Shown here piece by piece: positions 1 to 45,354 of a DNA stretch of 45,354 nt. Every line of letters begins with the position of its first letter. The first letter of the stretch is position 1. A program made the translations under genes and the position numbers. The stretch covers positions 1 through 45,354 of the forward strand of contig JAAYQR010000001.1 of the NCBI GenBank assembly GCA_012519205.1, written 5' to 3'. The notes beneath the pieces were generated by a model. It was not told the DNA's origin. It did not search any database and worked only from the letters and a program-made list of their open reading frames with translations. Source of the DNA: Candidatus Epulonipiscium sp. Its GTDB lineage: Bacteria; Bacillota; Clostridia; Lachnospirales; Defluviitaleaceae.

Positions 1-11
1 ACTACGTTTTT

Positions 12-110
12 TGGTATAATGGTCATGAGACTTGAACGCTCCTTTCTGGGAGGTAATGGTTGTTTGGCAATTTCCATTATACCAGAGGCGTTTCAGGTCT
101 CATTTTTTTA
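12..110 (+). promoter_or_regulatory. Structured leader with terminator-like hairpin
   Basis: This stretch lies upstream of the UPF0210 gene. Bases 25-39 pair with 88-103 (one G-U pair and one bulge), and the 3' arm runs straight into seven T's at 103-109, which is terminator-like. Inside the long loop are two further hairpins, 39-42 with 49-52 and 52-59 with 74-83. In addition, bases 12-22 (TGGTATAATGG) are an exact inverted copy of 74-84, so 74-84 has two possible partners. The 12-22 arm also contains a TATAAT that could be a -10 box. This could be an attenuator, a riboswitch-like element or the terminator of a gene outside the window. No known RNA family was recognised. Confidence 0.35.
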
Positions 111-150
111 TTAAGTTAACAGAACATGATTTTTATTGAGGAGGAAAATT

Positions 151-1509
151 ATGATTACGCGCTTGGAAGTACAGGAAACTAATAAAATGATTGAAAAGGC
201 CAAGCTGGATGTTCGAACCATTACCTTGGGGATAAGTTTGCAGGATTGTGCGGATAGCGATATTAATAAGTTTAATAAAAATATATATGATAAGATTACA
301 AAAACAGCAGAAAACCTTGTAAAAACTGGTGAGGAAATTGAAAAAGAATTCGGAATTCCCATTGTAAATAAAAGAATTTCAGTAACCCCAATTTCTATTG
401 TGGCTGCAGGTACTAAAACTGATTCTTATGTGTCTGTTGCCCACGCCTTAGATAAGGCTGCAAAAGATGTTGGTGTTAATTTTATTGGGGGTTTTTCAGC
501 CCTAGTTCAAAAGGGTTCTAATACTTCAGATAATATTTTGATTCAATCAATTCCCCAAGCTTTAGCAGAAACCCAAAGAGTATGCTCTTCCGTTAACTTG
601 GGAAGTACGAAATCAGGGATTAATATGGATGCTGTAAAACAAATGGGGGAAATAATAAAACAAACGGCAGAGGCAACTAAAGATAAAGAATCTATTGGAT
701 GTGCAAAACTAGTGGTATTTTGTAATGCTCCGGAAGATAATCCCTTTATGGCAGGGGCCTTTCATGGGGTAGGAGAAAAAGATTGTGTCATTAATGTGGG
801 GGTTAGTGGTCCGGGAGTTGTAAAAAAAGCTCTTGAAGCTGTAAAAGGAAAAGATTTTGAAACACTTTGCGAAACAATAAAAAAGACTGCTTTTAAAATT
901 ACAAGAGTAGGGCAATTAGTTGCCCAGGAAGCCTCAAGAAGACTTAATATACCCTTTGGAATTATTGATTTATCTCTTGCGCCAACTCCTGAGATAGGAG
1001 ATAGTATTGCAGAAATATTTGAAGAAATGGGATTGCAAAATGCCGGGGCGCCGGGAACTACTGCAGCTTTGGCCCTTTTAAATGATAATGTTAAAAAGGG
1101 TGGAGTAATGGCATCCTCCTATGTTGGGGGGCTTAGTGGGGCATTTATTCCTGTTAGCGAAGACCAAGGTATGATAAGGGCTGTGAAAAATGGGGCCCTT
1201 ACTTTAGAAAAATTGGAGGCCATGACTTGTGTGTGTTCTGTAGGCCTTGATATGATAGCAATACCGGGGGATACCTCTAATGAGACCATTTCAGGGATTA
1301 TTGCAGATGAAATGGCTATAGGAATGATTAATGGGAAAACCACTGCTGTTCGTATTATCCCCGTAATCGGTAAAACAGTAGGTGATACTGTAGAATTTGG
1401 GGGACTTCTAGGCTATGCACCTATTATGGCTGTTAATCATTTTAGCTGTAAGGATTTTATTCATAGGGGAGGAAGAATACCTGCACCTATTCATAGTTTT
1501 AAAAATTAA
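151..1509 (+). CDS. UPF0210 (DUF711/PFL-like) family protein
   Basis: This 452-aa protein is full length for UPF0210, a family with a pyruvate-formate-lyase-like fold whose biochemical role is not established. Family-typical stretches are visible near the N terminus ([15 protein letters not shown]), in the glycine-rich middle ([11 protein letters not shown]) and at the C terminus ([11 protein letters not shown]). The ATG at 151 was chosen because GAGGAGGA ends 4 bases upstream; an in-frame TTG at 136 has no ribosome binding site. In Firmicutes the family is often paired with a small ACT-domain protein. That partner would lie before the window and is not visible here. The gene ends at its own terminator. 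Confidence 0.9.
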
Positions 1510-1528
1510 ATAAGGGGTTTAATTAAGC

Positions 1529-1570
1529 AAAACCAGGTCTAAAATATATAGTATAATAGACTTGGTTTTT
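1529..1570 (+). terminator. Rho-independent terminator after UPF0210 gene
   Basis: A 12-bp stem (1529-1540 with 1558-1569, one G-U pair) closes a 17-base loop and ends in a T run. The loop contains a TATAAT that could serve as a -10 for the following pepD, but no matching -35 was clear. Confidence 0.75.
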
Positions 1571-1604
1571 GTTATGATATCTATGATAAAGGAAGGAAGA
1601 TAAT

Positions 1605-3062
1605 ATGAATAATAAGTTGGAAGGATTAGAACCTAGAAGCCTATGGTATTACTTTGAAAAGATTAGCCAAATACCTAGGGGCTCAGGTAATGAAAAAGGC
1701 ATTAGTGATTACTTAGTTAGGTTTGCACAGGAAAATAAATTATGGGTTATGCAGGATAAAGCTTTAAATATTATCATCAAAAAGCCTGGGACTAAAGATT
1801 ATGAAAATGCTCCTACTGTAATACTTCAAGGACATATGGACATGGTATGTGAAAAAGATGAAGATGTAGAACATGACTTCTTAAAAGATCCTCTACGATT
1901 AAAAGTTAAAGGAGATTTTGTTTTTGCTGAGGGCACGACATTAGGAGCGGATAATGGAATTGCCGTGGCATATAGTTTAGCACTTCTAGCCTCAAAAGAT
2001 ATTCCCCATCCACCTTTGGAGGTTATTATCACAACTGAAGAAGAAACAGGAATGGAAGGCGCAGCCAAACTAGACGCGTCCTTATTAACGGGCAAAATAC
2101 TTATCAATATGGATTCGGAGGAAGAGGGAGAATTTTTGGTTAGTTGCGCAGGGGGTGGACGTACTCACTTAGTACTAAAACCAAATTGGATTAATGAAGA
2201 AAAAAAAGCTCCTGTATATTCTATTCAAATAAGAAAATTAAGGGGTGGTCATTCAGGACAAGAAATAGATAAAGAAAGAGGTAATGCCAATAAAATGATG
2301 GGAAGGATTCTCACAGGTATCCAAGAGCAAATCCCCTTTAATCTAATATCTATTAATGGAGGGGCAAAGGACAATGTTATTTCAAGAGAAACCGATGCTA
2401 TCATTCAAATTGAAGAAGAATATATAGATAAACTCACCAACTATATTAAAGAGTGGAATGATATATTTAGAAATGAATATAGAATTTCCGATCCTGAAGT
2501 TGTAGTAAAATTAGAATTCATAAGGGAAATGACCCATAGGTATTTATCAGAAGATACTAAGAAAAAAGCAATTACGGTACTTACTCTAATTCCTAATGGC
2601 ATACAGTCTATGAGTATGGACATAAAAGGATTAGTAGAAAGCTCTACTAATTTAGGAGTTGTAACCACCGATAAAGATGAAATACGTTTTATAAGCGCCG
2701 TTAGAAGTTCAGTCAAAAGCCGTAAGGAGTTTATTATGAAACAGACAAAAATACTTGCTGATATGATAGGAGCAGATTATTTTACAAAGGGTGAATATCC
2801 AGAATGGCAATATGTGTCTGATTCTAAAATACGAGGTATTTTTGAGGAAGTCTACGAGAATATGTATGGTAATAAACCAAAAATAAATGCAATACATGCA
2901 GGGGTGGAATGTGGATTTTTTGCTGAAAAAATAAAAGGAATCGACATCATTTCTATGGGTCCTAATATGTGGGATATTCATACCCCAAATGAAAAATTAA
3001 GTATATCCTCTGCTAACAGAACCTGGGAATTCCTACTTGCAGTTTTAAAGAAAATAAGATAA
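1605..3062 (+). CDS. pepD: Aminoacyl-histidine dipeptidase (Xaa-His dipeptidase), M20 family
   Basis: PepD is a cytosolic zinc dipeptidase that cleaves Xaa-His and a range of other dipeptides, supplying amino acids from peptides. The protein is 485 aa, the usual family length. Metal and catalytic motifs appear in the expected order: GHMDMV near residue 80, GTTLGADNGIAVA near 112, TTEEETGMEG near 146, and a C-terminal HAGVECGFF followed by SMGPNMWDIHTPNE. The central insert (RGGHSG region) corresponds to the dimerisation or lid domain of M20 enzymes. The ATG at 1605 follows GGAAGGAAG. With pepT about 4 kb downstream, the region suggests peptide use as a nutrient source, which is an inference from content rather than from co-transcription. 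Confidence 0.93.
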   Translation: MNNKLEGLEPRSLWYYFEKISQIPRGSGNEKGISDYLVRFAQENKLWVMQDKALNIIIKKPGTKDYENAPTVILQGHMDMVCEKDEDVEHDFLKDPLRLKVKGDFVFAEGTTLGADNGIAVAYSLALLASKDIPHPPLEVIITTEEETGMEGAAKLDASLLTGKILINMDSEEEGEFLVSCAGGGRTHLVLKPNWINEEKKAPVYSIQIRKLRGGHSGQEIDKERGNANKMMGRILTGIQEQIPFNLISINGGAKDNVISRETDAIIQIEEEYIDKLTNYIKEWNDIFRNEYRISDPEVVVKLEFIREMTHRYLSEDTKKKAITVLTLIPNGIQSMSMDIKGLVESSTNLGVVTTDKDEIRFISAVRSSVKSRKEFIMKQTKILADMIGADYFTKGEYPEWQYVSDSKIRGIFEEVYENMYGNKPKINAIHAGVECGFFAEKIKGIDIISMGPNMWDIHTPNEKLSISSANRTWEFLLAVLKKIR

Positions 3063-3117
3063 TTTTACAGCTATATTGTACTACGGCATTAAGGAGTGCA
3101 TAATTATAAATTCACTT

Positions 3118-4353
3118 ATGAAGAAAGATGTGATAAGAATGAGATTGCCGTGGGATAAACAATATTTAAAAATATCATTCCACGTTATATTTACACTGAT
3201 AGTGATATTTGGGATAGGTATTCTTATTAAAAATATTATTCCTATAACTGTAAGTATAAGTTTAATTATCTCAAAAATACTTTCGATACTATCCCCTTTT
3301 TTTCTGGGGATAGCCATCGCCTATTTACTTGATCCTTTAGTAAATAATTATCAAGATATTGTGGTAGAGCCCATATGCCAGAAAATAAAGGATAGGAAAC
3401 TATCCACTAAAAAAACAAAGAATATAAGAGAGAAAGTAAAAAAAGAAGATACAAGAACATGCTCTACATTACTTACTTATACTACGGTTATATTTGTGAT
3501 TGTACTAATGGGAGCATTTGTTTCCACTAGCTTTGGAAATCACAAGGGCTTTAGGAATATGGATAATGTAGTTATCGGCATTAGGACATATGCAAATTCT
3601 TTTAATGATATGATCTATAGTGTACAACAAAGCTTAGAGAAAATGGGATTTTTGCAGGAAGCAGAAAATATAGTTGAAGAGTTTACATCAAAAATTGGAG
3701 GCATTGTACAAAATACCAGTGCAAAGATAATAGAAGGAATTACAAAGGCGGGAAACAAAGTAGTAGATTTTGCAATGGCATTGGTTATTTCGTTTTATTT
3801 ATTGAAAGATAAGAAAAAATTTATAAATTTTACTAATAAGTTTTTAGAAACTTTTATTCCTGATAGGGTTTATAAAAACTTTAAAAGTTTTTGGGTTGAT
3901 GTGGATTATGTTTTATCAGGATATATAAGGGGACAATTAATGGACTCTTTTATCATGGGTGTACTCATTGGAATAAGTGTTGCAATCATTGGGATTGACT
4001 TTCCTATTATTATAGGAATAATAGCAGGAATATCTAATATTATCCCTTATTTTGGGCCGATAATAGGGATGATACCGGCAGCTTTAATGGGCTTAATAAG
4101 TGGTAATCCGATGAAAGCTTTGTATGCAGTAATTACACTTTTTATTCTACAGCAAATCGACGGAGCAATCATCGCTCCAAAAATTGTAGGGGAAAGTGTA
4201 GATGTTCATCCTGTTGCTATTGTAGTAGCCATTATAGCTGGAGGCTCTTTGTTTGGTCTAGTAGGAATGCTTTTGGCAGTACCTGTTGCAGCACTTTTAA
4301 AACTAATATTCATCAGATATATAGATAGTAAAGCACAAGAGAAATCGGGATAG
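3118..4353 (+). CDS. AI-2E family transporter (permease)
   Basis: This is a polytopic membrane protein of about 411 aa in the AI-2E/UPF0118 family. Members include AI-2 exporters, Na+/H+ antiporters and sporulation channels such as YtvI, so the substrate cannot be read from sequence. An N-terminal hydrophobic pair is followed by a charged loop (residues about 80-112), an amphipathic region, and then a C-terminal block with the family motif GPIIGMIPA and further helices ending in GMLLAVPVAALLKL. The start is uncertain. AAGGAG sits 21 bases before the ATG at 3118, while an ATG at 3139 gives the more usual N terminus MRLPWDKQYLKISF but has a weak ribosome binding site. The stop codon lies in the terminator stem. 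Confidence 0.85.
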   Translation: MKKDVIRMRLPWDKQYLKISFHVIFTLIVIFGIGILIKNIIPITVSISLIISKILSILSPFFLGIAIAYLLDPLVNNYQDIVVEPICQKIKDRKLSTKKTKNIREKVKKEDTRTCSTLLTYTTVIFVIVLMGAFVSTSFGNHKGFRNMDNVVIGIRTYANSFNDMIYSVQQSLEKMGFLQEAENIVEEFTSKIGGIVQNTSAKIIEGITKAGNKVVDFAMALVISFYLLKDKKKFINFTNKFLETFIPDRVYKNFKSFWVDVDYVLSGYIRGQLMDSFIMGVLIGISVAIIGIDFPIIIGIIAGISNIIPYFGPIIGMIPAALMGLISGNPMKALYAVITLFILQQIDGAIIAPKIVGESVDVHPVAIVVAIIAGGSLFGLVGMLLAVPVAALLKLIFIRYIDSKAQEKSG

Positions 4354-4373
4354 TAGTCTTATCCCGATTTCTC
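4339..4373. terminator. Bidirectional terminator between convergent genes
   Basis: A perfect 14-bp stem (4339-4352 with 4360-4373) with a 7-base loop lies between the AI-2E family gene and tyrS, which converge here. It overlaps the last codons of the AI-2E gene. T-rich sequence follows on the plus side (TATTTTATTAT) and A/T-rich sequence on the other, so it can serve both genes. Confidence 0.75.
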
Positions 4374-4387
4374 AAATCCATATTTTA

Positions 4388-5614
4388 TTATACTAGTTGA
4401 ACCCTATGAAATACTTTTTTTCCCTTTTGAATCATTATACCATCCTCTTTGAAGTCAGTTAATTGCACCCGATGGTCAATGTCTATAATTTTATTTTCTT
4501 CTATTTTGATACCACCTTGAAAAACCAAGCGGCGACCTTCAGAACGGGATTGGATGAGTTCAGTTTTTTGAAGAAGGGTTAAAATATCAATACCCTCCTT
4601 AAATTCAATTCTTGAAATCTCAGTAGTAGGAATAGAGCCACCCTTAGTGCCACCACTAAAAAGGGCTTTTGCTGCAGTCTCTGCCTTTTTTGCCTCTTCT
4701 TCCCCATGAACTATTTTTGTAACTTCAAAGGCTAAAACTTCTTTTGCCCTATTTATTTCTGCTCCTTCTAGGGAACTGAGCTTGTTTACTTCATCCATAG
4801 GAAGGAAGGTAAGAAGTGATAGGCATTTTTTAACATCTGCATCGGCAATATTTCTCCAGTATTGGTAGAAGTCATAAGGGGAGGTCTTTTCGGAATCTAA
4901 CCATATGGCTCCTGATTCAGTTTTACCCATTTTATTTCCTTCGCTGGTAGTAAGGAGGGTAAAGGTCATACCAAAGGAATCATCATTGCCTATGCGGCGG
5001 ATTAACTCTACGCCTCCTAGGATATTAGACCATTGATCATTTCCACCTAATTGTAATTTACAGTTATATCTTCTATATAACTCTAGGAAATCGTAGGATT
5101 GCATAAGAGTATAATTGAATTCTAGGAAGGAAAGACCTTTTTCCATTCGAGCCTTATAACTTTCAAAGGTAAGCATTCTATTTACAGAAAAATGAACTCC
5201 AATTTCTCTTAAAAAAGAGATATAGTTTAAATTAAGAAGCCAATCAGCATTATTAACCATAATGGCTTTATCTTCTCCAAATTCAATAAACTTAGAAAGC
5301 TGTTTTTTAAAACAATTGGAATTATGGTTCACAGTTTCTTCTGTCATCATTTTTCTCATATCAGACTTACCGGTAGGGTCACCTATCATACCCGTACCCC
5401 CACCAATAAGGGCAATAGGTCTATGTCCCGCTCTTTGCATATGCGCCATAGCCATAATTGTGACAAAATGACCTACATGCAGACTATCGGCAGTAGGATC
5501 AAAGCCTATATAAAAAGTCACTGATTCTCTTCCTAACAATTCTCTTATTTCACTTTCATGGGTTGTTTGTTGTATAAATCCTCTCTCGTTTAGAACATCA
5601 AATGCATTCCTCAT
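4388..5614 (-). CDS. tyrS: Tyrosyl-tRNA synthetase
   Basis: This is a class I aminoacyl-tRNA synthetase that charges tRNA-Tyr. The 408-aa protein has the HIGH-type motif as HVGH (about residues 47-50, after PTADSL), the tyrosine pocket region [22 protein letters not shown], and the KMSKS-type loop as KMGKT. It ends in an S4-like RNA-binding domain ([14 protein letters not shown]). The ATG at 5614 is preceded by AAAAAGGAG. Expression is almost certainly controlled by the tyrosine T-box immediately upstream on the same strand. Confidence 0.96.
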
Positions 5615-5639
5615 AATAATTACTCCTTTTTAATAATTT

Positions 5640-5907
5640 TACAAATAAAAAGACCCCTCGTCTTATAATTATAAGGACGAGAGGGCCCGTGGTACCACCT
5701 TAATTCATATACTTTAAACAAAAGCATACCTTAACTCTATAACGGGGAGAACCGTCAGATTATCTGATGTTTAAGGGGTGTAATTCGTGTATTCATGTAC
5801 TGCAAATCTTTCACCGGCCGATTTGCTCTCTTGAATTGTAACCATGAAAAACTACTGCGGATTTTGTACAATCCATTTACCCTATCATTACATTTCTAGT
5901 ATGATTG
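5640..5907 (-). promoter_or_regulatory. T-box leader (tyrosine-responsive) of tyrS
   Basis: Read on the minus strand, the leader contains the near-invariant T-box bulge AGGTGGTACCACGGG (complement of 5686-5700). This is followed by a strong terminator hairpin whose arms (CTCTCGTCCTTATA and TATAAGACGAG) end in TCTTTTT before tyrS. Upstream, a Stem I apical hairpin is visible: GCAAATC pairs with GATTTGC around GGCCGGTGAAA. Shortly after it comes GAATACAC, where TAC (complement of 5789-5791) is the likely Tyr specifier codon. Uncharged tRNA-Tyr should favour the antiterminator form. The 5' end is estimated from the promoter. Confidence 0.93.
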
Positions 5908-5913
5908 TATGTT

Positions 5914-5942
5914 ATAATATCACAAACCTTAAATAAACTCAA
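5914..5942 (-). promoter_or_regulatory. SigA-type promoter of T-box/tyrS
   Basis: On the minus strand TTGAGT (5942-5937) is followed after 17 bases by TATTAT (5919-5914). This places the transcript start near 5907, just before the T-box. Confidence 0.6.
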
Positions 5943-5973
5943 GAAAAACCGTAGGCCCATTAAAAAATCATTA

Positions 5974-5996
5974 TTTTGAGCCATGTTTTGAGCCAT
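5974..5996. repeat. Tandem 11-base direct repeat
   Basis: TTTTGAGCCAT occurs twice (5974-5984 and 5986-5996), separated by one G. It lies upstream of the tyrS promoter and downstream of pepT. No function can be assigned. Confidence 0.6.
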
Positions 5997-6029
5997 CATT
6001 CCTCTGATATTATCATGGAATACTAGCGG

Positions 6030-6061
6030 CTGAGCGCTCTGAGCATAGCGAAGGAACTCAG
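6030..6061. repeat. GC-rich palindromic repeat-like element after pepT
   Basis: A locally GC-rich imperfect hairpin: CTGAGCGCT (6030-6038) pairs with AGCG (6047-6050) plus CTCAG (6057-6061). It stands out from the AT-rich surroundings. The core TGAGCATAGCGAAGGA resembles the dispersed palindromic repeats of the type TGAGCG..AGCGAAG found in many bacterial genomes (comparison from memory). It may also act as a 3' hairpin for pepT, although no T run follows it on the minus strand. Confidence 0.45.
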
Positions 6062-6068
6062 GATGGAG

Positions 6069-7283
6069 TTATGCCTCTGCAATTTTAACAATCACTGCCA
6101 CAGCTTTTTTCATAGCATCAGTGGAGATATATTCATACCTCCCATGAAAATTATCTCCCCCAGTGAAAATATTAGGGCAAGGCAGTCCCATAAAAGACAA
6201 TCTAGCACCATCTGTACCGCCGCGAATAGGCTTCACCCTAGGCTCAATTCCTACTGATTTCATAGCATTAAAGGCCCTATCTACTATTTCCATTTTACCT
6301 TCTAGTTTTTCTTTCATGTTAAAATATTGATCTCTTAATTCTAATACTGCCGTATGGACTCCATAGGTATCATTAATTTTTTTAACAGCCTCTTCCATAA
6401 AAGTTTTACGTTTTTTAAAATCAACCATATCGAAATCTCTAATAATGTAAACTAACTCAGTCTTTTCTACATCACCATTAAAATTGTTAAGATGATAAAA
6501 ACCTTCATATCCTTCAGTATGGGCAGGGGTTTCGTGCTCAGGGAAGAGATGAGCAAATTCAGTACCTATTAGGACGGCATTTTTCATCTTGTACTTTGCA
6601 GTTCCGGGATGGATATTTTGGCCATGTATTGTAATTTTGGCTTGGGCTGCGTTGAAATTTTCATATTGTAGCTCCCCTAATAAACCTCCATCAATAGTAT
6701 ATGCAAAATCGGCATCAAACTTTTTAACATCAAACAAATCAGCACCTCGCCCAATTTCCTCATCGGGGGTAAAGGCGATACGGATTTTACCATGTTTAAT
6801 TTCAGGATGGTTATTTAGATACTCCATGGCGGTGAGAATTTCCGCAATCCCTGCTTTATCATCGGCGCCTAGTAGGGTTGTCCCATCTGTTGTAATAAGG
6901 GTATGACCAATATAATTTTTTAGCTCTGGAAAAACTCTTGAAGACAAGATGATATTGTTTTCTTGATTTAGTATAATATCCCTTCCATCATAATCTTTAA
7001 TAATCTGAGGATTGATATTTTTCCCTATCATATCGGGACTTGTATCCATGTGGGAGATAAATCCAATTGTCTTAGTTTCTTTTTTTGTATTAGATGGAAG
7101 AGTTGCCATAACATATCCGTTTTCATCTACTTCGACTTCTTTTAAACCTAAATCAAAGCATTCCTCTGCCAATGTTTTCGCAAAATCCAGTTGGGTCTTT
7201 GTACTAGGGCATGTGGATGAACTTTCATCAGAAGTGGTGGAGTATTTTACATATTTTAGAAACCTTTTAACAACCTTATCCAT
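6069..7283 (-). CDS. pepT: Peptidase T (tripeptide aminopeptidase), M20B family
   Basis: PepT is a cytosolic dizinc aminopeptidase that removes the N-terminal residue of tripeptides. The 404-aa length is standard. Motifs seen in order are SHMDTSPD (first zinc His and catalytic Asp, near residue 77), [14 protein letters not shown] (bridging Asp), [13 protein letters not shown] (catalytic Glu pair), [11 protein letters not shown], and the C-terminal [23 protein letters not shown]. The ATG at 7283 follows AAGGAG. A TATAAT-like -10 lies about 35 bases upstream on the minus strand (complement of 7315-7320). It is transcribed towards tyrS but is separated from it by the repeat-bearing spacer and the T-box promoter, so it is probably a single-gene unit. 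Confidence 0.95.
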
Positions 7284-7372
7284 AAAAAATCTCCTTATTA
7301 GTAAATTTCATATTATTATATGGTTTATTTTAAAAGTAAAAGTTTCATGATAATAATTAACCTTTCATAAGA

Positions 7373-7401
7373 TTGAAATTTATAGTAAAATAATATATAA
7401 G
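7373..7401 (+). promoter_or_regulatory. Promoter of HD-GYP gene
   Basis: TTGAAA (7373-7378), a 17-base spacer, then TATAAG (7396-7401), about 30 bases before the ATG at 7432. Confidence 0.55.
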
Positions 7402-7431
7402 TAGTCTATGTAATTTAGAGGAGTAGTATTA

Positions 7432-8592
7432 ATGAAAAAGATAAAATTTATTCCCTTTAGGTTCAAATTAGGTCTAGTAGTGAGTGTATGGGTGTCTTTG
7501 GTAATTATTTTTTTAGGAACTAATATCTATAATAATATAAAACATACAATGGAAAAGCAATATAATGTTAATGGTAATGTAATGAATGCCTTAGAAGCAT
7601 CAAATTACTATATGCTATATAAGGCTTTAGATAAAATAGCATTATATATATTTATTGCTTTGATTATTTCTATTGGGATTTCAATCCTTTTGGGGAGTGT
7701 ATTGGCTAATTTCATTTCTAGACCAATAAAGAAGATGATGGTAGGAATGGAAGAAATATCAAATGGTAATCTTAATTATAAGATTGATATAAGGAGTAAA
7801 GATGAGTTTAGGCTCCTTGGAAGAAACTTCAATAATATGACCCATCATATAAGAAAACTCATAGAAGAAAGAAATAAAAGAGAAGAGGAATTAAGTAATA
7901 AGAATAATGAAATATTGGTGCAAAGGGACGAAATCAATGCATTATACGAAGAAACTACAGCAATGAATGAAGAATTGGAATTTTTGTTACATCAAAATCA
8001 AAAGAATTATTTTGTAACAGTAAAAGCCTTGGTAAATTCCATAGAAGCAAAGGATAAGTATACCAGAGGCCATTGTGAAAGAGTTATGGAATATGTATTA
8101 AAAATTGGAGAAGCTATGGATTTAACACAAGGTGAGCTTGAGGATTTAAAGTATGCCGCCCTCTTACATGATGTGGGCAAAATAGGAGTCCCATCAAGTA
8201 TAATTAACAAAGGGAGTAAATTGACTGAAGATGAAATGGAATTAGTTAAAATGCATTCAATATTGGGCTACGAAATACTAAAAGATGTTCCATTCTTAGA
8301 AAATGCTAGGAAGGCGATACTCCATCATCATGAGAGAATAGACGGAAGAGGTTATCCCGATGCACTAAAAGATAAGGAAATCAGCCTATTATCTAAAATT
8401 CTCGCGGTTGCAGATGCCTTTGATGCCATGACAACGGGTAGATCCTATAGAATGATACCCTTTACAAAAAAGATGGCCCTAGAACAATTAATAGAGAATA
8501 AGAATTTACAATTTGATCCTGAAATTGTGGATATATTTGTTACATTAATGGAAAGAGAATACATACAGGATTTGTCCCAAAACATAATATAA
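7432..8592 (+). CDS. Membrane HAMP/HD-GYP domain protein (probable c-di-GMP phosphodiesterase)
   Basis: The 386-aa protein has an N-terminal membrane helix (about residues 12-30), a very short external loop of about 35 residues, and a second membrane helix (about 68-92). A HAMP linker (FISRPIKKMMVGMEEISNGNL) and a coiled coil (about 140-185) follow, and then an HD-GYP domain. The HD-GYP signature is complete, with HDVGKIGVP for the HD metal site and HHHERIDGRGYP for the GYP motif, so hydrolysis of cyclic di-GMP (or a related cyclic dinucleotide) is expected. The external loop is too small for a classical ligand-binding domain. The gene has its own promoter and a terminator shared with a convergent gene. 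No GGDEF partner is visible in the window. Confidence 0.9.
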   Translation: MKKIKFIPFRFKLGLVVSVWVSLVIIFLGTNIYNNIKHTMEKQYNVNGNVMNALEASNYYMLYKALDKIALYIFIALIISIGISILLGSVLANFISRPIKKMMVGMEEISNGNLNYKIDIRSKDEFRLLGRNFNNMTHHIRKLIEERNKREEELSNKNNEILVQRDEINALYEETTAMNEELEFLLHQNQKNYFVTVKALVNSIEAKDKYTRGHCERVMEYVLKIGEAMDLTQGELEDLKYAALLHDVGKIGVPSSIINKGSKLTEDEMELVKMHSILGYEILKDVPFLENARKAILHHHERIDGRGYPDALKDKEISLLSKILAVADAFDAMTTGRSYRMIPFTKKMALEQLIENKNLQFDPEIVDIFVTLMEREYIQDLSQNII

Positions 8593-8594
8593 TT

Positions 8595-8641
8595 AATAGC
8601 ATAACAAAAACCCCCAAACCGGGGGCTTTTATTATGCTATT
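8595..8641. terminator. Long bidirectional terminator
   Basis: The core is CCCCC (8611-8615) paired with GGGGG (8621-8625), extended by A/T pairs and by a 10-bp outer stem (8595-8604 with 8632-8641). A T run follows the G arm on the plus strand and an A run precedes the C arm, so it works in both directions between the convergent HD-GYP and P-loop genes. Confidence 0.85.
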
Positions 8642-9045
8642 AAAAAGGTTTTTAATGGGTCGGGGATTTCTTTGACTTTGCAGCTTATTCCTATAACAAA
8701 GTGTACATTATATTTTTTTGATATTCTTTTTAATTCATCCAAAAACGGGTGGATTTCTTCTAAAGAGAGGTTGGTGAGTTTTAGAAGCCCATCGATATAT
8801 ATATTCTCGATATCATGGTCTTGAGATATAATTCCACATATGAATCCAAAGAACTGTTTGTAATCACTAATTGGAAAATCATTTACCTCAATAAAACGAA
8901 TCTTATGGTGCAAATTAAACATATGACCGCGATCATGATCAAGATATACTACATTACCTTTAGAAGTTTTGATAGATTGGTTGGCCATGTTGATTAAAAG
9001 CTTGCTTTTACCTTCACCTTGTTCTCCCGCAATGATTTGTATCAT
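8632..9045 (-). CDS. Small P-loop ATP-binding protein, function unknown
   Basis: This is a 137-aa protein with a Walker A motif at the very N terminus (GEQGEGKSK, residues 6-14) and a Walker B-like segment IENIYIDG. The rest looks like a compact P-loop fold without obvious extra domains, so the call rests on the nucleotide-binding motif alone and no specific function is recognised. The ATG at 9045 was chosen because AAAGGGGGAG lies just upstream; an in-frame start 13 codons earlier lacks a good site. The gene follows ytrH-ytrI on the same strand but is separated from them by a terminator, so it is likely transcribed independently. Confidence 0.7.
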   Translation of the reverse strand: MIQIIAGEQGEGKSKLLINMANQSIKTSKGNVVYLDHDRGHMFNLHHKIRFIEVNDFPISDYKQFFGFICGIISQDHDIENIYIDGLLKLTNLSLEEIHPFLDELKRISKKYNVHFVIGISCKVKEIPDPLKTFLIA

Positions 9046-9109
9046 AGGAAACTCCCCCTTTAATATAATTGTACAACTTTCCATATATTAATTATATTCT
9101 TCATGTAAT

Positions 9110-9148
9110 TAAAAAAACCTTTTTTAAAAAAAGATTTAAAAAAAAGGT
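9110..9148 (-). terminator. Terminator after ytrI-like gene
   Basis: On the minus strand ACCTTTTTT (complement of 9140-9148) pairs with AAAAAAGGT (complement of 9117-9125) and is followed by T's (complement of 9111-9117). It lies just downstream of the ytrI-like stop at 9176. Confidence 0.6.
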
Positions 9149-9175
9149 CATATATTAAAGGAAAATAAAATCTTA

Positions 9176-9637
9176 TTAACTTCCACCCTTGGTTTTTTCA
9201 ATAGTGTAATATATATACATGGTATCTGTTAATACAATTGCTTTAATCTCTAACTTGTATTCCCCATCCTCGTATTTTAAAATACGACGGTTCAATGCAT
9301 TGTAGATTAAATTTATGTCTATTTTGTTTAATTCTTTTCCTAATTGATTACTTAATAAAATTTTGATATATTGATTTATCTCATTTTTAGGAAATAAATG
9401 AACATCATTATTTTGAATAATAGGGTATATCTCATTTAATATGGGAGTTTCCTTTTCTTTGGGTATAGTCTTAAGTTTTTCTAATTTAGTTAAACTATCT
9501 TCAAGTTTTGCAGACAAATATTCATTTTCTTTTATTATTTCATCAAGTTTGTGCATATATAAAGTATTATAAGAAGTTGTTCCCATGACAAAACCAAATA
9601 TAAAAATCCACAGGGCTGAAAATCGGATAGTCCTCAT
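9176..9637 (-). CDS. ytrI: YtrI-like sporulation membrane protein
   Basis: This 153-aa protein has one N-terminal membrane helix (about residues 7-27), a coiled coil (about 30-60) and a soluble domain with alternating charged segments. The sequence alone gives little. The assignment rests on its ATGA overlap with a recognisable YtrH and on the matching layout of Bacillus YtrI (an N-terminal anchor followed by a coiled coil). In B. subtilis ytrHI is expressed in the mother cell under SigE and is needed for efficient sporulation; that role is carried over by inference. The start at 9637 overlaps the end of the upstream gene, which implies translational coupling. Confidence 0.6.
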   Translation of the reverse strand: MRTIRFSALWIFIFGFVMGTTSYNTLYMHKLDEIIKENEYLSAKLEDSLTKLEKLKTIPKEKETPILNEIYPIIQNNDVHLFPKNEINQYIKILLSNQLGKELNKIDINLIYNALNRRILKYEDGEYKLEIKAIVLTDTMYIYYTIEKTKGGS

Positions 9638-9960
9638 GATTTATACACCCCTAAGGAATGAAGAATTACATATCCTATATGGGCCCCTGCAAATGCGCTT
9701 ATAATATAAAGCATTTGCTTTACTACTGCTTTAAACTCCCCTTTTAAAATTCCTAAATCCAAAACCTCAAAGGAAGAAAAGGTCCCACCTAGGGCCACAA
9801 TAATTGCCCAGAGTTTTAGCTGTTCTGAAAAAACAAGCATCATTTTAATTGGCTTTTCATTACATAAAACCGCGGCGGCTGAACCGAATAAGGCTCCTCC
9901 AAGTATTACCCCTAGGGCAATAAAAAAACTATAAATCATCGTGCACAAGAGTTTATTCAT
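9634..9960 (-). CDS. ytrH: YtrH family sporulation protein
   Basis: This 108-aa, almost entirely hydrophobic protein has about three membrane segments (roughly residues 8-32, 48-62 and 82-104). The pattern (GVILGGALFGSAAAVLC at the N terminus, LWAIIVALGGTFSSFE in the middle, GAHIGYVILHSLG at the C terminus) matches the YtrH sporulation family. Such proteins sit in the forespore or mother-cell membranes during endospore formation. The ATG at 9960 follows TTGAGGTGA. It is the first gene of a two-gene unit with the YtrI-like protein and is strong evidence that the organism forms endospores. No convincing SigE promoter could be fixed by eye. Confidence 0.82.
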   Translation of the reverse strand: MNKLLCTMIYSFFIALGVILGGALFGSAAAVLCNEKPIKMMLVFSEQLKLWAIIVALGGTFSSFEVLDLGILKGEFKAVVKQMLYIISAFAGAHIGYVILHSLGVYKS

Positions 9961-10165
9961 ATCGTCACCTCAATTAAAATTATTATGGTGTTGGATAAAA
10001 CCAACAAAAATATAGGGTTTTTTATTAATCTTATTAAATTTTATGAGGATATGAAAAAAAATAAAACGAAGAATTATAAATTGTAGATTTGTTGTTCCTT
10101 AAGTACACGTTTGTTAAATGGTGGAGATAGGATAATATAAGAATTTATAAAGGAAGGTGAATTAA

Positions 10166-11434
10166 TTGAGAGTCTTACGTAAGGGTATGAGTGGTTCTGA
10201 TGTTTATGAATTACAGAGTATTTTAAAGGTAATAGGATATAATCCAGGGGATATTGATGGAGTATTTGGACAAAAAACAGAAAATGCAGTAAGAGATTTT
10301 CAAAGGAATAATGGTTTAATGCCAGACGGGGTAGTTGGGTCACAGACATATCAAAAATTAGAGCCTTTTCTAGTTGGTTATGACGAATATACAATTCAAA
10401 GGGGAGATACGCTTTATAAGATTGCTAATAGGTATTATACAACGGTATCTAGCATTACCATAGCGAATCCGGATATCAATCCTTTCTTCTTAAATATAGG
10501 GGAGCAAATTACCGTTCCATATGGAATAGATGTAGTTCAAACGGATATACCTTACACCTATTCTGTAATGGAAAGAGATATTCATGGTTTAGAAATGAGA
10601 TATCCGTTTTTAACAGTAGATACCATAGGAAAAAGTGTAGAAGGTAGAAACTTATACATGATTAAGTTAGGGGATGGACCAAGAGAAGTGTTTTTTAATG
10701 GTTCCCATCATGCTAATGAATGGATTACAACACCGCTTCTAATGAAGTGGATTGAACAATTTTCTAAAGCCTTTGCAAGGGGAGGAATTATAAGGGGTTA
10801 TCCCACAAGGACCATATGGGAACAAGCGACCATCTATATAGTTCCCATGGTCAACCCTGATGGGGTAGAATTAGTTATTAATGGGATATCTCCTAGGAAT
10901 CCGAGATACAATCAAGTTGTAGGATGGAATAGAGGGGATATTGATTTTAGCAGATGGAAGGCAAATATAAGGGGGGTCGATTTAAACCGTAACTATAATG
11001 CTTCTTGGGAAGAATACAAGGAAGTTGAAGCTAGCCTTGGAATTAACGGGCCTGGTCCATATTTATATGCAGGACCCAATCCTGAATCGGAGCCGGAATC
11101 AAAGGCTGTAGCTGATTTCACTAGAAGTCATAATTTTCGTCTTGTTTTATCGTATCATACCCAGGGTGAAGTGATTTTCTGGAATTATAGAAATTTACAA
11201 CCGCCAGAGGCTTTAAGAATTGGAGAGCTTTTTGCATCAGTTAGTGGATACACTTTGGCAGAACCGGCAGGGGCAGCGCTATATGCAGGATATAAGGATT
11301 GGTTCATAAAAGAATATAGAAGACCAGGATATACGATAGAAGTAGGACTAGGAATAAATCCACTGCCTATTTCACAATCTGGTAGAATATATGAAGACAA
11401 TGAGGAATTGCTTCTTTTAGCCCCTTTAGTATAG
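10166..11434 (+). CDS. M14 carboxypeptidase with PG-binding and LysM domains (gamma-D-Glu-mDAP type)
   Basis: This is a 422-aa peptidoglycan-directed zinc carboxypeptidase. Residues 1-67 form a PG_binding_1 repeat (GMSGSDVYELQ..DIDGVFGQKTENAVRDFQ). Residues 73-120 form a LysM domain (YTIQRGDTLYKIANRYYTT). The rest is the M14 domain, with zinc ligands in GSHHANEWIT, the substrate Arg in RGVDLNRNY, the third zinc His in SYHTQGEV and the catalytic Glu in YTIEVGLG. The layout matches the Bacillus sphaericus-type gamma-D-glutamyl-meso-diaminopimelate peptidase I, which cleaves the cell-wall peptide in sporulating cells. No signal peptide is present, as in those enzymes. The start is TTG at 10166, after AAGGAAGGTGA. 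It is divergent from ytrH, which fits a sporulation role (inference). Confidence 0.9.
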   Translation: MRVLRKGMSGSDVYELQSILKVIGYNPGDIDGVFGQKTENAVRDFQRNNGLMPDGVVGSQTYQKLEPFLVGYDEYTIQRGDTLYKIANRYYTTVSSITIANPDINPFFLNIGEQITVPYGIDVVQTDIPYTYSVMERDIHGLEMRYPFLTVDTIGKSVEGRNLYMIKLGDGPREVFFNGSHHANEWITTPLLMKWIEQFSKAFARGGIIRGYPTRTIWEQATIYIVPMVNPDGVELVINGISPRNPRYNQVVGWNRGDIDFSRWKANIRGVDLNRNYNASWEEYKEVEASLGINGPGPYLYAGPNPESEPESKAVADFTRSHNFRLVLSYHTQGEVIFWNYRNLQPPEALRIGELFASVSGYTLAEPAGAALYAGYKDWFIKEYRRPGYTIEVGLGINPLPISQSGRIYEDNEELLLLAPLV

Positions 11435-11455
11435 AATTATAGGAGAAAGTTTTAC

Positions 11456-11485
11456 TTGACATGATATGATTTTGTATGTTATCGT
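11456..11485 (+). promoter_or_regulatory. Promoter of O-acetylhomoserine sulfhydrylase gene
   Basis: A consensus TTGACA (11456-11461) is followed after 18 bases by TATCGT (11480-11485). TATAAA further on is too far from the -35. A transcript from here would include the hairpin at 11501-11520 in its leader. Confidence 0.5.
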
Positions 11486-11500
11486 ATAAAAAATTCATTA

Positions 11501-11525
11501 GGCTCTCCTTTTGGAGAGCCTTCTT
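11501..11525 (+). terminator. Terminator-like hairpin in leader or after M14 gene
   Basis: A perfect 8-bp GC-rich stem GGCTCTCC / GGAGAGCC (11501-11508 with 11513-11520) with a TTTT loop is followed by TTCTTAT. It can end transcription of the M14 gene. Because it lies downstream of a TTGACA promoter, it could instead attenuate the next gene. No S-box or T-box fits in the roughly 60-base leader. Confidence 0.6.
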
Positions 11526-11552
11526 ATACTTAGAACAAAAGGAGGAATCAAA

Positions 11553-12824
11553 ATGGGAAACTGGCAGCTAGAAACCAAAGCAGTACAAGGAGGTTATACT
11601 CCTAAAAATTCCGAACCTAGAATATTACCTATATACCAAAGTACTACATATAAATACGATAGTGCAGAGCATGTGGCAAAATTATTCGATTTAGAGGCAG
11701 ATGGACATATGTATACTAGAATAAGTAACCCCACATTGGCTGCATTTGAAGAAAAAATGACGATTTTAGAAGGAGGAGTAGGTGCTTTATCTACTTCATC
11801 CGGACAAGCGGCTACGACTTTAGCTATCCTTAATATATGCAGGTCAGGGGAGCATATAATAGCTGCAAGCACCCTTTATGGCGGAACTTTTAGCCTAATG
11901 TCTACGACATTAAAAAAGGTTGGTGTAGAAGTAACTTTTGTTGACCCGGAAAGCAAGTCAGATGAAATAAAGAAACATTTTAAATCCAATACCAAGGCTA
12001 TATTTGGCGAAACCATAGGGAATCCCGGTCTTAATATCTTAGACTTTGATAAGTTTTCCTCTATAGCCAAAGAGATGGGCGTTCCTTTGATAATAGATAA
12101 TACCTTTGCTACTCCATATCTTTTTAGACCCTTAGAGCATGGGGCTAATATAGTAATTCATTCTGCCACGAAATACATCGATGGTCATGCAACTAGTGTA
12201 GGTGGAATTATTATAGATGGGGGAAATTTTGATTGGGCTAATGGTAAGTATCCAGACTTGGTAGAACCTGACCCAAGTTATCACGGTATAAAGTATGTCG
12301 AGCAGTTTGGAAAACAGGCATATATTGTAAAAGCCAGAGTACAACTTCTAAGAGATTTAGGTTCAACATTAAGCCCTTTTAACGGATTCATGATGAATTT
12401 AGGCCTTGAAACCCTTCACATCAGGATGGATAGGCATAGTGAAAACGCTATAAAATTAGCTAAGTTTTTAGAAAATCATCCTAAGGTTGCTTGGGTGAGC
12501 TATCCTGGACTTCCTAGTCATAAGTCCTACTCTTTAGCCCAAAAATACCTCGCTAAGGGTTGTAGTGGAGTGTTGACCTTTGGAGTTAAGGGTGGGAAGG
12601 AAGCAGGAATCAAATTTATTAATAATGTTAAATTAGCTGCATTGGTTGTTCATGTAGCTGATGTAAGAACTTGCGTATTACACCCTGCTAGCACTACCCA
12701 TAGACAATTAACTAGGGAGCAGCAGATATTCTCGGGAGTAACAGAAGATTTAATAAGGGTATCTGTGGGTATCGAAAATATAGATGATATTATTGATGAT
12801 TTTGATCAGGCCCTTAATAAATAA
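11553..12824 (+). CDS. metY: O-acetylhomoserine aminocarboxypropyltransferase / sulfhydrylase
   Basis: This PLP enzyme makes homocysteine (or methionine precursors) from O-acetyl-L-homoserine and sulfide, and can also act as a cysteine-synthase-type enzyme. It is 423 aa, the family length. The Cys/Met metabolism PLP fold is clear: PIYQSTTYKYDSAEH, YTRISNPTLAAFEEKM, SSGQAATTLAI, the PLP-binding Lys in HSATKYIDGHA, and the C-terminal RLSVGIE-type motif (IRVSVGIENIDDI). The motif HPASTTHRQL is typical of this subfamily rather than of cystathionine synthases. The ATG at 11553 follows AAAGGAGGA. The gene stands alone between its own promoter and terminator. Confidence 0.92.
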   Translation: MGNWQLETKAVQGGYTPKNSEPRILPIYQSTTYKYDSAEHVAKLFDLEADGHMYTRISNPTLAAFEEKMTILEGGVGALSTSSGQAATTLAILNICRSGEHIIAASTLYGGTFSLMSTTLKKVGVEVTFVDPESKSDEIKKHFKSNTKAIFGETIGNPGLNILDFDKFSSIAKEMGVPLIIDNTFATPYLFRPLEHGANIVIHSATKYIDGHATSVGGIIIDGGNFDWANGKYPDLVEPDPSYHGIKYVEQFGKQAYIVKARVQLLRDLGSTLSPFNGFMMNLGLETLHIRMDRHSENAIKLAKFLENHPKVAWVSYPGLPSHKSYSLAQKYLAKGCSGVLTFGVKGGKEAGIKFINNVKLAALVVHVADVRTCVLHPASTTHRQLTREQQIFSGVTEDLIRVSVGIENIDDIIDDFDQALNK

Positions 12825-12848
12825 AGCCCCTTATGGGGCTTTATTTGC
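12820..12848 (+). terminator. Terminator after metY
   Basis: An 11-bp stem AATAAAGCCCC / GGGGCTTTATT (12820-12830 with 12835-12845) with a TTAT loop overlaps the stop codon and is followed by TT. Confidence 0.85.
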
Positions 12849-12867
12849 TACTGCTAAATGACCTTCC

Positions 12868-12895
12868 TTGCAACAGATGTTTTGGATGATATAAT
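12868..12895 (+). promoter_or_regulatory. Promoter upstream of small cysteine-rich genes
   Basis: TTGCAA (12868-12873), a 16-base spacer and TATAAT (12890-12895). The transcript would then contain the inverted repeat at 12904-12955. Confidence 0.5.
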
Positions 12896-12903
12896 ATAAT
12901 GAA

Positions 12904-12955
12904 TAATATATAAATATTCAAACTTTGTTCATGATTTCTTCATATTTATATATTA
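12904..12955 (+). repeat. 14-bp perfect inverted repeat in leader of zinc-ribbon gene
   Basis: The A/T-only arms 12904-12917 and 12942-12955 are exact reverse complements, separated by 24 bases. They lie just downstream of the promoter and before the 54-aa gene, which suits an operator or leader hairpin. Low complexity weakens the case. Confidence 0.45.
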
Positions 12956-13004
12956 GAATATAGTATGAGAGAATTTATCCTGATGAACAAGGAAGTGAGT
13001 GAAT

Positions 13005-13169
13005 ATGGAGTGTCCTGTATGTCATAACAAACATTTAGGGACCGTGGGAAGGATTAGATATTACTGCCCTAAATGTAATATAGAAATTGTGATTAGGGAT
13101 AATATATTAGAAGTATATGAAATAAAAGAGGATGGGGAATTGGTACTTGTTAAACAACAGGCATCATAG
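13005..13169 (+). CDS. Small zinc-ribbon protein (54 aa)
   Basis: This is a 54-aa protein with two CxxC knuckles, CPVC at residues 3-6 and CPKC at residues 21-24, giving a complete four-cysteine zinc ribbon of about 25 residues. A short acidic/hydrophobic tail (LEVYEIKEDGELVLVKQQ) follows. The ATG at 13005 is preceded by GGAAGTGAG. The next gene begins 20 bases after its stop and also encodes a cysteine-bearing protein, so the two are probably co-transcribed. Small zinc ribbons of this kind often bind nucleic acid or serve as metal-dependent adaptors, but no specific role is known for this one. Confidence 0.7.
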   Translation: MECPVCHNKHLGTVGRIRYYCPKCNIEIVIRDNILEVYEIKEDGELVLVKQQAS

Positions 13170-13188
13170 TTTAGGAGATGATAATAAT

Positions 13189-13506
13189 ATGGAAATGATG
13201 ACTAATCTTTTATGGATTATCACGTTATGGCTGGTGATTTCTAGAACCTTGCGAGCGGTTAGAATTATTCAATACCAAAGGAAACTCCAAGAAGAGGCAC
13301 TTGCAGATAAACAGTTGAATAAAAGGCCATTAGATGAGAGCGAAAAAGATGGTATTCAAATAGAGATGGTAGAAGATTTAATTTGCGGGAAATTTGTCGA
13401 AAGAAACCAGGCATACCAGCTTTCAAAAGAAAACAAAACTCATTTTTTTTGCAGTTGGAATTGTAGAGAAAAATATATTAAAGAACATTTAGAGCAGCCC
13501 GAATAA
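13189..13506 (+). CDS. Membrane-anchored small protein with YHS/TRASH-like cysteine site
   Basis: The 105-aa protein has an N-terminal membrane helix (about residues 3-22), a charged helical linker, and a C-terminal metal-site-like block. The block has DLICGKFV at one end and FFCSWNCREKYIKEH at the other, resembling the C..CxxxC spacing of YHS/TRASH-type metal-binding domains. Such domains sense or carry metals; this assignment is by pattern only. The ATG at 13189 follows TAGGAGATGAT. An in-frame ATG at 13132 would overlap the upstream gene and has a poorer site. It forms a probable two-gene unit with the zinc ribbon just upstream and ends in a terminator. Confidence 0.6.
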   Translation: MEMMTNLLWIITLWLVISRTLRAVRIIQYQRKLQEEALADKQLNKRPLDESEKDGIQIEMVEDLICGKFVERNQAYQLSKENKTHFFCSWNCREKYIKEHLEQPE

Positions 13507-13522
13507 ACAGGGCTGTTTTTTG
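13494..13522 (+). terminator. Terminator after YHS-like gene
   Basis: CAGCCC (13495-13500) pairs with GGGCTG (13510-13515) and is followed by six T's. It overlaps the stop codon. Confidence 0.8.
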
Positions 13523-13551
13523 TTAATAATAATTAAAAAAGGAGGATATAA

Positions 13552-14313
13552 ATGAAGAAAATTGCCATTGTTACAGGGGCTTCCTCTGGCTTAGGAGTGG
13601 ATTTTGTAAGGCAGATAGATAGAAAATATAACTTAGATGAAATTTGGATGATAGCCCGAAGAAAAAAAAGAATGATAAAAATTGCAAAGGAGCTTAGGAA
13701 GGCCAAAGGGGTGATTATAGAGGCTGATTTAAGCAATATGGAAGAAATAAATGAGCTATCTAAAAGATTACAAAAAGAAAAGGTAAGAGTTTTTCTCCTT
13801 GTAAATAGTGCAGGACTTGGGAAGATCGGTACTTTTGCCGAACTATCTTTAGAAGAACAACTTGATATGATTGATTTGAACATAAAGGCATTAACAGCAA
13901 CAACCTATAAGGTTATTCCTTACTTAGCAAGGGGGGCTAAAATTATTCAAGTTGCATCATCGGCAGGATTTTTACCCCAGCCTGGTTTTAATATTTATGC
14001 CGCTACTAAAGCCTTTGTATTGCACTTTAGTAAAGCATTAAATATCGAACTAGGGAGTAAGGGTATCCATGTTTTGGCTGTATGTCCTGGGCCTGTTAAA
14101 ACGGAATTTTTTAATATTGCCTCGGCTAATAAAAAACCCTTAGGTTGGAAGACAAAGTTTATGGCTAAATCAAAGAAAGTAGTATCTAAGGCCCTAAAAG
14201 ATGCAAATAAAAATAAAATGGTTTCCGTCTACGGATGTTCCATGAAAGCCTTTAAGGTAATTTCTAAGATAATTCCCCATTCATTAATTCTTAAATTGTT
14301 TAAATGGGACTAG
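13552..14313 (+). CDS. SDR family oxidoreductase (DltE/YqjQ-like)
   Basis: This 253-aa classical short-chain dehydrogenase has TGASSGLG (NAD(P)-binding, residues 8-15), the NSAG motif (NSAGLGKIG), the catalytic Ser in VASSAGF, and the active-site Tyr-Lys as YAATK. The basic residues after the second strand (ARRKKRM) suggest a preference for NADPH. The C-terminal half lacks clear substrate-specific signatures, so the substrate is unknown. The ATG at 13552 follows AAAGGAGGA. It appears to be a single gene with a following spacer of about 165 bases. Confidence 0.85.
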   Translation: MKKIAIVTGASSGLGVDFVRQIDRKYNLDEIWMIARRKKRMIKIAKELRKAKGVIIEADLSNMEEINELSKRLQKEKVRVFLLVNSAGLGKIGTFAELSLEEQLDMIDLNIKALTATTYKVIPYLARGAKIIQVASSAGFLPQPGFNIYAATKAFVLHFSKALNIELGSKGIHVLAVCPGPVKTEFFNIASANKKPLGWKTKFMAKSKKVVSKALKDANKNKMVSVYGCSMKAFKVISKIIPHSLILKLFKWD

Positions 14314-14429
14314 GACTTTAGATTTTATAATCTATACAATTATATTTTTGTCTTAGGATTAACTTATGAGTATATTTTTTATATTGGAGAATACTTAAAT
14401 ATGAGAACTAACTATTGTTGAAAACGATG

Positions 14430-14458
14430 GAATATATTAAAATATAGTTAATATATTC
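14430..14458 (+). promoter_or_regulatory. Palindromic site before M16C protease gene
   Basis: GAATATATTA (14430-14439) and TAATATATTC (14449-14458) are exact inverted copies with a 9-base spacer. The pair lies just upstream of the ribosome binding site of the next gene. It could be an operator, but A/T richness makes chance possible. Confidence 0.35.
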
Positions 14459-14480
14459 TAACAAAAGATGGAAAGGAAGA

Positions 14481-17408
14481 ATGAGTATGGAAGTAAATTC
14501 TATAATCCATGGTTTTAAATTAATCGAAGAAAAAGAGATAAAAGAAATAAACTCTATTGCCCGTATTTTACTCCATGAGAAAAGTGGTGCTAGGCTTTTA
14601 AGCCTACAAAATGATGACGAAAACAAAGTTTTTTCAATTACCTTTAGAACCCCCCCAACTGATAGTACGGGGCTGCCACATATTCTAGAACACTGTGTAC
14701 TTTGTGGCTCAAGAAAATTTCCAACTAAAGACCCCTTTGTGGAATTGGCTAAAGGCTCCTTAAATACATATCTTAATGCCATGACCTTTTCTGATAAGAC
14801 TATGTATCCTATTGCTAGCACTAATGAAAAAGACTTTATCAATTTAATGGATGTATATCTTGATGCAGTATTTTATCCTAATATATATAAGCATCCAGAA
14901 ATATTAATGCAAGAGGGGTGGCATTATGATTTAGAAAACGAAGAGGATGAATTGACTTATAAGGGAGTAGTCTATAATGAAATGAAAGGGGCTTTTTCAT
15001 CTCCTGAATCCATTTTATTTAGAAAAATTCAAGAGACCCTTCTACCTAACACTCCTTATGGAGTAGAGTCAGGGGGAGATCCTGAATATATTCCGGATTT
15101 AACCTATGAAGATTTTATAGCCTTCCATAAGAAATATTACCATCCTTCTAATAGCTACATACATCTTTATGGCAATGGGGATTTAAAAGAGCAGCTTAAG
15201 TTTATAGACAGTAAATACTTAAGTGCTTTCGATAGGCAGAATATAGACTCTTCGATACCTTTAGAAAGTTCTTTTGAAAAAATAGAGGAAATAGATATTT
15301 ACTATCCTATATCCAAAGAGGAAAAGGAGCAGGGTAAAACATATCTAAGCCTAAACTATGTTATCGATAAATCTACGAATCCTGAGACCTATTTGGCTTT
15401 CCAGATTTTAGAGTATCTACTGCTAGAAACCCCAGCGGCTCCACTTAAGAAGGCATTATTAGATGCACAAATTGGAAAGGATGTCTTTGGTAGCTTTGAT
15501 ACCAGTATATTGCAGTCCACCTTTAGCATTATAGTTAAAAATGGAGATAGAGATAAGAAAGAATTGTTTCAGAAGGTGGTTTATGATACCTTAAAACAAC
15601 TGGCAAAGGAGGGAATCGATAAAAAATTAATAGAAGCAGCTGTTAACTCAAAAGAATTCAGTTTGAGGGAGGCAGACTCTAGGGGGTATCCTAAGGGAAT
15701 AATATATGCAATAAAAAGTTTAAGTACTTGGCTTTACGATAAACACCCCTTGGCAAATCTAGAATATGAGTCTATTCTAGAAAAGATAAAAGAAAGTTTT
15801 AATTCCCCTTATTTCGAGGATCTAATAGAAAAATATATACTCAATAATACCCATGGAACCATGCTTATACTAAATCCTAAGAAAGATTTGTCAGAGGAAA
15901 AGGCATACAAAGTTAAACAAAAATTATCCGATTACAAGTCTAAACTATCGAAAGATGAAATAAAAGAATTAGTTAGCCAGACAAAAAAATTAAGGGAAAG
16001 ACAGATTAGCCCTGATAACCCTGAAGATATAGAAAAAATTCCTATGCTTTCCCTAGAAGACATAAATAAGGAATCAGAAAAATTACCTCAGGTGGAAAGA
16101 GATGAAGAAGGGATAAGGGTATTATTTCACCCCTTATTCACCAATAAGATTACGTATCTAAACCTTTATTTTGATTTGAAAACTATTGAACAGGATTTAA
16201 TTCCCTATGCGGGAATGCTTGTTGGCATACTAGGCAAAATAAGCACAGAAAAATATAATTATGCAGATTTATCTAATGAAATAAATATCCATACGGGAGG
16301 GATAAGTTTATATGCCGATACTTTTGGCATCAACGGAAGTCCAACAGATTATGAAAGCAAATTTATTCTTAAGACAAAATCTTTAACTAAGAAACTTCCG
16401 CAATTGCTTGAACTGATTACACAAATTATTACTTCTACAACTTTTGACGACGAAAAAAGGATTCTAGAAATTATTAGAGAAATGAAATCCCGTATGGAGA
16501 TGACTCTTTATAATCAGGGACACATGGTTGCCTATAATCGTCTTGCAGCATATTATTCAGAAAAAGGTGCATATGCAGAGTTGCTTAAAGGTTTTTCTTT
16601 TTATCAATTTGTGGTAGATATTGAAGAACAGTTTGAAGCTAAAAAAGATGAGGTCATAACCAATTTAAAAAGAGCGGCAGATCAAATTTTTAATTTGAAT
16701 AATTTAATGGTAGGACTTACATCTTATGAAGAAGAATATGATGAGTTTAAGAAGAATTTCCCTATATTAACCGGCAGGTTAAACAAAAAAGAAGTTGAAA
16801 AGCAAAACTACTCCTTTAAATTAAGCTCTAAAAATGAAGGATTGATGACCCAAAGCGATGTTCAATATGTAGCTAAGGGATACAATTTCCTAGAATTAGG
16901 TTATTCTTATTCTGGAAGTCTTCAAGTATTAAAAACCATAATAGGATTAGATTATCTTTGGAATAAGGTGCGGGTTCAAGGGGGAGCATACGGGGCATTT
17001 ATTAATTTCTCACGGACTGGTAATATGTTTTTTGCCTCTTACAGGGATCCAAATTTGAAAAAAACTTTAGATGCATATGATGCAACGGCAAAATATATGG
17101 ATAGATTTGATGGTACTAAAAGGGATATGACAAAGTACATCATCGGTACTATAAGTAAACTCGACTATCCCTTAAGCCCATCCATGAAAGGTGAAAAGGC
17201 AGTATCATGCTATATCAGCAAAATAACCTGGGAAGATGTCCAAAAGGAAAGAAATGAAATACTAAATACCAAAAAAGAGGACATAAAATCTTATAAAGAA
17301 ATGATGGAAAAATTAGCAGAACAAGATTATATATGCGTAATGGGAAGCAGAGATGTAATACAAGAAAACCAGGATTTATTTGAAGAAGTAATAGAGGTAT
17401 TTAAGTAA
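14481..17408 (+). CDS. M16C family metalloprotease (presequence protease-like)
   Basis: This is a 975-aa insulinase-superfamily peptidase of the PreP/M16C type, which degrades unstructured peptides inside a closed chamber. The inverted zinc motif HxxEH is present as HILEH (His67, Glu70, His71), with the distal zinc Glu expected in VVYNEMKGAFSS. The four-domain layout is full length for the family. The M16C-associated middle domain (about residues 460-720) and the C-terminal half with the Arg/Tyr substrate site (RVQGGAYGAFINFSRTG) are recognisable. There is no signal peptide. The ATG at 14481 follows GGAAAGGAAG. Together with PepD, PepT and MetY it fits a peptide and amino-acid metabolism theme, though it is transcribed alone. 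Confidence 0.92.
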   Translation: MSMEVNSIIHGFKLIEEKEIKEINSIARILLHEKSGARLLSLQNDDENKVFSITFRTPPTDSTGLPHILEHCVLCGSRKFPTKDPFVELAKGSLNTYLNAMTFSDKTMYPIASTNEKDFINLMDVYLDAVFYPNIYKHPEILMQEGWHYDLENEEDELTYKGVVYNEMKGAFSSPESILFRKIQETLLPNTPYGVESGGDPEYIPDLTYEDFIAFHKKYYHPSNSYIHLYGNGDLKEQLKFIDSKYLSAFDRQNIDSSIPLESSFEKIEEIDIYYPISKEEKEQGKTYLSLNYVIDKSTNPETYLAFQILEYLLLETPAAPLKKALLDAQIGKDVFGSFDTSILQSTFSIIVKNGDRDKKELFQKVVYDTLKQLAKEGIDKKLIEAAVNSKEFSLREADSRGYPKGIIYAIKSLSTWLYDKHPLANLEYESILEKIKESFNSPYFEDLIEKYILNNTHGTMLILNPKKDLSEEKAYKVKQKLSDYKSKLSKDEIKELVSQTKKLRERQISPDNPEDIEKIPMLSLEDINKESEKLPQVERDEEGIRVLFHPLFTNKITYLNLYFDLKTIEQDLIPYAGMLVGILGKISTEKYNYADLSNEINIHTGGISLYADTFGINGSPTDYESKFILKTKSLTKKLPQLLELITQIITSTTFDDEKRILEIIREMKSRMEMTLYNQGHMVAYNRLAAYYSEKGAYAELLKGFSFYQFVVDIEEQFEAKKDEVITNLKRAADQIFNLNNLMVGLTSYEEEYDEFKKNFPILTGRLNKKEVEKQNYSFKLSSKNEGLMTQSDVQYVAKGYNFLELGYSYSGSLQVLKTIIGLDYLWNKVRVQGGAYGAFINFSRTGNMFFASYRDPNLKKTLDAYDATAKYMDRFDGTKRDMTKYIIGTISKLDYPLSPSMKGEKAVSCYISKITWEDVQKERNEILNTKKEDIKSYKEMMEKLAEQDYICVMGSRDVIQENQDLFEEVIEVFK

Positions 17409-17415
17409 TTTGGGT

Positions 17416-17457
17416 AAGAAAAGGATGGATTTCACATAAGCATCCTTTTCTTTTTGT
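17416..17457 (+). terminator. Terminator after M16C protease gene
   Basis: A 12-bp perfect stem (17416-17427 with 17441-17452), a 13-base loop, then a T run. Confidence 0.88.
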
Positions 17458-17523
17458 AATTATTTTGATACACTAAAGTATGATAATCATGGAGTTTGTA
17501 TTATATGGGTCGGAGGTAAGCGG

Positions 17524-18287
17524 ATGATATACAAAAACAAGGTTGTTATAGTTACCGGAGGTGGGCAAGGCATAGGTGCATGCATAGCTAGGACCTATGC
17601 AGCAGAGGGGGCATATGTAATCATTGCCGAATGGGATAAAGAAGCAGGACAAGAGAATGAAAAGTTCATCATGAATGAGGGACACCAGTGTGTATTTATT
17701 CAGACAGATGTGAGCAATGAAGAGGAAATAAAGAACTTAATGGAGTCTGTTGCAAATAGATTTGGATTCATTGATATTTTGATAAACAATGCATCCATCC
17801 AATCACAGGGTACTATCTTTTCGAGGAGTATCGAGGAATGGAATAAGGTTTTGGCGGTAAATTTGACAGGACCTTATATGCTATCAAAGTATGGAGCAGA
17901 AATCATGAATAAAGAAGGGGGAAATATAATTAATATTGCCTCAACTAGGGCCTTGATGTCTGAACCTAATACTGAACCTTATTCTGCATCTAAGGGGGGG
18001 TGCTGGCCCTAACTCATTCCTTAGCAGCTAGCCTAGGCCCTAAAATTAGGGTTAATGCCATAAGCCCTGGCTGGATTGATGTATCTCAATGGAAGAAGAA
18101 AAAGGAAAGGAAATTTATCCATATATCGTATGTGGACCACGAACAGCATTTAGTTGGTCGAATAGGGAAACCCGAGGATATTGCCAAGACCTGCTTATTT
18201 CTAACTTCTGAAGATGCATCTTTTATAACAGGTTCTAATATTATTATTGACGGTGGAATGACAGTAAAAATGATATATGAAGAATAG
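17524..18287 (+). pseudogene. SDR family oxidoreductase, frameshifted at a G7 run
   Basis: Two overlapping reading frames (17524-18012 and 18000-18287) together make one typical SDR of about 254 aa. The first has TGGGQGIG (NAD site), NNAS and YSASKGG with the catalytic Tyr-Lys. The second continues as [13 protein letters not shown] and ends with the family's [13 protein letters not shown]. The frame is lost at seven G's (17994-18000). Eight G's, or a -1 slip on the codons GGG GGG, would restore [13 protein letters not shown]. The run forms the heptamer G GGG GGG in exactly the X XXY YYZ phase needed for -1 slippage. A mutation, a sequencing error, and frameshifting or slippage all remain possible. 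The start ATG follows CGGAGGTAAG. Confidence 0.8.
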
Positions 18288-18310
18288 AGAAATGATTTGA
18301 GGTAGATAGG

Positions 18311-18874
18311 ATGGCAAGGGTTATACAGGAAGCTAATTATATAAGAAAAAGAAAAAAGAAATATTTAATAGGTTCTTTGATAAGCACAGGGATAATGATA
18401 TTTATTTTTATTATAGGAATAATCATTACTAAGACTAGAAACAATGTATTTACTGTACTGGCTGCTTTACTTACATTGGTTGTAGCTCAGTATGGTGTAC
18501 AAATAATTTCTATTATTAAATATAAAGATGGGGATAGTAAAGTTGCAAAAACTCTTTCAGAACTTCCGAATAACTATGTTGTTTGGAATAGTGCCCTTTT
18601 AGGAGACAATATAGGTATGACCTTTTTAGAACATATTATTATTACGGATAAAGAGATAGTTTGTATTTTAGATTCTATGGATAAGAATTATCAGGCAAAT
18701 GTAAAAAGCATGGAGCGTATAGCACAAAACAAAGGAATAACGCAATCTATTGTTTTTATTCAAAAGGGTGGAAAAGGTTTTAATGAGTTCTTGGAGAAAT
18801 CACAAAGCCATGAAATTAATGATTTAAAAAAACAGGAGGAGTTCATTGAATTACTAAAAAGTGCATCTATATGA
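18311..18874 (+). CDS. Two-helix membrane protein of unknown function
   Basis: The 187-aa protein begins with a basic stretch (YIRKRKKKYL), followed by two hydrophobic segments (about residues 19-41 and 45-68), forming a hairpin with both ends probably cytosolic. A soluble C-terminal domain of about 115 residues follows and contains mixed strands and helices (HIIITDKEIVCILDS). No family is recognised. The ATG lies 24 bases after the frameshifted SDR stop and follows TTGAGGTAGATAGG, so it may share that transcript. Nothing in the sequence indicates a catalytic site. Confidence 0.6.
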   Translation: MARVIQEANYIRKRKKKYLIGSLISTGIMIFIFIIGIIITKTRNNVFTVLAALLTLVVAQYGVQIISIIKYKDGDSKVAKTLSELPNNYVVWNSALLGDNIGMTFLEHIIITDKEIVCILDSMDKNYQANVKSMERIAQNKGITQSIVFIQKGGKGFNEFLEKSQSHEINDLKKQEEFIELLKSASI

Positions 18875-18917
18875 AAAAGGTCAAAACAAGATTATATATA
18901 AATTGTAAAGTAATGGG

Positions 18918-18945
18918 TTGATGAAATACAAAAGGGTGTTATAAT
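18918..18945 (+). promoter_or_regulatory. Promoter of stalk-domain lipoprotein gene
   Basis: TTGATG (18918-18923), a 16-base spacer and TATAAT (18940-18945), about 35 bases before the GTG start. Confidence 0.5.
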
Positions 18946-18980
18946 ATTAATAGAAAATTACTAAAATCTAAGGGGGAATA

Positions 18981-20459
18981 GTGGTGCTTAAAAAAAGTAT
19001 TGCATTATTTTTTACAATGATTATGATGATATCTTTTACAGTAGGCTGTAGTAGCGTGGAATGGGGGGTTTATAATTTATCAAAGGAAATGGGTAGTTTG
19101 GAAAAGTACCAAGTTACCGGTGAAATAGGGGTTACATTGGATAATTTTGATTCACAAGATACATATTTTAATACTGAGTTTGTATCTCCAATACAGGAAG
19201 TGCTTAATCAATACAGTCTAGTTTTTGATTCAAAGATAGACACCAAGGCATCAAAAATGATGATTACTTATTATATTAAAGATAAAAACAATGGAAGCAA
19301 AGAAGTAGTGACAAGCTTGCTAAGCGATGGGAATGTTATTTATATCAAAGCAAATGATTTATTTGAATTCATTAAGAATAAATTGGGTGAGGATTTAACC
19401 CAGATTTATGGTGATGTGCAGTACATAAGTATAAATAAAGAAGAAATGAAAGAACTTCTTATGGAGACCTATAATGAAGAACTAGCAGATTTGATTTATG
19501 ATGTATGCTTTAACTTAGGAAGTTATACAGAACAAAATAGAGCATGGCAAAATGTCTTTGAGGGAGCTATGAAAGAAGTATATGATAAATATGATATGGG
19601 GATTATAAAAAAAGGAAAAGATAAATATACCATATCCCTTACTCCAGAAATTATCATAAAAACTTTTACATCCTTAGCTAATTATTCAATAGATAATATT
19701 GACAATTTAGGCTCATATATGAAAAAGTCTATAGGCAGCCTCGATGATTCACAAAAGCAGCTATTAAAAATATACGATATTGATTTAAGTAATTTTGAAA
19801 ATGATATAGATAAAGTGGTTAAAGAGGTTAGAGAAAACAAAGAATTTTTTAAGGGTGCAATGGACGAAATCATCGTAAGTGTTGATAACAATGAGATAAT
19901 TGATTCCATAAAAGGCACTAAAATGGATTACTCCTTAGAAAAAACAAAGGAAGGTATCTATAAGATTAATTATAATGCTATATTAAACATAAACGATGAA
20001 CTAAGTAAGAAAAATATCCTAAAAACAACAATAACCATGGATCAAACCATCAAACCTATAAACGATATAATCATTAATATTTCTAAAGAAAATGTCATCG
20101 CAATACGAGAATTTTATGAGGCGGCACAGTCCATTGAACAATATATAGATGAAACCAATATCTTAAGCATTGATCTAGATAACGGATATTATGTAGTAGG
20201 TTTTGACGAAGGAGTAGTTAATGTGAAAGTTATAGAGGGTTCATCATATCTTCCTCTAAAAGAAGTAGGGGGCTTGTTAAACGAAAACATTAGCTGGGAT
20301 AATGATAAGAAACAACCCTTTGTAGCGATGAATGGTACTAATGTTTATTTTAATTCCTTAATAATTAATGGAACCTCTTATATACCTTTAAGAGAACTGG
20401 AGAGACTTGGATATACAGTCGATTGGGAAGCCAAGTCTAATATCGTAACCATAAAATAA
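18981..20459 (+). CDS. Lipoprotein with C-terminal copper-amine-oxidase-N-like (stalk) domain
   Basis: This 492-aa protein is probably exported. A lipoprotein signal peptide is visible (SIALFFTMIMMISFTVGC), with the lipobox cysteine at about residue 23. The large middle part is helical and strand-rich with no recognised family. The last roughly 90 residues (SSYLPLKEVGGLLNENISWD and TSYIPLRELERLGYTVDWE) form the paired YxPLR repeats of the Copper_amine_oxidN / stalk domain, common in clostridial surface proteins. The start is GTG at 18981 or 18984, after AGGGGGAA. The protein likely sits on the outer face of the membrane and contacts the cell wall; its function is unknown. Confidence 0.75.
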   Translation: MVLKKSIALFFTMIMMISFTVGCSSVEWGVYNLSKEMGSLEKYQVTGEIGVTLDNFDSQDTYFNTEFVSPIQEVLNQYSLVFDSKIDTKASKMMITYYIKDKNNGSKEVVTSLLSDGNVIYIKANDLFEFIKNKLGEDLTQIYGDVQYISINKEEMKELLMETYNEELADLIYDVCFNLGSYTEQNRAWQNVFEGAMKEVYDKYDMGIIKKGKDKYTISLTPEIIIKTFTSLANYSIDNIDNLGSYMKKSIGSLDDSQKQLLKIYDIDLSNFENDIDKVVKEVRENKEFFKGAMDEIIVSVDNNEIIDSIKGTKMDYSLEKTKEGIYKINYNAILNINDELSKKNILKTTITMDQTIKPINDIIINISKENVIAIREFYEAAQSIEQYIDETNILSIDLDNGYYVVGFDEGVVNVKVIEGSSYLPLKEVGGLLNENISWDNDKKQPFVAMNGTNVYFNSLIINGTSYIPLRELERLGYTVDWEAKSNIVTIK

Positions 20460-20463
20460 TAAT

Positions 20464-20501
20464 TTATAACAAAATCGCCTTAAAGGGCGATTTTGTTATA
20501 A
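20464..20501 (+). terminator. Terminator after lipoprotein gene
   Basis: A 16-bp perfect stem (20464-20479 with 20486-20501), a six-base loop, and a T-rich 3' arm followed by A's. The stem's own TTTTGTT stretch supplies the U-rich part. Confidence 0.8.
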
Positions 20502-20518
20502 AAAATAAAGGAGAAGTT

Positions 20519-21508
20519 ATGAAGGAAGTAGATATTACAAAGCAGGATGCAAATCAAAGACTGGATAAGTTTTTAATGAAATATATGAATCAAAGTACAA
20601 AAGGATTTATATATAAAATGTTTAGAAAGAAAAGAATAAAATACAATGGCAAGAAAGCAGAAGGAAATGAAAGACTTGAAGTTGGAGATAGTATACAGCT
20701 TTATTTATCAGAGGAGACAATAAACAACTTTCAAGAAATTAAAGAAATCAAGCACACTAAACAAACATTTTCTGTTCTTTATGAGGACGGAAATATACTC
20801 ATATGCAATAAGCCCCTAGGTCTTTTAGTACATCCTAATAAGAGCAAAGATACCAATACCTTAATAGATGAAATACTTTCGTATTTGGTTAGAAAAGGGG
20901 AATACAATCCTAATACTGCTAAGGGATTTACTCCTGCAATTTGCAATCGATTAGATAGAAACACCGGTGGAATTGTTATTGTTGGCAAAACTTTGGGAGC
21001 ACTTCAAGCCATAAACCAAATGATTAAAGAAAGTAAAATAAAGAAGTATTATTTAACCATAGTAAAAGGAAACATAAAGAGCAAGGGAATTTTAAAAGGA
21101 TATCATAAGAAAAATAATGCTACTAATGAAGTAGAAATAATAGATAAATATGAGAAAGGAAGCAAATACGTTGAAACCCATTATATTCCCATTAAAAACA
21201 ATCTAAAATTCAGCCTTATTGAGGTGGAAATTATTACGGGAAGATCTCATCAAATTCGTGCTCATCTTTCTAAGATTAATCACCCAATAATAGGGGATAA
21301 TAAATACGGTGATATAAAAATGAATCTATATTTTAGGAATAAATACAATTTAAAATATCAATTTCTCCATGCATACAAAATCAAATTTGAGGATTCCATC
21401 GAACCCCTTAAATATCTTAAGGGATATTCTTTTAAAGCTGAACTCCCTCAAATTTATAAGGATATTTGTAATGATGAAGGGTTATCTATTAAGCAGGATA
21501 ATTTTTGA
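20519..21508 (+). CDS. RluA-family 23S rRNA pseudouridine synthase
   Basis: This 329-aa enzyme converts uridine to pseudouridine in rRNA. An S4 RNA-binding domain occupies about residues 13-75 (RLDKFLMKYMNQSTKGFIYKM). The catalytic domain holds the RLD motif as RLDRNTGG, with the nucleophile Asp at residue 146, the usual TGRSHQIRAHL motif and HPIIGDNKYG. RluC/RluD-type enzymes have this domain order, but the exact uridine modified cannot be told from sequence. The ATG at 20519 follows AAGGAGAAG. Its 3' end overlaps the convergent solenoid gene by 20 bases with no terminator between them. Confidence 0.9.
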   Translation: MKEVDITKQDANQRLDKFLMKYMNQSTKGFIYKMFRKKRIKYNGKKAEGNERLEVGDSIQLYLSEETINNFQEIKEIKHTKQTFSVLYEDGNILICNKPLGLLVHPNKSKDTNTLIDEILSYLVRKGEYNPNTAKGFTPAICNRLDRNTGGIVIVGKTLGALQAINQMIKESKIKKYYLTIVKGNIKSKGILKGYHKKNNATNEVEIIDKYEKGSKYVETHYIPIKNNLKFSLIEVEIITGRSHQIRAHLSKINHPIIGDNKYGDIKMNLYFRNKYNLKYQFLHAYKIKFEDSIEPLKYLKGYSFKAELPQIYKDICNDEGLSIKQDNF

Positions 21509-22667
21509 TAAAGAAATAATCCTCTATTTCTTTGGGAGTTTTTCCGGATAATTTTAAACAGTTTTCACACTCCTCTTTATTATCTTCCAAAAGATAGTAG
21601 TGAGCGGCTTGCTCATAGTATTTTATTTCTTTTAGAATTTCTGCGGTTTTTACAGGTCTTAATTGTTTGGCAAAATAAACTACCCTCTCCAATTGGTTTT
21701 CATTTTTAAAATATTCAATAGCATCTTTAATCTCATGGGTAATATCATATATCCATGAGATTTTTTCGTAGTTTTTCTTTTCTTTATAAAAGTTGAGTAA
21801 GAAATTATATTTATTAGTATTTTGAACAAGTTGTATTGCCTTATCTTCGTAACCGTTTTTAAGATAAAGATGTATGGCCTCTTCTAATTTTTCCTGCTGA
21901 ATTAGTATGCGAACTGCATTATCAAGGTCCTGGTTTTTCATATATAAGGTAAAAGCTCTAGATAAATCAAAAGCTTCAAAATAAAAAGGAGCCTTTTCCA
22001 AATCATTATTATCCAAAGCATTTTTTGCTAAATTTTCATAAAGCATAAGGGAGGTTTTTTCATCCTTGATTTCCTTAGAAATATCTAAGGCTTTCTCTAA
22101 ATTGTTTATTCTTACATATAGCTTTATAGCTTCCTCATAATTTTTATTTTTGTATAATTCTTCGCCGATTTTTAGTAGCTTATTGTAAAGATTACTTTTT
22201 ATATTCTTGGATTGGACTTGCTCCATACAGTCTAGAGCCCGAATATATTGACCGACATTTATGTAACAGTTCGCTGCTTTGTCCCAGGCTTCTGCTTGTT
22301 TGTACGCATTAGCTGCTTTGACAAGATCGTAATGATAATACATATGGGCAGCTTTAATTAGGGCCCCTTCCTTTTCACACAGGGGGGCTCCCAGTTCATA
22401 TAATTCGTATATTTCGGCGGTTTGCATAGCCTCATATAACTGATTGTTTTTTACTTGATAGATAAACAATGACTTATAATCATGAGCAAGGCGGCTAAGC
22501 TCTATAATTTTGGGATAGTTGTTTAGTGCGATATATTTTTTTATCGCAAGTTTATATTTTTTTTGGTTTTCTAGGTAAATGGCTTGCTCTTCTATGGGCA
22601 TAGATAAATATCTTATTAGTTCTATAAAAAAGCAGCGAATCCGATTAATCCAATTTATGTTATTCAT
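21489..22667 (-). CDS. Alpha-solenoid repeat protein (TPR/clathrin-repeat-like)
   Basis: This 392-aa protein is built of helical-pair repeats nearly end to end. A short N-terminal segment (FFIELIRYLSMP) is followed by about ten repeats of 30-38 residues, such as EEAIKLYVRINNLEKALDI, EEAIHLYLKNGYEDKAIQL and AANAYKQAEAWDKAANCYI. The spacing and the AxxxY / L..A pattern recall TPR-like and clathrin- or IFT-type solenoids, usually protein-protein scaffolds. No enzymatic domain or signal peptide is seen. The ATG at 22667 follows GAGGAGGAATA and a TTGAGT/TATACT promoter. It is a single gene, divergent from recU. The partner and the role are unknown. Confidence 0.75.
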   Translation of the reverse strand: MNNINWINRIRCFFIELIRYLSMPIEEQAIYLENQKKYKLAIKKYIALNNYPKIIELSRLAHDYKSLFIYQVKNNQLYEAMQTAEIYELYELGAPLCEKEGALIKAAHMYYHYDLVKAANAYKQAEAWDKAANCYINVGQYIRALDCMEQVQSKNIKSNLYNKLLKIGEELYKNKNYEEAIKLYVRINNLEKALDISKEIKDEKTSLMLYENLAKNALDNNDLEKAPFYFEAFDLSRAFTLYMKNQDLDNAVRILIQQEKLEEAIHLYLKNGYEDKAIQLVQNTNKYNFLLNFYKEKKNYEKISWIYDITHEIKDAIEYFKNENQLERVVYFAKQLRPVKTAEILKEIKYYEQAAHYYLLEDNKEECENCLKLSGKTPKEIEDYFFIKNYPA

Positions 22668-22692
22668 TACATATTCCTCCTCGTGTCATTAA

Positions 22693-22739
22693 AGTATAAT
22701 ATATTCTGAGCAAAAACTCAATGAAAATATTGAGTTTTT
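22693..22739 (-). promoter_or_regulatory. Promoter of solenoid gene with overlapping palindrome
   Basis: On the minus strand TTGAGT (22721-22716), a 17-base spacer and TATACT (22698-22693). A perfect 10-bp inverted repeat AAAAACTCAA / TTGAGTTTTT (22712-22721 with 22730-22739) covers the -35. It could be an operator for this gene, for the divergent recU, or for both. Confidence 0.5.
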
Positions 22740-22831
22740 ATGATAGTATATAGGGTGAGAATAAGTATAGGATAGTATTTAGAGTTGGTTTTCAAATGAG
22801 AATTCTATAATAGGATGGGGTGGGGTTTATT

Positions 22832-23392
22832 ATGGGGTATTGGAACACAAGAGGATTAAGAGGGAGTACTTTAGAAGAACTCATCAATTATACAAATGAA
22901 ACTTATAAAAATAAGGGACTAGCCGTTATCCAGAAGGTTCCTACACCGATTAAGCCTATTAAGATTGATAAGAGCAGTAGAACAATTACCCTGGCATATT
23001 TTGAACAAAAAAGTACAGTGGATTATATCGGGGTGGTTCAAGGCATTCCAATATGTTTTGATGCTAAAGAAACGACAAGAAAAAGTTTGCCCATACAAAA
23101 CATTCATCCTCACCAAATATCTTTTATGGGAAATTTTGAAAGCCAAGGAGGGGTATCTTTTCTTTTGGTCCATTTTGTTGAATATAATAATTATTTTATG
23201 CTTCCTTTTTCTATTTTAAAAGGGCATTGGGATAAGGCGAGGGTTGGGGGGCGAAAGTCTATTCCTTATGATGCCTTTCCAAAAGAATTCGAGGTTTTTA
23301 GCCGTCAAGGGGCATATATCCATTACCTAGAAGCTTTAAATACCTACTTATTATCTAAAGATAATAAAACTAATATGAATAAAACCCAATAA
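22832..23392 (+). CDS. recU: Holliday junction resolvase RecU
   Basis: RecU is a Firmicute four-way-junction endonuclease acting in recombination and chromosome segregation. The 186-aa protein carries the conserved N terminus (NTRGLRGSTLEELINYTNE), the metal-site stretch STVDYIGVVQGIPICFDAKET, in which Asp and the Glu/Lys pair form the PD-(D/E)XK site, and the family motif IHPHQISFM. The ATG at 22832 lies after the G-rich stretch AGGATGGGGTGGGG; an upstream in-frame GTG at 22820 falls inside that stretch. In Bacillus recU is followed by ponA. Here it is followed by an unrelated lipoprotein. Confidence 0.92.
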   Translation: MGYWNTRGLRGSTLEELINYTNETYKNKGLAVIQKVPTPIKPIKIDKSSRTITLAYFEQKSTVDYIGVVQGIPICFDAKETTRKSLPIQNIHPHQISFMGNFESQGGVSFLLVHFVEYNNYFMLPFSILKGHWDKARVGGRKSIPYDAFPKEFEVFSRQGAYIHYLEALNTYLLSKDNKTNMNKTQ

Positions 23393-23427
23393 TATGGTAA
23401 AGATAGCATATGAAGGAAGGGATTCGT

Positions 23428-24717
23428 GTGAGAAAAATCAAACTTCATATGCTTTTACTCCTATTTTTGATTGTTGTGGGATGCAGTGCATCTCCTGATA
23501 CCGATAAAAATGATGTCATAGATAGTGGAAAGGAAGTATCCTTATCACTAGAGGTACCTTTTTCAAAAACTAATTACAAATTATTCATGGCTAGACATAG
23601 GGAGCTTAAATTGTATGAGCCTAGGAATGGATGTTATACAGGAGCGTATATTTTATCGAATCCTGATGTTAATTTCGATATTGCCTCTTTTGAAAATATA
23701 ACTCAGACAAATCATGGAATATATTTAAGAAACATGAAACTTGGGTCGGTATTTCCTATCGAATGGGTTTTAGAGTGTACATCTCAGATGAAAACACCCT
23801 TTGTTATATTGCAGCCTCCTAGTAAGGATTTTCCATACCAAGAATATTTATTAGAAGATACAGCAAAAGGATTTGGAGAATATTTTATCCCCATATTTGT
23901 ACAATTTTATCCTAATCCGCAGCAGTATAAGAATCCAGAAGAATATAAGGAATTTTTTAAAAAGGCAAGAAATATATTCGAACAATATGCCCCTAATGTA
24001 GCATTTGTATGGAGTGTTAATGCCAAAAACAATAAAGACAGCTTACTATATTATCCTGGAGATGAAGTGGTTGATTGGGTAGGTATAGATGCATACGATT
24101 TAATATACGATGGGGATATAAAAAATAAAAAGAACATTTTCGAAGATATCGATTTTATATATTTTTTATTTCAAGGAAAGAAGCCAATTATGATTTCCCA
24201 ACTTGGCATATCCCATTATACAAAGAAAGATCATGGATATTACATTGATGAAGCTGCAGGTAAAATAAAAACATTTTATAAATCTATCAAAAATAATTAT
24301 CCCATGGTTAAAGCTATAAATTATATGGATTTTAATAATATTGAGACGGCTCCCGATGGAGTAGGATATGATAATTTTAAAATTACTGATCAAAACATAC
24401 TTATAGAAGCCTATAAAGAGGCCCTTAAGGATGCTTATTTTACTGACACTGTGGATATACAAAGCTTTGGCATGGATGAAAAAGCTTGGTTTGTCAGTTA
24501 TTATCCGCTCTACAAAAGGAATGAGGACTTTTATATTTGTTATGAAGTCATAAAATACGAATTGGATGATGAAAATATAATAATCAACGAAAAAAATAAA
24601 ATTGTTATAGGTGAAACCATATATTATTCTTTAAAAGATATAGTAGCAGATAATGGATTTAAAATTACAACTGATTTAGAAAATAAAATAATAAAGCTAA
24701 GCAAGGAAGGCGTATAG
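23428..24717 (+). CDS. GH26-like lipoprotein lacking catalytic glutamates
   Basis: This exported lipoprotein of about 429 aa has a hydrophobic leader with lipobox LIVVGC. It shows the layout of family 26 glycoside hydrolases: an N-terminal GCYTGAYI, then PEEYKEFFKKARNIFEQ, FVWSVN, YYPGDEVVDWVGIDAY and KPIMISQLGIS. In active GH26 enzymes the acid/base Glu sits in an HEMNG-type motif and the nucleophile in an ETG/EFG-type motif. Here the corresponding positions read VQFYP and ISQLG, so both glutamates seem lost. The last 65 residues (YYPLYKRNEDFYIC..YYSLKDIVADNGFKI) resemble half of a stalk domain. A binding or scaffold role is more likely than catalysis. The start is GTG at 23428, after AAGGAAGGG. 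Confidence 0.6.
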   Translation: MRKIKLHMLLLLFLIVVGCSASPDTDKNDVIDSGKEVSLSLEVPFSKTNYKLFMARHRELKLYEPRNGCYTGAYILSNPDVNFDIASFENITQTNHGIYLRNMKLGSVFPIEWVLECTSQMKTPFVILQPPSKDFPYQEYLLEDTAKGFGEYFIPIFVQFYPNPQQYKNPEEYKEFFKKARNIFEQYAPNVAFVWSVNAKNNKDSLLYYPGDEVVDWVGIDAYDLIYDGDIKNKKNIFEDIDFIYFLFQGKKPIMISQLGISHYTKKDHGYYIDEAAGKIKTFYKSIKNNYPMVKAINYMDFNNIETAPDGVGYDNFKITDQNILIEAYKEALKDAYFTDTVDIQSFGMDEKAWFVSYYPLYKRNEDFYICYEVIKYELDDENIIINEKNKIVIGETIYYSLKDIVADNGFKITTDLENKIIKLSKEGV

Positions 24718-24740
24718 GAACCATTACCTACGTCTTCCTT
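24703..24740 (+). terminator. Terminator-like hairpin after GH26-like gene
   Basis: A 12-bp stem with one G-U pair (24703-24714 with 24729-24740) overlaps the stop codon. Only a short T run follows, so it may be weak. Confidence 0.6.
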
Positions 24741-24761
24741 TAAATTATCTAAAAGATAAAA

Positions 24762-24790
24762 TTGACAAAACCTCATTTTGCCTATATAAT
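24762..24790 (+). promoter_or_regulatory. Consensus promoter of his operon
   Basis: TTGACA (24762-24767), exactly 17 bases, then TATAAT (24785-24790). The leader of about 60 bases contains a small hairpin CTTTAC / GTAAAG (24814-24829) but no T-box or his leader-peptide pattern. Confidence 0.85.
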
Positions 24791-24855
24791 AAAAATAATT
24801 CATCAATTTATAACTTTACAACAGTAAAGGGATATGATAGTAAAGGGGGATTATT

Positions 24856-26133
24856 ATGAAGGATTACAAACTCCACACCCCAGAAGGGGTAAGGGATTTG
24901 CTTCCGGAAGAATGTGCAAAAAAGATTGAAATAGAAAGAAGAATTGAATCCGTTTTTCATAGGTATGGATTTTATAATATGCAGTCTCCTATGTTTGAAT
25001 ACTATGATGTATTTTCAGATGAAAATGATAGTATTCAGCAAAAACATATGTATAAGTTTTTTGATAGGGAAGGAATGATTCTTGCACTTAGGCCAGATAT
25101 GACACCACCTATTGCTAGAATAGCGGCAACTACCTTAAAAGAAGAGGAAAAACCCATACGGCTTTGTTATTTAGGAAATGCTTTTCGTTATAATGAAAGT
25201 TATCAGGGTAAAACAAGGGAATTTTCCCAAGCGGGTGTAGAACTTTTAGGAATTAACTCTGACGAAGCCGATGCAGAGTTAATAGCTTTAGCTATTAATA
25301 GTTTAAGCACTTCCGGGCTTAAGGAATTTCAAATCGATTTAGGTCAAGTAGAATTTTTTAAAGGCATAATTCAAGAAGCAGGATTAAACGAAGAAGAGGC
25401 TGAACAATTAAGACAATTAATTGAAAGTAAAGATTTTATTGGAGTAGAAGAATTAATAGAACAGTTTGAGTTGGATTCTAATCTAAAAAGATTATTTTTA
25501 GATTTACCTAAATTATGTGGTTCAATTGATGTTATCGAAAAGACAAAGGATTTAACAGATAACCCTAGGGCAAAAAAGGCATTGGAAAAACTAGAAAATG
25601 TCTATTCAATTTTATGCGACTATGGGGTAGAAAAATATGTTTCCTTTGATCTTGGAATGGTAAATCGAATTAATTATTATACGGGGATTATATTTAGAGG
25701 ATATACTTATGGAACAGGTTTTTCTATTTTAGATGGAGGGCGGTATGATGGATTAGTGGGGGAGTTTGGTAAGGATTGCCCTGCAGTGGGGTTTGGAATT
25801 ATGATAGATCAGCTTATTAATGCAATAAACAGACAAAAGATAGAAATTCCCGTCTGGAAAGTAGATACCTTACTAGTTTATACCCCTAAGGGAAGAAAAC
25901 AAGCTTTAATGACAAGTGATAATCTAAGAAGCCAGGGGATGTATATCGAAAACAGTTTAATAAATGGGGATATAGAAAAAAACAAAAAGTATGCTCTGTC
26001 TAAAAACATAGGTGGTATTTTATATTTCATGGATGAAGAAAATGTAGAACTTATGAATTTGATTACGAATGAAACAGTGAAGACTACCGTAGAGGAATTG
26101 CTCAAAAGAGCTGATGAGGGGGAAAGTCGGTGA
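24856..26133 (+). CDS. hisZ: ATP phosphoribosyltransferase regulatory subunit
   Basis: HisZ is a HisRS-like protein without tRNA-charging activity that forms a complex with short HisG and carries histidine feedback control. The 425-aa sequence shows class II synthetase-like blocks ([24 protein letters not shown], the [12 protein letters not shown] motif 2 region and the [17 protein letters not shown] motif 3 region). Its pairing with a 213-aa HisG, and the presence of a full set of his genes downstream, favour HisZ over a true HisS. The ATG at 24856 follows AAAGGGGGA. It overlaps hisG by 4 bases, indicating coupling. Confidence 0.9.
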
Positions 26134-26771
26134 GATATTTAACATTTGCCTTAGCAAAAGGACGATTAGCAGTCAAAACTATGGAATTATTTGAGATGAT
26201 AGGATTCAAATGCGATGAAATGAAAGAAAAATCCAGGAAGCTAGTTTTTACCAATGAAGAATTGAAACTAAAATTTTTTCTTGCTAAGGCTTCAGATGTA
26301 CCCACATATGTAGAGTATGGGGCTGCAGATATTGGGGTAGTAGGGAAGGATACGCTATTAGAAGAAAAACGAAACCTATATGAAGTCCTCAACTTGGGTT
26401 TTGGGAAATGTCGGATGGCAGTGGCAGGTCCCCGAGAAATGAAAAATAAATTAGATAAAGGTCAAGACCTTAGGGTGGCTACCAAATATCCTAATATAGC
26501 AAGCGATTATTTTTACCATAAAAAGCAGCAAACTGTAGAAATCATAAAGCTTAATGGTTCTGTAGAATTGGCTCCCATTGTGGGACTGTCAGAAGTTATA
26601 GTAGATATAGTAGAGACAGGGGGCACCCTAAAGGAGAATGGCTTAGTGGTACTCGAAGAAATTTGTCCGATATCTGCAAGAATGGTTGTGAATCGTGTAA
26701 GTATGAAAATGGAATATAATAGGATTACAGATTTAATTGAGAAGGTTAAAAAAATCTTGGCGGATGAATAG
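26130..26771 (+). CDS. hisG: ATP phosphoribosyltransferase catalytic subunit (short form)
   Basis: HisG catalyses the first step of histidine synthesis, joining ATP and PRPP. At 213 aa this is the short form, which lacks the C-terminal regulatory domain and depends on HisZ. Typical motifs are [10 protein letters not shown] at the N terminus, [16 protein letters not shown], and the PRPP loop in [14 protein letters not shown]. The start is GTG at 26130, overlapping the hisZ stop (GTGA), so translation is probably coupled to give balanced HisZ and HisG. Confidence 0.95.
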
Positions 26772-26780
26772 AGGTGGAAT

Positions 26781-28079
26781 ATGATACAGGTTATTGATAA
26801 TCAAAATTATGATGGTGGAGAGTTTATTGATACTCTACTAGGAAGATCGCAACTTAATTTTAAAGATGTGCAGGATACAGTGGACGAAATAATTGAAAAT
26901 GTAAAAATGAAAAAAAATGCAGCAGTTCTAGAATATACCCAAAAGTTTGATAAGGCTTCCCTAAGTAGTAGGACTATGAGGGTTACAAAAGAAGAAATTG
27001 AATTGGCTTATAGGCAACTAGATCCTAACCTAATTGGTATTATAGAAAGGGCAGCGGAAAGAATTCGTATATTCCACGAAAAGCAGAAAAGGAACAGCTG
27101 GATTAGTCCAGACGAAAAAGGGGTTATTCTAGGGCAAATGACAATACCCATGGAAAGCGTAGGGGTATATGTTCCAGGAGGAACGGCAGCGTATCCTTCT
27201 TCCGTGCTTATGAATGTAATACCTGCTAAGGTAGCAGGGGTTAAAAATATTATTATGGTGACGCCCCCACAAAAAGATGGCAGTGTAAATCCTGGGGTGT
27301 TGGTGGCTGCTAAAATAGCAGAGGTCACCGAAATATATAAAGTAGGTGGAGCCCAAGCAGTAGCGGCCCTAGCTTTTGGAACGGAGACAATTCCTAAGGT
27401 GGATAAGATAGTAGGCCCAGGAAACATATATGTTACTCTAGCTAAAAAGACTGTTTTTGGCCATGTAAGTATTGATTCCATAGCGGGACCGAGTGAAATA
27501 CTTGTATTGGCCGATGATAGTGCAAACCCTGTATTTGTAGCTGCGGATTTATTATCTCAGGCAGAACACGATGAACTTGCCTCAGCTATCCTGGTAACTA
27601 CCAGTGCAGAGTTAGCTTATGCCGTAAAGGATGAATTAGCTCAACAAACAGCATTACTTTCCAGAAAAGAAATAATAGAAAAATCCTTAAAAAATTTTGG
27701 AGCCATTATTATTGTAAATAATATCCAAGAGGCCATAGAAATAAGTAATCAAATTGCTCCGGAACATCTAGAAATTTGCATGAGAGAATCTCTTACCCTA
27801 CTTCCCAAAATAAAGAATGCAGGAGCTATATTTCTAGGAAATTATTCTCCAGAGCCTCTCGGAGATTATATGGCAGGGCCCAACCATGTTCTTCCAACCA
27901 GTGGAACAGCTAAGTTTTTTTCTCCACTTAATGTAGATGATTTTACGAAAAAATCCAGCATTATATATTTTCCCGAGGAAGCGCTAGAAGAATTAAGTAA
28001 CGATATAATAACATTTGCAGAAGCTGAAAAATTAACAGCCCATGCCAATTCTGTGAGGGTGAGATTTAAAAATGATTAA
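26781..28079 (+). CDS. hisD: Histidinol dehydrogenase
   Basis: HisD carries out the last two steps, L-histidinol to L-histidine, using NAD+ and zinc. The 432-aa protein is full length. Recognisable blocks are the GVYVPGGTAAYPSSVLMN region, VGGAQAVAALAFGTETIPKV, IDSIAGPSEILVLAD, LSQAEHDE, which holds zinc/catalytic residues, and GPNHVLPTSGTAKF near the C terminus. The ATG at 26781 follows AGAGGTGG, 9 bases after hisG. Its end overlaps hisC by 8 bases. Confidence 0.96.
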   Translation: MIQVIDNQNYDGGEFIDTLLGRSQLNFKDVQDTVDEIIENVKMKKNAAVLEYTQKFDKASLSSRTMRVTKEEIELAYRQLDPNLIGIIERAAERIRIFHEKQKRNSWISPDEKGVILGQMTIPMESVGVYVPGGTAAYPSSVLMNVIPAKVAGVKNIIMVTPPQKDGSVNPGVLVAAKIAEVTEIYKVGGAQAVAALAFGTETIPKVDKIVGPGNIYVTLAKKTVFGHVSIDSIAGPSEILVLADDSANPVFVAADLLSQAEHDELASAILVTTSAELAYAVKDELAQQTALLSRKEIIEKSLKNFGAIIIVNNIQEAIEISNQIAPEHLEICMRESLTLLPKIKNAGAIFLGNYSPEPLGDYMAGPNHVLPTSGTAKFFSPLNVDDFTKKSSIIYFPEEALEELSNDIITFAEAEKLTAHANSVRVRFKND

Positions 28080-29124
28080 GGACTATATCAGAAAAGAATT
28101 AAGGGATTTTAAACCCTACCATACACCATTTATACCACAAAAGATTAAATTAGATGCTAATGAAAGTCCCTTTGGACTAAGTGGTAATGTAAAGGAAAAG
28201 CTAATAAATTGGGTAAAAGAAAGGGAAAACTTAAACTTTTATCCAGATACGGATTCAACGGAATTAAGAAGAACAATAGCCTCCTACTGGAATTTAAATA
28301 TGGAGAATATTATTTTGGGTGTAGGATCTGATCAACTTATTGACTGTATGATGAAAGTCTTTCTTGATCCTAAGGATAAAGTGGTTATGCCTACTCCCTC
28401 CTTTAGCATGTATAGTCAGACAACAATACTAAATCATGGTATTCCCATAGAAGTAGAACTTAACGAAGACTATACTTATTCATGGGAGAATATTATTAAA
28501 GCTTGTAGGAGAAATAACCCCAAATTATTAATACTATGTAGTCCTAATAATCCTACGGGGAATATTCTTTCTAAGGTTCATATTGAAGAAATTGCTAAGA
28601 ATGTGGATTGTCCCATTCTAGTTGATGAAGCATATGGAGAATTTGCTGATGAAACAGGAATAGAACTCATAAATGAGTATCCCAATATTGTTATATTTAG
28701 GACGTTTTCAAAGGCATATGGATTAGCGGGACTTAGGGTAGGCTATGGCATTGGCTCAAAAGAAATGATAGATGCAATCTATCTTACAAAGCCTCCTTAT
28801 AACCTTAGTACCTTATCACAAAAGATAGCTACATGGGTGCTAGAAGATGCTAAGAGCTATAAAAAAAGAATCAGTTACCTTAAAAATGAACGGGATGATC
28901 TATTAGAAGAACTCAAAAAGATACCTGATATAAAGGTATCCCCCTCAGATGCTAACTTTATATTGATAGAAACTAGGGACCTCAATCTAGATAAAAAGCT
29001 AGAAAAAAGAGGAATCTTTGTTCGTTCATTCAAAGGCAACCAAAACTCCTTACTCCTTAGGATAACTGTGGGATATAAAGAACAAAACAAAATGTTAATC
29101 GATGCTCTTAAAAGCGTGCTATAA
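28072..29124 (+). CDS. hisC: Histidinol-phosphate aminotransferase
   Basis: This PLP aminotransferase of subgroup I/II converts imidazole acetol phosphate to histidinol phosphate. The 350-aa protein contains LDANESPFG at the N terminus, SPNNPTGNI for substrate and cofactor contacts, DEAYGEF, and the PLP-binding Lys in TFSKAYGLAGLRVGYG. The ATG overlaps hisD. A spacer of 187 bases then separates it from hisB, the only large gap in the operon. The spacer is AT-rich and holds no ORF of note; only a small dyad (ATAACCTGTTAT) was seen. Confidence 0.94.
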   Translation: MIKDYIRKELRDFKPYHTPFIPQKIKLDANESPFGLSGNVKEKLINWVKERENLNFYPDTDSTELRRTIASYWNLNMENIILGVGSDQLIDCMMKVFLDPKDKVVMPTPSFSMYSQTTILNHGIPIEVELNEDYTYSWENIIKACRRNNPKLLILCSPNNPTGNILSKVHIEEIAKNVDCPILVDEAYGEFADETGIELINEYPNIVIFRTFSKAYGLAGLRVGYGIGSKEMIDAIYLTKPPYNLSTLSQKIATWVLEDAKSYKKRISYLKNERDDLLEELKKIPDIKVSPSDANFILIETRDLNLDKKLEKRGIFVRSFKGNQNSLLLRITVGYKEQNKMLIDALKSVL

Positions 29125-29311
29125 CACTTAAATTGTTATAATTAATATAAATATAACCTGTTATTCTAAATATATTTAAGCACCTTTTGCGATTTCTGCG
29201 ACATCTAGGCTAGCAAGGATAAAAATGTCATTGACTGTTTTTTAACTTTTTAACTATTTTGGGTAGGTTTCTATAGTTATTCAAAGATAAAAACCATAAA
29301 GGAGGATTCAG

Positions 29312-29908
29312 ATGGTAGAAAAAAAGGCACAAATTAACAGAAAGACCAATGAAACAGATATAAAAATGTCCATTAACCTATATGGTTCAGGAATATACAA
29401 CATTAAAACCGGTATTGGCTTTTTTGACCATATGCTAAGTCATATAGCAAAGCATGGATTCATAGACATGAACCTAGAGGCTAGAGGAGACGTAGAAGTG
29501 GATTGCCATCATACTGTGGAAGATGTAGGGATAGTATTAGGGCAGGCAATAACAAAGGCCTTAGGGGATAAAAAGGGTATAAAGCGGTATGGTTCTATGA
29601 TTTTACCTATGGAAGAAGCCCTGGTACTTTGCGCTATTGATTTATCTGGGAGACCCTATTTAGGTTTTGATGCAGAGCTTACCATGGAGAGATTAGGAGA
29701 TATGGATACGGAAATGGTAGAGGAATTTTTTAGAGCATTATGTATTCATGGGGGGATTAACCTTCATATAAAGGTTTTAAAGGGAAAAAACAATCATCAT
29801 ATAGTAGAAGCTATGTTTAAGGCATTTGCTAAAGCCCTAGACGAAGCAACATCAATGGATTCAAGGATAGAGGGGGTACTCTCTACCAAAGGTATTTTGG
29901 AAGTATAG
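29312..29908 (+). CDS. hisB: Imidazoleglycerol-phosphate dehydratase
   Basis: This is a single-domain HisB (198 aa) that dehydrates imidazole glycerol phosphate, with the two manganese-binding His-rich repeats visible as DCHHTVEDVG and NHHIVEAMFKAFAKAL. The N-terminal GFFDHMLSHIAKHG is typical. There is no fused histidinol-phosphate phosphatase domain, so that step must come from a gene elsewhere (HisJ/HisN type). The ATG at 29312 follows AAAGGAGGA. The next gene is hisA after only 91 bases, where hisH would normally be found. Confidence 0.95.
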   Translation: MVEKKAQINRKTNETDIKMSINLYGSGIYNIKTGIGFFDHMLSHIAKHGFIDMNLEARGDVEVDCHHTVEDVGIVLGQAITKALGDKKGIKRYGSMILPMEEALVLCAIDLSGRPYLGFDAELTMERLGDMDTEMVEEFFRALCIHGGINLHIKVLKGKNNHHIVEAMFKAFAKALDEATSMDSRIEGVLSTKGILEV

Positions 29909-29999
29909 GAAATATTAGAATTCCTATTATAAATCATGATATTGAAGATGGAAGAAATTACAGACAAGATTTATACTAAGAAAACTTGGAGGATTAAAT

Positions 30000-30722
30000 A
30001 TGAGATTATACCCAGCAATCGATATTAAAGGAGGAAAATGTGTAAGGCTTTCCCAAGGTCGTTTTGATAAGGTAACGGTTTATAATGATAATCCCGTTGA
30101 AATAGCAAAAAAGTGGGAAGAAGCAGGGGCAACTTATATACATCTGGTAGATTTAGATGGAGCCTTAATAGGAGAACAAGCCAATAAAAATACAATAAAA
30201 GAAATTGCTGCTTCAGTCACTATCCCTATCCAAACTGGGGGCGGTATAAGAACGATAGCCTCTATTAAAGACAGATTATCCCTAGGAATAAGTAGGGTAA
30301 TTATAGGCACGGCAGCAATTAAGGATCCTAGCTTAGTAAAAGAAGCAGTCAAAGAGTTTGGAGCGGATAGGATTGTTATAGGTATTGATGCCAAAAATGG
30401 AAAGGTAGCCGTAGAAGGTTGGGAGGAAGTAAGCAGTGTAAAGGCTATAGACTTATGTCTCCAAATGAAAAAAATAGGCATTAAGACCATAGTTTATACG
30501 GATATTTCTAAGGATGGAATGATGAGCGGGGTAAATGTCGAGGCTACAAAAGAGTTAATAGATTCCACAGGGATGGATATCATTGCCTCAGGGGGTGTAG
30601 CGGATTATAGGGATTTAGAGAAGGTCAGTCATATTGGTGCCGAAGGAGTTATTATCGGTAAAGCTCTTTATCAAGGGACCATAGATTTGAAGCAGGCAAT
30701 CAAACAATTTAATAGGGGGTAA
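30000..30722 (+). CDS. hisA: ProFAR isomerase
   Basis: HisA is a (beta/alpha)8-barrel isomerase converting ProFAR to PRFAR. The 240-aa protein starts [17 protein letters not shown] with the catalytic Asp8. The second catalytic Asp lies in [16 protein letters not shown]. Phosphate-binding loops are TGGGIRT and ASGGV. The ATG at 30000 follows TTGGAGGATT. It is closely followed by hisF (4 bases between stop and start). Confidence 0.95.
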
Positions 30723-30726
30723 TTGC

Positions 30727-31488
30727 GTGGGAACAAAACGAATTATACCATGCTTAGATGTGAAAAATGGTAGGGTGGTCAAAGGTGTTAACTTTGTTAA
30801 TTTAATAGACGCAGGGGATCCTGTTGAAATTGCAACTGCTTATAATGAAGCAATGGCAGATGAACTTGTATTTTTGGATATTACAGCAACATATGAGAAT
30901 AGAAATACCATGACAGATGTAATTAAGAAGACGGCTAAAAAAATATCAATTCCTCTTACCGTAGGGGGGGGGATAAGGACCGTTGAGGATTTTAAAAAGA
31001 TACTTGATGCAGGGGCGAATAAAGTCTCCATAAATTCAGCAGCATTAAAAAAGCCAGAACTTATTGCAGAGGCTGCCCAAAACTTCGGAAGTCAATCAGT
31101 TGTAGTAGCTATAGATGCTAAAAAAAGAGAAGACGATAAGGGATGGGAAGTATACTTAAATGGTGGTCGTGTAAATACGGGTAAGGATGTTATAGAATGG
31201 GCAAAGGAAGCAGAAAGATTAGGAGCTGGGGAAATACTTTTAACTAGTATGGATTGTGATGGAAGGAAGGCAGGATATGATATCGAATTAACAAAGGCTG
31301 TTTCGAAAGCCCTCTCAATACCTGTCATTGCTTCTGGAGGAGCAGGAAATATGAAACATTTTTACGAAGCTCTAACGGAAGGTGGAGCCCAGGCTGCCCT
31401 AGCAGCTTCCCTATTTCATTTTAAGGAAATGGAGATAAAAGATTTAAAGCTATATCTCAAAGAAAAAAACATATCCGTAAGGATGTAA
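30727..31488 (+). CDS. hisF: Imidazole glycerol phosphate synthase cyclase subunit
   Basis: HisF uses ammonia from HisH to cyclise PRFAR to imidazole glycerol phosphate and AICAR. The 253-aa barrel has the catalytic Asp11 in [14 protein letters not shown], Asp130 in [33 protein letters not shown] and ASGGAG. The start is GTG at 30727 after AGGGGGTAA. No hisH glutaminase gene is present in this operon or elsewhere in the window, so the source of ammonia is unclear; HisF enzymes can use free ammonia in vitro. Confidence 0.96.
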
Positions 31489-31502
31489 GAGCGGAGGATA
31501 TA

Positions 31503-32138
31503 ATGGATTTTATAAAGGATTTAAAATTTGATGACAGGGGATTAATCCCTGCGATTGCCCAAGATGCTGCTACAAAAGAAGTTTTGATGATGGCATATAT
31601 GAATAAAGAATCACTTAAAAAAACCATAGAAACCGGAAGGGTGCATTATTACAGCAGAAGTAGACAAAGTTTATGGCTAAAGGGGGAAACCTCAGGAAAT
31701 TTTCAAATGGTAAAAAACATTTATTTTGATTGTGACCTAGATACAATTCTAGTGCAAATTGAACAAATAGGAGTAGCTTGTCACACGGGTAAGCCTTCTT
31801 GTTTTTATCAACATCTTTGTGATAATGAATTAAAAGAAAAAGGAGAGAACATGATGGATAAATTTGAGATATTGCAGCAAGTATATGATATCATAGCTGA
31901 TAGAAGAGATAATCCTAAGGAAGGTTCATATACAAATTACCTTTTTGATAAGGGCATAGATAAGATGTTAAAGAAGGTAGGGGAGGAGTCATCAGAGGTA
32001 ATCATAGCCTCCAAAAACAATGATAAGGGAGAAATCACTTATGAAATGTCAGATCTTCTATATCATATGATGGTTGTTATGGTCCAAACAGGGGTGCAGT
32101 GGGAAGACCTTTGTAACGAGTTAAAAAAGAGAAGATAA
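31503..32138 (+). CDS. hisIE: Bifunctional phosphoribosyl-AMP cyclohydrolase / phosphoribosyl-ATP pyrophosphatase
   Basis: A fusion of two steps of histidine synthesis in 211 aa. Residues 1-112 are the HisI cyclohydrolase with the zinc site ([23 protein letters not shown]) and [17 protein letters not shown]. Residues 117-211 are HisE, a MazG-like pyrophosphatase with [12 protein letters not shown] and the metal-binding [11 protein letters not shown]. The ATG at 31503 follows GCGGAGGA. It is the last gene of the operon, and the terminator overlaps its stop. Confidence 0.95.
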
Positions 32139-32165
32139 AGATAGGAACGATGCCCTATCTTTTGT
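32137..32165 (+). terminator. Terminator of the his operon
   Basis: AAAGATAGG (32137-32145) pairs with CCTATCTTT (32154-32162), with an 8-base loop and a 3' T-rich end. It starts inside the hisIE stop codon. Confidence 0.8.
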
Positions 32166-32225
32166 GAAAATTTGGGAAGTGAATAAATATAAATATTTAT
32201 AATAATTATGGTATAGAATAACCAT

Positions 32226-32642
32226 ATGGGAAAAAGATTTATTATTTATGGATTAGCTGGGTGGTGCATGGAAATTATATGGACGGGGCTGGGTTCCTTT
32301 TTGAATGGGAATGTAACCCTTGAAGCAGGCACATATATTTGGATGTTTCCGATTTATGGACTGGCTATTTTGCTAGAGCCGATTCATAATAAAATCAGAA
32401 AATGGCCGGTTATCATACGGGGAGGTGTATACACCGCTTTAATTTTTTTTATAGAATATTTAACCGGTTGGGCATTGCAAAGACTTATAGGAGCGTGCCC
32501 TTGGGACTATAGTGGGACTTCATTTTCGGTTAATGGTTTTATTCGTCTAGACTATGCCCCTGCTTGGTTTGTTGCAAGTTTAGTATTTGAAAAACTGCAT
32601 GATGGACTAATGAATATAAAGTTTTCAAAATATAGAATTTGA
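32226..32642 (+). CDS. CmpB-like (putative ABC transporter type IV) membrane protein
   Basis: This is a 138-aa membrane protein with about four hydrophobic segments (roughly residues 5-22, 35-52, 64-84 and 110-128). The sequence contains WCMEIIWTG, TYIWMFPIYGLA, FFIEYLTGW and the CPWDYSG motif typical of the ABC_trans_CmpB family, found as a stand-alone membrane protein in many Firmicutes. The function is not established. No ribosome binding site precedes the ATG. A possible -10 (TATAGAAT) ends only about 8 bases upstream, so a leaderless mRNA is possible. A terminator follows. Confidence 0.75.
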   Translation: MGKRFIIYGLAGWCMEIIWTGLGSFLNGNVTLEAGTYIWMFPIYGLAILLEPIHNKIRKWPVIIRGGVYTALIFFIEYLTGWALQRLIGACPWDYSGTSFSVNGFIRLDYAPAWFVASLVFEKLHDGLMNIKFSKYRI

Positions 32643-32650
32643 TTTTTAAG

Positions 32651-32675
32651 GAGTATCTAACGATGCTCTTTTTTT
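32651..32675 (+). terminator. Terminator after CmpB-like gene
   Basis: GAGTATC (32651-32657) and GATGCTC (32662-32668), with one G-U pair and a four-base loop, are followed by seven T's. Confidence 0.85.
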
Positions 32676-32745
32676 ATTCATAAAAATAGATGCAAATGAA
32701 CATAATAAAATATAGGAAAAATTATCTTGCAAAGGAAGGATATCA

Positions 32746-33519
32746 ATGAAACCCAAAGTTATTATTGGACTCCCTGCATACAACGAGGAAAATGGCTTAC
32801 CAGAAGTACTTAATAAAATTAACATATTAAAAAATTCTATTGATAACTTTCTAGAGGTAATTGTAGTGGATGATGGGAGCACTGATAAAACTAAGGAAAT
32901 ACTAGAAGAATACGAGCAAAGGCTAAATTATATCAGACCTATTTACCATGAATTAAATAAGGGACTTGGGGCTGCTATTAACACCTTATTTAGCGTGGTG
33001 ATAAGAGAGGCTAGGGATTGTGATTTCCTCGTTACGATGGATGCGGACAATACCCATAATCCTAATCATATTATCGATATGGTTAAAAAAATGGACAAAG
33101 AGGACTTAGACCTTATCATAGCTTCGAGGTTTACAGAAGGGGGAAGGGAAGTAGGGGTACCGATTATAAGAAAGCTTTATAGTAGGGGGGCAAAATATTT
33201 TTTCAAATCCTTCTTTAATATCAAAAACGTAAATGATTATTCCTCAGGTTTTAGAATATATAAGGTGGGTTACCTTCGTAAATCCATGAATTTGTATAAT
33301 GGTAATTTGGTAACTACTAATGGTTTTGATTGTATGGCAGAAATTTTAGCACGGTTTAGTAAGATAGGTATAAGAGCCGATGAACATCCCCTAATCTTAG
33401 AGTACAACTTAAAGGATAGTAAAAGTAAAATGGATGTCATGGGAACTATCACAGGATATTTCGATTTACTTAGAAGGGTGAGAAAACCAGAACTTAATAA
33501 AATAATCCAAAGAGAGTAG
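32746..33519 (+). CDS. Family 2 glycosyltransferase (polyprenyl-phosphate sugar synthase-like)
   Basis: This 257-aa GT-A glycosyltransferase is close in pattern to dolichyl/undecaprenyl-phosphate mannosyl- or glucosyltransferases. The N terminus has GLPAYNEE, then VVDDGSTDKT (nucleotide site), NKGLGAAIN, and the metal-binding DADNTHNP. There is no C-terminal membrane domain. The ATG at 32746 follows AAGGAAGGA. It is the first of three tightly packed genes, ahead of an SMR-type protein and a GT39 enzyme. That order suggests it loads a sugar onto the lipid carrier, which is then flipped and used outside. The sugar is unknown. Confidence 0.85.
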   Translation: MKPKVIIGLPAYNEENGLPEVLNKINILKNSIDNFLEVIVVDDGSTDKTKEILEEYEQRLNYIRPIYHELNKGLGAAINTLFSVVIREARDCDFLVTMDADNTHNPNHIIDMVKKMDKEDLDLIIASRFTEGGREVGVPIIRKLYSRGAKYFFKSFFNIKNVNDYSSGFRIYKVGYLRKSMNLYNGNLVTTNGFDCMAEILARFSKIGIRADEHPLILEYNLKDSKSKMDVMGTITGYFDLLRRVRKPELNKIIQRE

Positions 33520-33525
33520 GAGAAT

Positions 33526-33888
33526 ATGAAAAATCTATCAGTTATCTTAACATCGGTCATATTAGGGGCCATAGGCCAGGTTATATTAAAGGTAGGAGCA
33601 AATAAACTAGGAGAATTTTCCCTATCTTTAAACACCTTATACAAAGATTTAATAAGCATTATAAAAACTCCTGAAATTGTACTGGGAGTAGTGTTTTTTT
33701 TCATGAGTTTCCTCCTATGGATTAAAGTATTAACAAAAAATGAACTAAGCTATAGTTACCCTATGGTGAGTTTAAATTATATAATAATCATGATTATATC
33801 ATTTTTCATTTTTCATGAGGAAATATCTATTAAAAAAATCATTGGTACAATACTAATTGTTTTGGGGGTTTGGGTTGTTTATGTCTAA
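33526..33888 (+). CDS. SMR/EamA-like four-helix membrane protein (possible lipid-sugar flippase)
   Basis: This 120-aa protein with four membrane helices (about residues 5-22, 46-66, 77-95 and 103-119) has the pattern of ArnE/SMR-type transporters, including GQVILKVGANKLG at the N terminus. In the Arn pathway such small proteins move undecaprenyl-phosphate-aminoarabinose across the membrane. Here it lies 6 bases after a GT2 gene and overlaps a GT39 gene by 8 bases, so moving a lipid-linked sugar is the best guess. A drug-efflux role is the alternative. The ATG follows TAGGAGAAT. Confidence 0.75.
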   Translation: MKNLSVILTSVILGAIGQVILKVGANKLGEFSLSLNTLYKDLISIIKTPEIVLGVVFFFMSFLLWIKVLTKNELSYSYPMVSLNYIIIMIISFFIFHEEISIKKIIGTILIVLGVWVVYV

Positions 33889-35308
33889 AACCAGAGAAAA
33901 TGCAATCATTATCACGGTACTTGTTATCATTTTAATCTTAAGAATTCCTTATATCACCCAATCACCTTACGAACAAGGAGAAAGATGGAGACAATCTGAT
34001 ACAGAATCCATAGCAAGGAATTTTGTAGAGTATAGGTTTAATATCTTTTATCCACAGTTTAATTACGATGGTCCTATGCCAAATTATGTGCAGCTGGAAT
34101 TTCAAATAACAACATATATTATTGCAGTTTTATATAAAATATTTGGTTATAAATACATAATAGCTAGAACTATACCCCTTTTGTTTTTCATGGGTTCATC
34201 TATATTTCTATATTTGATAGCTGGAAAATTTTATCCTTTTGGGCAGTCAATAATTGTTCTTTTTCTTTATGGACTATTCCCTATTACGATATTTTTTTCA
34301 CGGGCTATTATGCCGGAGTCTTCGGCATTATTTTTTTATTTGGGGGCATTTTATTTTTTCTTAAGATGGATTGAGAAAGAAACAAAAAAAGATATAATTA
34401 CTTCTGCCATGTTTACGGCTCTAGCCATATCTCAAAAGATACCTACTATCTTTATTGGAATTGCAATGCTCATAATAGCTTTTAAAAAATATAAAATGCA
34501 GATATTTAAAATAGGAGAACTTTATATTTTTACGTTAATTTCGTTATTTTTGCCTTTTACTTATTTTCAATGGATGAAATATATTTCTGAATTTAAATTC
34601 GTAAATGACATTGCAAATAAACATATATTCACAAGGCTTTTTTATGATTTCTTGACTAAAGAATCCATAGAATTTTTTAAGATCAATCTTCCCCAGGGAT
34701 ATACCATACAGGTTCTAGTTTTGTTCTTGATAGGATTAATCATGATAGATGTTAGAAAGGAAATGCCTGTACTGGCTTGGATATTTGCCATGATATTAGA
34801 AGTAATTATGATTGTCGCAGTAATCAGGCTTTATTATTATCTGATTTTTATTAGTCCTCTTATTGCCCTTATAGCTTCTAAGCCACTATATATTATTTGG
34901 GAAAATAAGTACGGAGGGGTGTTTATTTCTTTAATAATAATGTGGATAGGGTACACTGCATTTAGAGGATTACTGCCTTTTTATATAGAAAAAACAGAGT
35001 TAATCAAACAGGCCGGCATGGTTAAAAAATACACAGATAAAGAAGATTTAATCGTAGTGGGAACCCCTGATCCTGCCTTGATTAATGCTTGTGAAAGGAG
35101 GGGATGGAGGGCGAATATAGATTATTATAGTTATATTCCAAAAGACCCCATTAGGGAAATAGAGTATTATATAGAAAGTGGAGCTAAATATTTTGTCCCC
35201 ATGAAGGGGTGGATTCATAATGATAAGGGAGAATATAAAAGTTTTTTAGATAGCAATTTTGAAAAGATAATAGGTGAAGATGGATATTATATTTACAAAT
35301 TACGATAA
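33881..35308 (+). CDS. GT39/ArnT-like membrane glycosyltransferase
   Basis: The 475-aa polytopic membrane protein has about ten hydrophobic segments and the GT-C layout of ArnT/PMT enzymes. The first external loop carries the acidic active-site region (GERWRQSDTESIARNF) and later FNYDGPMPNYVQLEFQ. A small soluble C-terminal domain follows the last helix (TDKEDLIVVGTPDPALINACERR to the end). Such enzymes transfer a sugar from a polyprenyl phosphate to an external acceptor. The ATG at 33881 overlaps the end of the SMR-type gene; GGGGG lies 15-20 bases upstream. The acceptor may be cell wall, a polymer or protein. Confidence 0.82.
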   Translation: MSKTRENAIIITVLVIILILRIPYITQSPYEQGERWRQSDTESIARNFVEYRFNIFYPQFNYDGPMPNYVQLEFQITTYIIAVLYKIFGYKYIIARTIPLLFFMGSSIFLYLIAGKFYPFGQSIIVLFLYGLFPITIFFSRAIMPESSALFFYLGAFYFFLRWIEKETKKDIITSAMFTALAISQKIPTIFIGIAMLIIAFKKYKMQIFKIGELYIFTLISLFLPFTYFQWMKYISEFKFVNDIANKHIFTRLFYDFLTKESIEFFKINLPQGYTIQVLVLFLIGLIMIDVRKEMPVLAWIFAMILEVIMIVAVIRLYYYLIFISPLIALIASKPLYIIWENKYGGVFISLIIMWIGYTAFRGLLPFYIEKTELIKQAGMVKKYTDKEDLIVVGTPDPALINACERRGWRANIDYYSYIPKDPIREIEYYIESGAKYFVPMKGWIHNDKGEYKSFLDSNFEKIIGEDGYYIYKLR

Positions 35309-35380
35309 AAGATTCTTATTCTATGTAGCAAAAGTGATTCATGGGCTTTTTGGTATGGATTTTAATTATAAATATATAGG

Positions 35381-35409
35381 TTGCTTGTATACATAAAAGT
35401 GGATACAAT
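35381..35409 (+). promoter_or_regulatory. Promoter of sensor kinase gene
   Basis: TTGCTT (35381-35386), 17 bases, then TACAAT (35404-35409), about 30 bases before the ATG. Confidence 0.5.
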
Positions 35410-35439
35410 AGGGATATCAATAATAGGAAGTGGTCTAAT

Positions 35440-36849
35440 ATGTTCAAGACTCTTTTTAGCAAACTTTTTACTGTATACATGGGAATTATTCTGGGGAGTT
35501 TTATTCTTTTGGCAGCAATTTTATCCCAGGCATTTGAATCATATTTTATTTATCAAAAGAAAGGTATAATGTTAGAACAGGGAGAAAATATTACAAAACA
35601 ATATGCAAAGGCTTATTATACAGGGATAATGGATTTAGAACAGCTAAGGTTTGAGATGGAAGTATTGGATAAATACCTGGATTCTATGATTTGGATTGTG
35701 GATTCCAGTGGTAGGATATATGTAGTATCTAGGACAGAGAACAAGTCCTGGCTGGGACAAAAATTAACTTTAGAACAGATAAATGACGTTTTTGAGGGAA
35801 AAATAGTAACCATTCAAGGAAAGTTTGGGGGCTATTTTAAGGAGCCGGTACTTACAGTGGGATATCCTATTCAAATAGATGGTAAGGCTTACGGAGCTTT
35901 GTTTATGCATACTCCTATTCCAGAAATACAAAAAACTGTAGGAGAATTGTATAAGATTACATTATTGTCTTTAGGAATATCCATATTGCTTTCATTTCTA
36001 TTTATTTATTATTTATCAAGGAGAATTACGAATCCTTTAAAAGAAATGAATGAAGCCGCTAAAGTTATTGCAGGGGGAGATTTTCAAAGGAAGCTTGAAA
36101 TAATAGGAAATGATGAGGTGTCGCAGCTGGCAGACAGCTTTAATTATATGGCAGAAGAACTTAATAAGCTAGAGGAATTAAGAAGGGGATTTATTGCAAA
36201 TATATCCCATGACCTTAGATCCCCCCTTACATCTATTAAGGGGTTTGTACAAGCAATATTAGATGGGACAATACCAGAAGAAAAACAAGAAAAATATCTT
36301 GAGATAGTCTTAGATGAAACAGGAAGATTAACGAAAATGACCAATGATATAATGGATTTAACCAAGATGGAAAGCGGACAAATAGAAATTAAAAAAGAAC
36401 AATTTGATATTAATGAACTCATAAGGAGGGTATTAGAACAATTTGAACAAAGGATATTAGAAAAAGATGTAAAGCTTAAATTGATACTAGCTGAAGAAAA
36501 AACCATGGTTTATGCCGATAGGGAACAAATCCAAAGAGTTATTAACAATTTACTTGATAATGCAGTAAAATTTGTTCCGCAGGAAGGTAAGATATGGATT
36601 GAAACCACCCTTTTCGTCAATAAAATTCTTGTATCTGTAAAAAATAATGGGGAAAGCATAAAAGAAAATGAAATCCATTATATTTGGGATAGGTTTCATA
36701 AGGGAGATAAATCAAGAGGAAGGGATAAAACAGGCATGGGTTTAGGACTTTCCATAGTAAAGCAAATTTTAAAAAACCATGGAGAAAATATAAAGGTAGA
36801 AAATATTTCAGAGGGTGTTGCCTTTACTTTTAGCATTACACTTCTCTAA
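35440..36849 (+). CDS. HAMP sensor histidine kinase (no adjacent regulator)
   Basis: This 469-aa membrane histidine kinase has a first membrane helix (about residues 8-30), an external sensor region of about 140 residues with a PAS/Cache-like strand pattern (SMIWIVDSSGRIYVVS), and a second helix (about 171-191). HAMP follows (RRITNPLKEMNEAAKVIAGGDF), then the H box ISHDLRSPLTS with His257, the N box NNLLDNAVKF and the G boxes (TGMGLGLSIVK). All catalytic motifs are intact. No response regulator gene is beside it. The next gene is an HtrA protease, a typical target of envelope-stress systems such as CssRS, so a related role is plausible. The ATG follows ATAGGAAGTGG. Confidence 0.9.
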   Translation: MFKTLFSKLFTVYMGIILGSFILLAAILSQAFESYFIYQKKGIMLEQGENITKQYAKAYYTGIMDLEQLRFEMEVLDKYLDSMIWIVDSSGRIYVVSRTENKSWLGQKLTLEQINDVFEGKIVTIQGKFGGYFKEPVLTVGYPIQIDGKAYGALFMHTPIPEIQKTVGELYKITLLSLGISILLSFLFIYYLSRRITNPLKEMNEAAKVIAGGDFQRKLEIIGNDEVSQLADSFNYMAEELNKLEELRRGFIANISHDLRSPLTSIKGFVQAILDGTIPEEKQEKYLEIVLDETGRLTKMTNDIMDLTKMESGQIEIKKEQFDINELIRRVLEQFEQRILEKDVKLKLILAEEKTMVYADREQIQRVINNLLDNAVKFVPQEGKIWIETTLFVNKILVSVKNNGESIKENEIHYIWDRFHKGDKSRGRDKTGMGLGLSIVKQILKNHGENIKVENISEGVAFTFSITLL

Positions 36850-36950
36850 ATTCATAAATATTTACAAATAGTTCATATTTTATTCAAAACTGATAGGTAT
36901 AATAAATTCATAAAACAAACAAGAATAGTATTATCAGAGGAGGTAATAAT

Positions 36951-38363
36951 ATGGATGAATTTAATAAAATTAATGAAGAAAAAACCATAGAAGAAAATAA
37001 TATAGAAAAAAATAAAATAGAAAAAAGCATCATAGAAGAGAATAGTATAGAAGATGATATTATAAAAGAAGATATAATGGAAGCAGCGAAAGAGGAAACG
37101 CCCTATTATACGCAGACAATTAAGCCTAGCAAAAAGAAGGCTAAAAAATTTAATGCTTTTATGATTGCCCTTGCCATTATAACAGGGGGAATTTCTATCG
37201 GATTAGGAGTTGGGTTAGCAGGACCCTTTAGCGAATATTTCTTGCAGCCGGCATTAAGAAATATTGGTGGGGAAAACCTTATCAAAGAAATTGAAAGGAT
37301 TGCCGAAGAAGAAAAAGAAAAGTTTTCTTTCGAAAAAAGCAATACCCACGAGGTGATAAATGAAGCAAAACTTCCAATATTGCCAGAGGAACAAACCACC
37401 ATTCCCGAAATTGCAAAAAAGGTGGGACCTTCTGTAGTTTCAATAAGAAATAAATTTACTGTAACCGATTGGTGGAATGAACAATACCAGCAGGAAGGAA
37501 TGGGCTCGGGGATTGTATTTCATGTAACAGATAGTGATATTATGATAGTAACTAACTATCATGTAGTTGAAAATAATGAAAGTTTAGTAGTCACGTTTTT
37601 GGGGGACTATTCTGTTCCAGCTTCTATTGTAGGGGTGGATCCCCAAACTGATTTGGCTGTGGTGAGAGTTGCACAAAGTGATATCCCAAATGAAATAAAA
37701 GGAAAAGTAGAGACTGCGCCCTTTGGGGATTCTGATAAATTGCAGGTCGGAGAGTTGGCAGTTGCCATAGGCAACCCTTTAGGAGAAGCTTATAGTAATA
37801 CGGTAACAGCAGGAGTTATCAGTGCTCTCAATCGCACAATACAACTTACAGATAAGAAGATGACCCTTATCCAAACCGATGCAGCAATTAATCCAGGAAA
37901 TAGTGGGGGGGCTTTAGTCGGCAGCCAAGGAACTGTCATAGGAATTAATACCATTAAGTTGGTTGATGCTAGGGTAGAGGGCATGGGATTTGCAATTCCT
38001 ATAAATGTGGCAAAACCAATTATAGAGGAACTTGTAAATAAAGGTTCAGTATCAAGACCTTATCTTGGAATTCTAGGACAAGATATTACACAGAGTACAT
38101 CGGAATTATATGAAATACCTATCGGTATTTTAGTCAGAGAAGTATATGAAGGAAGTGGAGCCTATATCGCTGGAATCAAGCCGGGAGATATAATCATAGA
38201 ATTCGATGGGGAAAAGATAACTGCCATGGAGCAGCTAACAAAAACCATAGAAAATCATAGAGTAGGAGATAAGATTTCTATAAAACTTGTAAGACAGGGT
38301 ACGATAAAGAAGATGGTAACAGTTACCCTACAAGATAAAAGTAAAGCAAATAATCTAAAATAG
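36951..38363 (+). CDS. htrA: HtrA/DegP-type serine protease (S1C, PDZ)
   Basis: This 470-aa membrane-anchored quality-control protease has a charged cytosolic N-terminal stretch (about residues 1-60), unusually repetitive in Ile, Glu, Lys and Asn, then one membrane helix (about 68-90). The trypsin-like domain has the triad His204 (TNYHVVEN), Asp234 (DPQTDLAVVRV) and Ser318 (NPGNSGGAL). A single C-terminal PDZ domain (about 375-465) contains GIKPGDIIIEFDGEKI. A TATAAT lies at 36898-36903 with no clear -35. The ATG follows AGAGGAGGT. The sensor kinase upstream has its own promoter, but the pairing suggests envelope stress control. Confidence 0.93.
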   Translation: MDEFNKINEEKTIEENNIEKNKIEKSIIEENSIEDDIIKEDIMEAAKEETPYYTQTIKPSKKKAKKFNAFMIALAIITGGISIGLGVGLAGPFSEYFLQPALRNIGGENLIKEIERIAEEEKEKFSFEKSNTHEVINEAKLPILPEEQTTIPEIAKKVGPSVVSIRNKFTVTDWWNEQYQQEGMGSGIVFHVTDSDIMIVTNYHVVENNESLVVTFLGDYSVPASIVGVDPQTDLAVVRVAQSDIPNEIKGKVETAPFGDSDKLQVGELAVAIGNPLGEAYSNTVTAGVISALNRTIQLTDKKMTLIQTDAAINPGNSGGALVGSQGTVIGINTIKLVDARVEGMGFAIPINVAKPIIEELVNKGSVSRPYLGILGQDITQSTSELYEIPIGILVREVYEGSGAYIAGIKPGDIIIEFDGEKITAMEQLTKTIENHRVGDKISIKLVRQGTIKKMVTVTLQDKSKANNLK

Positions 38364-38388
38364 GATAGCCTAGCTATTCTATTTTTTA
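38357..38388 (+). terminator. Terminator after htrA
   Basis: A 12-bp stem with one G-U pair (38357-38368 with 38374-38385), a five-base loop, then T's. It begins inside the htrA stop region. Confidence 0.85.
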
Positions 38389-38490
38389 TAAATTTTAAAA
38401 GGTACCTAGTATTTAACCTTAATATTATGTATAATCATATCCATAGAAGCTTCGGAAAACTTTTCGAAGAAATTTGAATGGAGGATTTAG

Positions 38491-39432
38491 ATGCGTTATT
38501 TGAAAGACATTAGAGATGGGGAACAGATTATAGGGCATTATCTTTGCAAGCAAAAACAAACATTAAAATCGAGAAGTGGTAAGCCGTATGTATCTATAAA
38601 ACTACAAGATAAAACAGGACTAGTGGATGGCAAAATATGGGACATCAATAACGATATAGATGAATTTGATGAAAATTGTTTTATAAAAATAGATGGAGTT
38701 GTAAGTCTGTATCAAGGGGAATACCAAATAAGCATCCGAAGACTTAGGGTAAGCGTAGAAGGAGAATACGATCCTATGGATTATATTCCTTGTACAGAAA
38801 AAGATATACAGGGAATGCTTACAAAAATAAGGGAATATATTAATCAAATAGAAAACATACATATCAAAAAATTATTAGAATCATTCTTTGTATCGGATGA
38901 AGAATTTCTTAAAAAATTCAGCTCCCATTCGGCGGCTAGGAGTATTCACCATAGCTATATGGGCGGACTTTTAGAACATACTTTAACCGTAGTGGAATAT
39001 GCTGATTTTTTATGCAGTAAATATATTGGAGTGGATAGAGATATAGTTATTGCAGGGGCAATGCTTCATGATATTGGAAAGACCGAAGAATTATCGGAAT
39101 TTCCACTTAATGATTATACTGACTTTGGGCAGCTTTTAGGTCATATTACAATTGGTACTGAAATGATAACAGATAAAATAAGACAACTAAAAAACTTTCC
39201 CCAAGCCTTAGAGGTTCTTATAAAACATTGTATTTTATCCCACCATGGGGAATTGGAGTATGGTTCTCCGAAACGGCCTAAGACAATTGAAGCAATGATT
39301 ATTCACTGTGCCGATAATACGGATGCTAAGATAAAATTGTTCGAAGAAGCTATTAAGGCAGAACATTCTCAAGGAAGTTGGGTTGGGTTTAATAGAATGC
39401 TTGGAAGAAATATAAGAAAAAGTAATTTCTAA
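38491..39432 (+). CDS. yhaM: YhaM-type 3'-5' exoribonuclease (OB fold + HD domain)
   Basis: This 313-aa protein has an N-terminal OB-fold nucleic-acid-binding domain (about residues 1-95, KSRSGKPYVSIKLQDKTG) and a metal-dependent HD domain (about 130-290). The HD domain shows LLEHTLTVVEYA, the HD pair in MLHDIGKTEEL, and further metal ligands in LSHHGELEYGSP and HCADNTDAK. YhaM/CbfI enzymes trim RNA and ssDNA from the 3' end. The ATG at 38491 follows TGGAGGATT. A small hairpin with CTTCG / CGAAG arms lies about 20 bases before the start. It is 12 bases from the next gene, the first half of the Cas4-like pair. Confidence 0.92.
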   Translation: MRYLKDIRDGEQIIGHYLCKQKQTLKSRSGKPYVSIKLQDKTGLVDGKIWDINNDIDEFDENCFIKIDGVVSLYQGEYQISIRRLRVSVEGEYDPMDYIPCTEKDIQGMLTKIREYINQIENIHIKKLLESFFVSDEEFLKKFSSHSAARSIHHSYMGGLLEHTLTVVEYADFLCSKYIGVDRDIVIAGAMLHDIGKTEELSEFPLNDYTDFGQLLGHITIGTEMITDKIRQLKNFPQALEVLIKHCILSHHGELEYGSPKRPKTIEAMIIHCADNTDAKIKLFEEAIKAEHSQGSWVGFNRMLGRNIRKSNF

Positions 39433-39444
39433 CAGGGGGATTAC

Positions 39445-39744
39445 ATGGATAATGATACTAAAACCATATCTGCAGGGGAAATAAATAAATTTATATATTG
39501 CCCCTATCAATGGTATTATCAAAGAGTATATGGAAATAAAGAACTCAGAGAGTTAGTAAAAATGAGGAATGAGCAGTATGGATATGAGGATGCAAGTTTA
39601 AGCAATTTTGAACGGGGAAACAGATTTCACAAAAAATATCATTTTGTTTATAAGTTAAAAAAGATATTACTATTAATAATATGGATAGCTATATCTATGT
39701 TAACAATATTTGTTGTTTATTGGGTGATAAGATATGAGGGATAA
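39445..39744 (+). CDS. N-terminal half of a split Cas4-like protein, with C-terminal membrane helix
   Basis: This 99-aa protein begins like Cas4/RecB-type nucleases: INKFIYCPYQWYYQ with the lone N-terminal cysteine Cys19, a cluster ligand in Cas4, then the family's RGxxxH motif as RGNRFH (residues 57-62). Instead of continuing into the nuclease core, it has a single membrane helix (about residues 74-95) and stops. The next gene overlaps it by 11 bases and carries the rest of the core. The ATG at 39445 follows ACAGGGGGA. Whether this is an ancient split or a recent frameshift in a longer gene is not certain; the helix pair argues for a membrane-tethered form. No CRISPR array or other cas gene is near. 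Confidence 0.65.
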   Translation: MDNDTKTISAGEINKFIYCPYQWYYQRVYGNKELRELVKMRNEQYGYEDASLSNFERGNRFHKKYHFVYKLKKILLLIIWIAISMLTIFVVYWVIRYEG

Positions 39745-40309
39745 TTTTATTATATTAGGGATATTACTTTTACTAGTCATATCTCTTTTTTTTCTTTTAT
39801 TAAGGAAATCAGATATTAAAGTAAAGGCTCCTAAACTAGGGGTTTTTGGTGCGAAAATCATATATACAGATCAAAAAGAAAAAAGTAAAAGTTCTAATAT
39901 AAAATATGGGGGAATTTTATATTCAGAAAAATACGATATACAAGGAAAACCAGACTATATATTTAAAAAGATTTTGAGTAGAAACTTAATTCCTGTAGAA
40001 CTAAAAAGTGGTACGATAAAGAAAAGTGATATAAGGCCCTACGAGGGAGATATGATGCAGCTAGCAGCTTATTTTTTAATTATGGAGGATGTGTATAAGA
40101 AAAAGCCCAAAGAGGGACGATTAATATATAAGAATTATATGTTTATTATAAAAAATACAAGAAAACTAAGACAAAAGACAAGGAGGATATTAGGCGATAT
40201 GAGGGAAATGCTAAAAACTGGAGAACAAGATGTCCATCCAAGTTTCGTAAAATGCCGATATTGTATATGTAGGGAAACAGTATGTGAATATTACGATGGG
40301 AGGGGTTAA
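39734..40309 (+). CDS. C-terminal half of a split Cas4-like nuclease, with N-terminal membrane helix
   Basis: This 191-aa protein starts with a membrane helix (about residues 5-23). The PD-(D/E)XK core follows, with Asp74 in GKPDYIF, the E-x-K pair Glu89/Lys91 in PVELKSG, and the QxxxY motif Gln109-Tyr113 (QLAAY). The C terminus has Cys174, Cys177, Cys179 and Cys184 (CRYCICRETVC), of which three would complete a 4Fe-4S cluster with Cys19 of the previous gene. The ATG overlaps the upstream gene in a different frame (+1). Cas4-like nucleases process DNA ends; here a non-CRISPR role at the membrane is inferred. There is no evident separate ribosome binding site (GTGATAAGAT), which points to coupling. 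Confidence 0.65.
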   Translation: MRDNFIILGILLLLVISLFFLLLRKSDIKVKAPKLGVFGAKIIYTDQKEKSKSSNIKYGGILYSEKYDIQGKPDYIFKKILSRNLIPVELKSGTIKKSDIRPYEGDMMQLAAYFLIMEDVYKKKPKEGRLIYKNYMFIIKNTRKLRQKTRRILGDMREMLKTGEQDVHPSFVKCRYCICRETVCEYYDGRG

Positions 40310-40310
40310 T

Positions 40311-40484
40311 ATGAAAGAAGAAAAAACCAGGAAAAAAATTAATACTTTAGTAAATATTAATGAAGGAACATCGGATTTTCTACTTGAAAGAAAGCACCCC
40401 ATAGAGGAGGCTCTAGAAAAAAGCAGTGATGAGGTATTGGCTAAAGCTATACAAGATATGCTGAAAAAGGATATGCTTCATTAA
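40311..40484 (+). CDS. Small conserved-looking hypothetical protein (57 aa)
   Basis: This 57-aa, highly charged protein starts at ATG 40311 after GGGAGGGG. It is predicted mainly helical (PIEEALEKSSDEVLAKAIQDMLKKD). It begins immediately after the Cas4-like gene stop and ends 20 bases before the rRNA methyltransferase gene, with a good ribosome binding site, so it is likely a real gene in the same operon. No domain was recognised and no cysteine or membrane helix is present. It could be a partner of the Cas4-like pair or unrelated. Confidence 0.55.
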   Translation: MKEEKTRKKINTLVNINEGTSDFLLERKHPIEEALEKSSDEVLAKAIQDMLKKDMLH

Positions 40485-40504
40485 ACGATTTGGAGGATAG
40501 TATA

Positions 40505-41878
40505 ATGGGCGAACTACCAATTGTTAAGAATATGCATTTTGAATTGATAATAGATGATATGGGTTCCCAAGGAGAAGGTATAGGTAAAATCAAAGATTTT
40601 ACGATATTTGTCGAAGGAGCTTTACCGGGAGATAAGATAAAAACTAGAATTATAAAAGTGAAAAAAAGCTATGGTTTTGGAAAATTAATTAGACTACTAG
40701 AGCCTTCACCAATGAGAGTGGTCCCCCATTGTCCTAGTTTCCATAGGTGCGGAGGGTGTCAAATACAACATATGGATTATAAGTCACAATTAGAATTTAA
40801 AAGAAAAAGGGTTAGGAATAGTATAGAACGAATAGGAAAATTAAATGATATAGTAGTCCACCCTACCATAGGGATGGAGAATCCCCTTTATTATAGGAAT
40901 AAAGCACAATTTCCCGTAGGAATGAAAGATGGTAAAGTTGAAATAGGGTTTTATGCAGCAAGAAGTCATAATATAATAGATACTCCTAAATGCTATATCC
41001 AGGATGAAGTAAATAGTAAAATTATACCGATAATTAGAAAGTATATAGAAGATTACAAGATACCTGTGTACAATGAACAAAATCATACAGGACTTATCCG
41101 ACATATACTTATAAGGGTTGCCTTTAAAACAAAAGAAATAATGGTTTGTATCATAATTAATGGAAAAGAACTACCCCACAAAAGTGAACTGATTAATGGA
41201 TTGACAAAGGTACCCAATATGACAGGTATTGTATTAAACTATAATACAAAAAAGACCAATGTAATATTGGGTGATAAGATTAATACTCTATGGGGACAGG
41301 ATTATATAACCGATTATATAGGGAATATAAAATTTGAAATATCCCCCTTATCCTTTTTCCAAGTAAATCCCACGCAAACAAAAGTTTTATATGAAAAAGC
41401 CTTAGAATATGCAAAACTAGAAGGGAATGAGATAGTGTGGGATGCTTACTGTGGGATAGGCACCATTTCCCTATTCCTTGCCAAAGGAGCAAGGAAAGTA
41501 TACGGAGTAGAAATAGTAGGGGCTGCTATAGAAGATGCAAGGAAAAATGCAAAAATAAATAACATACGAAATGTAGAATTTTTCGTAGGGAAGGCAGAGG
41601 AAATCATTCCTCGAATGTATGAAAAAGAAGGGATAAAAGCCGAAGTCATAGTAGTAGATCCCCCAAGAAGGGGCTGTGATGAAAACCTTATAAATACCAT
41701 GGTGAAAATGGAGCCTAAAAGAATAGTATATGTATCCTGTGATCCAGGGACATTAGCTAGGGACTTAAAGATGTTAAGTGAAAAGGGGTATAGGGTTGAA
41801 GAAGTGCAGCCTGTGGATATGTTTCCGCATACAACGCACGTTGAGACGGTAGTATTGATGTCAAGGGTAGATAAGTAA
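40505..41878 (+). CDS. rlmD: 23S rRNA (uracil-5-)-methyltransferase, RlmD/RlmCD family
   Basis: This 457-aa SAM-dependent enzyme makes m5U in 23S rRNA. The N-terminal TRAM domain (about residues 8-65) is followed by the 4Fe-4S cysteines Cys76, Cys82 and Cys85 (CPSFHRCGGC), with a fourth in DTPKCYIQ. The catalytic domain has the SAM loop DAYCGIGTISLFLAKGA, the VVDPPRRGC motif and the nucleophile Cys in VSCDPGTLARD, with the base in HTTHVETV. B. subtilis RlmCD-type enzymes modify two uridines; the exact site cannot be read here. The ATG at 40505 follows TTGGAGGA. It is the last gene of the yhaM-Cas4-like-57aa group. The terminator marks the boundary to the accessory cassette. Confidence 0.9.
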   Translation: MGELPIVKNMHFELIIDDMGSQGEGIGKIKDFTIFVEGALPGDKIKTRIIKVKKSYGFGKLIRLLEPSPMRVVPHCPSFHRCGGCQIQHMDYKSQLEFKRKRVRNSIERIGKLNDIVVHPTIGMENPLYYRNKAQFPVGMKDGKVEIGFYAARSHNIIDTPKCYIQDEVNSKIIPIIRKYIEDYKIPVYNEQNHTGLIRHILIRVAFKTKEIMVCIIINGKELPHKSELINGLTKVPNMTGIVLNYNTKKTNVILGDKINTLWGQDYITDYIGNIKFEISPLSFFQVNPTQTKVLYEKALEYAKLEGNEIVWDAYCGIGTISLFLAKGARKVYGVEIVGAAIEDARKNAKINNIRNVEFFVGKAEEIIPRMYEKEGIKAEVIVVDPPRRGCDENLINTMVKMEPKRIVYVSCDPGTLARDLKMLSEKGYRVEEVQPVDMFPHTTHVETVVLMSRVDK

Positions 41879-41909
41879 GAGTGTAATAAGATAAGTAAAT
41901 AAAGGCTTT

Positions 41910-41958
41910 CCGTGATTTGAGGTCTGGTTTTAGCCGGAAGGATAATCACGGTTTTTTT
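41910..41958 (+). terminator. Terminator after rlmD
   Basis: CCGTGATT (41910-41917) pairs with AATCACGG (41944-41951), closing a 26-base loop that itself holds short pairing segments. Seven T's follow the stem. Confidence 0.8.
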
Positions 41959-42090
41959 GCTTTGAGGGAAAATATCAAAGAATGGTGAACTGCTCATTGG
42001 ATTTACTAATTTGAATGTGGGATGGGTGAGTTGATAAGTTTGATAGCAAAAGTGTGGTGTGTTGACAGGATTGCTGTAAGAAAAAGATGA
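41959..42090. other. Gene-free spacer before the methyltransferase cassette
   Basis: This is the first part of a 315-base stretch without a gene (41879-42193). It is more G/T-rich than its neighbours. Open frames here, including a 114-codon one on the minus strand, show no ribosome binding site and no recognisable protein, so they are not called. TTGACA at 42062-42067 has no matching -10. The boundary between core genome and accessory cassette probably lies in here, but no clear attachment site was seen. Confidence 0.5.
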
Positions 42091-42115
42091 TTTGAATTAA
42101 GTGACTTAAATCAAA
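42091..42115 (+). promoter_or_regulatory. Operator palindrome 1 (upstream of -35)
   Basis: A 25-bp palindrome centred on G42103: core TTAAGT-G-ACTTAA (42097-42109), flanked by matching TTTGA / TCAAA with a single mismatched pair. It sits just upstream of the -35 of the methyltransferase promoter. A near-identical copy lies 66 bp downstream, so both are probable binding sites of one dimeric regulator. Confidence 0.75.
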
Positions 42116-42121
42116 AAAACG

Positions 42122-42150
42122 TTGACTTCTATATAATAAACTGCTATAAT
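42122..42150 (+). promoter_or_regulatory. Promoter of C5-methyltransferase cassette
   Basis: TTGACT (42122-42127), exactly 17 bases, then TATAAT (42145-42150). It is bracketed by the two TTAAGTnACTTAA palindromes. Confidence 0.85.
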
Positions 42151-42158
42151 CGTAAAAG

Positions 42159-42179
42159 TGAATTAAGTTACTTAAATCA
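42159..42179 (+). promoter_or_regulatory. Operator palindrome 2 (downstream of start point)
   Basis: A second copy of the palindrome, centred on T42169: core TTAAGT-T-ACTTAA (42163-42175) with TGA / TCA flanks. It lies between the predicted transcription start (about 42157) and the ribosome binding site GAGGTGA. Over 21 bases (42160-42180) it matches copy 1 with one difference. Confidence 0.75.
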
Positions 42180-42193
42180 AGAGGTGAAATGAA

Positions 42194-43486
42194 ATGACTA
42201 GAGGTGGCAAACGCCCAAATGCTGGAAGAACAGCAATTATCGGAAAAGAAATGAAAATAAAGATACCAGATGACATATATGAACAAGTAGATGAGAACTT
42301 TACTGGAAAAACTATTCAAGAAAGAATTCGGGAGTGCTTAGAATATGGAATAAACGCAAAACTCACAAATGTTTCGAATGTTTCGGAAAAAACATATAAT
42401 GTCGTAGACTTGTTTTCTGGTGCTGGAGGGTTGTCTAGAGGTTTTATGGATGCGGGATTTAATGTTGTTTTAGGCGTTGATTTTGATGATGCCGCTTTAA
42501 AGACGTTCAAGGAGAATCATGGTAATGCAGAAGCTATGAAGTTAGATTTATTTGATCATGGAAACATAGAAAAAATATATGATTATTTAATTAAAAGGGA
42601 AATCAAATTGGATGTCCTGGTTGGTGGACCACCTTGCCAAGGATTTAGTTTAGCTGGAAAAAGAGAAGAGTTTGATAAGAGAAATGTTTTATATTCTGCT
42701 ATGGTAAAAGCATCCAAAAGGATAAAACCAAAGGTTGTCGTTCTAGAAAATGTCCCAGGAATGTTAACTCTTTATAATGGAGCAGGAGCTAAGAGGGTTA
42801 GGGAAGATTTTGAACAAATTGGTTATCATGTTTACGAGCCTAAAATTTTATATGCACCAGAGTATGGAATTCCACAGATAAGAAAGCGTGTATTTTTTGT
42901 TATGACTCTAAAAGATGAAGTACAAGGTGAGTTTAATTATCCGCTTCCGGAACTATTTGAAAATGAGTTTGTTACTTGTGAAGATGCTATTGGTAATTTA
43001 CCATCATTAGTTGGTGCGAAAGATTTTTCTTTAAATCAAGTATTTGACTATCCTTCTGCGCCGACAAATGAATATGAAAAATATATGAGAAAAAATTCTA
43101 ATAAAATATATAACCATACTCCGACGAAACACGCCGATGAGACCGTGAGACTAATTTCTTTAGTTCCAGAAGGTAAAAATTATAAAGCTTTACCATTGGA
43201 GGAGCTTAAAAAAAGGAAATTTAAATACAATGAGGCACTGACTAGGTATGATAGCAAAAGGCCTTCGAGAACAATTGATACAGGTCACAGAACCCATTTT
43301 CATTACAAATGGAATAGAATTCCGACTGTTCGTGAAGCGGCCCGTTTACAGTCATTTCCTGATGATTTCATATTTTATGGTAATAAGCAAGAACAATATA
43401 AACAAGTAGGGAATGCGGTTCCTCCACTTCTTGGAAAAGCAGTAGCTACTAAAGTGAAGGAGCTTTTAGACAATGAGAAAAATTAA
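42194..43486 (+). CDS. C5-cytosine DNA methyltransferase with N-terminal ribbon-helix-helix domain
   Basis: This 430-aa protein has two parts. Residues about 1-57 look like a ribbon-helix-helix DNA-binding domain: basic GGKRPNAGR, the strand MKIKIP (20-25), helix DDIYEQVDENF and helix TIQERIRECLEYGI. From residue 70 it is a full m5C methyltransferase: motif I VVDLFSGAGGLSRGF, motif IV GGPPCQGFS with nucleophile Cys148, ENVPGM (VI), QIRKRVFF (VIII) and QVGNAVPP (X), with a target-recognition stretch between. The ATG follows AAGAGGTGA. It overlaps the next methyltransferase gene by 14 bases. The RHH part likely binds the twin palindromes at the promoter and controls its own expression (inference). 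Confidence 0.88.
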   Translation: MTRGGKRPNAGRTAIIGKEMKIKIPDDIYEQVDENFTGKTIQERIRECLEYGINAKLTNVSNVSEKTYNVVDLFSGAGGLSRGFMDAGFNVVLGVDFDDAALKTFKENHGNAEAMKLDLFDHGNIEKIYDYLIKREIKLDVLVGGPPCQGFSLAGKREEFDKRNVLYSAMVKASKRIKPKVVVLENVPGMLTLYNGAGAKRVREDFEQIGYHVYEPKILYAPEYGIPQIRKRVFFVMTLKDEVQGEFNYPLPELFENEFVTCEDAIGNLPSLVGAKDFSLNQVFDYPSAPTNEYEKYMRKNSNKIYNHTPTKHADETVRLISLVPEGKNYKALPLEELKKRKFKYNEALTRYDSKRPSRTIDTGHRTHFHYKWNRIPTVREAARLQSFPDDFIFYGNKQEQYKQVGNAVPPLLGKAVATKVKELLDNEKN

Positions 43487-44768
43487 AGTTGTAGATTTGT
43501 TTTCTGGCGCGGGAGGATTGTTAGAAGGCTTCATGCAATCTGGATTGTACATACCTCAAGCATCGGTAGAGTGGGAAAAAGCACCTGTGGATACACTGAG
43601 AAACAGGTTGAAAACCAAATGGGGGATCTCTGATGCAAATGACACAGTAATTTGGTTTGATATGCAAAGGACAGACGAATTGTTTAGTGGGTTTGATGAT
43701 GAGAAATATGGAAAATCTAAAGGGTTGGATTATTATATTGGTGATAAGACAGATGTGATTATTGGTGGACCGCCGTGTCAGGCCTATTCTCAAGCTGGAC
43801 GTACAAAAGATGAGCACGGTATGAAATATGACTATAGAAATTATTTGTTCGAGTATTATTTGAAAACTGTAGATAGATATCAACCTGAATTATTTGTATT
43901 TGAAAATGTCCCTGGAATGTTATCTGCTATGCCAGATGGCACGCCAATTGTAGATTTAATAAAAGCTGACGTTCAAAAAATAGGGTATGAAATTGTTGAA
44001 GATATTCGTAATCATGCTTTGATTGATATGAGTGATTATGGAGTGCCCCAAAACAGGAAAAGAGTAATTCTGGTCGGATTGAAAAAGAATGGGAATACCT
44101 ACGAAGAATGCCAACAGTTTCTAACTGAATTTTACGATAAAATACTTCCTAAGTATCAAAGCGAGAAAAAAATATCTGTTGAAGAAGCCATAGGTGATTT
44201 GCCTAAAGCGTTCCCTCTAGAGGAGCCTGTATATATCAAAGGAATAGGAAGACAATCATACACAGTTCCGGATGGAGACCCAACTTGGGGACATGTGGTT
44301 AGATTTCAGAACCAACGAGATATTGAAATCTTTGGTTTATTGACTGAAGACATTGAAAGTGGCAAGAATGAATTACAAAGTGCTGATAAATTAAATGAGA
44401 TTTATAACAAAGCTACAGGAGGAAACTCTAAAGTGCATAAATACCATGTCCTTAGAAGAGATCAACCAAGCACGACAATCACTGCTCATCTCCATAAGGA
44501 TGGGTTGCGATTTATACATTATGATTCTCAACAGAGTAGAACCATAACAGTTAGGGAAGCTGCTCGACTTCAGTCATTTCCAGATGATTTTGAATTTTTG
44601 TCTACTCGTGGAAATCAGTATAAAATGATAGGGAATGCTGTTCCGCCAGAATTTGCAAGAAGGTTGTCATCTGCGGTTAGAGATTTTTTAATTTATCTAG
44701 ATGAGAATGAAAATCGGAAATTAGATTTCCATCAAAATTGGGAGGAGGTTTCAAAATGCCAATTATAG
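43473..44768 (+). CDS. Second C5-cytosine DNA methyltransferase
   Basis: This 431-aa methyltransferase has no N-terminal extension. Motifs are KVVDLFSGAGGLLEGF at the very start (I), GGPPCQAYSQAGR with nucleophile Cys102 (IV), ENVPGM (VI), NRKRVILVG (VIII) and MIGNAVPPEFA (X). It differs widely from the first enzyme, especially in the region before motif IX, so it should recognise a different sequence or the other strand of an asymmetric site. Two linked C5 methyltransferases are typical of type IIS systems such as those cutting near an asymmetric site. The ATG at 43473 overlaps gene 1, and its end overlaps the next gene by 13 bases, so all three are one operon. Confidence 0.9.
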   Translation: MRKIKVVDLFSGAGGLLEGFMQSGLYIPQASVEWEKAPVDTLRNRLKTKWGISDANDTVIWFDMQRTDELFSGFDDEKYGKSKGLDYYIGDKTDVIIGGPPCQAYSQAGRTKDEHGMKYDYRNYLFEYYLKTVDRYQPELFVFENVPGMLSAMPDGTPIVDLIKADVQKIGYEIVEDIRNHALIDMSDYGVPQNRKRVILVGLKKNGNTYEECQQFLTEFYDKILPKYQSEKKISVEEAIGDLPKAFPLEEPVYIKGIGRQSYTVPDGDPTWGHVVRFQNQRDIEIFGLLTEDIESGKNELQSADKLNEIYNKATGGNSKVHKYHVLRRDQPSTTITAHLHKDGLRFIHYDSQQSRTITVREAARLQSFPDDFEFLSTRGNQYKMIGNAVPPEFARRLSSAVRDFLIYLDENENRKLDFHQNWEEVSKCQL

Positions 44769-45298
44769 ATTCAAGGAGTGATTCTAAATTTGACGCACTC
44801 ATACGTACTAACAAAGCAGATTCATTAATGTCTTTTATCATGGCAACATATAATGTAAAAAAAACAGAAAATAGAAAGTCAGAAGTTGCTAATCGTTTAA
44901 AAAGTGCATATGAACTTTTCAGAGAAAATATAAAAGGTAGTGACAGTGGTGCTGGTAGCTATGGGCAAGGTGAACGAGATATTGCGGATCAATTCGAGAG
45001 TCACTATACCATGGGATACGAGATGGGAATTTGGCAAGATAGCGATTTTACGTTAAGTCCACTTGCAATAAAAGTAGCAAAGTATGAAATAACAGTATCT
45101 GAATATATTGGAATAGTATTTACAAACCTTTTTACATTTTTCACAAAGAATGGAGAGAGTGTTTATCATCATTTTTTATATGAAATATTAAATAGCGCAA
45201 TATCTAAAGGGTTTATAGATAGTGCTATACTGGACCTATGTCAATACTTTGGACACAAAAAGTTGAACATTTTCTCTCTGCATGATATTAATACGTAG
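44756..45298 (+). CDS. Probable restriction-subunit fragment, likely truncated by an IS end
   Basis: This is the third gene of the methyltransferase operon (ATG at 44756 after GGAGGAGGT). As read it is 180 aa. Residues 1-161 look like a natural protein: SKFDALIRTNKADSL, SGAGSYGQGERDIADQF, and a helical segment SEYIGIVFTNLFTFF. No nuclease motif such as PD-(D/E)XK or HNH is visible in this part. Position and coupling suggest a restriction endonuclease or its N-terminal domain. From about 45239 the reading frame runs into what looks like an IS terminus, so the last 20 residues are probably not native and the gene is broken. A short stand-alone protein is the alternative. Confidence 0.55.
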   Translation: MPIIDSRSDSKFDALIRTNKADSLMSFIMATYNVKKTENRKSEVANRLKSAYELFRENIKGSDSGAGSYGQGERDIADQFESHYTMGYEMGIWQDSDFTLSPLAIKVAKYEITVSEYIGIVFTNLFTFFTKNGESVYHHFLYEILNSAISKGFIDSAILDLCQYFGHKKLNIFSLHDINT

Positions 45299-45354
45299 AG
45301 AAAGATTACTAAGCTGCAAGAATCTCATCTTCAACCTGCTGTGGGGTTTTATAA
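45239..45354 (-). mobile_element. Partial insertion sequence (IS3/IS481-type end), running off the window
   Basis: The sequence from 45239 begins TGTCAATACTTTGGACAC, similar in style to terminal repeats of IS3/IS481-type elements, which often start TG and contain TTGGACAC (from memory). About 70 bases further in, a minus-strand frame is open to the window edge and ends as a transposase-like C terminus. The other end is outside the window, so neither the full repeat nor the target duplication can be checked. Confidence 0.5.
45309..45353 (-). CDS. Transposase C-terminal fragment (partial)
   Basis: On the minus strand the last 14 codons of an open frame read YKTPQQVEDEILAA and then a stop at 45309-45311. 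The GYKTP-type ending is common near the C terminus of DDE-type IS3/IS481 transposases. The rest lies beyond the window. With so few residues this is a pattern match only, supported by the IS-like end at 45239. Confidence 0.35.
   Translation of the reverse strand, partial: YKTPQQVEDEILAA

Follow-up and report, generated by a model that had tools for sequence, protein, structure and literature searches.

A C5-cytosine methyltransferase with a ribbon-helix-helix-like N terminus as a candidate repressor of its own LlaJI-type operon

The C5-cytosine methyltransferase M1, encoded near the end of a contig of Candidatus Epulonipiscium sp. (JAAYQR010000001.1, positions 1 to 45,354; this whole stretch is termed the window), joins a ribbon-helix-helix (RHH)-like N terminus to a methylase domain, and comparison of sequences makes it probable, at roughly 0.74, that it represses its own operon through a site at +1. 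Palindromic sites are found at the M1 promoter, and there alone, in each of four genomes that encode the fused domain, with one site placed at the expected transcription start. Restriction-modification systems must methylate before cutting, and control in the literature cited below is exerted by helix-turn-helix (HTH) domains, fused or separate, or by promoter methylation. If our reading is true, self-repression would have evolved among methylases on another DNA-binding fold too, in a candidate two-part module as compact as about 66 residues plus 23 bp.

Operon and promoter

The C5-cytosine methylase domain occupies residues 68-422 of M1; M2 overlaps the end of M1, the start of R1 follows, and the contig ends inside R1 (Table 1). 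The same M1 is present on metagenome contig L028, where a T run differs by one base and the frame is thereby broken. This contig continues into an AAA-type R1 and then an R2 with a Pfam RE_LlaJI match of 1.6e-32, because of which we regard the window as holding the head of a LlaJI-type operon. The LlaJI-type gene order (two C5 methylases, a McrB-like AAA subunit and an RE_LlaJI subunit) is thus found by way of L028 and of the relatives described below. At 45231-45354, R1 runs into a repeat with a 99% identical copy near the end of contig C24; the repeat resembles an insertion-element end cutting R1 in this genome, and no transposase gene was seen. At the other side of the operon, positions 1-5643 of L028 consist of other DNA with a recombinase-like gene, which replaces the window sequence up to about 41837. 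This junction, which resembles an integration site, coincides with the 3' end of the RNA-methylase-like gene upstream of M1, presumably rlmD.

The promoter named in the preliminary description, TTGACT-17-TATAAT, is confirmed, its 17-bp spacer and both hexamers lying between the two palindromes O1 and O2. Their coordinates also agree with the claim that one palindrome precedes the -35 element and the other lies between the start point and the ribosome binding site: O2 begins 7 bases past the -10 element, approximately where transcription is expected to start, and extends to the ribosome binding site. The ATG of M1 at 42194 is closely preceded by an in-frame stop at 42185.

Table 1. Positions of the features discussed, numbered from the first letter of the window
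Feature	Position	Strand	Remark
O1, upstream palindrome TTGAATTAAGTGACTTAAATCAA	42092-42114		7 bp before the -35 element; from sequence searches and resampling
-35 element, TTGACT	42122-42127	+	Consensus match
-10 element, TATAAT	42145-42150	+	Consensus match
O2, palindrome GTGAATTAAGTTACTTAAATCAA	42158-42180		At the expected transcription start; position common to three relatives
Ribosome binding site, AGAGGTG	42180-42186	+	Read from the sequence
M1, C5-cytosine methyltransferase with RHH-like N terminus	42194-43486	+	430 aa
RHH-like domain of M1, residues about 18-56	42245-42361	+	Strand at residues 18-25 (KEMKIKIP), helices starting at 26 and 41
M2, second C5-cytosine methyltransferase	43473-44768	+	431 aa
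R1 start, McrB-like subunit	44756-45231	+	Frame departs from that of L028 near 45231, at the repeat start

The N-terminal domain and its relatives

Direct scans of the M1 N terminus against Pfam and NCBIfam gave no RHH match, and residues 1-67 gave no HTH match in either collection. The profile A4, built from five N termini, matches four stand-alone proteins in other genomes (E 7e-5 to 8e-4), two of which pass the Pfam RHH_1 cut-off, and alignment by hhalign of the fused N-termini profile with these stand-alone proteins reached 96.5% (E 7.6e-10), a profile relationship to the RHH superfamily. Against solved structures, the joint profile of N termini and stand-alone proteins found NikR as its best match (E 0.086), in the RHH register, and the stand-alone proteins alone found CopG at 0.38; profile A4 alone returned weak, unrelated names only. 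The PHROG family 4738, 'transcriptional repressor', matched locus L026, discussed below, at 1.4e-7; for the fused N termini its matches were far weaker, at 0.05 to 0.12 in three of the four. Profile comparison therefore supports the RHH-like N terminus that had been proposed from the sequence, and would place a regulatory-type domain ahead of the C5 methylase domain of M1.

In the structure prediction that had been suggested as a check, AlphaFold2 monomer models of low confidence (pTM 0.31 and 0.38) give an extended segment at 18-25, a first helix at 26-37 in one model and 26-35 in the second, and another helix at 41-66; fold searches with these models yielded no significant match, the weak rows including FitA and MazE-mt1, which we take to be RHH proteins. 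The four fused proteins share the putative strand residues K18, E19, K21 and K23, positions at which L026 differs, and a GGKRPNAGR arm (residues 4-12) stands ahead of the RHH-like part. M1 resembles CopG/NikR-type repressors in its predicted strand-helix-helix order, its charged strand residues and a palindrome at its own promoter, but differs from them in being fused to an enzyme, in its GGxRPxAGR arm, and in being too distant for a direct Pfam match. CopG represses its own promoter.

A scan of genome contigs found fused M1 in Macrococcus sp. DPC7161 (locus L019; 72% identity over residues 1-429), and 157 genomes of the order of this Macrococcus contained two further fused loci (L053/L057 and L054/L058), bringing the fused form to four genomes plus L028. 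Around the window's own genome, 398 genomes of the phylum, 295 of the order and 391 of the class held no further fused copy, nor did 398 of the class of the Macrococcus genome or 146 of the family of genome G367; these samples overlap, and each is part of a larger group. The loci L019, L057 and L058 all continue from M1 into M2, a McrB-like R1 and a LlaJI-like R2. The last is RE_LlaJI in L057 (1.8e-42) and L019 (1e-9); R2 of L058 had no Pfam match at 0.001 and is 50% identical to that of L019, and the R1 proteins of these two loci are 48% identical. As they share one order, the three loci are not fully independent. Two neighbouring genes were seen in passing: a Vsr-type mismatch endonuclease gene behind the operon at 13441-13857 of L058, and an additional C5 methylase gene (Pfam 1.5e-48) at 5251-6516 of L057, just upstream of the fused-M1 operon.

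Among 23 viral loci, L028 alone was used, the other 22 matching the methylase domain only. The M1 N terminus matched one plasmid record at E 0.1 and three phage records at E 9. Full-length M1 had at least 5000 plasmid matches; among those listed, H6 and H17, whose alignments start before residue 30, sit inside longer proteins of other kinds according to their annotation. Two hits were dropped as chance matches, namely L027, presumably a LytR-CpsA-Psr-type protein, and L063, in which no RHH gene was seen. In L061 and L065 the RHH gene stands alone, with no methylase in the short stretches covered.

Palindromes at the M1 promoters

Twin near-identical palindromes around the M1 promoter, 66 bp centre to centre, had been noticed at the outset, and this observation holds: O1 and O2 are identical at 21 of 23 positions, and their centres lie 66.0 bp, or 6.29 turns, apart. 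The cores TTAAGTGACTTAA (42097-42109) and TTAAGTTACTTAA (42163-42175) are the sole exact matches in the window, and the exact 13-bp core occurs at the same two places only in the whole 2.13-Mb genome. With up to two mismatches it matches five times in the window, against a chance mean of 7.57, and the pattern read backwards likewise finds two matches per strand in the whole genome. Because this reversed control matches equally often, the 13-bp core alone is not rare; the improbable feature is the pair of 23-mers, since the best pair in 1000 first-order resamplings of 41880-42193 agreed at only 19 positions. Ten of the 11 arm pairs of O1 are formed, which was equalled in 0.4% of 2000 resampled 350-bp upstream regions. 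Both sites have GAATT on the left and AAATC on the right, and this shared internal asymmetry suggests that one probably derives as a copy from the other.

Each relative has one 23-bp palindrome, located by eye between the -10 element and the ribosome binding site: TTGATTAAAAGGACTTTAATCAA in L019, TTGAAAAAAGAAACTTTAATCAA in L057 and TTGATAAAAGTACTTTTTATCAA in L058. Directly before these sites, -35 and -10 elements with 17-bp spacing can be proposed (TTTACT/TAATAT, TTTACT/TATAAT and TTTACA/TAATAT, respectively), with gaps from -10 to site of 6, 7 and 3 bp, compared with 7 bp in the window. These promoters are proposals because other pairs score slightly higher in L019 (8.5 vs 8) or equally in L058 (a tie at 9).

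Palindrome strength alone was not significant in the three relatives, being equalled by 24.5%, 83% and 35% of resampled sequences, and for this reason a motif-based test was chosen, in which the consensus was drawn from the window sites alone, without the relatives' own sites. The L019 site agrees with this consensus at 18 of 22 positions, a score reached by 3 of 5000 first-order resampled upstream regions of 120 bp and 15 of 5000 of 350 bp; the L057 site also scores 18/22 (6 and 10 of 5000, respectively). The L058 site is a weak match at 16/22, reached by 256 of 5000 regions at 120 bp and 684 of 5000 at 350 bp. In all three loci, the best upstream position for the window consensus is the palindrome site itself. 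Elsewhere in the 13-19 kb searched per locus, L019 and L057 have no position at 18, and L058 has one other at 16 in 19 kb. Four methylase relatives that lack the fused domain (L008, L021, L022 and L023) score 12-14/22, which is chance level.

With a relaxed pattern derived from the five sites, the four genomes yield five matches, all at M1 promoters, against none for its reversed control, and genomes G006 and G367 yield none; since these sites went into the pattern, the evidence lies only in its lack of matches elsewhere. The preliminary description had held that homologues with the N terminus and no palindrome at their promoters would refute the proposed design; this did not occur, as a like-formatted 23-bp palindrome is present in all three other fused loci, L058 with the weak match given above. 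An upstream site of the O1 type is present in this genome and its metagenome copy L028 only. The shared design is one putative operator at the transcription start, not two.

Self-repression, its alternatives and known systems

RHH domains pair as dimers, and their two-stranded ribbon enters the major groove. We infer for M1 an RHH fold, binding to the operator as an oligomer, and repression: M1 dimers would contact the operator through the RHH ribbon, the 23-bp palindrome (about TTGATWAAAGTNACTTTWATCAA) would have room for two RHH dimers, and M1 bound at about +1 to +23 would block RNA polymerase. Expression of the operon (M1, M2, R1 and R2) would thereby be lowered, and the enzyme level held by negative feedback. 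In this genome, O1 probably adds affinity or cooperativity.

That M1 might instead act through both palindromes jointly, by looping or bridging around the promoter, accords with the 21/23 identity of O1 and O2 and with their position on either side of it, yet O1 has no counterpart in L019, L057 or L058, and the 66-bp spacing, at 6.29 turns, counts against it as well. As the upstream site is confined to this genome and the relatives have one site, the two-site looped design first envisaged is unsupported, and looping was dropped as the main reading; we consider joint action unlikely. Quite unlikely, too, is control of the kind described for LlaJI, in which M1 would bind the promoter after methylation of its recognition sites there, leaving the palindromes secondary. 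In its favour, the operon type is the same, and recognition sites within the promoter are reported as the means by which M1.LlaJI governs its operon (PMC11779793, citing a 2005 paper). Against it, the 300 bp upstream of M1 contain neither GACGC nor GCGTC in any of the four fused loci, whereas the LlaJI locus of Lactococcus pNP40 has one of each; the two LlaJI methylases share only 25-26% identity with M1, however, so that the recognition site of M1 may be another one and might lie in the promoter. The pNP40 LlaJI promoter (L067 2575-2624) contains a long near-perfect palindrome that includes both GACGC and GCGTC.

The pairing of M1 with the palindromes is itself putative, which leaves some room for another cell protein as their ligand, the RHH domain of M1 serving in dimerisation or in targeting the enzyme. 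A host regulator with other targets is ill-suited to this role, however, because the relaxed pattern sits at the M1 promoter alone in each of the four genomes; moreover, the site accompanies the fused domain and is absent from methylase relatives without it, and we judge such a ligand very improbable. It is hardly credible that the palindrome acts as a leader RNA hairpin near the ribosome binding site. The L019 and L058 leaders are indeed more stably folded than most of their shuffled versions (z -1.98 and -2.58), but those of the window and L057 do not stand out (z -0.11 and -0.77), the predicted fold of the window leader differs from the palindrome, and O1, upstream of the promoter, would not be transcribed from it. 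With folding inconsistent across the four loci, the hairpin was rejected.

Repression of its own operon by M1 through the site at +1 would join a known class of regulators. The available text of one account counts six C5 methylases with proven regulatory function (PMC3695355). As far as the accessible parts of three papers go (PMC3978073, PMC3695355, PMC12707154), M.SsoII, M.Ecl18kI, M.EcoRII, M.MspI and M.ScrFIA resemble M1 in that some 70 N-terminal residues precede the C5 methylase domain and that their own promoter contains an inverted repeat distinct from the methylation site; their N terminus is helix-turn-helix (C-protein-like in the SsoII-like enzymes), whereas that of M1 is RHH-like, and the putative 23-bp operator of M1 at +1 is unrelated to theirs. 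For Ecl18kI, enzyme and RNA polymerase are described as competing for the promoter, and regulation as needing the methylase domain (PMC3695355, in its available text); for EcoRII, repression is stated to require methylated substrate sites (accessible portion of PMC12707154). By analogy, either polymerase competition or dependence on methylated sites might refine the action of M1.

Within its own operon type, a close counterpart is LlaJI of pNP40, which likewise unites two C5 methylases, a McrB-like R1 and an RE_LlaJI R2 in one operon; the N terminus of its first methylase is a different one and matches neither RHH nor HTH models. The open-licence literature, in so far as its text was accessible, yielded no account of a regulator that fuses RHH to a methylase. 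The preliminary description did not recognise the system as LlaJI-type, and M1.LlaJI already figures in a list of C5 methylases known to act as repressors of their own genes (PMC3978073). Fused helix-turn-helix methylase repressors are already known; the putative RHH head would be new.

C-protein controlled systems also regulate themselves through a small DNA-binding domain that acts on palindromes, as is proposed for M1, but their regulator is a separate gene, whereas in M1 the domain is part of the methylase. No separate small regulator gene was found upstream of M1 in the window, where the domain is in frame with the enzyme. A broader and rather doubtful extension would see RHH as a second, independent solution to methylase self-control, with heads exchanged between methylases (a separate HTH gene in G006 and p275D, a separate RHH gene in G367, a fused RHH in four genomes) and the operon reading out methylation need. 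In the fused form, M1 would then be divided between the operator and unmethylated chromosomal sites, and the operon would in this way sense the methylation still required.

A separate Cro/C1-type HTH gene lies just upstream of M1 in G006 (62% in the alignment), in plasmid p275D (54%, among the matches listed) and in phage record L023. The nearest methylase relatives among the matches listed (L008, L021 and L023) all have a small separate HTH gene upstream of M1; the small protein of L022 was scanned and no HTH was found. The RHH protein of L026 in G367 had no match among plasmids, and an operator shared with its gene is not claimed, as 587 of 5000 resampled 120-bp regions also attain its score of 15/22. 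At this locus (1501-2689), which has no clear operator, the two parts are separate genes: one for a 61-aa RHH-like protein, overlapping the beginning of the other, a single C5 methylase gene. The locus is a split counterpart of the RHH-methylase fusion.
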